Of a stretch of 55,876 nucleotides of DNA, positions 1-55,876 are shown one piece after another. The stretch covers positions 1 to 55,876 of the forward strand of contig JANLFW010000010.1 of NCBI GenBank assembly GCA_024653305.1, given 5' to 3'. Below the pieces are notes generated by a model. That model did not search any database. It was not told the DNA's origin and saw only the letters and a list, made by a program, of their open reading frames with translations. Source of the DNA: Candidatus Acetothermia bacterium (GTDB lineage Bacteria > Bipolaricaulota > Bipolaricaulia > Bipolaricaulales > Bipolaricaulaceae). A program made the translations under genes and the position numbers. Every line of letters starts with the position of its first letter. Within the stretch, counting starts at the first letter, position 1.

Positions 1-54
1 ATGATGAAACAGGGACGGGACTACGAGCTAAGGGAGGTCGCATGTCCCACTTGA
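1..54 (+). CDS. C-terminal tail of an unidentified upstream gene (partial)
   Basis: The first forward frame is open from the window edge and ends at TGA 52-54, giving 17 residues that end in VACPT. It is too short to identify. It could be the true end of an upstream gene or chance. Confidence 0.2.
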   Translation: MMKQGRDYELREVACPT

Positions 55-363
55 AAATCCGAGCGGGATGTTCAGATGCTGTATTAGATGTCAAGATGGG
101 ACCTGCCAGCGGACGGGCCAGGCCGGCCGGGCCAAGGTCCAGGACTACGCGCTTCCCCGCGTGCTCATGGAGACGGCGACGATCTACGGCCGCAGCCTCG
201 GCCGCAACCCAATGGCCCAAGCGGGCACCGCTGCTAGGTCGTCGGTGCGATGGGGCCAGAGAGTCCCTGCTAACCCCCGGTTTCGCCAACCCGGAAGGGG
301 TTGTGGTGCGCGACACCCACCTAGGGATCGCGGTGCTCGGTGCCGGGCTATAATGGCAGGGCG
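55..363. other. Stretch without a recognisable gene
   Basis: About 300 bases with only short, low-quality open frames in several phases. None has a ribosome-binding site or a sequence I recognise. It may be decayed coding sequence, because the downstream region also contains truncated genes. A perfect TATAAT lies at 349-354, just before the HEPN gene. Confidence 0.4.
349..354 (+). promoter_or_regulatory. -10 element of the HEPN/MNT promoter
   Basis: A perfect TATAAT ends 9 nt before the HEPN ATG (364). No convincing -35 hexamer lies 16-18 nt upstream. Initiation about 7 nt downstream would put the transcript start almost at the ATG, so the mRNA would be nearly leaderless. Confidence 0.5.
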
Positions 364-756
364 ATGAACCGGTATAAGGACTGGTTGGATCAAGCGATGG
401 GCAATTTGGGCCATGCCGAGCGAAGCCTTGCCATGACGGACTATGCCTGGGCTTGCTTTGCCGCACAGCAAGCGGCAGAGATGGCCGTGAAAGCCCTTCA
501 CATGAAGCTAGGCCAGATTGCGTGGGGGCACTCCGTGGTGGATCTCCTCGAGGCCTTGCCTGAAAAGGTGAGACCAGACCGAGAATTCTTGGACAAGGCC
601 AGGGTCCTCGACAAATACTACATTCCCACCCGGTATCCCAACGCTCACCCCGCTGGCCCGGCCCATCGCCATTACATGGCGAAGGAAGCTCACGAGGCGA
701 CCACCTTGGCCAGGGAGGTCTTGGAGTACTGTGAGCGTAAGAGTCTGGAGGATTGA
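364..756 (+). CDS. HEPN domain protein, probable toxin of a HEPN/MNT pair
   Basis: A 130-residue, mostly helical protein matching the HEPN family. The N-terminal half has the usual YAWACFAAQQAAEMAVKAL-type helix. An Rx4H motif (Arg90, His95), the usual HEPN ribonuclease signature, lies in the loop before the last helices. The start at 364 is preferred over an in-frame ATG at 340 because it follows the TATAAT at the right distance and begins the conserved domain. The next gene overlaps its 3' end by 26 nt and encodes the partner minimal nucleotidyltransferase. In studied pairs the HEPN protein is the toxin and the MNT neutralises it by modifying it. That role here is inferred from pairing and motif. 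Confidence 0.85.
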   Translation: MNRYKDWLDQAMGNLGHAERSLAMTDYAWACFAAQQAAEMAVKALHMKLGQIAWGHSVVDLLEALPEKVRPDREFLDKARVLDKYYIPTRYPNAHPAGPAHRHYMAKEAHEATTLAREVLEYCERKSLED

Positions 757-1129
757 TCGGGAGGCCATTTTGGCCCGGCTGACCCGTTGGGCGAGCGAGC
801 TCGCGCAGGACGACAACGTGCTTGCCGTGGTGCTTTTCGGATCATTGGCGCGTGGAGATCATACTGGCGCGAGCGATGCGGATGTTTTGATCCTCCTAGG
901 TCACTCTTCGTGCCGTTTCGACGAGCGCATCCCTTCCTTCCTCCCCACGGGCATCGGAATTGGGGTCGATGTGTTCCCGTACACCTTGGAGGAGGCCGCG
1001 CGGGCCGTGGAGGAAAGGTGGGGAGTGGTGGAAGTGGCGCTGCGGGAAGGCCTTCCCCTGTTCGAGCGGAGGGAGAAGCTCGGTCGGCTCCGGTCTCTTT
1101 TGGGCCCAGGTTTTGAAAAGACAGGGTGA
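731..1129 (+). CDS. Minimal nucleotidyltransferase (MNT), antitoxin partner of HEPN
   Basis: A 132-residue protein of the DNA polymerase beta-like nucleotidyltransferase fold. The signature GS(x10)DxD is present: Gly37-Ser38 in LFGSLARGD, then Asp49 and Asp51. A third acidic residue at Asp80 (GVDVF) completes the metal-binding triad. The start is a GTG inside the HEPN gene, a 26-nt overlap that implies translational coupling. Known MNT antitoxins transfer AMP to a residue near the HEPN active site, and the intact catalytic triad is compatible with that. The stop codon overlaps the start of the sugar-transferase remnant. Confidence 0.85.
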   Translation: MSVRVWRIDREAILARLTRWASELAQDDNVLAVVLFGSLARGDHTGASDADVLILLGHSSCRFDERIPSFLPTGIGIGVDVFPYTLEEAARAVEERWGVVEVALREGLPLFERREKLGRLRSLLGPGFEKTG

Positions 1130-1391
1130 AACCCCAAGGTTGGTACCGCAGTTACAGGAAGCGTTCACGCGACGTGATATTGTCCATCTTGGCCTTGGCA
1201 ACACTTCTGCCGATAGCCCCAGTGGTGGCGTCGGTTATCCTGGTCTCCATGGGCTCACCTGTGCTCTTCCGCCAAGTGCGCCCTGGGCTGCACGGGCGGC
1301 CGTTCACGCCCTACAAGTTCCGCACGATGATAGCCCTGCACGATAAGCAAGGGAACTTGCTTCCGGATGAGCAGAGGCTGACACAGCTTGG
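1126..1391 (+). pseudogene. N-terminal fragment of a polyprenyl-phosphate sugar transferase (PglC/WcaJ-like)
   Basis: About 89 codons from a GTG match the start of bacterial sugar transferases: a basic KRSRD segment, a membrane hairpin (residues about 15-40), then PVLFRQVRPG and KFRTM, ending near RLTQLGR. These enzymes transfer a sugar phosphate to undecaprenyl phosphate at the inner membrane. Family members continue for another 100 or more residues with the catalytic and DELPQ-type region. Here the similarity stops at about 1391, where it meets the tail of a different gene in another frame. The fragment cannot be active. The frame stays open to 1584 but reads unrelated sequence. Confidence 0.75.
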
Positions 1392-1471
1392 GCGCCGCGG
1401 TGGTAGAAGACCTGCCGCCGCGCGTGACCCCTGTTGGGACCCCCGCCAAGCCGATGAAAAGATCTCCATGA
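1390..1471 (+). pseudogene. C-terminal fragment of a PglD/NeuD-like sugar O- or N-acetyltransferase
   Basis: In the +1 frame relative to the sugar-transferase fragment, the sequence reads LGAAVVEDLPPRV followed by TPVGTPAKPMKRSP and TGA at 1469-1471. GAxVxxDxPxxxxxxGxPAkp is the characteristic last turn of left-handed beta-helix acetyltransferases of the PglD/NeuD type. Everything upstream in that gene is missing. In glycan loci a pglC-type gene is often followed by a pglD-type gene, so an internal deletion between the two explains this junction. Confidence 0.65.
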
Positions 1472-1534
1472 CGGAGGGGGAAGCCATGAAAGAGCTCGTT
1501 CCCATGTCGAAGGGCGCTGCTCCTCATTTCCAGG

Positions 1535-1656
1535 ACGTCATTGAGCTGGTTAAGGGATATAGCCAAGCTCGATCCCGGCGTTAAGGAGCGCATCCGGCAA
1601 GCCTTGGAGAGGTACGCACAGGATCCTGTCCACTACGCTTCAGAAGATGGCTGATC
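1535..1656 (+). pseudogene. RelE/ParE-like toxin remnant
   Basis: In one frame the sequence reads WLRDIAKLDPGVKERIRQAL, then ERYAQDP and a few more residues before TGA. The xxLxKLDxxvrxrIxxALexxaxdP pattern is the second helix region of RelE/StbE-type mRNA interferases. No start codon or ribosome-binding site precedes it in frame, and the C-terminal beta-strands are missing. It is best read as a broken toxin gene. Confidence 0.4.
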
Positions 1657-1789
1657 CCACGCTCTTGAACAAGCAGGGCGTGATTGTAGCGAGGCGCGGG
1701 AAGGCGTGTAGTGGGGAAAGGCCCATGGCATCGGGATTGGTGTCGCAGCACGAGGGATGCCTGGGAGCGTCTGGGGAACTAGCCTAAGC
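1657..1789. other. Non-coding or decayed stretch
   Basis: No convincing gene. Short fragments of open frame occur without ribosome-binding sites, and the stretch lies between two damaged accessory modules. Confidence 0.4.
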
Positions 1790-1833
1790 TTGCTTTAGCT
1801 CGCATGAGCATGTACGATCACCTCGGGTGATCG
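1790..1833 (+). promoter_or_regulatory. Promoter and palindromic operator of the RHH/Doc pair
   Basis: A promoter TTGCTT (1790-1795), 17-nt spacer, TACGAT (1813-1818) overlaps a perfect 8-bp inverted repeat, CGATCACC (1815-1822) and GGTGATCG (1826-1833) with a 3-nt centre. The palindrome ends 3 nt before the antitoxin GTG. This is the usual geometry for autorepression of a toxin-antitoxin operon by its antitoxin. The GGTGA in the right arm could also act as the ribosome-binding site. Confidence 0.6.
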
Positions 1834-1836
1834 CCC

Positions 1837-2058
1837 GTGCTCAAGACATACGTCGCTAAGCTTGAAGAACGCCAGATCGAGGCATTGCGGGAGTTGTCCA
1901 AGGAAACAGGGGTCCCCCAAGCCGAGCTCCTGCGCCAGGCGGTTGACCTGCTGCTCGAAAAACGGGCTGCTGAGCGAGAACGGCTGGAGTTTCTCAGGCG
2001 CGTGGATCAGGATCTAGATGAGGACCGTGAGGCGATGGAGCGGCTGGCTCGCCTGTGA
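1837..2058 (+). CDS. Ribbon-helix-helix antitoxin of a Doc-type toxin
   Basis: A 73-residue protein with a GTG start. Residues 1-45 fit a CopG/RHH fold: a short beta strand (LKTYVAKLE), helix A (EERQIEALRELSKETGV) and helix B (PQAELLRQAVDLLLEKR). The tail is charged and helical, as in antitoxins that wrap their toxin. The stop codon TGA overlaps the GTG of the Doc gene by 4 nt, so the two are translationally coupled. The palindrome just upstream is its likely binding site. The RHH fold differs from classical Phd, but RHH/Fic pairings are known. Confidence 0.75.
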   Translation: MLKTYVAKLEERQIEALRELSKETGVPQAELLRQAVDLLLEKRAAERERLEFLRRVDQDLDEDREAMERLARL

Positions 2059-2438
2059 GGTACCTCACAGGCGAGGAAGTCGTTGTCGTCCATGAGCGGG
2101 TCCTGGCCAGGTTTGGCGGGGCTGGGGGCATCCGTGATTGGGGCTTGCTCGACTCCGCCGTGCAGCGTCCTCGGGGGGCCTTCGGTGGGGAGAACTTGTA
2201 CCCTGACCTGTTCGCCAAGGCCGCCGCACTAGGACACTCCCTCGTTCTCAACCACCCGTTTGTTGACGGCAACAAGCGGACAGCCTAGGAAAGCATGAAG
2301 CGTTTCCTTGCGGAGAACGGATATCGGCTCAGGACCGCGAGCGACGAGATCGTCGACCTAATGCTTCGCATCGAGGATAAGGCCTTAGGCGTGGAGCAGA
2401 CTGTGGATTGGCTTCGTCAGCGGACAATCTCCCCCTGA
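2055..2438 (+). pseudogene. doc: Doc/Fic family toxin interrupted by an in-frame amber codon
   Basis: The first 77 codons match Doc: YLTGEEVVVVHERVL, then GIRDWGLLDSAVQRP, and the Fic motif HPFVDGNKRT at residues 67-76. A TAG at 2286-2288 stops translation right after this motif. The same frame continues for 49 codons with the expected Doc C-terminus (MKRFLAENGYRL, a helical segment, then DWLRQR) and ends at TGA 2436-2438. Doc proteins phosphorylate EF-Tu in well-studied systems. The truncated product lacks the helices that pack against the active-site loop and is probably inactive. A single point mutation would restore it. Confidence 0.8.
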
Positions 2439-2469
2439 CGGGTGACTCGGGTGGCAAAGGAGGGGAACC

Positions 2470-2955
2470 GTGGAGCTGAAGGTGGTGCGGATCGAGAAGC
2501 CGGACGAGGTGAACCTGATCCTGGGGCAGGCCCACTTCATCAAGACCGTGGAGGACCTGCACGAGACCTTGGTCACCCAGGTGCCGGGGGCCAAGTTTGC
2601 TCTTGCGTTTTGCGAGTCGTCCGGGCCGGCGCTCGTGCGGTGGTCGGGCACCGACCCCGAGCTCACCGAGCTCGCCAAGAAGAACGCCCTGGCCCTTGCG
2701 TGCGGCCATAGTTTCATCGTGTTCCTGCGGGGCCTTTATCCCATCAACGTGCTCAACGCGGTGAAGATGGTGCCCGAGGTGTGCCGCATCTTCTGCGCCA
2801 CCGCCAACCCGGTAGAGGTGATCGTGGCCGAGACCGAGCAGGGGCGGGGCATCCTCGGGGTGATCGACGGGGTCAAGACCAAGGGCGTGGAGTCCGAGCC
2901 CGAGATTGCCGAACGCAAGGCCTTCCTCCGCACGATCGGGTACAAGCTGGGCTGA
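2470..2955 (+). CDS. Adenosine-specific kinase (PF04008 family)
   Basis: A 161-residue protein that matches the adenosine-specific kinase family along its whole length. Recognisable segments are MELKVVRIEKPDEVNLILGQ, FALAFCESSGPALVR, GHSFIVFLRGLYPINVLNAV and ATANPVEVIVAET. Characterised archaeal and thermophile members phosphorylate adenosine using ATP and have no classical Walker motifs. The GTG start follows a strong AGGAGGGG ribosome-binding site about 4 nt upstream. It is a single gene, followed by hairpin repeats that may terminate transcription. I am sure of the family; the exact substrate in this organism is inferred. Confidence 0.85.
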   Translation: MELKVVRIEKPDEVNLILGQAHFIKTVEDLHETLVTQVPGAKFALAFCESSGPALVRWSGTDPELTELAKKNALALACGHSFIVFLRGLYPINVLNAVKMVPEVCRIFCATANPVEVIVAETEQGRGILGVIDGVKTKGVESEPEIAERKAFLRTIGYKLG

Positions 2956-2975
2956 CCTTGTCACCCTCTCTCCGA

Positions 2976-2998
2976 CCCTCCCCCATCGAGGGGGAGGG
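2976..2998. repeat. G/C-tract hairpin, REP-like, possible terminator
   Basis: A perfect 9-bp inverted repeat, CCCTCCCCC (2976-2984) and GGGGGAGGG (2990-2998), with a 5-nt loop, lies 21 nt after the adenosine kinase stop codon. It is followed by GGTTGT rather than a clean U-tract. It resembles the widespread CCCTCTCCC/GGGAGAGGG intergenic repeats. Confidence 0.55.
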
Positions 2999-3056
2999 GG
3001 TTGTGCCCCTTCTCCCCTTTGCGGATCCCTTCTCCCCGTTGTGGGTTCCCATTTAT

Positions 3057-3080
3057 CCCTCTTCCCCGGGTGGGAGAGGG
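3057..3080. repeat. Second G/C-tract inverted repeat of the same type
   Basis: CCCTCTTCCC (3057-3066) pairs with GGGAGAGGG (3072-3080) with one bulge. Together with the hairpin at 2976-2998 it fills the 211-bp gap between the adenosine kinase and the GTPase-SIS gene. No gene is visible in the rest of the gap. Confidence 0.5.
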
Positions 3081-3166
3081 CGGGGGTGAGGGGGCGCCTT
3101 TCCTTGCCCGGGCAGTGCCCGAAGGCCGATCATGCTGACCATGTTTCCCGGAAGCGGAGGTGGACG

Positions 3167-3262
3167 ATGAGCACCCGGGTAACGAAGAAAATGGTCACCC
3201 CCTTTGAGGCCTGTGGCGCGAGCGGGGCGATACTGATGATCAACCTTTATGACCCTCAAATC
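3167..3262 (+). other. Probable true N-terminus of the GTPase-SIS gene, now out of frame
   Basis: An ATG with a good GGAGG site opens a frame reading MSTRVTKKMVTPFEACGASG and then AILMINLYDPQIP. The last part looks like the strand before the G4 motif in circularly permuted GTPases. Continuity with the downstream gene needs two single-base deletions to be corrected, near 3262-3265 (a CCCC run) and near 3295-3300 (a GGGG run). The segment between reads HVRLFLEAAEGR in the third frame. Confidence 0.45.
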
Positions 3263-4319
3263 CCCACGTGCGTTTGTTCCTCGAGGCCGCGGAGGGGCGG
3301 AATTGCCCCTCCTCATCGTGGGGAACAAGCTGGACCTCGTATCGGAAGGGGACGTGCGCCGGGTGCAGGCGGAGCTCGGCATGGAGTTCCCCACGATGTC
3401 GCTTCTTTCGGGGACGAATGTGGCCGAGGTCACCGCGGAAGTCGAGAGGAGGTTTCCCCCGGGCTCGCGGATCGTGGTCCTTGGGATCTTCAACTCGGGC
3501 AAAACGAGCCTTATCGCCCGCCTGACCGGAAAGGAGTTGAAGATCGGGGACTTGCCGGGCACCACCCTCGAGTTCGAGGAGCATCCCTGGAACGGTCGGG
3601 TCCTGATCGACTCGGTAGGCCAAGTGATCGATGTGAACCGGCACTTCATGGTGGGCTACGATTTCACGGGTTGTCAAAGTCCAGAGGCGATGTTCGAGAA
3701 GGCCCTGCGGCTTGAGGCAGAGGGCATTCTGTCCTCTCTTGTCACGGCACGGGATGGGTTCATCACGGCGCTCCAGGGGATCTACGGCCGGGTTTCCGCC
3801 GGAGGAAAGATCGTGACCACCGGAGCGGGGGCATCGGCGTTGGTAGCGGAGGAGATCGCTGGGCAGTGCTACGAGACCGGGGTTCCGTGTCTATGCATCA
3901 CCAACAACATGGCCCAGGCGCTGCCGGTATCGTTCGCCAAGGGCACAGCCGAGGAAGAAGGCGGCCTTGCCCGGTACATCGCCGATTCCGTTGGCCCGCG
4001 TGATGTGCTCATCGGGATCCCCGCCTCCGGGGGGACGGGGTTCGTCTACGAGGCCCTCCGCTTGGCCCGGGCCAAAGGTGCCCTGACCGTCGCCATCACA
4101 GAGAACAAGGATACCCCGCTGGGAAAGAATGCCGATGTGATCATCAAGAGCAACGCCAAGCCCGAGGGGCCATCCAGCACCAGGATTCAGACCGCTCACT
4201 TGGCGATCGGACATGCGCTGGTGTGCATCCTCGCCGCCCTCCGCGGGGTGACTGCCGAAGAGTCCATCCAGTTCATGCTCCCGGAGTGCATCGCCACCAA
4301 GAAAATGGGGATCAAGTGA
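3249..4319 (+). CDS. Circularly permuted GTPase fused to a SIS (sugar isomerase/MurQ-like) domain
   Basis: A 356-residue two-domain protein. In the first 130 residues the GTPase motifs occur in permuted order: G4 NKLD (26-29), a G5-like SG (54-55), G1 GIFNSGKT (79-86), G2 TT (105-106) and G3 DSVG (121-124), as in the RsgA/YlqF group. Residues about 185-330 are a SIS domain: KIVTTGAGAS, then DVLIGIPASGGTG, an NADVIIKS strand and a GPSSTRIQTAHLAI segment resembling MurQ-type etherases and phosphosugar isomerases. SIS domains bind phosphosugars, so the protein may couple GTP hydrolysis to phosphosugar sensing or conversion. That is inference. The ATG at 3249 lacks a ribosome-binding site; the better start (3167) is separated from it by apparent frameshifts. 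Confidence 0.75.
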   Translation: MTLKSPRAFVPRGRGGAELPLLIVGNKLDLVSEGDVRRVQAELGMEFPTMSLLSGTNVAEVTAEVERRFPPGSRIVVLGIFNSGKTSLIARLTGKELKIGDLPGTTLEFEEHPWNGRVLIDSVGQVIDVNRHFMVGYDFTGCQSPEAMFEKALRLEAEGILSSLVTARDGFITALQGIYGRVSAGGKIVTTGAGASALVAEEIAGQCYETGVPCLCITNNMAQALPVSFAKGTAEEEGGLARYIADSVGPRDVLIGIPASGGTGFVYEALRLARAKGALTVAITENKDTPLGKNADVIIKSNAKPEGPSSTRIQTAHLAIGHALVCILAALRGVTAEESIQFMLPECIATKKMGIK

Positions 4320-4325
4320 GGGCCT

Positions 4326-4417
4326 GCGGCGATCGTTCCCACTGGCTCCTGTTTTAGCAACCGGTTCAGCTTGCGACCTGGGGCCATGGCAAGCTGCGAA
4401 GAAAGGGACGATCGCCG
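4326..4417. repeat. Nested inverted-repeat element in the convergent intergenic region
   Basis: The outer arms CGGCGATCGTTCCC (4327-4340) and GGGACGATCGCCG (4405-4417) pair with one bulged base. Inside them a perfect 8-bp repeat CAGCTTGC (4367-4374) and GCAAGCTG (4389-4396) forms a second hairpin. No U-tract follows on either strand. It could be a bidirectional terminator, a small palindromic mobile repeat or a structured RNA. The rest of the gap to 4569 shows nothing clear. Confidence 0.55.
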
Positions 4418-4569
4418 GAGGTGACCCCGGCCGATGCTCTCGCCAGCCTGGCGGTGGCGTGGGCGGCAACCCATGCCGGCGCCTTTCCCCCGATCCCCCG
4501 GACCACCGACGCCTTCCCGACGAGCGGGGAGCCCTTGTAGGAAGATCGTGCCGGTGGGGGGCTGGGCCG

Positions 4570-7500
4570 TCAGGGTCCGCCGTACCGCCGGTAGAGGATC
4601 AAGGCATTGGGCCCACGCTGGAACCCGAGGCCCCGCAGAACCTCCTCTAGGGGGCTTCCCAGCACCGGCTGCCCGTTCCAGGTGCGGACGGTGAGCCGGC
4701 GGAGTGGGCCCTCGACGAGCTTTGCCAGGGAGGCCAGCGCCTCCTTTCGCTCGGCCTCGGAAAGCTGGGCGAGCTCGGTGACCCGCTCCCCCCAGCCCTC
4801 GATCACCAGCACGGGTAGACCTCCGCGGAGGACGAGGAACGTCCCCGGTCCCCGCCGCAGGCGCCACTCCGGATCGGTGGGGTGCGGCACCGGGAACGGG
4901 GCCCCCGCCCCGTACAGCACTGCCGGGTCGGACGTGGGGATCAGCATCCAGTCCTCCTCCGACCGGGCGAGGTCGGCCAGTGCCGTGTCGGGAGCGAACT
5001 GGGCCCCGGCCAAGCCCTCCACGAGGAGACCCCGCTCCAGTTCCCCCCGCCACTCGAGGCGGGTGAGGAGAGGGTAGAGCTCGCCCCACGCCACGGCCGC
5101 CCCATCCAGGGCCAGGATCCCCCGGGAGAGGACCCCATATCGGGCGAGGAGGAGCTGCGCCAGGTTCCCCCGCTCCTCCTCGGTGAGGTCTCCGGCCGGC
5201 ATGGGGACGAGGGACCACCGTCCGCTTCCGCCCTGCCAGACCCTGGTCTTGCTGACTTCTCGGGGAGGCGGGCCGGCCTGAAGCGGGGAGAGCCCGTCGA
5301 CTGTCACGAGCCCGGCCCGGGCGAGCTCCCACAGGAGCACCGCACAACGCGCCGCGGGGATCCCAAGGTCCCCGGCAAGCTCGACGAGGAAGCTCGCCCC
5401 CCGAGCGGCGAGGCGTTTCCTCAGCGCCTCTGCCTCCGGGGAAAGCTCTCCGCCTGCCGGCGGGGGGTAGGCCTTCCCGAGCCACGGGAGGTCGTCCCGC
5501 CGGGCGAACGCGGCCGCCAGGTCCCGCCCGGCCCCGGGCCGGCCCAGCCACAGGAACTCCCCGCTGCGGAGGAGATCCTCCACCCACCCCGTGCGGTACC
5601 CCTCCACCCGCGCCGGCAAGGCCTCGCCGTCCCACAGGGCCCACGGGAGCGCGATCCCCTGGAGCTCCCTCAGGACCTGGGCCACGCCCTCCGGCCCGGA
5701 GAGGTGCGTGCCCGGCGTGCGGTGCTGGTGGCGGAGCACGTATCCTTGCAGGGCGGCCGGGCCGTACGCCCGGGCCCGCCCGCGGCGCGCGGCCAGGGTC
5801 CGGCGGCGCAGGCGCTCCAGGGTCTCCCGGCGCGTCCAGCACCGCTCGCCGCGCCAGGTCACGGCCACGAACGGGGGGCCGGCCAGGGCGGCCTCGATCG
5901 TCTCCGCGGGGAACGGATACCGGCGACGAAGCTCGGAACGGGAGACCAGCGCCCGGCTCCCTACACGCCGCCCTACCACCTCGGCCTGGGCTTCCCTGTC
6001 CCCAGCGAGGGCCGCCCGGTACAGGGGGAGGTCCTCCCCGGCCACGATCCGCTCCGGCGGGTCGGCTCCAAGGAACTCCACCCGGGCCAGCGTCCCGGTG
6101 GCAAGGAACCCGGGCACGGCGCCCCCTGCCTCGGGCGAGGCAAGGGCGGCGAGCTCGTCCTCGCCCACGTCCCCGAGGCGCTTCACGTGGGCCACGAGCT
6201 CGGCGCCGGTGCGCGCCCACCGCCCCTCTCCAATTCCGCGGAGCTCCCCCTCCACCTGCGCCACGGCCTCGGGGTCGACCGCGTGAGCAAGATCGCGGTC
6301 AAGGAGCACCGCCAGCTCTTCCTCGGCCAGGCCAGTCGGGACCGGGCCGGGCTTGGGCTCGTCCCACTGGTAGAGGTAGGTGGCCTGGAACTCCCAGAGG
6401 AGCGAGGCCGAAAACGGGGACGGGGCAAGACCGCGCCGCACGGCCACCTCCACCTCCCCTGCCTCCACCCGGCGGAGCCAAGAGAGGAGCGCATCCATGG
6501 GCAGGAACTCGGAGAGGATCTCCCGGTACGTCTCGATGACGATCGGGAACCCCGGTCGGGCCCGGGCCGCCTCGAGGAGATCCCGGGCGGTGAGGCGCCG
6601 GAGCCAGAGCGGCATGCGTTTCCCCGGCCGGTCCTGCGGGAGGAGCAGGGCCCGGCTCGCGTTCTCCCGGAACCGGAGGCCGAACAGGGGGGAGTTGGCG
6701 AGTTCGGCCAGCACGAGAGGCTCTGCCTCTTCCGGGCGGATGCCCCGGATGAGCGCGACGGCTCGGTCGAAGGGCACTTGGGTGAGCCGGAACAGGATCC
6801 CGGTGTTGCCGTGAAGGGAATCGGGCTGGATCCCGAGCTCCTCGCGGAATCGGGCCAGGATCGCCAGGCGCAGGGCGAGGTGGAACCGGCTCCCGAGCGG
6901 GGTCAGGAGGGCAAGGCGGAAGCCCCCGGCCTCGTCGGGGAACCCCTCGATCACGGTCCGGCGGTCGGTGGGCACGGCGGACCGGGAGCGTTGCTCCGCC
7001 ACGTACCGCACGAGGTTCTCCGCCGCCGCCTGGTCCAGCGCGCACTCCTCCCTCAGCCAGAGGACGAGATCGGGATCGCCCAGGCGGTCCTCGATCTCCC
7101 GGGCCAGGGCTCCCACCGCAAGCCCCAGGTGGACGTCCCGACCGTAGGCCTCCCCTTTCCAGAACGGGATCTTGGCCGGTCCATCCCCTGGGGCGACCAC
7201 CACCCGGTCGTGGCCGATGTCCACGATCCGCCACCGGTTCGTGCCGAGGACGATCACCTCCCCCACCCGGGCCTCGTACACGAACTCCTCATCCAGCTCC
7301 CCGATCCGTTCCCCTCCTTCGGTGTACACCGGGTACTCCCCGGTATCGGGGATCGCCCCGCCGCTCGTGAGCGCGAGGTGCCGGCTCCCCGGGAGGGGGT
7401 GGAGCACGTCGTGCACCCGGTCCCAGACGAGGCGTGGCCGGGCTCCCCAGGGAAGGGCGCCCTCGGAGAGCATCCGCAGCACGGAGAGGAACGCATCCCG

Positions 7501-8877
7501 CGGGAGGTCGTGGAACGGGTACGCCCGGCGCACGAGGCGCAGGAGGTCGTCCACCGCCATCGGACCCCCGGCGACGATGGCCACGATCTGCTGGGCAAGG
7601 ATGTCGAGCGCCCCCTTGGGGATACGGACTTCCGCGATCTCCGCCCGGCGCATCGCCCGGGCCAGGGCGGCCATCTCCAGGAGATCGCCCCGGGTCTTGG
7701 GGAGGAGCCGCCCCCGGGACGGGGCGCGGTAGAGGTGCCCGGCCCTCCCCACCCGCTGGAGCGCCCGGGCCACCCCATGCGGCGATTCCACCTGGATCAC
7801 GAGGTCCACGAGCCCCATGTCGATCCCGAGCTCGAGGCTGGCCGTGGCCACGATCGCCGGGAGCTCCCCGGCCTTGAGCCGCCCCTCGAGGTCCCTCCGA
7901 CGTTCCTTGGCCACCGACCCGTGGTGGACCTGGACGAGCTCGTAGCCCGCGAGCTCGTTGACCTCGGCGGCGATCCGCTCCGCGGCCCGGCGGTTGTTCA
8001 CGAACACGATCGTGGAGCGGTGGCCAAGGATCAGCTCGTGAAGCCGGGCATAGATCGAAGGCCACACCGAGCCCTCGGGGAGGGCGGTCATGTCCGCGGT
8101 GGGGGCGATCACCAGGAGGTCCAGTTCCTTCCGGAGCCCGGCGTCCACGGCCTTCACCGTCCGCTCATGGAACGTCCCCGCGTCTTCGGCGTACCCGCCG
8201 AGGAACCGGGCCACCGCGGGGAGGGGGCGGATGGTGGCCGAAAGCCCGATCCGCTGGAACGGCCGTGCGCACAAGGCCTCCAGGCGCTCCAGGAGCACGG
8301 AGAGGAACGTGCCCCGCTTGCTCTCGGCCAGGGCGTGGACCTCGTCCACGATCACGTACCGGACGCTCCTCAGGGTCTCCCGCGCCCGGGGCGAGGTGAG
8401 CATGAGGTGCAGCGACTCCGGGGTGGTGATGAGGATGTGGGGCGGGCGGCGGACGAGGCGCTGCCGCTCCGCGGATGGGGTGTCCCCGGTGCGCACCCCG
8501 ACCCGGATCTCGGGCAGGGTAGTCCCTTCGGCCCGGGCCACCTCCTGGATCCCGGCGAGGGGAACGCGGAGGTTCCGCTCGATGTCGTACCCAAGGGCCT
8601 TCAGGGGGGAGATGTACAGCGTGTGCACGGCCGGGGCGGAGGGCTCGGGCGGGCGTCGCAGGAGCTCGTCGATGGCAAAGAGGAACGCGGCCAGGGTCTT
8701 CCCCGAGCCCGTAGGGGCGAGGATCAGCGTGTGGGATCCTGCAGCGATGGCCGGCCACCCCAGCTCTTGGGCCGGGGTCGGCGTCCCCAGCACCCCCCGG
8801 AACCAGCGGGCCGCCACTGGGCTGAACAGGGCCAGCGGATCGTGTTCCGGCGAGGTGATCGGTGAGCGTTCCACCAC
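4570..8877 (-). CDS. lhr: Lhr-family large ATP-dependent helicase
   Basis: A 1435-residue superfamily-2 helicase. The N-terminal half has Walker A APTGSGKT (54-61), DEVH (178-181), the SAT motif (213-215) and a second RecA-like domain ending in QRVGRAGH. It is followed by the winged-helix and Lhr-core segments and by a long C-terminal extension. The length is close to full-length bacterial Lhr (about 1500 residues) rather than Lhr-Core. Lhr enzymes unwind RNA:DNA hybrids and act in DNA repair. The start is one of two consecutive GTG codons. The gene is alone on its strand and divergent from the acyl-CoA ligase. A long open frame lies antisense to it, but that is a by-product of GC-rich codon use. 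Confidence 0.93.
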   Translation of the reverse strand: MVERSPITSPEHDPLALFSPVAARWFRGVLGTPTPAQELGWPAIAAGSHTLILAPTGSGKTLAAFLFAIDELLRRPPEPSAPAVHTLYISPLKALGYDIERNLRVPLAGIQEVARAEGTTLPEIRVGVRTGDTPSAERQRLVRRPPHILITTPESLHLMLTSPRARETLRSVRYVIVDEVHALAESKRGTFLSVLLERLEALCARPFQRIGLSATIRPLPAVARFLGGYAEDAGTFHERTVKAVDAGLRKELDLLVIAPTADMTALPEGSVWPSIYARLHELILGHRSTIVFVNNRRAAERIAAEVNELAGYELVQVHHGSVAKERRRDLEGRLKAGELPAIVATASLELGIDMGLVDLVIQVESPHGVARALQRVGRAGHLYRAPSRGRLLPKTRGDLLEMAALARAMRRAEIAEVRIPKGALDILAQQIVAIVAGGPMAVDDLLRLVRRAYPFHDLPRDAFLSVLRMLSEGALPWGARPRLVWDRVHDVLHPLPGSRHLALTSGGAIPDTGEYPVYTEGGERIGELDEEFVYEARVGEVIVLGTNRWRIVDIGHDRVVVAPGDGPAKIPFWKGEAYGRDVHLGLAVGALAREIEDRLGDPDLVLWLREECALDQAAAENLVRYVAEQRSRSAVPTDRRTVIEGFPDEAGGFRLALLTPLGSRFHLALRLAILARFREELGIQPDSLHGNTGILFRLTQVPFDRAVALIRGIRPEEAEPLVLAELANSPLFGLRFRENASRALLLPQDRPGKRMPLWLRRLTARDLLEAARARPGFPIVIETYREILSEFLPMDALLSWLRRVEAGEVEVAVRRGLAPSPFSASLLWEFQATYLYQWDEPKPGPVPTGLAEEELAVLLDRDLAHAVDPEAVAQVEGELRGIGEGRWARTGAELVAHVKRLGDVGEDELAALASPEAGGAVPGFLATGTLARVEFLGADPPERIVAGEDLPLYRAALAGDREAQAEVVGRRVGSRALVSRSELRRRYPFPAETIEAALAGPPFVAVTWRGERCWTRRETLERLRRRTLAARRGRARAYGPAALQGYVLRHQHRTPGTHLSGPEGVAQVLRELQGIALPWALWDGEALPARVEGYRTGWVEDLLRSGEFLWLGRPGAGRDLAAAFARRDDLPWLGKAYPPPAGGELSPEAEALRKRLAARGASFLVELAGDLGIPAARCAVLLWELARAGLVTVDGLSPLQAGPPPREVSKTRVWQGGSGRWSLVPMPAGDLTEEERGNLAQLLLARYGVLSRGILALDGAAVAWGELYPLLTRLEWRGELERGLLVEGLAGAQFAPDTALADLARSEEDWMLIPTSDPAVLYGAGAPFPVPHPTDPEWRLRRGPGTFLVLRGGLPVLVIEGWGERVTELAQLSEAERKEALASLAKLVEGPLRRLTVRTWNGQPVLGSPLEEVLRGLGFQRGPNALILYRRYGGP

Positions 8878-8972
8878 AGGTCACCGCTCGCATTCTAAGC
8901 CCTCGCACGGCTCCCCCTCACCTCGACCCTCGCTCACAAGGGGGAAGGGTGGCGATTGGCCTAGGTCCCCTC

Positions 8973-9000
8973 TATACTTCGGGCGAATCCAACGAGGAGG
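8973..9000 (+). promoter_or_regulatory. Putative -10 and strong Shine-Dalgarno of the acyl-CoA ligase
   Basis: TATACT at 8973-8978 is a good -10; the -35 region is weak. GAGGAGG at 8994-9000 lies 7 nt before the ATG at 9008 and fixes the start codon. Confidence 0.5.
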
Positions 9001-9007
9001 GAAAGGG

Positions 9008-10633
9008 ATGCGTACGCTGCCCCAGGTGCTTGAGGAGACGGCCAAGAAGCACCCGGACCGCCCCGCCGTGTTCTACGAGGGGAAGACCCTCACCTACCGC
9101 GACCTCGCCAGCGAGGTGGAGCGGTTGGCGGCGGGCTTGGTGGAGCTGGGGGTCGAGCCCGGGGACAAGGTCGCGATCTGGATGTCCAACGTCCCGGAGT
9201 GGATCGTGGCCTACTTCGCGGTCGCCCGGGCCGGTGGGGTGGTGGTGCCGATGAACACCCGCTACAAGACCCACGAGGTCGTGTACATCCTCGGCAACTC
9301 CGAAGCCAAGGCGGCCTTCCTTGCCCCTGGGTTCCTGGGAATCGACTACACAGGGATGCTCGGGGAGGTACGGCCGAAGCTCCCCCTCCTGCGGGAGGTG
9401 ATCGCCGTGGGCGAGGGCGCTCCCGGGGCGCGCCCGTACGCAGAGGTCCTGGCCTTGGGCGATACCCCTGCCGCCCGGGCTGAGCTCGCCCGCCGCCAGA
9501 ACGCGATCCACCCTGAGGACTGCGTGTTCATCCTGTACACGTCCGGCACCACCGGGGAGCCCAAGGGGGCGATGCTCTCCCACCACAACATGGCCGAGAA
9601 CGCCCGCCAGATCACGGAGATCATGGAGGTGACAGAGCAAGACGTGTTCCTCCTCGCGGTGCCGTTCTTCCACTGCTTCGGGTGCGTGATGGGGATCCTG
9701 GGGGCGATCACGTGGGGGGCGGCGATCGTGCCGATGCCCATTTTCAAGCCCGACGAGGCCCTTCGCCTCGTGGAGAAGCACCGGGTGAGCATCCTCTACG
9801 GGGTGCCCACGATGTTCGTCCTTGAGCTCGAGGAGCAGCGCCAGGCCAAGGCCGCCGGCCGGCCCTACGACGTGTCCTCGCTCCGCACCGGGATCATGGC
9901 CGGGGCGCCGTGCCCGGTGGAGGTGATGCGGGGGACGATGGACGAGCTCGGGTGCAACGTGTGCATCTGCTACGGTCTCACCGAGGCCTCTCCCGTGATC
10001 ACCATGACTAGGTTTTCGGACCCGATCGATAAACGGGTGGAGACGGTGGGCAAGACCCTCCCCGGGGTCGAGGTCAAGGTGGTGGACGATGCCCGGCGGG
10101 AGGTCCCCCTCGGGGAGACCGGGGAACTCGCGTGTCGGGGGTACAACGTGATGCTCGGGTACTGGAAGAACCCCGAGGCCACCCGGCAGGTCATCGACGA
10201 AGGGGGTTGGCTCTACTCCGGCGACCTCGCCACCCTCGATGCCGAGGGGTACGTGCGGATCGTCGGCCGGAAGAAGGACATGTACATCGTGGGCGGGTTC
10301 AACGTGTACCCGGCGGAGGTGGAGGAGGTCCTGTTCACCCACCCCGGGATCCAGAACGTGGCCGTGGTCGGGGTGCCGGACCGGGTGATGGGCGAGGTGG
10401 GGATGGCGTTCATCATCCCCCGCCAGGGCACACATCTGGACCCCCAGGAGGTCGTGGACTTCTGCGCCCACAGGATCGCCGGGTTCAAGGTCCCGCGGTA
10501 CGTGGTGGTGGCCACGGAGTTCCCCATGACCCCCTCAGGGAAGGTCCAGAAGTACAAGCTCGTCGAGCAAGGTCGGGAGCTCATCGCCCAAGGGAAGGTC
10601 CGGAAGCTTGAACCGCGCAAGACCGGACGTTGA
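9008..10633 (+). CDS. AMP-forming acyl-CoA synthetase (fatty-acid/aryl acid-CoA ligase)
   Basis: A 541-residue member of the ANL adenylating superfamily. The P-loop-like motif YTSGTTGEPKG lies at 177-187. The adenylation motif YGLTEASP, the hinge YSGDLATLD and the C-terminal PSGKVQK with its adenylation lysine (about Lys512) are all present. It would activate a carboxylic acid with ATP and transfer it to CoA in the cytoplasm. Sequence features fit medium or long chain FadD-like enzymes better than acetyl-CoA synthetase, because the protein is shorter and begins directly with LPQVLEETAKKHPDRPA. The frame is open for about 900 bases upstream, but the Shine-Dalgarno and family length support the ATG at 9008. 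Confidence 0.92.
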   Translation: MRTLPQVLEETAKKHPDRPAVFYEGKTLTYRDLASEVERLAAGLVELGVEPGDKVAIWMSNVPEWIVAYFAVARAGGVVVPMNTRYKTHEVVYILGNSEAKAAFLAPGFLGIDYTGMLGEVRPKLPLLREVIAVGEGAPGARPYAEVLALGDTPAARAELARRQNAIHPEDCVFILYTSGTTGEPKGAMLSHHNMAENARQITEIMEVTEQDVFLLAVPFFHCFGCVMGILGAITWGAAIVPMPIFKPDEALRLVEKHRVSILYGVPTMFVLELEEQRQAKAAGRPYDVSSLRTGIMAGAPCPVEVMRGTMDELGCNVCICYGLTEASPVITMTRFSDPIDKRVETVGKTLPGVEVKVVDDARREVPLGETGELACRGYNVMLGYWKNPEATRQVIDEGGWLYSGDLATLDAEGYVRIVGRKKDMYIVGGFNVYPAEVEEVLFTHPGIQNVAVVGVPDRVMGEVGMAFIIPRQGTHLDPQEVVDFCAHRIAGFKVPRYVVVATEFPMTPSGKVQKYKLVEQGRELIAQGKVRKLEPRKTGR

Positions 10634-10645
10634 GGGGGATCGGGG

Positions 10646-11815
10646 TTACAGGCCCTGGCGGGCGAGCCAGCGGGCCAGGACCGGGTCGGTGAGGACCCAG
10701 TCCCCTCGCCCGCTCCGTTCGGCTAGCCCCTTCTTTTCCAGGTACAGAAGGTAGCGGGACACCACATTCGGCGTGTCCCCCACCGCCTGGGCGATGGCCG
10801 TGGGCGCGGAATGGCCTTGGGCCAAGGCCAAGGCCACCTTTCGCTCCTTGGGGGCGAGGTGCGTCCACTCCTCGCGCAACAGGAGATCCCCCTCTTCCCT
10901 CAGGAATTCCTCCCCGGCCTGGGCCACCGCCTCCGCGGTCACCTTCCCACCCAGCCGGGCCAGCTCCCGGCCGAGGAACTGGACGTAGAACGGGATCCCA
11001 TGGGTGAGCTCCCACAACGCCTCCAGGGCTTCGGCGGGGACCCGTTGCCCCAGGTTTCGGGAGAGGAGCGTGTCCACCGCAGGCTTGGGGAGCGGGCCCA
11101 CCTCCCGTACCACGAACTGGCGCCAGAACGCGGCGGCCGGGGATAGGGCCACCGCCTCCATGGTGCCCCGCATCGATCCGGAGATGGAAAACACGGTGTG
11201 TTCTATCCTTTCGTACAGGGTGCGGAGCTTGCGCACTGCCCCCTCCCCCAGCGCCTGTCCGGCGTGCTTGACCTCCATCAGGGTGGGGAACTCGTCCAGG
11301 AAAAGGACACAGCGCACCCCGGTCTCCCGGGCCAGGTTCTCCGGGAAGAGCACCGCCCGTTCCAGGAAGTCCGCGGCCGAGGGGCGTTCCTCTCCCCGGG
11401 AAAAGAGGAGCAAAATCTCGATCTCCCGACGAAGCCTCACGGAGATTCGCACGCCGTCGAGGACTTCCCGCAGGAGGTCGAGAGGGGCGGAAAGAAGGTT
11501 CCGCGCCCGTACGGCCAGCGGGAGCCTCCCCCGCTCCTGGAACCGTTCCAGGGTCTCCCGCACCAGGGATTGGGCAAGCTCCCCGAGTGTCCCCTCCACC
11601 AGGTCCCACAGGGACAGGTACACCGGGATCACCCTGGGGTTTTCATCCAACCGACGGACGACCTCCAGGAAGACCGAGGTCTTGCCCATGCGGCGGCGGC
11701 CCACGAGGGCGAACCCCATGCGCTCGCGGGGGGAGCTCAGGGCCTCCACCATTTCCGCGAGGAGCTCCTCGCGATCCACGAAGTCCTCCCCATACGCCGG
11801 ACGCAACGTGAACAT
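10646..11815 (-). CDS. AAA+ P-loop ATPase with C-terminal winged helix (archaeal-type ATPase family)
   Basis: A 389-residue protein. Walker A GRRRMGKT lies at 39-46, Walker B VLFLDEF near 170-176, a sensor-like FSISGSMRGTM follows, and a winged-helix region (about 300-389) ends in LTDPVLARWLARQGL. This arrangement is typical of the archaeal ATPase_2/DUF234-like group of STAND-type ATPases. These are common in archaea and thermophilic bacteria and mostly uncharacterised; several are linked to toxin or DNA-associated functions. The gene follows the ATP synthase operon but has its own promoter with repeats, and the message is predicted to be leaderless because no ribosome-binding site precedes the ATG. 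Confidence 0.85.
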   Translation of the reverse strand: MFTLRPAYGEDFVDREELLAEMVEALSSPRERMGFALVGRRRMGKTSVFLEVVRRLDENPRVIPVYLSLWDLVEGTLGELAQSLVRETLERFQERGRLPLAVRARNLLSAPLDLLREVLDGVRISVRLRREIEILLLFSRGEERPSAADFLERAVLFPENLARETGVRCVLFLDEFPTLMEVKHAGQALGEGAVRKLRTLYERIEHTVFSISGSMRGTMEAVALSPAAAFWRQFVVREVGPLPKPAVDTLLSRNLGQRVPAEALEALWELTHGIPFYVQFLGRELARLGGKVTAEAVAQAGEEFLREEGDLLLREEWTHLAPKERKVALALAQGHSAPTAIAQAVGDTPNVVSRYLLYLEKKGLAERSGRGDWVLTDPVLARWLARQGL

Positions 11816-11824
11816 CTTACGACA

Positions 11825-11852
11825 AGTTTATCGTCGACAAATCTATCGTCAA
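11825..11852 (-). promoter_or_regulatory. Promoter with direct repeats for the P-loop ATPase
   Basis: Read on the minus strand: -35 TTGACG (11852-11847), 16-nt spacer, -10 TAAACT (11830-11825), then 9 nt to the ATG. GACGATA occurs twice about 15 nt apart, and TTGTCG also occurs twice with the same period, overlapping both promoter hexamers. A repressor that binds tandem sites would block this promoter. Confidence 0.55.
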
Positions 11853-11857
11853 CGTTG

Positions 11858-11881
11858 CCCCCTGGTTTCGTGAGCTGGGGG
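11858..11881 (-). terminator. Possible weak terminator after atpD
   Basis: CCCCC (11858-11862) and GGGGG (11877-11881) can pair across a 14-nt loop, about 37 nt after the atpD stop on the minus strand. No U-tract follows, so this is a tentative call. Confidence 0.25.
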
Positions 11882-11917
11882 AGGCCTTGGTTGTGGGAAT
11901 GGGATGCGTGAAACGGC

Positions 11918-14165
<2,248 letters not shown>

Positions 14166-14166
<1 letters not shown>

Positions 14167-15674
14167 CAGGCCCTGAACCCTTCCCTGAACTCGGCGATCG
14201 CTGCCTCCAGGCCCGCGCGAACGCCCTCGGTCAGGCGGCGTTGCCGCTTGAGCTCGGCCAAGACCTCGGGGTGCCCTTCCCGCAGCGACGCGAGGAACCC
14301 CTGTTCGAACGCGTTCACCGCTTCCACCGGGATGTCGTCGAGGTGCCCGCTCACCGCCACGTACAGGATCGCCACCTGTTCCTCCACCGGCATCGGCCGA
14401 TACTGATCCTGCTTGAGGATCTCCATCACCCGCTCCCCCCGGGCGAGCTGGGCCTGGGACGCCTCATCGAGCTCCTGGGCGAACTCGGCGAACGCCGCGA
14501 GGTCCCGGTACTGGGCGAGCTCCAGCCTGAGTTGCCCGGCCACCTCCTTCATCGCCGGCACCTGGGCCGCCCCGCCCACCCGCGACACCGAAAGCCCCGC
14601 GTTCATCGCCGGCCGCTGCCCCTTGTTGAAGAGGTCGGCCTCGAGGTAGATCTGGCCGTCGGTGATGGAGATGAGGTTCGTCGGGATGTAGGCGGTGATG
14701 TCCCCGGCCTTGGTCTCCACGATGGGCAGCGCGGTGAGCGATCCGCCTCCGTATTCGTCCGCCAGGCGCGCCGCCCGCTCGAGGAGGCGGGAGTGGGTGT
14801 AGAAGATGTCCCCAGGGTACGCCTCCCGGCCCGGCGGCCGCCTGAGGAGAAGGGAGATCTCCCGGTACGCCACGGCGTGCTTGGAGAGGTCATCGTAGAT
14901 CACCAGCGCGTCTTCTCCGCGGTCGCGGAAGTACTCGCCCATCGCGCAGCCGGCGTAGGGGGCGATGTACTGGAGCGGGGTGGGGTCCTCGGCGGCCGCG
15001 GCGACGACGATCGTGTGCCCCAGGGCATCGTACCGGCGCAGGGCGTCCACGACCTTGGCGATGGTGGACGACTTCTGGCCGATGGCCACGTAGATGCAGT
15101 ACACGCCTTGGTCGCGTTGGTTGATGATCGTGTCCACCACGATCGCGGTCTTGCCGGTGCGGCGGTCGCCGATCAGGAGTTCCCGCTGCCCGCGGCCGAT
15201 CGGGGTCAGGGCGTCGATGCACTTGATCCCGGTCTGGAGCGGGGTGTCCACCGGCTGGCGCATGATCACGCCGGGGGCCTTCTCGTCCGTCTTGCGGTGC
15301 CCCTCGGGTTGAACCGGCTCCCCGCCGTCTAGGGGACGGCCGAGGGGGTCCACCACCCGCCCCAGGAACCCCCGGCCGACCGGGGTCTCCAGCACCCGCC
15401 CCGTACGACGGACCTCGTCCCCTTCCTTGATCTCCTGGTCCGGGCCGAGGAGGGCGACCCCCACCGAGTCCTCGGCCAGGTCCAGCACGAGGCCGTAGAT
15501 GTCCCCTGGGAACAGGAGCAGCTCCGAGGCCATCGCCGACCGCAGCCCCCACACCCGGGCGATGCCGTCCCCCACCTCCACCACCACCCCGACCTCCTCC
15601 ATCGCGAGGTCGGCGCCGAGGTCGCGGATCTGCTGCTTGATGATGGACGCGATTTCGTCTTTGCGTGGGCTCAT
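14166..15674 (-). CDS. atpA: F1Fo ATP synthase subunit alpha
   Basis: A 502-residue non-catalytic nucleotide-binding F1 subunit. The P-loop GDRRTGKT lies at 169-176, followed by [25 protein letters not shown] and the [11 protein letters not shown]-like [18 protein letters not shown]. Length and motif order are standard. It lies 3 nt downstream of atpH. Confidence 0.97.
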
Positions 15675-15677
15675 CGG

Positions 15678-16220
15678 CTACCCCTTTGCCAAACGCTCGG
15701 CCAGTCGAGCAAGACGCCCGCGCAGGGAGGCGTCAATGCGCCGGCCGGCCAACTTCAACTCCACCCCTGCCAGAAGCTCGGGGGCGTCCACCGTCTCCAG
15801 GTCCACCGGCCGGCCCACGGCCTCTTCCAACCGGGCCTTGAGCGTGCTCAGCCACGCCGCGGATAGCGGCCGAGCCGTGCGCACGAGGACATGCACCGCC
15901 TTGCCCTGTTCCTCGGCAGCGTTGAAGAAACCTTCGGCCAACTCGGGGAGGAGGGCGGCCCGCCCCTTGCGCATCAAAAGCCGTAGCAGGTTGAGGGTGT
16001 AAGGGTGCACCACCTCCCCTAGGGCCTGACTCAGCACGGCCTCCTTGGTTTGGGTGGCGATCAGGGGGTGGGCGAGGAACGGGGGCACGAGGTCGGGATG
16101 GTCGTTCCACAGCTCACGGATGAGGGAGAGATCCTGGGCAATGCGCTCCGTGAGGCCCTCGGCCGCGCTCACCTCGTACAGGGCCTGAGCATAGCGGCGG
16201 GCGACCTCTGGCTCGGGCAT
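15678..16220 (-). CDS. atpH: F1Fo ATP synthase subunit delta
   Basis: A 180-residue peripheral-stalk subunit of the OSCP/delta family. It starts EPEVARRYAQALYEV and has the C-terminal signature ELLAGVELKLAGRRIDASLRG. It joins the b-subunit stalk to the top of F1. It sits 2 nt after atpF and 3 nt before atpA. Confidence 0.93.
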   Translation of the reverse strand: MPEPEVARRYAQALYEVSAAEGLTERIAQDLSLIRELWNDHPDLVPPFLAHPLIATQTKEAVLSQALGEVVHPYTLNLLRLLMRKGRAALLPELAEGFFNAAEEQGKAVHVLVRTARPLSAAWLSTLKARLEEAVGRPVDLETVDAPELLAGVELKLAGRRIDASLRGRLARLAERLAKG

Positions 16221-16222
16221 GG

Positions 16223-16738
16223 CTACTGAAGGAGCCGGGGGTCAATCCGCCCGCTGAGCTCGGCGAGGAGCCGCTCGTGGTCGGCAGGCCTCACCTCCCG
16301 CTCCAGGACCCGGGAAGCCCCGAGGAGGACGAGCTCCGCGTACGCGCGGCGCAGCTCGGCCAGGGCCTCCTCCCGGGCCCGCCCCGCCGCGGCCTCTCCC
16401 TCCGCGATGATGCGTTGGGCCTGGTCTCGAGCTTCCCGCCGGGCCTCGCGCAGGAGCCGCTGGGCCTCGGCCTCGGCACGGGCCAGGATCTCCCGCGCCT
16501 GGCGGTTGGCCTGGCTCAATTCCTCCTCCCGCCGGCGGAGCAGGGCCTCGGCCTGGGCCTGTGCGTCCTTGGCCCGCAAGAGCCGCTCCTCCTCAAGCTG
16601 CCGACGCCGGTCGAGCCAAGCGAGCACCGGCCTCCAGAGGAGGCGCTTGAGGAGCCACAGGAGCAGGGCGAAGTTGACCAGGTTTAGGATCAGCGTCCAG
16701 TTGATGTTCTTGACGATGGTGCCCCACTCCAAGCGCAC
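16223..16738 (-). CDS. atpF: F1Fo ATP synthase subunit b
   Basis: A 171-residue protein. One N-terminal membrane helix (about residues 10-28, INWTLILNLVNFALLLWLL) precedes a long, charged, alanine/arginine/glutamate-rich coiled coil that forms the peripheral stalk. The GTG at 16738 is chosen because GAGGAGGAG lies just upstream and because the hydrophobic segment then begins where expected. The frame is open further upstream but reads non-homologous sequence over atpE. Confidence 0.9.
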   Translation of the reverse strand: MRLEWGTIVKNINWTLILNLVNFALLLWLLKRLLWRPVLAWLDRRRQLEEERLLRAKDAQAQAEALLRRREEELSQANRQAREILARAEAEAQRLLREARREARDQAQRIIAEGEAAAGRAREEALAELRRAYAELVLLGASRVLEREVRPADHERLLAELSGRIDPRLLQ

Positions 16739-16748
16739 GCTCTCCTCC

Positions 16749-16988
16749 TCAGGCCACGAAGATGAGGACGATGGCCACCACAAGCGAGTAGATGCCGGTG
16801 GTCTCGGTGATGGCCTGGCCGATAACCATGGTCCGGAGCAGGACGTTGGCCATCTCCGGCTGGCGGGCCATGGCGTCCAGGGCATGGGCGGCGGCGATGC
16901 CCTCTCCCACCGCCGGGCCGATGGCCCCCAAGCCCATGCAGATCCCGGCCGCCAGGTACCTTGCTGCGTTGATGATCACGCTGTCCAT
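16749..16988 (-). CDS. atpE: F1Fo ATP synthase subunit c with Na+-type two-carboxylate motif
   Basis: A 79-residue hairpin of two membrane helices joined by the polar loop ARQPE (41-45), which contacts F1. The ion-binding signature is Na+-like. The outer helix reads GQAITETTGIYSLV, giving Glu62, Thr63 and Tyr67, equivalent to Glu65, Ser66 and Tyr70 of the Ilyobacter tartaricus c-ring. The inner helix has GPAVGEGIA with Glu29 at the position of Ilyobacter Gln32. The Gln-to-Glu exchange is the two-carboxylate arrangement described for the Fusobacterium Na+ rotor. The ATG follows a purine-rich ribosome-binding site (GAGAGGA). Confidence 0.95.
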   Translation of the reverse strand: MDSVIINAARYLAAGICMGLGAIGPAVGEGIAAAHALDAMARQPEMANVLLRTMVIGQAITETTGIYSLVVAIVLIFVA

Positions 16989-17005
16989 CTTCCTCTCTCC
17001 TCCTC

Positions 17006-17689
17006 TCACTCTGCGGTTACCTGGATGTACGCCGATGCCAGAAGCGCGAACACGAATGCCTGGATGGTGCCGGCGAACAGCCCGAACCACCCGTTGAGCA
17101 CCACCGGGACCAACACCGGCGCGAACTTCTCCGTGACTATCGTGGTCAAGATCGCCCCCCCCAGGATGTTCCCGAACAGACGGAACCCGTGCGACAGCGT
17201 CCGCCCGAAGTCCCCGACCACGTTCAAGGGAAGCAAGAACGGGAACGGCTCGAAGTACCCCCTGAGGTGGCGGAAGAACCCCTTCTCCCGGATCCCGTAG
17301 TAGTGGGTGAGTCCGTACACCATGAGGGCCAAGCCCATGGTCACGTTCAAATCCTGGGTTGGGGAAACGACGTACGGGATGGGAAGGAGGCTCGCCCAGT
17401 TGCACAGAAGCACGTACAGGAGCAGGGTGGCGATCAGGGGGAGGAGCCGCCGCCTCAAGGACTTGGTGAATCCCCCGAGGAGTTGGTCCTCCACCAGCTC
17501 CACCGCCGCGGCCAGGGCCGCGGCGCGACGGCTCGGCGGGGCGTCCGGATCCGCGGAGAGCCCTCGCCGCAGCCACAGCGCAACCAGGGCCAGGGCGATC
17601 GTGACCCCCACTGCCGCCGCGATGACGGCGAGGTTGAACGCGATCTCCACGCCGCCGATCCGGATGTGGAGGGCTAGCTCTTTACCCAA
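17006..17689 (-). CDS. atpB: F1Fo ATP synthase subunit a
   Basis: An approximately 227-residue, multi-pass membrane subunit that forms the ion channel next to the c-ring. The essential arginine lies in HGFRLFGNILGG, and the last helices read LVPVVLNGWFGLFAGTIQAFVFALLASAYI. The most likely start is the TTG at 17689, which overlaps the stop of atpI by 8 nt. An alternative TTG four codons upstream and a GTG further down cannot be excluded, because none has a clear ribosome-binding site. Confidence 0.9.
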   Translation of the reverse strand: MGKELALHIRIGGVEIAFNLAVIAAAVGVTIALALVALWLRRGLSADPDAPPSRRAAALAAAVELVEDQLLGGFTKSLRRRLLPLIATLLLYVLLCNWASLLPIPYVVSPTQDLNVTMGLALMVYGLTHYYGIREKGFFRHLRGYFEPFPFLLPLNVVGDFGRTLSHGFRLFGNILGGAILTTIVTEKFAPVLVPVVLNGWFGLFAGTIQAFVFALLASAYIQVTAE

Positions 17690-18032
17690 GTGCTCGAGCA
17701 ACCCGCACCGTCCAGATCCAACGCCCCGCGGTGGGCAGGAGGAGCCCCACCGCCACGGCCAGCGGTTCCAGTCCCAAGGCGATCCCGCCGAACGAGAGCA
17801 CCCCAAGAAGCACCTGGCGGGAGAACGCGGCCAGCCCAGCCGCGGGCCCGCCCCGGGATTCCCGGACCCACGCTCCCAGGAGCCATCCCCGCACCAGCCG
17901 GCCGGCGGCGATCACCCCCACCCCCCATGCCACACCGGCCGCCCACTCCCAGCCCACCGCGAGGAAGGCCAGCGCCACCAGCACCGCGAGCAGTGCCCCT
18001 TCGCGCATCCCTACCCAGATCCACGCTGGCAT
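17682..18032 (-). CDS. AtpI-like small membrane protein of the ATP synthase operon
   Basis: A 116-residue hydrophobic protein with about four predicted membrane segments (residues about 12-30, 33-50, 68-85 and 88-102). Its place before atpB, overlapping it by 8 nt, is the usual position of atpI. AtpI-type proteins assist c-ring assembly or ion supply to Fo. Sequence similarity is too low for certainty, so the assignment rests on position, size and topology. GAGGT upstream of the ATG supports the start. Confidence 0.65.
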   Translation of the reverse strand: MPAWIWVGMREGALLAVLVALAFLAVGWEWAAGVAWGVGVIAAGRLVRGWLLGAWVRESRGGPAAGLAAFSRQVLLGVLSFGGIALGLEPLAVAVGLLLPTAGRWIWTVRVARALG

Positions 18033-18039
18033 TCTGACC

Positions 18040-18597
18040 TCACAACGTCCGCATCTCTTGGCCTTTTTTCTCCGCCAGCTCGTCCGCCTTCTTCACGTGG
18101 TCTGCGGTCAGCTCGTCGAGCTCATCCCGGACCCGGAAGTAGTCGTCCTCAGCGAGACGCCCGTCCTTCTTCTCCTGGTCCAGCTTCTCCCGCACGTCCC
18201 GGCGGATGTTGCGTAGGGCGATCTTGGCCTCTTCCGCCCGTTTATGGACGAGCTTGACGAGCTCGTTCCGCCGCTCCTCCGACAGTCGCGGCACCTTGAT
18301 CCGCACCACTTGGCCGTCGTTCTGGGGGTTGAGGCCGAGGTCGGCGGCCAGGATCGCCTTCTCCATGGCCGGAATCTGTGTACGGTCGAACGGGCGCACC
18401 ACGATCAGGTCGGGATCGGGGGCCACCACGTTCGCCAGGTGTTTGAGCGGGGTGGGGGTGCCGTAGTACTCCACCATCACGTTCTCCAGGAGCGCCGGGT
18501 TGGCCCGTCCGGTGTGCACCTTCCCCAGCTCCGCCCGGAACACCTCCAGCGTCCTCGCCATGTGGGCTTTGGCGTCACGTAGTAGCGGATGTTCCAT
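18040..18597 (-). CDS. frr: Ribosome recycling factor
   Basis: A 185-residue protein of normal RRF length. Conserved segments are KVHTGRANPALLENVMVEYYGTPTPL, IVVRPFDRTQIPAMEKAI, LGLNPQNDGQVVRIKVPRLSEERR and RNIRRDVREKL. Together with EF-G it splits post-termination ribosomes. The gene lies 7 nt upstream of atpI on the same strand and seems to be the first gene of the ATP synthase transcript. frr usually sits next to pyrH or tsf, so this linkage is unusual. Confidence 0.97.
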   Translation of the reverse strand: MEHPLLRDAKAHMARTLEVFRAELGKVHTGRANPALLENVMVEYYGTPTPLKHLANVVAPDPDLIVVRPFDRTQIPAMEKAILAADLGLNPQNDGQVVRIKVPRLSEERRNELVKLVHKRAEEAKIALRNIRRDVREKLDQEKKDGRLAEDDYFRVRDELDELTADHVKKADELAEKKGQEMRTL

Positions 18598-18615
18598 ACG
18601 TTCCCACCTCGGCGA

Positions 18616-18644
18616 ATCCTAGCCGCGATGCGTCCCGGTCGCAA
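18616..18644 (-). promoter_or_regulatory. Promoter of the frr-atp operon
   Basis: On the minus strand: TTGCGA (18644-18639), 17-nt spacer, TAGGAT (18621-18616). A GAGGTGGG ribosome-binding site then precedes the frr ATG. No comparable promoter is visible in the 7-nt gap before atpI, so this one probably drives the whole operon. Confidence 0.55.
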
Positions 18645-18650
18645 GCAGGC

Positions 18651-18656
18651 GATAAT
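18651..18656 (+). promoter_or_regulatory. Putative -10 of cca
   Basis: GATAAT ends 5 nt before the GTG start of cca. The -35 region is poor. The spacing would give an essentially leaderless message. Confidence 0.35.
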
Positions 18657-18661
18657 CGCCC

Positions 18662-20089
18662 GTGCGCATTCCGGTGGGGTCCGTGCTCGCCGGGCACCCG
18701 TACGCCCGGGAGATCCTGGCCCGCCTGAACGCGGCCGGCCATCAGGCCGTGCTCGTCGGGGGGGCGGTGCGGGACGCGGTCCTGGCCGAGGCCCGGGGGG
18801 AAGCTTTCGTGGCCCAGGACGTGGACATCGCCACCTCGGCCGCCCCGGCCGAGGTGCGGCGTCTGTTCGCCGACCGCAAGGTCCTCACGGTGGGAGAGAG
18901 CTTCGGGGTGGTGGTGGTGGTCGGCCCGGATGGCCGACAGTACGAGGTGGCCACGTTCCGCACCGAGGACGGCTACGCCGACGGCCGGCGGCCGGACCGC
19001 GTGCGGTGGGGCTCCCTCGCCGAGGACGTGCGGCGACGGGACTTCACCGTGAACGGGCTCGCCGCCGACGCCGACGGGGAGGTCCTGGATCTGGTGAAAG
19101 GGATCCCCGACCTTAAGGCCGGCCTCATCCGGGCCATCGGTGATCCCCACCAGCGGTTCGCCGAAGACTTCCTGCGCATGCTGCGCGCCGTGCGCTTGGC
19201 CTGCCAGCTTGGGTTTGCCATCGAGCCCCAGACCGCCGCCGCCATCCGCGCCCATGCCCCCCGCATCACCGGCATCTCCTGGGAGCGGATCCGCGACGAG
19301 CTTTTGCGTACCCTGGCCACCCCCCGAGCCGCCCGCGGGGTCGCCCTCCTCGAGGAGCTCGGCCTTCTCCGGCACGTGCTCCCGGAGATCGCCGCCCTGC
19401 GCGGCGTGCCCCAGCCCCCGGAGTACCACCCGGAGGGGGATGTCCTGGTCCACACCGTGGCCGCGGTGGGCGCGGCGGACGGGGTGTGGGACGACCCGGT
19501 TCTCAAGCTGGCGGTGCTGTTCCACGATGTGGGCAAGCCCGCGGCCCTGGAGCGCTCCGGGGGGGAGAACATGGGCGGCCACTGTGGGATCGGGGCCCGC
19601 ATCGCCGAGGAGGCGCTGACGCGGCTGCGGCTCCCGCGGCGTGAGGTGGACCGGGTCGCCTACCTCGTGCGGGAGCACATGCGGGTGGCCCGCCTCCCGG
19701 AGATGGGCATCGGCAAGCAGGTGCGCCTCCTCGGCGAAGGGGAGGACGAACGGGCCCCGCTCGCCGACCTGCCGCGGCGGTTCCCCTTGTTCGCCGACCT
19801 CCTGCGCTTGGTGATCTGCGACGCCGAGGCCTCCGCCCATCGGGCCGATGCGTGGCGGCCCCTCCTCTCCCGGTCGGTGGGGCTCCTCGTCCACCTGCGG
19901 CACATCCACGGCATCCGCCGGGCGCGGGAGCTCATCACCGGGGACGACCTCGTGGCGCTGGGGGCGCGGCCAGGGCCCCGCCTCGGCCAGGTGCTTTCCG
20001 CCGTGCACGAGCGGATCCTGGCCGGGGAGATCACCACCCGGGATGAGGCGCTCGCCCTCGCGGCCCGCCTCCTCGAAGGTCAGCGGTAA
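18662..20089 (+). CDS. cca: tRNA nucleotidyltransferase (CCA-adding enzyme) with HD domain
   Basis: A 475-residue class II tRNA nucleotidyltransferase/poly(A) polymerase family protein. GGAVRD lies at 33-38, the metal-binding DVD at 53-55, and the RRDFTVNGLA and EDFLRMLRAVRLA motifs follow. A C-terminal HD domain reads LFHDVGKP with later histidines. It adds or repairs the 3' CCA of tRNAs. This matters here because three of the six tRNA genes in this window (both Leu genes and Ala) lack an encoded CCA. The GTG start gives the natural domain beginning; no Shine-Dalgarno is visible. Confidence 0.93.
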   Translation: MRIPVGSVLAGHPYAREILARLNAAGHQAVLVGGAVRDAVLAEARGEAFVAQDVDIATSAAPAEVRRLFADRKVLTVGESFGVVVVVGPDGRQYEVATFRTEDGYADGRRPDRVRWGSLAEDVRRRDFTVNGLAADADGEVLDLVKGIPDLKAGLIRAIGDPHQRFAEDFLRMLRAVRLACQLGFAIEPQTAAAIRAHAPRITGISWERIRDELLRTLATPRAARGVALLEELGLLRHVLPEIAALRGVPQPPEYHPEGDVLVHTVAAVGAADGVWDDPVLKLAVLFHDVGKPAALERSGGENMGGHCGIGARIAEEALTRLRLPRREVDRVAYLVREHMRVARLPEMGIGKQVRLLGEGEDERAPLADLPRRFPLFADLLRLVICDAEASAHRADAWRPLLSRSVGLLVHLRHIHGIRRARELITGDDLVALGARPGPRLGQVLSAVHERILAGEITTRDEALALAARLLEGQR

Positions 20090-20172
20090 CGCGCGTCACG
20101 TCCCCGATGTCCCCTCGCCGGTTCGCGTCTCGCCTGGCGGAGGGCGGCCGCGCCGGCTAGCCTGGCCACGGT

Positions 20173-21528
20173 ATGGACGCGCTCAACCTCGGACCGGGCC
20201 TGGCGCTACCGCTGGCGGACGTCGTCGGGCAATGCGTGGCCATCCTCGGCATCCGCGGGTCCGGCAAATCCAACACCGCCGGGGTCATCTTCGAGGAGCT
20301 CCTCACCGCCCACTACCCGATGTCCATCGTGGACATCGACGGGGAGTACTTCGGCCTCAAGGAGAAGTACGAGGTGCTCGTGGTGGGGTCTGGGGAGAAC
20401 GTGGACGTGGAGCTGGATATGGCCGCCGCGGGCGAGGTCGCCGACCTCTCCCTCCACGAGGGCGTCCCGGTGATCTTGGACGTGTCGGACATGCTCGCCG
20501 ACGAGCGAGAGCGGTTCCTGCTCGAGTACCTCACCCGTATCTGGGCCCTGGCCGGCAAGCTCAGAAAGCCGTACATGATCGGGATCGAGGAGTGCCACGA
20601 GTTCATCCCCCAAGGGGTGCGCACCGACCTCAAGGAGGTCATCGCCCGCATCGCCCTCCGCGGCCGGAAGCGGGGCCTGGGGGCGGTGGTCATCTCCCAG
20701 CGCTCGGCCAAGGTGGAGAAGGACGTCCTCACCCAGGCCGGGATGCTGTTCCTCCACCGGGTGGTGCACGAGGCGGACATGCGCGTGTACGGGGAGCTTC
20801 TCCCATGGCGCCGGCTGGAGGCCAAGGAGACGGTGTCCCAACTTGGGGTGGGGGAGTGCATCTTCATGTCCGGGTCCACGGCCCGCAAGGTCAAGATCCG
20901 GGTGCGGCACACGTTCCACGGTGGGTATACGCCGTCGTTCCGGGCGGTGGAGTCGCCGAAGCTCCGGCAGGTACGGAGTCGGATCTTAGACGCGCTCGCC
21001 CGCGCTCGGAACGTGGCCCCGCCGGTCGCGGTGGGGCCCCAACCGTCGCCGCGCGAGGATCCGCGTGCCAGGCCGGTCGACCCGCCCCCGGCGCCGGCCC
21101 TGATCGCGGACGACCCGGACCCTCCCGCCCCGGACGCGGACTTGCCCGGCCCGGTCCTCCTGCGGGTGGACCGGCTCCTCCGGCGCCTGCGGCGGCTTCC
21201 CCCGGTGAAAAGGCGGCTGGTCGCGTTCCTGGTGGAGCGGGAGCCGAACACCTACACCACGAGCGAGCTCGCGTCCTGGATCGATTGTGCCGAGGCGGCT
21301 CTGCTGGCCGAGCCGCCCACCGAGCTCGTGGACCTGGGCCTGATCGTGCAGGAGCGGTTCGCCCGCGGCCTGGCTTATCGGGCGGCCTTGCGGCAGTACG
21401 TGGCCGAGGCGTTCGCCGGGTTCGCCGCCGAGCTCGGGCCGGAGGGGACCCGCCGCCTGATCGCCCATCTCCGCCACCGGCTGGCCGGCATTTCCACAGC
21501 TGAACGTAATCTAGTTCACATCCCTTGA
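20173..21528 (+). CDS. HerA-like (DUF87) P-loop ATPase
   Basis: A 451-residue protein. Walker A GIRGSGKSN lies near 26-34, Walker B YMIGIEECHEF near 134-144, with an arginine-finger-like RKRGLGAVVISQRS and the HerA-typical VVDIDGEYFGL-like segment IVDIDGEYFGL. The C-terminal 150 residues are proline/arginine-rich and then helical. HerA-FtsK ATPases pump DNA, often with a NurA nuclease. No nurA is adjacent, so its partner is unknown. The ATG at 20173 has TAGCCT 9 nt upstream and no ribosome-binding site, suggesting a leaderless start. Confidence 0.85.
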   Translation: MDALNLGPGLALPLADVVGQCVAILGIRGSGKSNTAGVIFEELLTAHYPMSIVDIDGEYFGLKEKYEVLVVGSGENVDVELDMAAAGEVADLSLHEGVPVILDVSDMLADERERFLLEYLTRIWALAGKLRKPYMIGIEECHEFIPQGVRTDLKEVIARIALRGRKRGLGAVVISQRSAKVEKDVLTQAGMLFLHRVVHEADMRVYGELLPWRRLEAKETVSQLGVGECIFMSGSTARKVKIRVRHTFHGGYTPSFRAVESPKLRQVRSRILDALARARNVAPPVAVGPQPSPREDPRARPVDPPPAPALIADDPDPPAPDADLPGPVLLRVDRLLRRLRRLPPVKRRLVAFLVEREPNTYTTSELASWIDCAEAALLAEPPTELVDLGLIVQERFARGLAYRAALRQYVAEAFAGFAAELGPEGTRRLIAHLRHRLAGISTAERNLVHIP

Positions 21529-21554
21529 CGGCCCGCCTCCCGACGTGGTAGGAT
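21525..21554 (+). promoter_or_regulatory. Promoter of hpf
   Basis: TTGACG (21525-21530), 18-nt spacer, TAGGAT (21549-21554). The -35 overlaps the last codon of the HerA-like gene. Confidence 0.55.
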
Positions 21555-21582
21555 TCACGCGTTGGAAGGGGGAGAACGTATC

Positions 21583-22101
21583 ATGAAGGTCCACATCGTC
21601 GAGCGCTACGTTTCCGATTCCGATGCCCTGGAAAACTACGTTGAGAAGAAGGTAGAGACCTTGTCTCGCTACTTCGACAAGATTTTGAAGCTCGACGTGA
21701 TCATGGAGGTGGAGGGGGCCGCCCATCGGGTGCAGATGATGGGGTACCTCGTAAACCGCAAGGTGGTCAAGGCGGCGGTGGAGACGAACGACATGTACGC
21801 CTCGGTCGACCAGGCGGTGGACAAGCTGCAGCGGCAGCTGGTGCGGTACAAGGAGCGGCTGCGGGTGCCGCGGAAGACCGGGCGGCCCGAGCCGACCTCC
21901 CCCCGCACCGCGCCTACCGGGCCGCGCATCGTGGTCGTGGACGACTACCCGCGCAAGCCGATGACCCCTGAGGAAGCGGTCCTGGAGCTGGATCGCAGCG
22001 ACCGCGAGTTCCTCGTGTTCTTCCACGCCGTGGACGATGGGCCGGCGGTCATGTTCCGCCTGGAAGATGGGAAATATGGGCTCATCTTGCCGCGTCGCTA
22101 G
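21583..22101 (+). CDS. hpf: Ribosome hibernation promoting factor, long form
   Basis: A 172-residue protein. Residues 1-95 are the S30AE/YfiA fold (MKVHIVERYVSDSDALENYVEKK...). A basic/proline linker follows, and residues about 118-172 match the S30AE C-terminal dimerisation domain (PRIVVVDDYPRKPMTPEEAVLELD). Long-form HPF dimerises 70S ribosomes into inactive 100S particles when growth stops. The ATG at 21583 follows GGAAGGGGGAG. It is the first gene of a short run with the PP-loop gene 12 nt downstream. Confidence 0.94.
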   Translation: MKVHIVERYVSDSDALENYVEKKVETLSRYFDKILKLDVIMEVEGAAHRVQMMGYLVNRKVVKAAVETNDMYASVDQAVDKLQRQLVRYKERLRVPRKTGRPEPTSPRTAPTGPRIVVVDDYPRKPMTPEEAVLELDRSDREFLVFFHAVDDGPAVMFRLEDGKYGLILPRR

Positions 22102-22113
22102 GAACGGAGGCGG

Positions 22114-23166
22114 ATGATCCGCGCCCTTGCCCTGTATTCCGGTAGCCCCGCGAGCGCCCTCGCGGTGAAGCTGGCGGAACGGGCCGGGGGTCTCGATATC
22201 CGCCTCGTGTACTTTCGGTCCCCGTTCTTCCGAGGCGAGGACCGGATCGGGTTGAGCGCGCAGCGGCTTTTTCCTTGTCACCCGTTCCGCTCGGCCACCC
22301 TCAAGCGCGACTACCTCCGGTTGTCGTTGGGCGGTCACGGGCTGCCCTTCCCCTGTGGATCCTGTCGGCGTGTGCTTCTCAGCAAGGCGGCCCGGCTGGC
22401 CCGAAGGCTGCGGGCGGAGGTGGTCATCACCGGCGAGGTGGTGGGCCGAGGGGGCCTCGGGCCAGATGGGCTGTCCGCCCTGGACGCCGCGGTGGGTTTA
22501 ACGGGCCGGGTGTTGCGTCCCCTGTCCGCCCGTCTCCTTTCCCCCACCGAGGCCGAGCTCGCGGGGTGGGTGGACCGGGCGGTCTTCCTCGACGTGGAGG
22601 ACGGGGCGTCCACGGGTGAGGAACGGCTGGACCGTCTGGCCCGGGAGCTGGGGGCAACAACGCCCCGGGGCGAGCAGCGATGCCTCCTCTCCGATCCGGA
22701 GTTCGTGGCCCGGCTGGCGGTGTACCTGGCCGAGGGCAAGGCCACGGCGAACCTCATCCAGCTCCTGGAGTTCCGGCATTTCTACCGCGTCGCCCCGGAT
22801 GCGGTGGTGGTGATGGCGTTGACCCGGGAGGAACAGGCCACCCTGCAAACCATCTTCCTCCCCACCGACGTGCGCCTGTACCTGCCGATCCCGGGTTCCC
22901 CGCTGACCCTGGTCCGGGCCGATTGGACCCAGTGCTCGCCGGAGGAACGACGGCGCATCATCGCCGACGCGGCCCGGATCACGTTGCGTGTGGCCGGGGT
23001 GGCCCCCGGTCACCCGTGGTCGGTGCGCTTCCGGTGTGAGTGGGAGGAGGAGACCCATCGGATGAGCGTGTTCCCCCCCGGCCAGGGGTGGGAGGCCCGC
23101 TGGTCGGACTTGATCCCCCCGCAGGTCGGCGTAGAATTCCAAGGAAGTTGTCAGCCTACAGCTTGA
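22114..23166 (+). CDS. PP-loop (thiouridylase-like) protein with altered ATP motif
   Basis: A 350-residue protein resembling the MnmA/ThiI-like group. The PP-loop signature SGGxDS is here SGSPAS (9-14) in the normal position (LALYSG...ALAVKLAERAG). Downstream the family marks are intact: PCGSC (Cys81, Cys84), VVITGEVVGRGG, VLRPLSARLL and RCLLSDPEF with a further cysteine. Related enzymes adenylate tRNA bases or carboxylates and transfer sulfur. Loss of the second glycine and the aspartate suggests altered nucleotide binding. The C-terminal 130 residues have no match I recognise. It may form an operon with hpf. Confidence 0.7.
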   Translation: MIRALALYSGSPASALAVKLAERAGGLDIRLVYFRSPFFRGEDRIGLSAQRLFPCHPFRSATLKRDYLRLSLGGHGLPFPCGSCRRVLLSKAARLARRLRAEVVITGEVVGRGGLGPDGLSALDAAVGLTGRVLRPLSARLLSPTEAELAGWVDRAVFLDVEDGASTGEERLDRLARELGATTPRGEQRCLLSDPEFVARLAVYLAEGKATANLIQLLEFRHFYRVAPDAVVVMALTREEQATLQTIFLPTDVRLYLPIPGSPLTLVRADWTQCSPEERRRIIADAARITLRVAGVAPGHPWSVRFRCEWEEETHRMSVFPPGQGWEARWSDLIPPQVGVEFQGSCQPTA

Positions 23167-23203
23167 TCCCGTTACCTTAGGGCTTGAAGTGAGGAGGTGT
23201 ATC

Positions 23204-23422
23204 ATGCCCATTTATCGTTACCGTTGCTCCCGCTGTGGTGCGGAGTTCCGCGAACTCCAGGCTGGGAAAGGCGAGGGGTTGGTCCGCTGCCCGGGCTGCG
23301 GGGCAAGCGAGGTGGCCCGACTGCTCCCGCGGTTCGGCGTGGTGTACAAAGGCAGCGGGTTCTACACCACGGAGTATCGACGCCGGTCGTCGGCCGATGG
23401 CGAGGCCAAGGGCGAGGCGTAA
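23204..23422 (+). CDS. FmdB-type zinc-ribbon protein
   Basis: A 72-residue protein beginning MPIYRYRCSRCGAEF. Two CxxC pairs (Cys8/Cys11 and Cys29/Cys32) form the zinc ribbon of the FmdB/CxxC_CxxC_SSSS family. The C-terminal tail is basic and serine-rich. Members are often annotated as regulatory, but the function is not established. A strong GAGGAGG precedes the ATG. It lies 23 nt upstream of rpoC, in the place where rpoB is normally found. Confidence 0.85.
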   Translation: MPIYRYRCSRCGAEFRELQAGKGEGLVRCPGCGASEVARLLPRFGVVYKGSGFYTTEYRRRSSADGEAKGEA

Positions 23423-23445
23423 ACAGGATGACGAGGTGATCCTGG

Positions 23446-28368
<4,923 letters not shown>

Positions 28369-28408
28369 ACGAGGGGAGCAGGGCTTCTAGAATCCTAACG
28401 GAGGTAAG

Positions 28409-28786
28409 ATGTCAACATTCAATCAGCTTGTACGCCATGGGCGCAAGCCGAACCCGGACAAGAGCAAGTCGGTGGCCCTCACCGGTTGCCCGCAGCGGCG
28501 CGGGGTGTGCCTCCGGGTATTCATCCGCACCCCGAAGAAGCCGAACTCCGCGCTCAGGAAGGTGGCCCGGGTGCGGTTGTCCAACGGTCGGGAGGTGACC
28601 GCGTACATCCCCGGCGAAGGGCACAACCTGCAGGAGCACTCCATCGTGCTGGTGCGGGGCGGGCGCGTGAAGGACCTGCCCGGGGTGAAGTACCACATCA
28701 TCCGCGGGGCGCTGGATGCCGCTGGGGTGGAGGGGCGCCGCCAGGGCCGTTCCCGGTACGGGGTCCGCCGCCCCAAGGAAGGCTGA
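28409..28786 (+). CDS. rpsL: 30S ribosomal protein S12
   Basis: A 125-residue decoding-centre protein with the conserved [37 protein letters not shown] and [10 protein letters not shown] segments. The lysine and proline positions where streptomycin-resistance mutations arise are wild type. A GGAGG site lies 5 nt before the ATG. Confidence 0.97.
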
Positions 28787-28787
28787 C

Positions 28788-29261
28788 ATGCCCACGTTCG
28801 ATGTGGTTATCCCCGGACGGGACGTGGCCCCGGATGTGCGTTACGGGTCCAAATTGGTGGAGAAGTTCGTCAACTACCTGATGTGGGACGGCAAGAAGTC
28901 CCTGGCCCGGCGCATCGTGTACGAGGCGTTCGAGATCCTGGAGCGCCGGGGCGAGGGGCCGGCGATGGAGACGTTCATCAAGGCCGTGCAGAACTGCATG
29001 CCCAAGCTGGAGGTGCGCTCGCGGCGGGTTGGGGGGGCGGCCTATCAGGTGCCGTTCGAGGTCCCGCCCCACCGTCAGACGATCCTCGCCTTGCGGTGGC
29101 TGGTCCAGGCCGCCCGTGCCCGTTCCGAGCGAACGATGCCCGAGCGGTTGGCCGGCGAGATCTCCGCCGCCGCCCGCGGGGAAGGCGGAGCTTACCAGAA
29201 GAAACAGGAAGCCCACCGCATGGCCGAGGCCAACCGCGCCTTCGCCCACTACCGCTGGTAG
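28788..29261 (+). CDS. rpsG: 30S ribosomal protein S7
   Basis: A 157-residue primary 16S rRNA-binding protein of the 30S head. Conserved parts are YGSKLVEKFVNYLMWDGKKSLA, RSRRVGGAAYQVPFEV and the C-terminal KKQEAHRMAEANRAFAHYRW. The ATG is 1 nt after the rpsL stop. Confidence 0.97.
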   Translation: MPTFDVVIPGRDVAPDVRYGSKLVEKFVNYLMWDGKKSLARRIVYEAFEILERRGEGPAMETFIKAVQNCMPKLEVRSRRVGGAAYQVPFEVPPHRQTILALRWLVQAARARSERTMPERLAGEISAAARGEGGAYQKKQEAHRMAEANRAFAHYRW

Positions 29262-29288
29262 TTTGTCCATCCGAGAAAGGGCGAGCCG

Positions 29289-31379
29289 ATGTCGGAGCCT
29301 TCCTATGATATCCGTAAGGTCCGCAACATCGGCATCATCGCCCACATCGATGCCGGCAAGACCACGTTGACCGAGCGCATCCTCTACTACACCGGGAAGG
29401 TCCACCGCATGGGCGAGGTCCACGAGGGCACCACCGAGATGGACTGGATGGACCAAGAGCGGGAACGGGGCATCACCATCACCGCCGCGGCCACCACCGT
29501 CACCTGGCGCGACCACCAGATCAACGTCATCGACACCCCCGGCCACGTGGACTTCACCGTGGAAGTGGAGCGTTCCCTGCGCGTCCTGGACGGGGCGGTG
29601 GTCGTGTTCTCCGGGGTGGAAGGGGTGGAGTCCCAATCGGAGACGGTGTGGCGCCAAGCCGACCGGTACCGGGTGCCGCGGATCGCGTTCGTGAACAAGC
29701 TGGACCGGGTGGAGTCCGACTTCACCGGCGCCGTGCACGACATGGAGGAGCGGCTGGGGGCGGTGGTGCTGCCCCTCGTCATCCCCTGGCGGGACCGGGA
29801 TGGGCGGCTCCTCGGGTTGATCGACCTCCTGCGGTGGGAGGCCCGCCGCTGGGACCCGCGGTCCCTGGGGAAGCAGTTCGAGGTCTGTCCCGTCCCTCCC
29901 GAAATGGCGGACACGGCCGGGGAATGGCGGGAGGCCCTCCTCGAGCGGCTGGCCGAGGTCTCCGACGCGGTGGCCGAGTTGTACCTGGCTGGGGACGAGG
30001 TTGGGGTCGAGGAGGCGATCTCTGCCGTCCGCCATGCCACCGTGGACCGGCTGTGGGTACCGGTCCTGGGCGGGTCGGCGTTCGGCAACATCGGGGTCCA
30101 GCCGGTGTTGGACGCCGTCGTGGAGTTCCTCCCCTCCCCATTGGATGTCCCCCCGGTGCGCGGGTTCGCCGTGGCCGGGGGCGGGCAGGAGACACGGCGG
30201 GCCGCGGCGGACGAGCCGTTTTCCGCGCTGGTGTTCAAGGTCGCCACCGACCCCTACGCCGAGCGCCTCCTCTACACCCGCGTCTACTCCGGAGCCCTGG
30301 CCGAAGGGCAGGTGGTGCTGAACGTTACCTCCGGGCGCAAGGCCCGGGCGGTGCGGCTGTTCCGCCTCCACGCCAACCGCCGGGAGCGCTTAGCCCAGGC
30401 GCTGGCCGGGGACATCGTCGGGCTGATCGCCTCCGGACCGGTGGCCACCGGGGATACCTTGTGCGATCCCGATCGGCCGCTCGTCTTCGAGCGCATTGCG
30501 TTCCCCGAACCGGCGGTGTTCCTGGCCGTGGAGCCTCGGTCAGAGCGGGAGGAGGGGGCGCTGCGCGAGGCGCTGGACAAGATCGCCCAGGAGGACCCGA
30601 CGTTCCGCGTCCGAGTGGACGAGGCCACTGGCCAGATCCTGGTGGGGGGCATGGGCGAGCTCCACCTTGAGGTTCAACTGAGGCGGGTGTGGGAGGAGTT
30701 CGGGGTGCCCCATCGGGTAGGTCTTCCCATCGTCGCCTACAAGGAGACACTGGCCCGGCCGGTGGAGCTCACCGAGGAGTTCGCGCGGACCCTGACCGGC
30801 CGGGGCCAATTCGCCCAGGTTCGGGTGCGGTTCGAGCCGCTCCCTCGTGGGGAGGGATTCCGGTTTGAGGCGACGGTCCCCCCAGAGGCCCTGCCCCAGA
30901 CGTACGTGGACGCGGCCCGGCGCGGGATCGAGGGGGCGCTGGCGGCGAGCCCGGTGGGGGGGTTCCCGGTGACCGACCTCCGGGCGGTGCTCATCGGTGG
31001 CAAGTTCCATCCCGTGGATTCGTCGGAGGTGGCGTTCGAGGCGTGCGGAACCCAAGCGTTGCGGAGGGCGCTCGAGAAAGGCGGGGTGCTCCTCTTGGAA
31101 CCCATCGCCGAGGGGGATATAATCACGCCCAGCGAGTACCTGGGAGAGGTAGTTTCGGATCTGGGTCGCCGGAGGGGCGAAATCCGGTCCATTCAAACCC
31201 GTGGGGTGGTGGCTGTGGTTCAATGTGCCATCCCGCTGGTGGAGACCTTCGGGTACGCTACCCAATTGCGGTCGTTGACGCAGGGACGGGCGATTCATGC
31301 CCTTCGGGTGACCCGTTACGATGTGGTGCCGACGGAGATCGCCCAAGAGGTGCTAAGGAGTCGAGGGTACGATGGTTAG
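29289..31379 (+). CDS. fusA: Elongation factor G
   Basis: A 696-residue translational GTPase. G1 AHIDAGKT lies at 18-25, DTPGH at 82-86 and NKLD at 136-139, with the effector region ERERGITI. Domains II-V follow, including the domain [15 protein letters not shown] loop. Length is normal. It ends with an 8-nt overlap into rpsJ, whereas tuf normally separates these genes. Confidence 0.97.
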
Positions 31380-31680
31380 GGAGAAGATCCGGATTCGGTT
31401 GCAGAGCTACGACCATGAGCTGGTGGACGCCGCCGTGCGCAAGATCGTGGAGTCGGCGAAGGCGACCCGGGCCAAGGTCAGCGGTCCCATTCCGCTTCCC
31501 ACCGAGCGCCGCCTGTACACGGTGCTCCGCTCGCCGCACGTGGACAAACGGTCCATGGAGCACTTCGAGCGCAAGGTCCACCGCCGCCTGATCGACATCA
31601 AGGAGCCCACCGCGGCCACGATCAACGCGCTCATGGAGGTCGAGCTCCCAACCGGTATCGACATCGAGATCAAACTGTAA
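31372..31680 (+). CDS. rpsJ: 30S ribosomal protein S10
   Basis: A 102-residue protein with the S10 core ([43 protein letters not shown]). It also binds NusB in antitermination. The ATG lies inside the end of fusA, so the str and S10 gene sets are fused into one unit here. Confidence 0.96.
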
Positions 31681-31690
31681 GGGGCAGGCC

Positions 31691-32314
31691 ATGGCCTTGG
31701 AGCTGATCGGCAAGAAAGTGGGCATGACCCAGTGGTTCGATGGAGAGGGGCGTTCCGTTCCGGCCACTGTGGTGCTGGTGGAACCGGCGGTGGTGGTGCA
31801 GGTCAAGGCCCCGGAGGGCGATGGGTATGCGGCCCTCCAGCTGGGCGCGGGCGCGGTGGAGGAGCGGAAGGTCACGAAGCCCGTGCTCGGCCACTTCCGC
31901 CGGGCCGGCGTTTCCCCGCGGCGGCACCTGTTTGAGGTGCGGGTGGGTGACCCTGCCGCGTTCTCCGTGGGGCAAGAGTTCGGGGTCGACGTGTTCGCCC
32001 CCGGGGAACGGGTGGACGTGACCGGGGTCTCCAAGGGGCGGGGCTTCCAGGGGACGATCAAGCGCTGGGGGTTCAGCTACCGTCCGAAGTCCCACGGCCA
32101 CAAGTGGATCCGGCGCCCCGGCACCGCCGGCCCCACCGGGTTCCGCAAGGTGATCAAGGGCAAGAAGTACCCCGGCCATCATGGGGCGGACCGGATCACG
32201 GTGAGGAACCTCGAGGTGCTGAAGGTGGACGTGGAGCGGAGGCTCCTCGTTCTGCGCGGTTCCGTGCCCGGGCCGCGGACGGGGCTCCTCAGGATAAGGA
32301 AGCGCGATGCCTAA
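31691..32314 (+). CDS. rplC: 50S ribosomal protein L3
   Basis: A 207-residue protein beginning with the expected LIGKKVGMTQWF. It contains the long loop near the peptidyl transferase centre (GRGFQGTIKRWGF, then PGTAGPTGFRKVIKGKK-type sequence). GGGGCAGGCC precedes the ATG. It overlaps rplD by 8 nt. Confidence 0.96.
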   Translation: MALELIGKKVGMTQWFDGEGRSVPATVVLVEPAVVVQVKAPEGDGYAALQLGAGAVEERKVTKPVLGHFRRAGVSPRRHLFEVRVGDPAAFSVGQEFGVDVFAPGERVDVTGVSKGRGFQGTIKRWGFSYRPKSHGHKWIRRPGTAGPTGFRKVIKGKKYPGHHGADRITVRNLEVLKVDVERRLLVLRGSVPGPRTGLLRIRKRDA

Positions 32315-32948
32315 CGCCAAGCTCTATCGGTTCGACGATCTGGATGCCGGCCCCACCGAGGTGGAACTCCCGGCGGCCCTGTTCGGGGCCCCGGTGTCCA
32401 CCGACCTCCTGTACCGGGCGGTCCGGGTACACCTCCTGAACCGGCGCCAGGGCACGGCGTCCACCAAGACCCGGGGGGAGGTTTCGGGAGGGGGACGGAA
32501 GCCGTGGCCCCAGAAGCACACCGGCCGGGCCCGTCATGGCTCCATCCGCTCACCGATCTGGCGCCACGGTGGCGTGACGTTCGGGCCCCAGCCCCGCCGC
32601 TGGGAGCTGAAGCTGACCAAGCGGATGCGGCGGAAGGCGCTTGTCTCGGCCCTGTCCGCCCGTTATCGAGAAGGGGCGGTGTGGGTGATCGATCGGCTCG
32701 GGTTCGAGCGGCCGCGGACCAAGGACGCGGTGGCCGTGCTGGGGAAGCTCTCCTGCCCGGAGAAGACCCTCGTCGTGGTTTCCCCCGAGGAGTACGAGAT
32801 GCGGGTGGTGCGGTCGTTCACGAACATCCCCGGGGTGGCCTGTGTGCGGGCCGATGCCCTGACCCCGTACACGGTGCTCCTTCATCAGGGGGTGCTCCTC
32901 ACCACGGGCGCCGTCCAGGCATTGGCAAGGAGGCTCGGCGATGGCTGA
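32307..32948 (+). CDS. rplD: 50S ribosomal protein L4
   Basis: A 213-residue tunnel-wall protein. The extended loop RQGTASTKTRGEVSGGGRKPWPQKHTGRARHGSIRSP is present in the usual place (about residues 45-85). Start and end overlap rplC and rplW by 8 nt each. In some bacteria L4 autoregulates the S10 operon; I see no evidence for or against that here. Confidence 0.96.
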   Translation: MPNAKLYRFDDLDAGPTEVELPAALFGAPVSTDLLYRAVRVHLLNRRQGTASTKTRGEVSGGGRKPWPQKHTGRARHGSIRSPIWRHGGVTFGPQPRRWELKLTKRMRRKALVSALSARYREGAVWVIDRLGFERPRTKDAVAVLGKLSCPEKTLVVVSPEEYEMRVVRSFTNIPGVACVRADALTPYTVLLHQGVLLTTGAVQALARRLGDG

Positions 32949-33240
32949 CGGGAAGCTCCTGCCGGAGGACATCCTCCTCCGACCGATCCTGTCCGAGAAG
33001 ACGTGGCGGCTGAGGGAGGCCGGCAAGTACACGTTCGAGGTGCATCCGGACGCGGGCAAGACGGAGGTCCGCCACGCGGTGGAGGAGTTGTTCGGGGTCA
33101 AGGTGGAGCGGGTGTGGACGATGACCCGCCAGGGCAAGCCACGGCGGACGCGCATGGACCGCCGGCATGGCCGGACCAAGGGCGAGAAGCGAGCGGTGGT
33201 GCAACTCGCCCCCGGGCACAAGATCGACATCGTGGGGTGA
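32941..33240 (+). CDS. rplW: 50S ribosomal protein L23
   Basis: A 99-residue tunnel-exit protein with [37 protein letters not shown] and the basic loop [14 protein letters not shown]. It is the docking site for trigger factor and SRP. Confidence 0.96.
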
Positions 33241-33244
33241 TGAG

Positions 33245-34069
33245 ATGGGTCTCAAGAAGATGAAGCCGGTTACGCCGGGGCAGCGCCACGCCATCCTCCC
33301 TGACTTCTCCGAGCTCACCCGGGACAAGCCGGAGAAGGCGTTGCTTGCCCCCCTGGACCGGGCGGTGGGGCGGAACAACCAGGGGCGGGTCACCTCCCGC
33401 CACCGCGGCAGCGGGCACAAGCGCCGGTACCGCCTGATCGACTTCGCCCGGGAGAAACAGGGTATCCCGGCCAAGGTGGCCTCGGTGGAGTACGACCCGA
33501 ACCGGTCGGCGTGGATCACCCTCCTCCACTATGCGGACGGGGAGAAGCGGTACATCTTGGCCCCGCTCGAGCTGCGGGTCGGCGACGTGGTGGAGGCAGG
33601 GGAGAACGCGGAGCCCAAGCCCGGGAATGCGTTGCCCCTCAGAAAGGTCCCGGCCGGGGCATTCGTGCACAACGTGGAGCTGCGCCCTAGGTCGGGGGGC
33701 AAGGTGGCGCGGGCGGCGGGGACGGTGGCCCAGGTCCTGGGGAAAGAGGAGGACCGGGCCATCCTGCGCCTCCCCTCGGGGGAGGTGCGCGTGTTCAGCC
33801 TGGACTGCATGGCCACTGTGGGCCGGGTCAGTAACCCCGACCACAAGAACGTGCGCTATGGCAAGGCGGGCCGGGTGAGGAACCTTGGCCGGCGCCCCCA
33901 CGTGCGGGGGGTGGCGATGGGCGCGGACGACCACCCGCATGGCGGCGGCGAAGGCCGCACCGGCGAGGGCCGCGTGCCCAAGACCCCGTGGGGCAAGCTG
34001 GCCAAGGGCGGCCACCGTACCCGCAAGCACAAGGGGAGCGACGCCCTCATCCTCAAGAGGAGGAAGTGA
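33245..34069 (+). CDS. rplB: 50S ribosomal protein L2
   Basis: A 274-residue protein with [22 protein letters not shown], the OB and SH3-like core, and the C-terminal [18 protein letters not shown] region that includes the conserved histidine near the peptidyl transferase centre. The ATG lies 5 nt after the rplW stop. Confidence 0.97.
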
Positions 34070-34070
34070 C

Positions 34071-34352
34071 ATGGCGCGGTCCGAGAAGAAAGGCCCTTTT
34101 GTACACCCCAAGCTCCTGCGCGCGATCGAGCGGTTCAGGCGGGGCGAGCTGAGCGAGATTCAAACCTGGTCGCGGAGTTCGATGATCACCCCGGAGATGG
34201 TGGGGTTGACGATCCGTGTTCACAACGGCCGGACCCACGTGCCGGTGCGCATCACCGAGGCGATGGTCGGGCATCGCCTCGGGGAATTCGCCCCGACCCG
34301 GACCTTCCGCGGCCACGGCGGCGTGAAGAAGAAGGCCGTGGTCCCCAAGTGA
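34071..34352 (+). CDS. rpsS: 30S ribosomal protein S19
   Basis: A 93-residue 30S-head protein: [49 protein letters not shown] and [22 protein letters not shown] lies just upstream of the ATG. Confidence 0.96.
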
Positions 34353-34365
34353 TCGAGGTGGCGTG

Positions 34366-34707
34366 ATGAGGGAAGCGATGGCCAAGGTGCGATTTGTTCG
34401 GGTTTCCCCGCTTAAGGCGCGCTTGGTGATCGACGAGATCCGGGGCAAACCGGTGGCGGAGGCCCAGCGGATCCTGGCCTTCCCCCCGAAGAAGGCGGGG
34501 CGGATCATCCGCAAGGCGCTGAACTCGGCGGTAGCCAACGCCCAGCACAACTTCGGCATGGACCCGGACCGGTTGTGGGTGGTGCGGGCGTTCGTGGACG
34601 AGGGGCCGCGCATGAAGCGCCTGAACCCGCGGGCATTTGGGCGGGCCGACGTCATCCGGCGGAGGCTCAGCCACATCACCGTCGTGGTCGGCGAGAAGGA
34701 GGACTGA
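34366..34707 (+). CDS. rplV: 50S ribosomal protein L22
   Basis: A 113-residue tunnel protein: VRVSPLKARLVIDEIRGKPV, ALNSAVANAQHNFG and the loop GPRMKRLNPRAFGRADVIRRRLSH. ATG 34366 is preferred over the GTG one codon earlier, because it has better spacing from the GAGGTG site. The stop overlaps the rpsC start by one base. Confidence 0.95.
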   Translation: MREAMAKVRFVRVSPLKARLVIDEIRGKPVAEAQRILAFPPKKAGRIIRKALNSAVANAQHNFGMDPDRLWVVRAFVDEGPRMKRLNPRAFGRADVIRRRLSHITVVVGEKED

Positions 34708-35369
34708 TGGGGCACAAGACGCACCCGGTGGGGTTCCGCATTGGGGTCCTGAGGAAGTGGCGCTCCAATTGGTTTGCCCCCGACGCCAAGGTCCCCGAGT
34801 ACGCGGAGGAGGATCGCCGGCTTCGGCTGCGCATTCACCGCGCGTACCGGGGGGCGGGGATCGCCGAGGTCCTGATCGAGCGGGCCACCGAAGGCCGGGT
34901 TACCGTGACCATCCGCGCCGCGCGCCCGGGGATCGTCATCGGCCGCGGAGGGGCGGAGATCACCGCGTTGCAGGAGGAGCTGTCGCGCCTGAGCGGGCGC
35001 GAGGTCCGGATCGGGGTCATGGAGGTGGAGCGGGCCGAGCTCGAGGCCCCGCTGGTGGCCCAGGACGTGGCTTTCCAGATCGAGAGCCGGATCAACCCCT
35101 ATCGGGCGATCAAGGAGACGATCCGCCGGGTGATGGCGGCCGGGGCCCAAGGGGTGAAGATCCGGGTGTCCGGGCGGCTCGGGGGGGCGGAGATCGCGCG
35201 GACGGTGGAGATGAAGGAAGGCCGGGTGCCGCTCCATACCCTGCGGGCGGACGTGGACTATGGCCTTGCTGAAGCGTGGACGAAGTACGGCGTGATCGGG
35301 GTCAAGGCGTGGGTGTTCCGCGGCGAGGTGTGGACCCTGGGGGAGCACGCCGAGGCGGAGGTGAAGTAG
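34707..35369 (+). CDS. rpsC: 30S ribosomal protein S3
   Basis: A 220-residue mRNA-entry protein. The KH domain has IVIGRGGAEI (GxxG), and the C-terminal domain has RAIKETIRRVMAAGAQGVKIRVSGRLGGAEIAR. It overlaps rplV by one base and abuts rplP. Confidence 0.96.
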   Translation: MGHKTHPVGFRIGVLRKWRSNWFAPDAKVPEYAEEDRRLRLRIHRAYRGAGIAEVLIERATEGRVTVTIRAARPGIVIGRGGAEITALQEELSRLSGREVRIGVMEVERAELEAPLVAQDVAFQIESRINPYRAIKETIRRVMAAGAQGVKIRVSGRLGGAEIARTVEMKEGRVPLHTLRADVDYGLAEAWTKYGVIGVKAWVFRGEVWTLGEHAEAEVK

Positions 35370-35798
35370 ATGCCGCTTCTCTTCCCAAAACGCACCAAAT
35401 ACCGTAAGCAACACCGCGGCCGGATGAAAGGCCGGGCCACCCGCGGCTACGAGGTCGCGTTCGGGGACTTCGGGATCCAGGCCCTGAGCCCGGCGTGGAT
35501 CACGAGCGAACAGATCGAGGCCGTGCGCACCGCCCTGGCCCGAGCCACCCACCGGGGAAAGGTGTGGGTCCGGATCTTCCCCGACAAGCCCTACACCAAG
35601 AAGGCGGCCGAGTCGCGGATGGGCAAGGGAAAGGGGAACGTGGAGGACTGGGTGGCGGTGGTGAAGCCGGGGCGGATCATGTTCGAGTTCGTCGGCGTAT
35701 CCGAGGACGAGGCCAAGGAGATCCATCGCCGGGTGGCGGGCAAGCTCCCCATCCCCACGCAGCTGCGGGCGCGGTTTCAGTGGGGAGGCGAGCGATGA
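35370..35798 (+). CDS. rplP: 50S ribosomal protein L16
   Basis: A 142-residue protein with [20 protein letters not shown], then [24 protein letters not shown] and a normal C-terminus. It contacts the A-site tRNA region. Start abuts the rpsC stop; end overlaps rpmC by 4 nt. Confidence 0.96.
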
Positions 35799-35992
35799 AG
35801 GCCCAGGAGATAAGGGAACTGTCCGACGACGAGCTGCGCCATCGGGTGCGGGACTGGAAGAGGAAGCTCCTCAACCTCCGGTTTCAGCTCGCCTCAGGGC
35901 AGCTCCAGAATGCGGCGGAGATCGAGAAGACGAAACGGGACGTCGCCCGGGCCCTGACCGTATTGCGGGCGCGGGAGGAGCACGATGCGTAA
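35795..35992 (+). CDS. rpmC: 50S ribosomal protein L29
   Basis: A 65-residue two-helix protein: [51 protein letters not shown]. It starts at an ATGA overlap with rplP and overlaps rpsQ by 8 nt. Confidence 0.95.
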
Positions 35993-36230
35993 GCAGCGGA
36001 TTGGCCGTGTGATCAGCGATCGGATGCAGAAGACGATCGTGGTGGTAGAGGAACGGCTTGTGGAGAACCCTCTCTACCACAAGCGGGTGCGCCACCGCAC
36101 CAAGTACTACGTGCATGACGAGGCGCGCCAGGCTCGGGTTGGGGACTGGGTGAGGGTCGAGGAGACTCGGCCTCTGTCGCGGCTCAAGCGGTGGCGGCTG
36201 GTGGAAGTCGTGCGCCGCGCGGAAGGGTAG
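35985..36230 (+). CDS. rpsQ: 30S ribosomal protein S17
   Basis: An 81-residue OB-fold protein: [41 protein letters not shown] and [23 protein letters not shown]. Family features are complete. Confidence 0.95.
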
Positions 36231-36232
36231 CC

Positions 36233-36595
36233 ATGATCCTCCCGGAGACGAAGCTAGTGGTTGCGGACAACACCGGGGTCAAAGAGGTGAAGTGCATCAA
36301 CGTGCTCGGGAAGAAACGCCGGGCGGAGATCGGCGACATCGTGGTGGCCTCGGTGAAGAAGCGCATCCCCACCTCGGACTTCGTGAAGGGAGACGTGGTG
36401 CGGGGGGTGGTGGTGCGCACGCGGAAGGCGTTCCGCCGGGCCGACGGCAGCACCCTGCGCTTCGACGACAACGCGGTGGTATTGGTGGACAAGAACATGC
36501 AGCCCATCGGGACCCGGGTGTTCGGGCCGGTGGCGCGGGAGCTCCGGGATCGGGGGATGATGCGCATCATCTCCCTGGCCCCGGAGGTGGTATAG
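36233..36595 (+). CDS. rplN: 50S ribosomal protein L14
   Basis: A 120-residue protein with [63 protein letters not shown]. The start ATG is 2 nt after the rpsQ stop. Confidence 0.96.
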
Positions 36596-36603
36596 GAGGT
36601 CCC

Positions 36604-36915
36604 ATGCGGAAGGTGAGGAAGGGGGACCGGGTGAAGGTGACGAGCGGGGACGACCGCGGCAAGATCGGCAAGGTGCTCCAGGTCTTCCCCGACCGGGAGC
36701 GGGTGTTGGTGGAGGGGGTCAACATCGTGACCAAGCACCAGCGCCCAACCCAGACCGTGCGGGAGCCCGGGATCATCAAGCGAGAGGCCCCCATCCATGT
36801 GTCCAACGTGAAGGTCATCTGCCCCGAGTGCGGTGTGCCCACCCGGCTGGGCGTGGCCGTGGCGGAAGGTCAAAAGCTCCGCAAGTGCAGACAGTGCGGG
36901 GCTACGTTCGCGTAA
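36604..36915 (+). CDS. rplX: 50S ribosomal protein L24 with zinc-ribbon tail
   Basis: A 103-residue protein. The KOW motif is [21 protein letters not shown]. The C-terminal part carries two CxxC pairs (Cys73/Cys76 and Cys95/Cys98), a zinc ribbon seen in many but not all bacterial L24 proteins. AGGAGG lies just upstream. Confidence 0.95.
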
Positions 36916-36919
36916 GGCC

Positions 36920-37456
36920 ATGCTCCTCTACGAACGATACCGGACGGAGATCGTGCCCCGACTCATGAAGGAGCTTGGGTACCGTAACGTGATGCAGGTG
37001 CCCCGGGTGGAGAAGGTCGTGGTGAACATGGGCGTGGGCAAGCACGACGATCCCAAGGTGCTGGAGGGGGCGATGAAGAACCTGGCCCAAATCACCGGTC
37101 AGAAACCGGTGGTGACCCGGGCCAAGCGGTCGATCTCCGACTTCAAGATCCGCGAGGGCGACGCCATCGGGTGCATGGTCACGCTGCGGGGGGTACGGGC
37201 GTACGAGTTCTTGGCGAAGTTCTTCCACGTGGCCCTGCCGGGGGTCCGGGACTTCAAAGGGGTGTCCCCCGATTCGTTCGACGGGCGGGGGAACTTCTCG
37301 GTGGGGATCACCGAGCAACTGGTGTTCCCGGAGGTGTCCTACGACGATGTGGTGCGCGTGCAGGGCATGGACATCACCATCGTCACCACGGCCCACACCG
37401 ACCGCGAGGCGTACCACCTGCTGGCCGCGCTCGGGTGTCCATTCCGCAAAAGCTAG
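36920..37456 (+). CDS. rplE: 50S ribosomal protein L5
   Basis: A 178-residue 5S rRNA-binding protein: [50 protein letters not shown] and [29 protein letters not shown]. The ATG is 4 nt after the rplX stop. Confidence 0.96.
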
Positions 37457-37464
37457 GAGGCAAG

Positions 37465-37650
37465 ATGGCGAGGAAGTCGCTCATCGTGAAGTCGCAGCGG
37501 TCGCCCAAGTTCCCGGGTCGCGCCCACAACCGCTGTCGGCTGTGCGGCCGACCACGCGGGTACATCCGGGACTTCGGCCTGTGTCGCATGTGTTTTCGTA
37601 AGCTGGCCTTGAATGGGGAGATCCCCGGCGTGAAGAAGGCCGCGTGGTGA
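37465..37650 (+). CDS. rpsN: 30S ribosomal protein S14, zinc-binding type
   Basis: A 61-residue short S14 with four zinc ligands, Cys24, Cys27, Cys40 and Cys43 (CRLCGRP ... CRMCFRKLA). It is the C+ form, like L36 and L24 in this cluster, so this ribosome's small proteins use zinc throughout. AGGAGG precedes the ATG. Confidence 0.96.
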
Positions 37651-37660
37651 AGGAGGGACC

Positions 37661-38071
37661 GTGACCGTAAGCGACCCCATCGCCGATATGCTCACCCGGA
37701 TCCGCAATGCCCTCGCCCGGTCGGCGGCCGAGGTGGCGTTGCCCTCTTCCCAGTTGAAGGAAGCCATCGCCCGGATCCTCAAGGAGGAGGGGTACATCGA
37801 GTCGTACGAGGTGGAAGTGGGGGAGAGCTATCCGGTGCTGCGCCTGCGCCTCAAGTACCTCCAGCAGGGGACCCGCCTCCGCCGGCCCGCCATCCGAGGG
37901 CTGCGCCGGGTGAGCCGCCCGTCGCGGCGGGTGTACGTGGGGGCAGGGGAGATCCCCAACACCCGGGACGGCTTGGGCACGGCCATCCTCTCCACCTCTC
38001 AAGGGGTCATGACCGGCCGCGAGGCCCGGGAGCGCCGCATCGGCGGGGAGCTCCTGTGCGAGATATGGTGA
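37661..38071 (+). CDS. rpsH: 30S ribosomal protein S8
   Basis: A 136-residue protein: DPIADMLTRIRNALARS, KEEGYIESYEV, RRVSRPSRRVYVGAGEIP and LSTSQGVMTGREARERRIGGELLCEIW. The GTG start has AAGGAGG upstream. Confidence 0.96.
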   Translation: MTVSDPIADMLTRIRNALARSAAEVALPSSQLKEAIARILKEEGYIESYEVEVGESYPVLRLRLKYLQQGTRLRRPAIRGLRRVSRPSRRVYVGAGEIPNTRDGLGTAILSTSQGVMTGREARERRIGGELLCEIW

Positions 38072-38082
38072 GGTGAACGGAG

Positions 38083-38628
38083 ATGTCCAAGGTTGGCAAG
38101 AAGCCGATCCGCCTCCCGGACGGGGTGCGGGTGGAGGTCCACGCCGATCAGGTGGTGGTGCACGGGCCCCACGGGACGCTCGCCTGCCCCTACGAGCCGG
38201 AGTACGTGACCGTCGAGGTCGAAAATGGCGAGGTTCGGGTGGAGCGGAAGGGGGAGCGGGCCCCGTTCCGGGCCCGGCACGGCCTGTACCGGGCCCTCAT
38301 CGCCAACATGGTGCAGGGGGTCACGCAGAAGTGGCAGAAGGAATTGGAGATTCAGGGTTTGGGGTACCGCGCCCGCCAGGAGGGGAAGGCCCTGATCATG
38401 GAGCTCGGCTATTCCCACCCCATCCGGTTTGAGATCCCCCCCGGGATCGAGCTCGAGGTGCCCGACCCAGCGCGGATCGTGGTCCGGGGGATCGACAAGC
38501 GGCTGGTGGGCCAGGTGGCCGCGAACATCCGCGCGTTTCGGCCGCCGGAGCCCTATCGGGGCACGGGAATCCGCTACCGGGGCGAGGCGATCGTGCGCAA
38601 AGCGGGTAAACTTGGAGCCAAAGGATGA
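38083..38628 (+). CDS. rplF: 50S ribosomal protein L6
   Basis: A 181-residue two-repeat protein: [49 protein letters not shown] and the C-terminal [16 protein letters not shown]. It overlaps rplR by 4 nt. Confidence 0.96.
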
Positions 38629-38996
38629 CGGTTATGGCCGGTTTGGGACGTAATGCGAAGCGACTCAAGCGGCGGGCGCGGATCCGCCGCCGGGTGGTCG
38701 GGACCCCGGAGCGGCCCCGGCTGTGCGTGTACAAAAGCCTGCGCCACATCTACGCCCAGATCGTGGACGACGTCCATGGCCGGGCGCTCACCGCCGCATC
38801 CACGCTGTCGCCGGAGATCCGCGGTCAGGTCGCCTCAGCCAACGTGGAGGCGGCCCGGCGGGTGGGGCAGTTGATCGCCCAGCGGGCCCGGGAGCGGGGG
38901 ATCGAGCGGGTGGTGTTCGACCGTTCCGGCTATCCCTACCACGGCCAGGTGCGGGCCCTGGCGCAAGCGGCGCGAGAGGAGGGACTCCTATTTTGA
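38625..38996 (+). CDS. rplR: 50S ribosomal protein L18
   Basis: A 123-residue 5S rRNA-binding protein: [29 protein letters not shown] and [25 protein letters not shown]. The ATG at 38625 overlaps rplF; a second in-frame ATG lies 9 nt downstream. Confidence 0.95.
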
Positions 38997-39499
38997 CGGG
39001 CAACTTCCTGGAGCAACTCGCAAACGAGGTCATCGACATCCGTCGCGTGGGCAAGGTCACCAAGGGCGGCAAAAGGCTGCGGTTCCGGGTGGTGGTGGTG
39101 GTCGGGGACGGCGCCGGGCACGTCGGGGTCGGGGTGGGGAAGTCGGTGGAGATCCCCCAGGCGGTGCAGCAGGCGATCCGCGATGCGGCCAAGCGCATGC
39201 TGGAAGTGCCCGTGCAGAACGGGACCATCCCCCATGAGGTGATCGGCGAATTCGGCGCAGCCAAGGTGCTTCTGCGGCCGGCTTATCCGGGCACCGGGGT
39301 CATCGCCGGGCGCACGGTAGGCGCGGTGTGCCGCTTGGTCGGCATCCGGGACGTGCTCACCAAGGCCCTCAAGTCCACGAACCCCCTCAATCTGGCCCGG
39401 GCTACGTTGGACGGGCTGGCCCAACTGGAGAGCGCGGAGATGGTGGCCGCCCGGCGGGGGAAGAAGCTCGAGGAGATCGTGGAGGCAAGCGATGCTTGA
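38993..39499 (+). CDS. rpsE: 30S ribosomal protein S5
   Basis: A 168-residue protein: [19 protein letters not shown], the [20 protein letters not shown] segment, and [34 protein letters not shown]. The start is a TTG overlapping the rplR stop. It overlaps rplO by 8 nt, leaving no room for rpmD (L30), which normally lies between. Confidence 0.95.
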
Positions 39500-39941
39500 C
39501 GTAGATAACCCGCGCCCCGCTCCGGGGAGCAAGCGCCGGCGAAAACGGGTCGGCCGCGGCTACAGCTCCGGCCACGGCGGGCACGAATCGGGCCGGGGCA
39601 CGAAGGGGCAGAAGTCCCGGTCGGGGGTGACCGTGCGGCCGGCGTTTGAGGGCGGGCAAACCCCGTTCTGGATGCGTTTCCCGAAGCGGGGGTTCAGGAA
39701 CCCTACCCGGGTGGAGTACGCGGTGGTCAACATCGACGACCTCGACGCCCACTTCTCGGCACAAGACGAGGTGACCCCCGAAGCCCTCGTTGCCCGGGGC
39801 CTGGTCAAGGATCTCCGATGTGGGATCAAGGTCCTCGGAAGGGGGGAGCTCACCAAGGCGCTCGTGGTGAAGGCGCACCGGTTCAGCCGGGCGGCGCGGG
39901 ATAAGATCCTCGCCGCGGGGGGCCAGGCGGAGGAGGTCTAG
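39492..39941 (+). CDS. rplO: 50S ribosomal protein L15
   Basis: A 149-residue protein with the glycine/arginine-rich N-terminus (PAPGSKRRRKRVGRGYSSGHGGHESGRGTKGQKSR as scattered family positions), FEGGQTPFWMRFPKRGF and the folded C-terminal half. It ends 1 nt before secY. Confidence 0.95.
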   Translation: MLDVDNPRPAPGSKRRRKRVGRGYSSGHGGHESGRGTKGQKSRSGVTVRPAFEGGQTPFWMRFPKRGFRNPTRVEYAVVNIDDLDAHFSAQDEVTPEALVARGLVKDLRCGIKVLGRGELTKALVVKAHRFSRAARDKILAAGGQAEEV

Positions 39942-39942
39942 C

Positions 39943-41235
39943 GTGCTCGGCCGTATCCAGCAGGTGTTCGCGATCGAGGAGCTGCGGAAGCGCATCCTGT
40001 ACACGCTGGGGATGCTCCTCGTGTTTCGGCTTGGCGTGCACATCCCGGTGCCGGGGGTGGACACGAAGCAGCTCGGCGAGGTGTTGTCGGGCGCGTTCGG
40101 GGCCGGCCTTTTCCAGTTCATCAACCTGTTCACCGGCGGGGCACTGCAGCAGTTTTCCCTGTTCGCCCTGGGCGTGATCCCTTACATCAACGCCTCGATC
40201 ATCCTGTCCCTCCTCATCCCGGTGTTCCCGCGCCTCAAGAAGCTCCAGGAGGAGGGCCGTGAGGGGCGACGGAAACTCACCCAGTACACGCGGTGGGGCA
40301 CGGTGGCGTTGGCGCTCGTGGAGGCGTACGCCATGAGCTTCCTCGTGATCCGTTATGGTCTGGCCCAACCAACGGCCGGGTTCTTCCTGACCTCGATCAT
40401 CACCCTCACCGCCGGGTCCATCTTCCTGATGTGGGTAGGGGAACGGATCACGGAGAATGGCGTTGGGAACGGTATTTCCATGCTAATCCTCGCCGGGATC
40501 GTCGCCCGGCTTCCGGCGGAGATCCAACAGACGTATCTCGAGATCTCGGCCGGGACGGTGCACCCGATGTGGGCGCTTGTCCTGATCGTAGTGTTCGTGG
40601 CGGTCATTGCTTTGACGGTGATCGTCCAACAGGGGCAACGCAAGATCACGATCCAGTACGCGAAGCGCACCGCCGGCCGGCGCGTGTACGGCGGACACAC
40701 CACCCATCTGCCGCTACGGGTGAACCAAGGGGGCGTGATCCCCATCATCTTCGCCTCGGCGATCTTGACCCTGCCGAGTTCGATCGCCACCTGGATCCCG
40801 AACCTGCAGTGGCTCCAGAACTACGTGGCCCCGGGAAGCCTCCCCTACCTGCTCGCGTACGTGACCCTGATCATATTCTTCACCTACTTCTATTCGACGC
40901 TGGTGTTCGACCCCAACGAAATCAGCAAGAACCTGCGTGAGGCGGGCGGGTTCGTCCCCGGGGTTCGCCCGGGAGCACCCACGGCCGAGTACCTGTCGGA
41001 CGTGACCAGGCGCCTTCTCCTGGTGGGGGCGCTGTTCCTCGCGGGGATCGCCGTGCTCCCCTACATCTTCCAGGCGCTGTCCGGGATCCGCTCGTTCTGG
41101 ATCGGCGGCACGTCGCTCCTAATCCTGGTCGGGGTGGGCATCGACACGATCATGCAGATCGAGGCGCACCTGGTGATGCGCCAGTACGAGTCGCTCGTGA
41201 AGGGAGCGGCGTTCCTCGGGAGGAGGGGCCGGTGA
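39943..41235 (+). CDS. secY: Preprotein translocase subunit SecY
   Basis: A 430-residue channel protein with about ten membrane helices. Marks are RLGVHIPVPGVD, the ALGVIPYINASIILSLL helix, GVGNGISMLILAGIV, the QQGQRKITIQYAKR loop and the cytosolic loop near NPNEI-type DPNEISKNLREAGGFVPGVRPG. It forms the Sec channel with SecE/SecG and serves the secreted protease and cysteine-rich protein at the window's end. The GTG start is 1 nt after the rplO stop. Confidence 0.96.
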   Translation: MLGRIQQVFAIEELRKRILYTLGMLLVFRLGVHIPVPGVDTKQLGEVLSGAFGAGLFQFINLFTGGALQQFSLFALGVIPYINASIILSLLIPVFPRLKKLQEEGREGRRKLTQYTRWGTVALALVEAYAMSFLVIRYGLAQPTAGFFLTSIITLTAGSIFLMWVGERITENGVGNGISMLILAGIVARLPAEIQQTYLEISAGTVHPMWALVLIVVFVAVIALTVIVQQGQRKITIQYAKRTAGRRVYGGHTTHLPLRVNQGGVIPIIFASAILTLPSSIATWIPNLQWLQNYVAPGSLPYLLAYVTLIIFFTYFYSTLVFDPNEISKNLREAGGFVPGVRPGAPTAEYLSDVTRRLLLVGALFLAGIAVLPYIFQALSGIRSFWIGGTSLLILVGVGIDTIMQIEAHLVMRQYESLVKGAAFLGRRGR

Positions 41236-41855
41236 GGAACGTGGTCCTCTTAGGGCCCCCCGGGGCGGGGAAGGGGACGCTCGCCGCCCGCTTGAGCCAG
41301 GAGCTCGGGCTCCTCCATCTCTCTACCGGCGACGTGTTGCGGGACGAGGTGGCCCGGGGCACGGAACTGGGGCGGCTTGCTCAAGGGTACATGTCCCGCG
41401 GTGAGCTCGTCCCGGACGAGGTCATCCTGGCCATGGTCCGGGAGCGGGTGGATGGCCGGCGCGGGGTCCTGTTCGACGGATTCCCCCGCACCCTGGCCCA
41501 GGCCAAGGGGCTCGCCGCGTTCGCCCCGGTGGACGTGGTGGTGTTCCTGGCCATCGCCAAGGACGAGGTGGTGCGGAGGCTATCGAGCCGCCGGGTCTGC
41601 GCGAGCTGCGGGGCGGTGTACAACCTGATCACCCAGCCGCCCCAGGTGGCGGGGCGGTGCGACCGCTGTGGGGGGGACCTCGTGCAGCGGCCGGACGACC
41701 GTCCGGACGTGATCGCCCGCAGGTTCGAGGTCTACGAGCGCGACTCCGCTCCGCTCGTGGACCATTACGCGCGGCAAGGGCTGCTGGTCCGGGTGGATGC
41801 CGGGCGCCCGCCCGAGGCCGTGTTCGCCGACGTGCTCGCGAAGATTCAAGGATGA
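41232..41855 (+). CDS. adk: Adenylate kinase, zinc-lid type
   Basis: A 207-residue enzyme catalysing ATP + AMP = 2 ADP. The P-loop GPPGAGKGT lies at 8-16, the AMP-binding region includes LSTGDVLRDEV, and FDGFPRT at 81-87. The LID carries four cysteines (Cys123, Cys126, Cys143, Cys146), the zinc-binding form common in Gram-positives and thermophiles. It overlaps secY and map by 4 nt each. Confidence 0.96.
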   Translation: MRNVVLLGPPGAGKGTLAARLSQELGLLHLSTGDVLRDEVARGTELGRLAQGYMSRGELVPDEVILAMVRERVDGRRGVLFDGFPRTLAQAKGLAAFAPVDVVVFLAIAKDEVVRRLSSRRVCASCGAVYNLITQPPQVAGRCDRCGGDLVQRPDDRPDVIARRFEVYERDSAPLVDHYARQGLLVRVDAGRPPEAVFADVLAKIQG

Positions 41856-42649
41856 TCGCCCTGAAGACGGAGCGGGAACTGGCTCTGGTGGAGGAGAATG
41901 CCCAGCTCCTGGCGGAGATCCTGGTGGAGGTGGCGCTGCGGGTGGAGCCGGGGGTCACCACCGGAGAGTTGAACCGGCTGGCGGAGCGGCGGATTCGGGC
42001 TGCCGGGGCGGAGCCGGCGTTCATCGGGCGTGTGGACCTGGAGACCGGGCGCAGGTATCCGGCCGCCCTCTGCGCCTCGGTGAACGAAGAGATCGTGCAC
42101 GGGATCCCCTCTGACCGGCGGGTGCTTGAGGAAGGGGACGTGATCTCGCTCGACCTGGGCCTGCGGCGGGCCGGGTACTACGCGGACGCCGCGGTGACGG
42201 TGGGGGTTGGGCGGATTTCGCCGGACGCGGAGCGGCTGCTTGATGTGGCTCGAGGGGCCTTGCAGGCCGCGATTCGGGCGGCTACACTTGGAAACCGAGT
42301 TTCGGATTTGTCTCGAGCCATCGAGGAGCACGTGCACCGCCATGGCTTTTATGTAGTGCGGGAGTACGTTGGGCATGGGATCGGGCAGAAGTTGTGGGAA
42401 GACCCACAGATCCCGAACTTCGTCGCTTCAGGCGGGGGAGCGGTGCTCCGAAAGGGGATGGTGTTGTGTCCGGAGCCGATGGTCAAAGGGGACGACCTCC
42501 CGGTGCGGAAGCTGGACGACGGGTGGACGGTGGTGACGGCCAGCGGTTCCTGGGCCGCCCACTGCGAGGAGATGGTGGCGGTCACCGCCGACGGCCCGAG
42601 GGTATTGACGGGAGGGATTTGGGAGGCGATTTGGCGAAGAAGGACGTGA
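41852..42649 (+). CDS. map: Methionine aminopeptidase, type I
   Basis: A 265-residue metalloprotease that removes the initiator methionine. The metal ligands sit in [28 protein letters not shown] and HCEEMVAV, and the substrate histidine in NEEIVHGIP. The start at the ATGA overlap with adk is natural for this gene order. Confidence 0.95.
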
Positions 42650-42849
42650 TCCGCGCCCGGGGCGAAGTGCTCGAGGTGTTGCCCGACTCCATGTACCGGG
42701 TGCGGTTGGACAACGGGCACGAGTCGTTGTGCGTGACCTCGGGACGGATGCGCAAGCACTTCATCCGGGTGGTGGTCGGAGATCGGGTGGTGGTGGAGTT
42801 TTCCCCGTACGACCTCACCCGAGGACGGATCGTGTATCGGGAGACGTAA
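42631..42849 (+). CDS. infA: Translation initiation factor IF-1
   Basis: A 72-residue OB-fold protein: [45 protein letters not shown] and [18 protein letters not shown]. The start is TTG with GGAGG 4-8 nt upstream, inside the end of map (19-nt overlap). IF-1 normally has ATG or rare starts, so the TTG fits a weakly initiated factor. Confidence 0.95.
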
Positions 42850-42859
42850 GGAGGCGAGG

Positions 42860-42973
42860 ATGAAGATCCGCAGCTCGGTGAAGAGGATATGCGACAAGTG
42901 CCGGGTCATCCGTCGCCACGGCCGCCTGTGGGTTGTGTGCCGCAACCCGAAGCACAAGCAACGGCAAGGGTAG
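42860..42973 (+). CDS. rpmJ: 50S ribosomal protein L36
   Basis: A 37-residue protein, [17 protein letters not shown] followed by [20 protein letters not shown]. Zinc ligands are Cys11, Cys14, Cys27 and His32. AGGAGGCGAGG precedes the ATG. Confidence 0.96.
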
Positions 42974-42977
42974 GTGT

Positions 42978-43343
42978 ATGGCGAGGATAGCAGGGATTAA
43001 CCTTCCGGCGAAGAAGAGGATCGAGGTGGCGCTGACCTACATTTACGGTATCGGGCCATCTCGAGCGCGACAGATCCTGCAGCGCACGCGGGTCGACCCG
43101 AACACCAAGGTCATGGACCTCACCGAGCAGGAGGTCACCGCCTTGCGCCGCGAGGTCGAGGCCTGCGTGGTGGAGGGCGATCTGCGGCGCCAGGTGCGTA
43201 ACGATATTCAGCGCCTGATCGACATCGGGTGCTACCGGGGCATTCGACACAAGGTCGGCCTCCCGGTGCGGGGCCAGAAGACCCAGTCCAACGCCCGCAC
43301 CTGGAAGGGGCCGCGGCCGGCCAAAGCGGGCAAGAGGAAATAA
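42978..43343 (+). CDS. rpsM: 30S ribosomal protein S13
   Basis: A 121-residue protein: [33 protein letters not shown], the [33 protein letters not shown] region and a basic tail. Family features are complete. Confidence 0.96.
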
Positions 43344-43345
43344 CC

Positions 43346-43705
43346 GTGCCCAGGACACGCACAACGACGCGGAAGAAGAAGACGATCCGGTTGGACCGGG
43401 CGCGGGTCCATATCCACTCCACGTTCAACAACACGATCATTACGCTGACCGAACCCAACGGCAACGCCATCGGCTGGCAGTCGGGTGGTACCGCGGGTTT
43501 CTCCGGTTCTCGGAAGGGGACCCCGTACGCGGCGCAGCTCGCCGCCCAAGCCCTGGCGCGGGACATGAAGGACTACGGGATCCGCTCAGTGGTGGTGACC
43601 GTGAGCGGCACCGGGCCGGGGCGCCAAGCGGTGGTCCAGACGTTGCGCTCCTCTGGCATCCAGGTGGAAGAGGTCAAGAACGTGACCCCGGTGAGCCATA
43701 GCTAG
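43346..43705 (+). CDS. rpsK: 30S ribosomal protein S11
   Basis: A 119-residue platform protein: HIHSTFNNTIITLTEPNGNAIGWQSGG, FSGSRKGTPYAAQLAA and VTVSGTGPGRQAVVQTLRSSGI. The GTG start is 2 nt after rpsM. Confidence 0.96.
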   Translation: MPRTRTTTRKKKTIRLDRARVHIHSTFNNTIITLTEPNGNAIGWQSGGTAGFSGSRKGTPYAAQLAAQALARDMKDYGIRSVVVTVSGTGPGRQAVVQTLRSSGIQVEEVKNVTPVSHS

Positions 43706-43718
43706 GAGGCCGCACGGT

Positions 43719-44342
43719 ATGGGTAGGTATGTAGGCCCCAAATGCAAGGTGTGCCGACGGGAGGGCGTGAAGCTCTTCCTTCGGGGAGATCGTTGTTATA
43801 CCGGGAAGTGTCCGATCGGCCGACGACCGCAGGCGCCCGGCCAGCACGGGCGGTTCCGCCGCCGGGCCACGCCTTATGCCCTGCGCATCCGGGAGAAACA
43901 GAAGCTGAAGCGGATCTACGGGGTGCGGGAGGCCCAGTTCCGCCGGTACGTGGAGGCGGCCAAGAAGTGGAAGGGCGTGACCGGGGAGGCGCTGCTGAAG
44001 TTCCTCGAGCGGCGGCTGGACAACGTGGTGTACCGCACCGGGTTCGCCCCGTCCCGTGACCAGGCCCGCCAGCTCGTGAGCCATGGCCACTTCGCGGTGA
44101 ACGGTCGGCCCACCAACATCCCCTCCTACCTTGTCCGGGAAGGGGATATCGTTGAGGTCAAGGCGGAGTCCCGGGACAAGCTGCGGGAGCTGGTCAAGGC
44201 CGCGGCCGAGCGTCGTCCCGTCCCCAGTTGGTTGACCCGGGATCTGGAGGGGCTACGGATCCAGGTGGCGGCCGAGCCGAACCTGGAAGAGCTGGACCAG
44301 TCCATCGACACCAGCTTGATCGTCGAGTTCTACTCAAGATAA
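43719..44342 (+). CDS. rpsD: 30S ribosomal protein S4
   Basis: A 207-residue primary assembly protein. The N-terminus carries cysteines at KCKVCRREG and CYTGKC, a zinc-binding form. The S4 RNA-binding motif reads LDNVVYRTGFAPSRDQARQLVSHGHFAVNGRPTNIPS in the expected place. It overlaps rpoA by 1 nt. Confidence 0.96.
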   Translation: MGRYVGPKCKVCRREGVKLFLRGDRCYTGKCPIGRRPQAPGQHGRFRRRATPYALRIREKQKLKRIYGVREAQFRRYVEAAKKWKGVTGEALLKFLERRLDNVVYRTGFAPSRDQARQLVSHGHFAVNGRPTNIPSYLVREGDIVEVKAESRDKLRELVKAAAERRPVPSWLTRDLEGLRIQVAAEPNLEELDQSIDTSLIVEFYSR

Positions 44343-45271
44343 TGCCGACGTTCGTCTATCCGGAATCGGTGACGTGGGAGGAGCACACCGACCACTACGG
44401 GCGGTTGGTGGTGGCCCCGTTGGAGCGGGGCTATGCCACCACCCTCGGCAACAGCCTCCGCCGGGTGCTCTTGTCGTCCCTCCCCGGGGCGGCGGTGGTG
44501 CGGGTCCTGTTCCCTGGACATTTCCACGAGTACGACACCATCGAGGGCGTACGGGAGGACATCCTCGCCATCACGTTGAACCTAAAGGGGCTGGCTATCC
44601 GTACTCGGGACGAGGCCCTGCATCGCCTCTACCTCAACGTGGAGGGGCCGCGGGAGGTCCACGCGCGGGACATCGAGACCCCGGCCGGGGTGGAGATCGT
44701 CAACCCGGATCACTACATCGCCACCCTGGACAAGGGGGGGAGGCTCGAACTGGAGATGGAGGTAGAGACGGGGCGGGGATTTCGGCCGGCCGAGGACAAC
44801 AAGCGGGAGGATGCGCCGCTGGCCCTCATCCCGGTGGACGCCGATTTCTCCCCGACCGAGCGGGTCAACTTCACCGTGGAGGAGACCCGGGTCGGCGGGC
44901 GGTCCGGCTACGAACGGCTGGTGCTTGAGGTGTGGACCAACGGGACGATCTCCCCGCAGGGCGCGGTCGAGCGGGCGGTGGACATCCTGAGCAAACACCT
45001 TTCGCTCCTGGTGGGTGTGAAGGCGGCCGCGGAGGAAACGGCGGCCAAGGCAGTTCCCGAGGAACTCCTCCGCCCACTCGTCGAACTCGGGTTTGAAGTG
45101 CGGGCCTGCAACCTCTTGCGCGAAGAAGGGGTGATCACCCTGGGCGACCTCCTTGCCCGCACCCGGGAGGAGCTCTACGACATCCACGGGTTCGGGGAGA
45201 AGACCCTGGCCCGGGTGGAAAAGCGGTTGAGTGAGCTTGGCCACGCGCTTCGCTCGGAGAAGGAGGTTTAG
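44342..45271 (+). CDS. rpoA: DNA-directed RNA polymerase subunit alpha
   Basis: A 309-residue subunit. The N-terminal domain (RGYATTLGNSLRRVLLSSLPGAAV) drives assembly. The C-terminal domain (ELGFEVRACNLLREEGVITLGDLLARTREELYDIHGFGEKTL) binds UP elements and activators; the usual SVRxxNCL is here EVRACNLL. The ATG overlaps the rpsD stop. Confidence 0.96.
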   Translation: MPTFVYPESVTWEEHTDHYGRLVVAPLERGYATTLGNSLRRVLLSSLPGAAVVRVLFPGHFHEYDTIEGVREDILAITLNLKGLAIRTRDEALHRLYLNVEGPREVHARDIETPAGVEIVNPDHYIATLDKGGRLELEMEVETGRGFRPAEDNKREDAPLALIPVDADFSPTERVNFTVEETRVGGRSGYERLVLEVWTNGTISPQGAVERAVDILSKHLSLLVGVKAAAEETAAKAVPEELLRPLVELGFEVRACNLLREEGVITLGDLLARTREELYDIHGFGEKTLARVEKRLSELGHALRSEKEV

Positions 45272-45622
45272 GTGAGGCATCGGCGCAAGGTAGCCAAGCT
45301 CAGTATGCGGAGCGACCGCCGTCGTTCGGTATTGAGCGGGCAGGCCAAGGATCTCATCCTCTACGGCAAGGTGGACACCACCCCCGCCCGGGCGCGGGCC
45401 ACCCAAGCATTGGTGGAGCGGCTGGTGACGTGGGCGCGGCGCGGCGATCAGGCCGCGCAACGGATGGCGTTCTCCGTGCTCCGGGACAAAGAGGCCACCC
45501 ACAAGCTGTTCGCCGAGATCGGTCCCCAGTACCGGGAGCGGGATGGGGGGTACACGCGGCTGCTCAAGCTGGGACCTCGCCACGGAGATGGGGCGGAGAT
45601 GGCCCGCCTGACCTGGGTCTGA
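45272..45622 (+). CDS. rplQ: 50S ribosomal protein L17
   Basis: A 116-residue protein: [45 protein letters not shown] and a C-terminus ending RLTWV. The GTG directly follows the rpoA stop. Confidence 0.95.
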
Positions 45623-45624
45623 AC

Positions 45625-46011
45625 ATGGTCCGCCGGGTGGTCGCCCCCAAGGGCCTCCACACCGCGGGCCCGTATTCCCCGGCCGTTCAGGCCGGGCCGT
45701 TGTTGTTCATCTCCGGGCAGCTCCCCCTCGACCCGGCCTCGGGCCAGCTCCTGCCCGGCCCGATCGAGGCCCAGACCAAAAGGTGCCTGGAGAACCTCAA
45801 CGAGATCCTCTCCGCGGCCGGCGGGTCCCTCCAGGACCTCGTCAAGGTCACGATCTACCTCGCGGACATGCGGGACCTCGAGGCCGTGAACCGGGCCTAC
45901 GCCGAGCACTTCGACCTCGCCCCCCCGGCCCGGGCCTGCATCGGGGTGGCCAGCCTCCCCAAGGGTGCCCGGATCGAGATCGAGGCGATCGCCTACCTCC
46001 CCCAGGCCTAG
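45625..46011 (+). CDS. ridA: RidA family reactive-imine deaminase
   Basis: A 128-residue YjgF/YER057c/UK114 protein. Arg103 in [12 protein letters not shown] is the residue that binds the carboxylate of enamine/imine intermediates, and the [23 protein letters not shown] start is typical. RidA clears 2-aminoacrylate made by PLP enzymes. It is the last gene of the ribosomal superoperon, 2 nt after rplQ, and converges with tdh. Confidence 0.92.
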
Positions 46012-46964
46012 AGCTCCCCCCGTTCGTGCCGGCGGCGCAGGGCCCCGAGCATGTCCTCCACCATCGCCGCCAGGTCATACTTGGGCTCCCAGCCCCAATC
46101 TTCCCGGGCTGCGGAGTCGTCGATGCTTCGCGGCCAGGAGTCGGCAATGGCCTGGCGGAAGTCCGGGGCGTAGGTGCAAATAAAAGAGGGCATGGGCTTT
46201 TTGATCTCTGCCGCGAGCTCCCCCGCGGAGAAACTCATCCCCGTGATGTTGTACATCCGGTACCGCAGCCGGGACGGATCCGCGTCCATGAGTTCCAGCG
46301 CAGCCCTCAGGCAGTCCGGCATGTACATCATGGGCAAGGTCGTGTCCGGCCGCACAAAACAGGTGTACGGCTCGCCTTTAACTGCCGCGTAGAACATCTC
46401 CACCGCGTAGTCGGTGGTCCCTCCTCCGGGCGGGGTCTCGCTGGAGATGATGCCGGGGAAGCGCAGTCCCCGCACGTCCAGGCCATAGCGGCGCGCGTAG
46501 TACTCGCACAGAAGCTCCCCGGCCACCTTGGTCACCCCGTACATGGTGGTGGGGGAGAGCACCGTGTCCTGGGGGGTGAGGTCGCGGGGGGTTCGTGGCC
46601 CGAACACCGCGATGGAGCTGGGCCAAAAGACTTGGCGGATCCCGTGGGCTCGGGCGGCCTCGAGGACGTTGTAAAGCCCCTCCATGTTGACGCGCCAGGC
46701 GAGCTTGGGGTCCCGCTCGCCCGAAGCGGAGAGGACCGCGGCCAGATGGTACACCACCTCGGTCTTGTACTTCCGCACCACCTCCTCCACCTGCGCCCGA
46801 TCGGTCACGTCCAGGGTCACGAACGGCCCGGACGAGCGCAGCGGCTCCGGGGGAGTCCGCCTGTGGCCCGCCGCCACTACCTGCTCCCTTCCGTACCTCT
46901 CCCGAAGGGCCAAGGTGAGCTCCGATCCAATTTGGCCTGTGGCTCCAGTCACCAGGATGCACAT
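46008..46964 (-). CDS. tdh: L-threonine 3-dehydrogenase, SDR type
   Basis: A 318-residue NAD-dependent extended short-chain dehydrogenase. GATGQIG (7-13) binds NAD, Ser116 and YGVTK (Tyr142, Lys146) are catalytic. Segments such as [21 protein letters not shown] and YMPDCLRA are typical of the SDR-type threonine dehydrogenase rather than sugar epimerases. It oxidises threonine to 2-amino-3-ketobutyrate. kbl, encoding the next enzyme, is divergently transcribed 120 bp away. The ATG at 46964 follows AAGGA; an in-frame ATG 11 codons earlier sits on the -10 element and is less likely. Confidence 0.88.
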
Positions 46965-46994
46965 GTCCCGTCCTTTCTTTCCAGTGCTGTTGGG

Positions 46995-47036
46995 CATTCT
47001 ATCGGTCCTGTGCGATCAGGACAAACCCGGGGTTTG
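46995..47036. promoter_or_regulatory. tdh promoter and palindromic operators between tdh and kbl
   Basis: On the minus strand, TTGTCC, a 17-nt spacer and TAGAAT (near 47000-46995) form a promoter for tdh. Its spacer contains the inverted repeat GTCCTG (47005-47010) / CAGGAC (47017-47022). Next to it lies a perfect 7-bp palindrome CAAACCC / GGGTTTG (47022-47036). These sites could coordinate both divergent genes. Confidence 0.5.
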
Positions 47037-47084
47037 CCCGGCCCTGGGTCCTTGGGTAACCTGGGAACGAAGGAGGAGAAAAGG

Positions 47085-48260
<1,176 letters not shown>

Positions 48261-48264
48261 GGGG

Positions 48265-48918
48265 GTGGCCGTGGCGGCGTGGGAGTTCCTGGCGCGGATC
48301 GTGGTGGCGGGGGCGGTCGGGGGGACGATCGGGTTGGAGCGGGAGCTGCGCGGCCGGGCGGCCGGGCTACGCACGCACATCCTCGTGTGCGCCGGGGCGG
48401 CGGTGGTGATGGCGGTGGCGGAGGCGCTGGGGCAGCCGGACGGCCCGGGGCGGGCTCTCGCCGGAATTGTGACCGGGGTCGGGTTTCTGGGGGCGGGGGC
48501 GATCGTCAAGACCGGGGACATCGTGCGCGGTCTCACCACCGCGGCCTGTATCTGGTTCGTGGCCGCGCTGGGGGTGGTGGTCGGGCAGGGGCTGTACGTC
48601 CTCGGGGCGGGCAGCACCGCGTTGGCCTTGTTCGTGTTGGTGACGCTGAACCGCGTCGAGCGCTGGATCCCCGCCCTCACCTATCACACCGTTGCCGTCC
48701 GCGCCGAGCTGGCGGAGGCGGCGGGGTTGGAGGAGCGGTGCCGAGCGGTGCTCGCTGCCGCCGGTTACCGGGTGCTGGCCGTGGACCTCACGCTGGACCG
48801 GGCCGAACACCAAGCGACGCTGGTGCTCCACGTGCGGGTGCAGGGGACGCCGGAGGTGTCACGGGTGGCCCAGGAGCTCCTGGCCATGCCCGAGGTGATC
48901 CAGGTCAAGTGGGGATGA
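48265..48918 (+). CDS. MgtC/SapB family membrane protein
   Basis: A 217-residue protein. Four or five N-terminal membrane helices carry the family marks GGTIGLERELRGRAAGLRTHILVCAGA, GVGFLGAGAI and VRGLTTAACIWFVAALG. A soluble ACT-like C-terminal domain covers residues about 135-217. Relatives are linked to Mg2+ homeostasis. It probably shares the kbl transcript. Confidence 0.88.
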   Translation: MAVAAWEFLARIVVAGAVGGTIGLERELRGRAAGLRTHILVCAGAAVVMAVAEALGQPDGPGRALAGIVTGVGFLGAGAIVKTGDIVRGLTTAACIWFVAALGVVVGQGLYVLGAGSTALALFVLVTLNRVERWIPALTYHTVAVRAELAEAAGLEERCRAVLAAAGYRVLAVDLTLDRAEHQATLVLHVRVQGTPEVSRVAQELLAMPEVIQVKWG

Positions 48919-48927
48919 AGGGCGGCC

Positions 48928-49473
48928 TCACAGCCCGAGTTCGCCCCGGATGGCCTGCATCGCCGTAAGGACCGCGGTGACGAACTCGTCGAGCGACATC
49001 CCCAGGTTCGTACACGCGGCGATCGCCTCCCGGGATGCGGACCGGGCGAACCCTTTTTCCCGGTAGCGGTTGAGCACGTTCTGCGGGGTGAGGCCCCCGA
49101 GGCGCTCCGGGTGCACCAGGGCCGCGGCCACGATAAGGCCGGTGAGGGGGTCCACCGCGGACAGAGCCCACTCCATCGGAGTGTCCGGCGCCTTCTGGCC
49201 GGCGTGGGCGAGGATCGCGCCCAAGACCTCCTCGTCGGTGAACCCTTGCCCGCGCAGGGAGTCCACCGTCACCCGCCCGTGCCGATCCGGGCGGTCTTTG
49301 GTGTCCTCGTAATCGAGATCGTGGAGCAGACCGGCCAATGCCCACCGATCTGGATCCCCGGCAAAGTGGGGGGCGAGGGCGCGCATCGCCGCCTCCACCG
49401 CCAGCATGTGCTTCACCAGGTTCTTCGTCTTCACCCTCTCCTGCACGAGCGCCAGCGCCTCCTTGCGGGTCAT
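48928..49473 (-). CDS. HD-domain phosphohydrolase
   Basis: A 181-residue HDIG-type protein. The HD pair is His51-Asp52 in LAGLLHDLDYE; upstream His22 and downstream HPER/AILAHAG add metal ligands. Substrates vary (nucleotides, cyclic dinucleotides); the compact size is that of small HDIG proteins and it lacks the HD-GYP signature. The start overlaps the nth stop by 3 nt, so both are co-translated. Confidence 0.8.
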   Translation of the reverse strand: MTRKEALALVQERVKTKNLVKHMLAVEAAMRALAPHFAGDPDRWALAGLLHDLDYEDTKDRPDRHGRVTVDSLRGQGFTDEEVLGAILAHAGQKAPDTPMEWALSAVDPLTGLIVAAALVHPERLGGLTPQNVLNRYREKGFARSASREAIAACTNLGMSLDEFVTAVLTAMQAIRGELGL

Positions 49474-50165
49474 CGCACCTCCTTTCGCGGTGGCCCCATT
49501 CTAGCCTGATTCGGATGAGTTGATCGGGCGTATCCACACAGGTCGGCGAGCGGACACGCCGGACACCGGGGCCGCCGGGCCCGGCAGATCTCCCGCCCCA
49601 GCCGGATCAGCTGGAGGTGGACCTCGGCCTCCGTCCCTGGGGGCACGAGGGGGGCGAGGGCAGCGTGCGGTTCGGCTTGGGAATCGACGATCCCCAACCG
49701 TCGCGTCACCCGACGGATGTGCGTGTCTACCGGGAAGAACGGGCGGCCGAACCCGAACAAGAGCACCACGTACGCCGTCTTCTTCCCGATCCCGGGCAGA
49801 GACAGGAGCCATGCCGCCGCCTCCTCGTCCGGGAGCCCCGCGAGGAAGGCGAGGGAGAGCTCTCCCTGTTCGTCCTGGATACGGCGGAGCACATGCTTCA
49901 GGCGGGCCGCCCGCTGGTGATGGAGCCCAGCCCCCTGGATGGCCCGCTCCACATCGGCCACCGGGGCAGACAACACCGCCTCCCAAGTAGGGAAGCGGCG
50001 GCGGAGCTCGGCATAGGCCCGGTCGCGGTTGCGATCCGATGTGTTCTGGGAAAGAATGGTGCGGACGAGGAGGTCGAGCGGATCGCCACCCGGGCCCTCG
50101 CGGATCGGGCCGAACCTCGTGCGCAGGCGGCGGGCCACCTCGAGGAGCACCTTCCGCTCGTCCAT
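49470..50165 (-). CDS. nth: Endonuclease III
   Basis: A 231-residue DNA glycosylase/AP lyase. The helix-hairpin-helix LPGIGKKTAYVVLLFGFGRP contains the catalytic Lys129, and Asp147 lies in VDTHIRRV. The 4Fe-4S ligands are Cys194, Cys201, Cys204 and Cys210 (C-x6-C-x2-C-x5-C). It removes oxidised pyrimidines. The ATG at 50165 begins the conserved fold; the open frame further upstream is not conserved. TATCCT lies 7 nt before the ATG with no ribosome-binding site. Confidence 0.93.
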   Translation of the reverse strand: MDERKVLLEVARRLRTRFGPIREGPGGDPLDLLVRTILSQNTSDRNRDRAYAELRRRFPTWEAVLSAPVADVERAIQGAGLHHQRAARLKHVLRRIQDEQGELSLAFLAGLPDEEAAAWLLSLPGIGKKTAYVVLLFGFGRPFFPVDTHIRRVTRRLGIVDSQAEPHAALAPLVPPGTEAEVHLQLIRLGREICRARRPRCPACPLADLCGYARSTHPNQARMGPPRKEVR

Positions 50166-50193
50166 GGACCCGAGGATAGGGGAAGGCGAGGAG

Positions 50194-51546
50194 ATGGGCA
50201 AGGGAGACGGGCTTCGTGCTGATGCGTGGCGCATCGTCCAGGCCGCGCTGGCCGCGGTGGACCCGACGGCGTGCGTGCACCGGGCCCTGCGACGGGAGGA
50301 CGACCGGCTGCGGGTGGGGGAGAGCATCTACGATCTCCGCCGAACGCGGCGGGTCGTGGTGGTGGGGATGGGGAAGGCCGCGGCGCGGATGGCGGTGGCC
50401 GTGGAGGAGGCCATCGGCGATCGGATCAGCGCCGGCCTCGTGGTCACCGCGGACGGCTGCGGTGTCGCGACCCGGCGGGTCGAGGTGGTGGAGGCCGGCC
50501 ATCCGGTGCCGGACGCGCGGGGACTCGCCGCCGCCCGCCGGATCGTGGCGCTGGTGGACGGCGCCGGGGAGGACGATCTCGTGATCGTCCTCATCTCCGG
50601 TGGCGGCTCGGCCCTGCTCACCCTGCCCGCGGAGGGCCTTTCCCTGGACGACCTCGCCCAGGTGAACGCGCTCCTCCTGCGCAGCGGGGCGCCCATCCAC
50701 GAGATGAACACGGTGCGCAAGCACCTGTCCCAGGTCAAAGGCGGGCAGCTCGCCCGGCGGGCGGCCCCGGCTCAAGTGCTGGCCCTGATCCTGTCCGACG
50801 TCCCTGGCGATCCCTTGGACGTGATCGCCTCTGGCCCCACCGTCCCCGACCCCACCACCTACGCCGATGCGGAGCGGGTCCTCCGTGGCTACGGGTTGTG
50901 GGATGAGGTCCCCCTCTCCGTGCGGGGGCACATCGCCGCCGGGGCGACGGGAGGGCTTCCCGAGACCCCCAAGCCCGGGGACCCCCTGTTCACTCGGGTG
51001 GTGAACGTGCTCGTGGGCACGGGGAGGGTGGCGGCGGAGGCGGCGCGAGCGGAGGGCGAGGCCCTTGGGTACCAAGGGCTCATCCTCACCACCACCCTCG
51101 CCGGGGAGGCGCGGGAGGTGGGAAAGGTGGTGGCCGCTGTGGCCCGGGAGGCGGTGCGGTTTGGCCGGCCGGTGGGGCGGCCGGGGCTCCTCGTGGCGGC
51201 CGGGGAGACCACGGTCACCGTGCGCGGGCCGGGCAAGGGCGGCCGGAACCAGGAACTTGCCCTATCCGCGGCCAGGGGGATCGCCGGGATCCCCGGGGTG
51301 GTGATCTGCGCGCTGGGCACCGATGGCCGGGACGGACCTACCGATGCCGCGGGGGCCATCGTGGACGGCGGCACCGTCGCCCGGATGAGGGAAGCCGGGG
51401 TGGACCCGGCCGAAGCCCTGACCAGGAACGACGCCGGAGGCGCCCTCCGGGCCTCCGGAGACCTCCTCGTCACCGGCCCTACCGGAACGAACGTGGCCGA
51501 CCTGTGCCTCGTGCTCGTAGGGAGGGACGACGATGATCAAGGCTGA
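50194..51546 (+). CDS. Glycerate 2-kinase (MOFRL family)
   Basis: A 450-residue class II glycerate kinase. Marks are VVVVGMGKAAARMA, the ISGGGSALLTLPAEGLSL motif, EMNTVRKHLSQVKGGQLA, LSDVPGDPLDVIASGPT and, in the C-terminal MOFRL domain, PGKGGRNQELALSAA and GTDGRDGPTDAAGAI. It makes 2-phosphoglycerate for serine-cycle or glycerate use. It is divergent from nth (28-bp gap) and overlaps the PPC gene by 14 nt. Confidence 0.92.
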   Translation: MGKGDGLRADAWRIVQAALAAVDPTACVHRALRREDDRLRVGESIYDLRRTRRVVVVGMGKAAARMAVAVEEAIGDRISAGLVVTADGCGVATRRVEVVEAGHPVPDARGLAAARRIVALVDGAGEDDLVIVLISGGGSALLTLPAEGLSLDDLAQVNALLLRSGAPIHEMNTVRKHLSQVKGGQLARRAAPAQVLALILSDVPGDPLDVIASGPTVPDPTTYADAERVLRGYGLWDEVPLSVRGHIAAGATGGLPETPKPGDPLFTRVVNVLVGTGRVAAEAARAEGEALGYQGLILTTTLAGEAREVGKVVAAVAREAVRFGRPVGRPGLLVAAGETTVTVRGPGKGGRNQELALSAARGIAGIPGVVICALGTDGRDGPTDAAGAIVDGGTVARMREAGVDPAEALTRNDAGGALRASGDLLVTGPTGTNVADLCLVLVGRDDDDQG

Positions 51547-51949
51547 GAGCGGTTCAGTCGTGGTGGTGCGGTGTCAGGATGGGGAGAGGCTTCCCGATGT
51601 CCTCCTTGAACTTGGCTTGCAAGCGGCAGGGATCCTCTGCGGGATCGGGATGGTCCGCGACCTTGCCCTTGGGTACTGGGACGGGGAGAAATACGTGGAG
51701 GAGCGGGTCGAGGAGCCGGTGGAGCTCCTTTCCCTCCAGGGGAACATCGGGGACGAGGAGGGCCGGCCCGTGGTCCACGTCCACGTGGTGGCCGGGCGTA
51801 AGGGGGGCGAGGCGATCGGGGGCCACCTCCTGTCCGCCACGGTCCACAACACGGCGGAGATCATCCTCCTCCCTCTGGCGGGGGTGCGGCTCGCCCGCCG
51901 CCGGGAACCCACAGGGCTCTTGGGCCTCTACCCACAGGACGGGACTTAG
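51533..51949 (+). CDS. PPC/DUF296 domain protein
   Basis: A 138-residue protein of the plants-and-prokaryotes-conserved domain. The signature PVVHVHVVAGRKGGEAIGGHLLSATVHNTAEIIL supplies the metal-binding histidines. The bacterial function is not established. It begins within the 3' end of the glycerate kinase gene. Confidence 0.85.
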   Translation: MIKAESGSVVVVRCQDGERLPDVLLELGLQAAGILCGIGMVRDLALGYWDGEKYVEERVEEPVELLSLQGNIGDEEGRPVVHVHVVAGRKGGEAIGGHLLSATVHNTAEIILLPLAGVRLARRREPTGLLGLYPQDGT

Positions 51950-51967
51950 CAGTTCCACGGAGGCGCC

Positions 51968-52732
51968 ATGAGTGACCACCTTGATACGCTTAGAACTGTT
52001 TGGAACGAGAGGGTTCTCCGGGAGGCGTGCCGTGAGCAAGAAGACCCAAGGAAGCGAGTTCACACCGATCTCCTCTGGAGGATCCTCGACAGGCACCTTC
52101 CGCCTCCTCCATGCCGGATCCTCGATGCGGGCGCAGGGACCGGAAGGTTCTCCCCCCTGGCAAAACGGGGTTACCGGGTAGCCCACCTCGATTTGGCGCC
52201 GGAGATGCTCAAGCACGCGGAAGAGCAGGCCGCGAAAAACGGCATAGCCACTGTCCATTTCATGGAAGGCTCGATCACTGACCTCTCCCAATTCCCTGAC
52301 CGAAGCTTCGAGGTCGTGGTTTGTGTGATGAACCGCCTTGGGGTGATCACGGAAAGCGGGGTCAAGTTTGATCTGCAGCACTTCGGAGCCCTTAGGACCG
52401 TGCGCGAGGTCTATGCCACCGGGAACCTGGTGGTCACGCCAGAACTGAAGGAGCTTCAGTATATCATGCCCAGTTGGCACGCCTTTACCCCGGGGGAGTT
52501 GACCCATGAGCTAGGGGCCCGTGGTCTTGAGGTGGTAGAGATCTCGGCTCCGGGTACGCGGGCTCGGTTTGTGGATCCAGGATTGCTCACCCGGTTGTTT
52601 GCCTGCCCGGAGGCGTATGCCGAGTGCCTCGCGTTCGAGGAGGAGTTCGATCGGGACCCCACCCTTGTTGGGGTCGGAGCTGTGGGTGCAGGCGGGTTGG
52701 CGGCTGTAGCTGTGCGGCGGGAGCCACGGTAG
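51968..52732 (+). CDS. Class I SAM-dependent methyltransferase
   Basis: A 254-residue protein. Motif I ILDAGAGTGRF (51-61) binds S-adenosylmethionine, followed by HLDLAPEMLKHAEEQA and FMEGSITDLSQF. The region after motif IV (VCVMNRLGVITESGVKFDLQ) departs from common methyltransferases, so the substrate cannot be guessed. GC content is slightly lower than in neighbours. Confidence 0.75.
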   Translation: MSDHLDTLRTVWNERVLREACREQEDPRKRVHTDLLWRILDRHLPPPPCRILDAGAGTGRFSPLAKRGYRVAHLDLAPEMLKHAEEQAAKNGIATVHFMEGSITDLSQFPDRSFEVVVCVMNRLGVITESGVKFDLQHFGALRTVREVYATGNLVVTPELKELQYIMPSWHAFTPGELTHELGARGLEVVEISAPGTRARFVDPGLLTRLFACPEAYAECLAFEEEFDRDPTLVGVGAVGAGGLAAVAVRREPR

Positions 52733-52746
52733 TCGGGAGCCGGGGG

Positions 52747-52775
52747 TTGACCCCGGGTCCCGGGGGGGCTAAAAC
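52747..52775 (+). promoter_or_regulatory. Promoter of the tRNA cluster
   Basis: TTGACC (52747-52752), 17-nt spacer, TAAAAC (52770-52775), 10 nt before tRNA-Leu. Confidence 0.6.
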
Positions 52776-52785
52776 CGTCGTCGAG

Positions 52786-52867
52786 GCGAAGGTGGCGGAA
52801 CAGGCAGACGCGCTGGCCTTAGGAGCCAGTGCCGCAAGGCGTGCGGGTTCGAGTCCCGCCCTTCGCA
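52786..52867 (+). tRNA. tRNA-Leu (anticodon TAG)
   Basis: An 82-nt cloverleaf. Acceptor GCGAAGG/CCTTCGC, anticodon stem CTGGC/GCCAG with loop CTTAGGA, a short variable arm and T-loop TTCGAGT. CCA is not encoded. Confidence 0.95.
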
Positions 52868-52873
52868 CTACGC

Positions 52874-52902
52874 TTGGACGAGTGGACGGGGGCCCGTATA
52901 AT
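52874..52902 (+). promoter_or_regulatory. Internal promoter before tRNA-Gly
   Basis: TTGGAC (52874-52879), 17-nt spacer and a perfect TATAAT (52897-52902), 11 nt before the mature 5' end of tRNA-Gly. Confidence 0.65.
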
Positions 52903-52913
52903 CGGGTCGGCAA

Positions 52914-52989
52914 GCGGGAATAGCTCAGTTGGTAGAGCGCCACCTTGCCAAGGTGGAGGTCGCGGGTTCGAATCCCGTTTCCCGCTCCA
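52914..52989 (+). tRNA. tRNA-Gly (anticodon GCC)
   Basis: Acceptor GCGGGAA/TTCCCGC, anticodon loop CTTGCCA, T-loop TTCGAAT, discriminator T, CCA encoded. Confidence 0.96.
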
Positions 52990-53000
52990 AGCGAAGGTGC

Positions 53001-53086
53001 GCCGGGGTGGCGGAAGAAGGTAGACGCGGGGGACTTAAAATCCCTTGAGCCATGCGCTTGTGCGGGTTCGAGTCCCGCCCCCGGCA
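53001..53086 (+). tRNA. tRNA-Leu (anticodon TAA)
   Basis: An 86-nt class II tRNA. Acceptor GCCGGGG/CCCCGGC, anticodon loop CTTAAAA, long variable arm, T-loop TTCGAGT. CCA is not encoded. Confidence 0.95.
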
Positions 53087-53088
53087 GG

Positions 53089-53165
53089 AGCGGGGTGGAG
53101 CAATTAGGCAGCTCGCCGGGCTCATAACCCGGAGGTTGCTGGTTCGAGTCCAGCCCCCGCAACCA
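53089..53165 (+). tRNA. Initiator tRNA-fMet (anticodon CAT)
   Basis: Initiator marks are present: an unpaired 1:72 position (A1 opposite A72), three G-C pairs at the base of the anticodon stem (GGG/CCC around CTCATAA) and the GGTGGAGCA D-arm start. CCA is encoded. Confidence 0.93.
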
Positions 53166-53180
53166 GCGGGTAGGGGTCCC

Positions 53181-53202
53181 CATGAAACCGCAAGGTTTCG
53201 TG
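53181..53202 (+). other. GCAA-tetraloop hairpin between two tRNA genes
   Basis: CATGAAACC and GGTTTCGTG form a 9-bp stem (one G-T pair) closed by GCAA. No U-tract follows. It may guide processing of the tRNA precursor or be a weak terminator. Confidence 0.4.
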
Positions 53203-53216
53203 GCGTGGATATGTAT

Positions 53217-53293
53217 GGCGGTGTAGCTCAACCGGTAAGAGCGCGCGGCCCATAACCGCGAGGTTCAGGGTTCGACTCCCTGCGCCGCCACCA
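53217..53293 (+). tRNA. tRNA with anticodon CAT (elongator Met, or Ile2)
   Basis: Acceptor GGCGGTG/CGCCGCC fully paired, anticodon loop CCCATAA, T-loop TTCGACT, CCA encoded. The paired 1:72 rules out an initiator. Overall it is closer to elongator tRNA-Met; a lysidine-modified tRNA-Ile2 cannot be excluded from sequence alone. Confidence 0.9.
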
Positions 53294-53366
<73 letters not shown>

Positions 53367-53505
53367 AATCTGATCTGGCCCGTCTAACGGCCTTCCCCGA
53401 AGGGTTCCCCTGCCACTTTGCCTCTTCTTACGGCATCTCGGGTTTGCGTTTCCTGTCGGTCTTAAGGTAGACAAGGTCCGCACCCCCGTCCCCCAGCTGT
53501 TGGGG
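53367..53505. other. Intergenic stretch before the c-di-GMP region
   Basis: No gene seen. An inverted repeat CCCCA (53491-53495) / TGGGG (53501-53505) abuts the -35 of the next promoter and could be an operator. Confidence 0.35.
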
Positions 53506-53533
53506 TTGACTTCACCCTGTTTTCCACTACAAT
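53506..53533 (+). promoter_or_regulatory. Promoter of the protease gene
   Basis: TTGACT (53506-53511), 16-nt spacer, TACAAT (53528-53533). The transcript would start near 53540 and include the riboswitch. Confidence 0.65.
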
Positions 53534-53561
53534 ATACGCGCAAACACTGGCAACGGGTTGT

Positions 53562-53649
53562 GCCTGCTACACGATAAGGGCAAACCCTTCGCAAGGAGGG
53601 GACGCAAAGCCACGGGCCCCACCGGGGTAGCCGGGCTGCCGAATGAGGC
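53562..53649 (+). promoter_or_regulatory. Cyclic-di-GMP class I (GEMM-I) riboswitch 1
   Basis: Conserved core: GATAAGGGCAAACC, a hairpin CCCTTC-GCAA-GGAGGG with a GNRA loop, GACGCAAAGCC, a second hairpin GCCCC/GGGG, and GGTAGCCGGGCTGCC. The G at the guanine-recognition position (middle G of AGGG) fits c-di-GMP rather than the A-type cGAMP variant. A possible closing P1 pairs GCCT (53562-53565) with AGGC (53646-53649), which lies inside the protease coding region. The start codon ATG (53643-53645) falls between the core and this P1, so ligand binding may directly hide or expose it. Confidence 0.92.
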
Positions 53650-54695
53650 GGGTCAAAACTGGACTAGGTTGGACTTTCCTGGCCCTCGCCCTGTTTCTCC
53701 TGTGCGCCCCCCTGGACCACCCCGAGGTGGCCGGGGGGATTGGGGCGGCGGGGGCGCCGTGCCCGGAGGGAGCACGGGTCCCATGGGGGGTGGAACGCAT
53801 CCGGGCCCCCGAGGCCTGGTTGCACACCACCGGGGTGCCCGAGGTCGTGGTGGCGGTTATCGATACCGGAATCGATCGCACCGTGCCTCAGTTGGCCAAG
53901 GCGCTGTGGGTCAACCCCGGCGAGATCCCCGGCAACGGGGTCGACGACGACGGCAACGGCTACGTGGACGACGTGTACGGCTGGGACTTCCGGGATGGGG
54001 TCCCAACGCACCTCCGGCAAACCCCCATCCACTGGCATGGCACGTTTGTGGCCGGGATCATTGCGGCCCAACATGGGTTGGGGGAAGTGGCCGGGGTAGC
54101 CCCGCGGATCCGCATCATGGACGTGCGGTTTTTGGACGGCAAGGGCCTCTTCTACACCAAGGATTGGGCCCGATTGGCCGCAGCCATCGACTACGCCGTG
54201 AACAATGGGGCCCGGGTCATCAACCTCAGCCTGTATGCCAAAATCAGACCCGCGGCCGTGGTGGAGGAGGCGTTGGCCCGGGCGGCGGCGAAAGGGGTAA
54301 TCGTGGTGGGCATTGCCGGGAACGAATCCCGGGGGGAGGTGTTCTACCCGGCCAAGTATCCGTCCGTGCTGGCGGTGGCGGCCACGGATCACCGCGATGC
54401 CCTAGCGCAGTTCAGCAACTGGGGTCCAGAGGTGGCCGTGGCCGCGCCGGGCGAGGGCATTGCTTCGGTCCTGCCCGGCGGGGCGGTGGGGACGTATTCC
54501 GGGACGTCCTTCGCTGCGCCGCACGTGAGTGGGACGCTGGCCCTGATCCTATCGGCAAATCCGGGTCTCACCGCGACGGAGGCGGTGAACCTCTTGCTGC
54601 GGAGCTGTGCCGAGGCAGGGGACGGAGGCCGTGATCCCCGGTTCGGGGCGGGCCTGATCAATGCCGGCCGGGCCGTGGCGGAGACGGCAGCGTAG
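53643..54695 (+). CDS. Secreted subtilisin-like serine protease (S8 family)
   Basis: A 350-residue protein. An N-terminal signal peptide (RRVKTG then about 15 hydrophobic residues ending near AP) directs Sec export. The catalytic triad is Asp74 (VIDTGID), His132 (HGTFVAGI) and Ser289 (SGTSFAAPHVSG), with the oxyanion Asn227 (GIAGNES). An acidic insert, GVDDDGNGYVDD, near 99-110 is a typical calcium-binding loop. There is no clear propeptide domain or cell-wall anchor. The only start giving a signal peptide is the ATG embedded in the riboswitch; the sole ribosome-binding candidate is a CCGGG within the riboswitch core. It is thus likely under direct c-di-GMP control, as are many adhesion or biofilm proteases. 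Confidence 0.93.
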   Translation: MRRVKTGLGWTFLALALFLLCAPLDHPEVAGGIGAAGAPCPEGARVPWGVERIRAPEAWLHTTGVPEVVVAVIDTGIDRTVPQLAKALWVNPGEIPGNGVDDDGNGYVDDVYGWDFRDGVPTHLRQTPIHWHGTFVAGIIAAQHGLGEVAGVAPRIRIMDVRFLDGKGLFYTKDWARLAAAIDYAVNNGARVINLSLYAKIRPAAVVEEALARAAAKGVIVVGIAGNESRGEVFYPAKYPSVLAVAATDHRDALAQFSNWGPEVAVAAPGEGIASVLPGGAVGTYSGTSFAAPHVSGTLALILSANPGLTATEAVNLLLRSCAEAGDGGRDPRFGAGLINAGRAVAETAA

Positions 54696-54709
54696 CGACA
54701 GATGTCCTC

Positions 54710-54739
54710 TTGACAGGGGAACAAGGCTCGTAGTATAGT
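54710..54739 (+). promoter_or_regulatory. Promoter of the RHH-MshEN gene
   Basis: A perfect TTGACA (54710-54715), 18-nt spacer, TATAGT (54734-54739). Transcription would start near 54746 and include riboswitch 2. Confidence 0.7.
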
Positions 54740-54757
54740 GCAAACAAGTATACACAA

Positions 54758-54835
54758 GTCCTGATAAGGGCAAACCCATCGGAAGGTGGGGGCGCAAAGC
54801 CACGGGCCCCACCGGGGTAGCCGGGCTGCCAGGGC
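54758..54835 (+). promoter_or_regulatory. Cyclic-di-GMP class I (GEMM-I) riboswitch 2
   Basis: Same core as riboswitch 1, with hairpin CCCATC-GGAA-GGTGGG, GGCGCAAAGCC, the identical CACGGGCCCCACCGGGG segment and GTAGCCGGGCTGCC. P1 is GTCCT (54758-54762) with AGGGC (54831-54835). Downstream, CCGGCT (54856-54861) could pair with AGCCGG of the core and is followed by TCTTATT, which suggests an alternative terminator. Confidence 0.93.
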
Positions 54836-54888
54836 CGAAACGGGTTCTGGGGTCCGGCTTCTTATTGGGCGAGGAGGTCGAGAAGGCG

Positions 54889-55209
54889 ATGCAGGTGACG
54901 CTTTACTACAACGAGGAAGATCACTACCTGCTGGAGCTGGTGGACCGCGAGGCGCAGCAGGAGCGGAAGTCGCGGTCGGCGGTGATCATGTCCATCCTCG
55001 AGGAGCACTTCGAGCGGGGAAAGAAGATCGGGGAGATCCTGGTGGACATGGGGCGCGTATCTCCACGGGATGTTGAGCAGGCCCTGGAGTACCAGCAGGC
55101 TGACGGTGGTTCGCGACCGTTGGGCGAGATCCTGGTGGACAAGGGATTGGTGAATGAAGACGTAGTGAGGCGGGCCCTGATCGTGCAGGGCCGGCTCCGC
55201 CGAAGCTAG
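54889..55209 (+). CDS. Ribbon-helix-helix protein fused to tandem MshEN-like c-di-GMP-binding motifs
   Basis: A 106-residue protein. Residues 1-42 fit an RHH DNA-binding fold: beta strand MQVTLYYNEED, helix A, the turn RKSRS, and helix B AVIMSILEEHF. Residues 46-100 hold two copies of the pattern LGxxLxxxGxxxxxxLxxxLxxQ: 47-69 (IGEILVDMG...Q) and 78-100 (LGEILVDKG...Q), separated by 8 residues. This is the signature of the MshEN (GspE N-terminal) domain, which binds c-di-GMP. A dimeric, c-di-GMP-responsive transcription factor is therefore likely. The ATG is preferred over an upstream TTG at 54865, because GAGGAGGT lies 10 nt before it. Confidence 0.8.
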   Translation: MQVTLYYNEEDHYLLELVDREAQQERKSRSAVIMSILEEHFERGKKIGEILVDMGRVSPRDVEQALEYQQADGGSRPLGEILVDKGLVNEDVVRRALIVQGRLRRS

Positions 55210-55228
55210 ACTTCCGAATAGGCGGACG

Positions 55229-55309
55229 AACGCCGATAAGGGCAAACCACCGGCGACGGTGGGGCGCAAAGCCATGGGCCTCCCTGAGGCAGCCGGGCTG
55301 CCGAAGCGT
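55229..55309 (+). promoter_or_regulatory. Cyclic-di-GMP class I (GEMM-I) riboswitch 3 with built-in anti-Shine-Dalgarno
   Basis: GATAAGGGCAAACC, hairpin CCACCG-GCGA-CGGTGG, GGGCGCAAAGCC, and CAGCCGGGCTGCCG are conserved; P1 is ACGC/GCGT. The second hairpin GCCTC-CCT-GAGGC contains GCCTCCCT (55278-55285), which is perfectly complementary to AGGGAGGC (55313-55320), the ribosome-binding site of the next gene. The riboswitch starts about 20 nt after the RHH-MshEN stop, so it may lie on the same transcript. Confidence 0.92.
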
Positions 55310-55324
55310 AGTAGGGAGGCAACC

Positions 55325-55876
55325 ATGGTGAAGTTAGGGAATGATGTAGCAAAGGCAGCGCAGAAAACGTGGTTTGGGGCCAGGGCTCTTATGGCCCTTG
55401 CCTTATTGCTAGTCAGCGGGACCACGTTCCTGGCTTCGGCAGAAGCCTGTAGCAACTACAAGGTGGAGTTCCGTGAGGCCACCTTCGATGGAACCAACAC
55501 CACATTCAACTACCGCGTATATTGTTATGACGACCCTGCGATCAGCCATTGGGTCATGGGTTTTCCTAGTCAGTGCGCGGACTGCAAGTATGTGGTTGGC
55601 GCGGGACCTTACTCAAACTGGAAATGCGGGACTGATCCCACCACTGGCGTGTACGGGGTGAAGTTCGACGTCGGCATAGATCCGGGACAGTACAAGGACT
55701 TCTGGATCAAGCTCTCTGGGTATTGGCCCACCGGGTCTGTTCAAGTTGCGGTCAAGGCAGGAACACTGCGTTGCTATTACGAAGTGCTAGGTCCTGCTTG
55801 CCCTGTAGCGTGCAACGTTACGGTGAGCGTGACCCCGACGTCGGGTGAGCTCAACTGCAGCATGTCGAGGGTCCTC
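55325..55876 (+). CDS. Secreted cysteine-rich protein, partial (runs off the window)
   Basis: 184 codons are visible with no stop. A signal peptide (basic WFGAR then LMALALLLVSGTTFLASA) is followed by a predicted cleavage near ASA or AEA at about residue 38-41. The mature part has many cysteines (for example CSNYK, YCYDDP, QCADCKY, WKCGTD, LRCYYE, CPVACN) and beta-rich, aromatic segments; the last visible part, VTVSVTPTSGELNC, resembles the start of a repeat or anchor region. I recognise no family. Codon use is less GC-rich than in the ribosomal genes. A strong AGGGAGG precedes the ATG, and riboswitch 3 controls it. Confidence 0.85.
   Translation, partial: MVKLGNDVAKAAQKTWFGARALMALALLLVSGTTFLASAEACSNYKVEFREATFDGTNTTFNYRVYCYDDPAISHWVMGFPSQCADCKYVVGAGPYSNWKCGTDPTTGVYGVKFDVGIDPGQYKDFWIKLSGYWPTGSVQVAVKAGTLRCYYEVLGPACPVACNVTVSVTPTSGELNCSMSRVL

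Follow-up and report, generated by a model that had tools for sequence, protein, structure and literature searches.

Organisation of the locus and distribution of the gene

The window, a stretch of 55,876 nucleotides (contig JANLFW010000010.1, from a Candidatus Bipolaricaulota genome of 1.59 Mb), ends in a riboswitch-rich region in which a gene for a 106-residue protein, here called RHH-MshEN, lies between two c-di-GMP-I aptamers and is followed by the start of a gene for a large secreted surface protein. The features of this region are as follows:

53570–53644, + strand: RS1, c-di-GMP-I aptamer of the upstream subtilase transcript (Rfam covariance model)
53643–54695, + strand: secreted subtilisin-like protease (PF00082, 7e-49), a neighbouring c-di-GMP riboswitch gene
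54697–54706, no strand assigned: candidate operator, an inverted repeat GACAGATGTC of the form GAC-RNNY-GTC, separated from the downstream -35 box by 3 nt
54710–54739, + strand: sigma-70-type promoter TTGACA-18-TATAGT of the probable RHH-MshEN operon (11/12 consensus positions)
54760–54834, + strand: RS2, c-di-GMP-I aptamer in the RHH-MshEN leader (RF03167, 71.6 bits, E=5e-15; G20/A47/C92 retained)
54819–54866, + strand: intrinsic terminator, hairpin 54819–54859 plus U-rich tail (dG -30.1), its 5' arm being the 3' strand of the aptamer
54889–55209, + strand: RHH-MshEN protein, 106 aa (ATG at 54889, stop codon ending at 55209)
54889–55014, + strand: predicted RHH domain, residues 1–42 (ribbon 2–7, helices 9–24 and 29–42)
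55024–55188, + strand: MshEN_N domain, residues 46–100 (four helices, two 24-residue c-di-GMP motifs)
55232–55306, + strand: RS3, second aptamer of the probable operon, c-di-GMP-I, between the RHH-MshEN and surface-protein genes (covariance model)
55277–55287, + strand: segment of RS3 that is complementary to the Shine-Dalgarno sequence of the next gene (duplex -18.5 kcal/mol)
55325–55876, + strand: start of the gene for the large secreted surface protein, which continues beyond the window, where the contig sequence enters a run of N

The RHH-MshEN gene is preceded by the Shine-Dalgarno sequence AGGAGGT (54872–54878). Because no promoter was found between this gene and the surface-protein gene, the two probably share one operon, for which transcript data are lacking. 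Most genes downstream of RHH-MshEN begin with signal-peptide-like sequences, and the large downstream genes of relatives encode Ig/Big, DUF7507 and Lamin-tail (LTD) domains. Just past position 55876 (contig 10, L073) the run of N falls inside the surface-protein gene and leaves its middle unassembled. Directly upstream of the riboswitch region, six tRNA genes are clustered (52786–53366). Within 53570–53645, the aptamer of the subtilase transcript overlaps at its 3' end with the start codon of the protease gene (ATG, 53643). This overlap was kept in the related loci L075, L077, L078, L080, L081, L083, L084 and L090, and it hints at direct occlusion, by which the protease would be OFF when the surface protein is ON.

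Matches to RHH-MshEN were found in 74 of 100 genomes of the phylum, some of which contained two to seven. Together with the nearest named homologue, a congener 96% identical (on JACIWI010000017), this distribution shows that the gene is not there by chance. No relative was found among the viral contigs and plasmids searched. The sequences were mostly MAGs; some homologues carry the labels Thermotoga, Caldisericota, Atribacteria or Neomarinimicrobiota, and on the basis of sequence similarity and synteny, without a phylogeny, these look like Bipolaricaulota MAGs under their submitters' names; only one homologue (L128, Aerophobetes, 44%) may lie outside the phylum. Tandem paralogues were seen in L033 (923–1818), G036 (contig 129) and G042 (contig 83), those of L033 and G036 being separated by a riboswitch, and some genomes of family f2 gave four to seven matches.

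Domain architecture and predicted ligand pocket

Profile searches and structural modelling indicate that the 106-residue protein joins a ribbon-helix-helix (RHH) domain at its N terminus to a complete pair of MshEN motifs, an architecture conserved across the phylum. Residues 46–99 matched NCBIfam NF053729.1 (c-di-GMP_motif, MshE-related) with 75.6 bits against a cut-off of 38, as did the corresponding region in all 46 aligned homologues, and both 24-residue repeats were present (K46-I-G48...L66..Q69 and P77-L-G79...L97..Q100), separated by a spacer of 7 rather than 5 residues. The match to Pfam RHH_1 was weak (12.7 bits, below the cut-off of 20.5), with E<=0.1 reached in 25 of the 46 homologues and a best value of 6e-4. 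A single-chain AlphaFold2 model built on the 46-sequence alignment (pLDDT 91) showed an extended N-terminal segment and helices 9–24 and 29–42, followed by four helices at 47–104, in agreement with the ribbon and two-helix fold of the RHH superfamily and with the four-helix MshEN_N fold. When compared with the PDB by Foldseek, the N-terminal part matched CopG, Arc, VapB, TacA and CdbA (CopG 1ea4, TM 0.80; Arc 1baz, TM 0.78, by target length; rmsd 1.7–1.8), and the C-terminal part matched liganded MshE and PilF with an rmsd of 0.9–1.2 over 53–59 columns. The E-values were individually not small, as expected for domains of 45 to 60 residues, and the high-probability matches all fell within the two expected folds. 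Both domains that an earlier note, made from the sequence alone, had read from the letters were recovered, the MshEN motifs by HMM, by the two repeats and by fold, and the RHH domain weakly by HMM and clearly by comparison with CopG and Arc; the outcome that would have refuted it, an HMM comparison with neither domain, did not occur.

The pocket was assessed residue by residue in 46 homologues against the ligand contacts of V. cholerae MshE, namely R9, L10, G11, L25, L29, Q32, L39, G40, L54, L58 and Q61 (PMC5013675). The equivalents of G11, L29, Q32, G40 and L58 (G48, L66, Q69, G79 and L97) were identical in 46/46 homologues, and that of Q61 (Q100) in 45/46. R9 corresponds to K46 (R in 40/46), L10 to I47, L25 to V62, L39 to L78 and L54 to V93, so all contact residues are kept in kind (R/K, L/I/V). 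R38 was the sole MshE motif residue not kept: it is P77 in the window protein, and most members have P or L there. G18/G47, the turn glycines, varied in roughly one member in four. As a test, the relaxed motif of Wang et al. was applied; it matched motif 1 in 26/46 and motif 2 in 18/46, its partial failure in many members being due to a position 11 that is not hydrophobic. Were these motifs degenerate, as in XpsE, the protein would bind no c-di-GMP and only the riboswitches would sense the messenger; such a loss could account for the missing R38 equivalent and for the incomplete relaxed-motif matches, but it is improbable in view of the invariant or nearly invariant equivalents of the hydrogen-bonding G11, Q32, G40 and Q61 and of the rmsd to liganded MshE (1.0 over 56 columns). 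c-di-GMP binding by RHH-MshEN is an inference from residues and model, with no binding data behind it.

In the ribbon, Q2, T4 and Y6 were invariant or nearly so, and positions 3 and 5 varied, mostly among hydrophobic residues. Such an alternation of conserved and hydrophobic positions is expected of an RHH strand that faces DNA. The RHH assignment, for which the sequence evidence is weak, is supported by this pattern as well as by the AlphaFold2 model and the Foldseek matches. The same pattern bears on the idea that the MshEN domain binds c-di-GMP and the RHH domain merely dimerises, so that the target of the protein would be not DNA but a partner, such as secretion or the surface protein. This would suit the normal role of MshEN domains in regulating secretion and pilus ATPases (PMC5013675) and the secreted proteins encoded by the neighbouring genes, yet we give it only a slim chance, as the near-invariant Q2, T4 and Y6 alternate like DNA-facing positions and a family-conserved repeat marks the gene's own promoter.

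A literature search restricted to open-access text for MshEN together with ribbon-helix-helix or CopG returned CdbA-related work only, and the MshEN partners named in the main text of Wang et al. (REC, HD-GYP, CheA, CheX, cyclase and kinase) do not include RHH. We found no earlier description of the architecture, in line with the earlier note, which knew of no stand-alone RHH-MshEN transcription factor, and CdbA remains its nearest relative in function.

Riboswitch aptamers and expression platforms

All three aptamers of the window exceeded the gathering score, with c-di-GMP-I-GGC (RF03167) as the best Rfam label, and all three also passed the RF01051 cut-off. At the positions equivalent to the ligand contacts G20, A47 and C92 of Vc2 (PMC4744006), G, A and C were read directly. 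The G at position 47 expected of the c-di-GMP-I-GGC variant was not found in them, an A standing there despite the best score of RF03167; that 'GGC' denotes positions 20/47/92 was inferred from the consensus of the RF03167 model. Because the contact positions are canonical, c-di-GMP is the expected ligand, and judged by these predicted contacts the aptamers are canonical c-di-GMP-I. Among 78 aptamers, A47 was matched in 77 and G20 and C92 in 66 each, the remainder mostly missed by the search pattern. RF03167 labels across the phylum may mislead, as 54760–54834 and 55232–55306 have A47 and not the G of the variant.

The synteny of gene and riboswitch was observed widely. An aptamer lay 44–69 nt before the start codon in 31 of 57 homologous loci, with one more at 224 nt, and within 105 nt after the RHH-MshEN stop codon in 27, both positions being occupied in 24. 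The aptamers in these two places, always on the coding strand, made up 61 of the 73 found at the 57 loci. Since 20 of the 57 homologues had no aptamer nearby in the available DNA (some of these loci being short), riboswitch control is common and not universal. The earlier note had placed the gene behind a c-di-GMP riboswitch; the covariance-model match at 54760–54834 bears this out, and the phylum as a whole conserves this arrangement. The paralogues at L088 and L092 retain the inverted repeat or a near copy of it in the stretch about 60–170 nt before the RHH-MshEN start, where the aptamer looks decayed (CCTGATCAAGGCCAACCCATCGCGAAGGTGGGGCC). On another contig (L072; G000, contig 9), two more c-di-GMP aptamers (3644–3718 and 4324–4398) precede small secreted proteins within a run of secreted-protein genes.

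In all 32 leaders inspected, that of the window included, the last 12–23 nt of the aptamer form the 5' arm of a hairpin (-20 to -43 kcal/mol) that is followed by a U-rich tail, and an overlapping terminator occurred in 4 of 96 shuffled-leader controls. Compensatory pair changes were found in the terminator (C-G/U-A at -5, G-C/A-U at -11 and -7, A-U/G-C at -12 and 0). As the 5' arm of the terminator is the 3' strand of the aptamer, the two are mutually exclusive, and read-through is predicted when c-di-GMP is bound; the leader thus has the anatomy of an ON switch, in which the ligand should turn transcription ON. RS3 is likely to be a translational ON switch, a weaker reading than that of the first leader: its complementary stretch could pair with the Shine-Dalgarno sequence of the surface gene (AGGGAGG, 55313–55319), and about a dozen relatives have a similar anti-Shine-Dalgarno sequence at the corresponding point of the aptamer.

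The host encodes intact GGEEF/GGDEF proteins, from which it follows that it makes c-di-GMP, as well as HD-GYP-type matches; a search of its genome gave no PilZ or EAL match, and RHH-MshEN was its sole MshEN match. Across the phylum, GGDEF domains were present in 97 and a c-di-GMP aptamer in 94 of 100 genomes.

The candidate operator and a model of regulation

The inverted repeat was present in 18 of the 31 aptamer-bearing loci, 17 of these having it 50–53 nt before the aptamer (shuffle expectation: mean 0.2, maximum 2, 200 shuffles). Its position relative to the aptamer is kept, also in a group of loci whose promoter is displaced by about one helical turn. Combined with TTGAC, the pattern occurred once in the host genome, as an exact copy at the RHH-MshEN promoter. 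In 100 genomes it was counted 19 times, and 15 of these copies lie 152–186 bp before an RHH-MshEN start; the reversed-pattern control gave none in the same 100 genomes. This near-exclusive occurrence is observed, and binding of the protein is inferred: the repeat is likely to be its autoregulatory operator, a reading from sequence for which DNA-binding data are lacking. The earlier note had proposed DNA-binding assays on three promoters; a regulon of all three is not supported, as the candidate operator was found only at the protein's own promoter and the RS1 promoters examined lacked it. Sites with two mismatches in the host genome were considered as a regulon and rejected because the reversed control gave about equal numbers. 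At L149 (2215–2290), the repeat and TTGAC immediately precede two genes for secreted proteins, with no aptamer, which may make this locus a second member of the regulon.

The repeat could instead be the site of another transcription factor, with RHH-MshEN regulating unlinked genes. Within the phylum it occurs in one family only, being absent at the homologues of other families, and one of the other four sites, in genome G019, precedes secreted-protein genes and not the RHH gene; we regard this as possible, though unlikely, given that the host's only exact copy of repeat and -35 box lies at the RHH-MshEN gene. RHH-MshEN might also be a c-di-GMP receptor with weakly specific DNA binding that organises the nucleoid rather than acting as a specific autoregulator. 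CdbA, itself a small c-di-GMP-binding RHH protein, is moderately sequence-specific (PMC7156744), and the model of RHH-MshEN matches its structures 6sbw and 6sbx. CdbA has no MshEN domain and its c-di-GMP-binding regions are also needed for DNA binding, whereas the genes for RHH-MshEN and a surface protein share a riboswitch operon whose promoter is marked by a conserved repeat, so we judge a nucleoid-organising role improbable.

We favour, as probable, the view that RHH-MshEN is a transcription factor that senses c-di-GMP and autoregulates an operon for a surface protein, and that c-di-GMP gates this operon at the promoter, the terminator and probably the ribosome-binding site; that the protein binds ligand and DNA, and with which sign it regulates, is inferred. 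As a one-component regulator, it would form an intertwined dimer through its RHH domain (dimerisation being inferred from the fold class), which would bind the GAC-RNNY-GTC repeat adjoining the -35 box of its own promoter, and binding of c-di-GMP by the MshEN domain would change its affinity for DNA. In the autoregulated operon, ordered promoter, aptamer/terminator, RHH-MshEN, second aptamer and large secreted surface protein, the ligand-bound first aptamer would hold the strand that otherwise forms the terminator, turning transcription ON, and the second would probably free the ribosome-binding site of the surface gene, so that one messenger may gate the operon at three levels, those of promoter, terminator and translation. 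The effect of the liganded protein, activation or repression, is itself inferred: c-di-GMP might release an apo-repressor, which would fit both CdbA and an RNA that works in the ON direction, or it might act by activation, which would suit a repeat adjacent to the -35 box and kept in position relative to the aptamer. That the proteins form an undescribed family of c-di-GMP-responsive transcription factors, in which autoregulation through GAC-RNNY-GTC is combined with antitermination and translational riboswitches in a triple gating conserved across the phylum, we hold to be an evenly balanced proposition. With RHH-MshEN, the few known c-di-GMP-responsive transcription factors would gain a further domain architecture; if the model is true, RNA and protein receptors for one second messenger act on a single transcript, a setting in which one can test directly why cells stack receptors. 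RHH-MshEN also offers an entry into the c-di-GMP physiology of Bipolaricaulota, a poorly studied phylum.

We know of no RHH-MshEN protein in the CD2831/PPEP-1 system of C. difficile. That system likewise places a surface protein (the adhesin CD2831) and a secreted protease (PPEP-1) under c-di-GMP riboswitches (PMC6447587), but the protein families differ, the protease of the window being a subtilase. With the MshEN_N domains of the MshE, PilB and PilF ATPases (NF053729; PDB 5htl, 8pdk), RHH-MshEN shares two 24-residue motifs, the four-helix fold and the invariant Gly/Leu/Gln pocket; it differs in having an RHH partner instead of the ATPase, a spacer of 7 and not 5 residues, and a motif-2 Arg that is mostly lost. 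CdbA and CdbB of Myxococcus xanthus (PDB 6sbw, 6sbx) are also small RHH proteins implicated in DNA and c-di-GMP binding, and in CdbA the two exclude each other (PMC7156744). In contrast to RHH-MshEN, CdbA is an essential nucleoid-associated protein without an MshEN domain and without mention of riboswitch control in the text consulted, and the criterion of its family, c-di-GMP bound by the RHH domain itself with no other domain, is not met by RHH-MshEN with its separate MshEN domain. Repressors of the CopG/Arc/MetJ type share the N-terminal ribbon and two helices, and RHH-MshEN likewise has a candidate short palindromic operator at its own promoter, to which it adds a C-terminal MshEN-type sensor of a second messenger. 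Finally, the leader has in common with known c-di-GMP-I (GEMM-I) riboswitches (RF01051/RF03167) the covariance match, the G20/A47/C92 equivalents and the terminator platform, and is set apart from them by a controlled gene that encodes a predicted c-di-GMP-binding transcription factor and by a second aptamer directly behind that gene.
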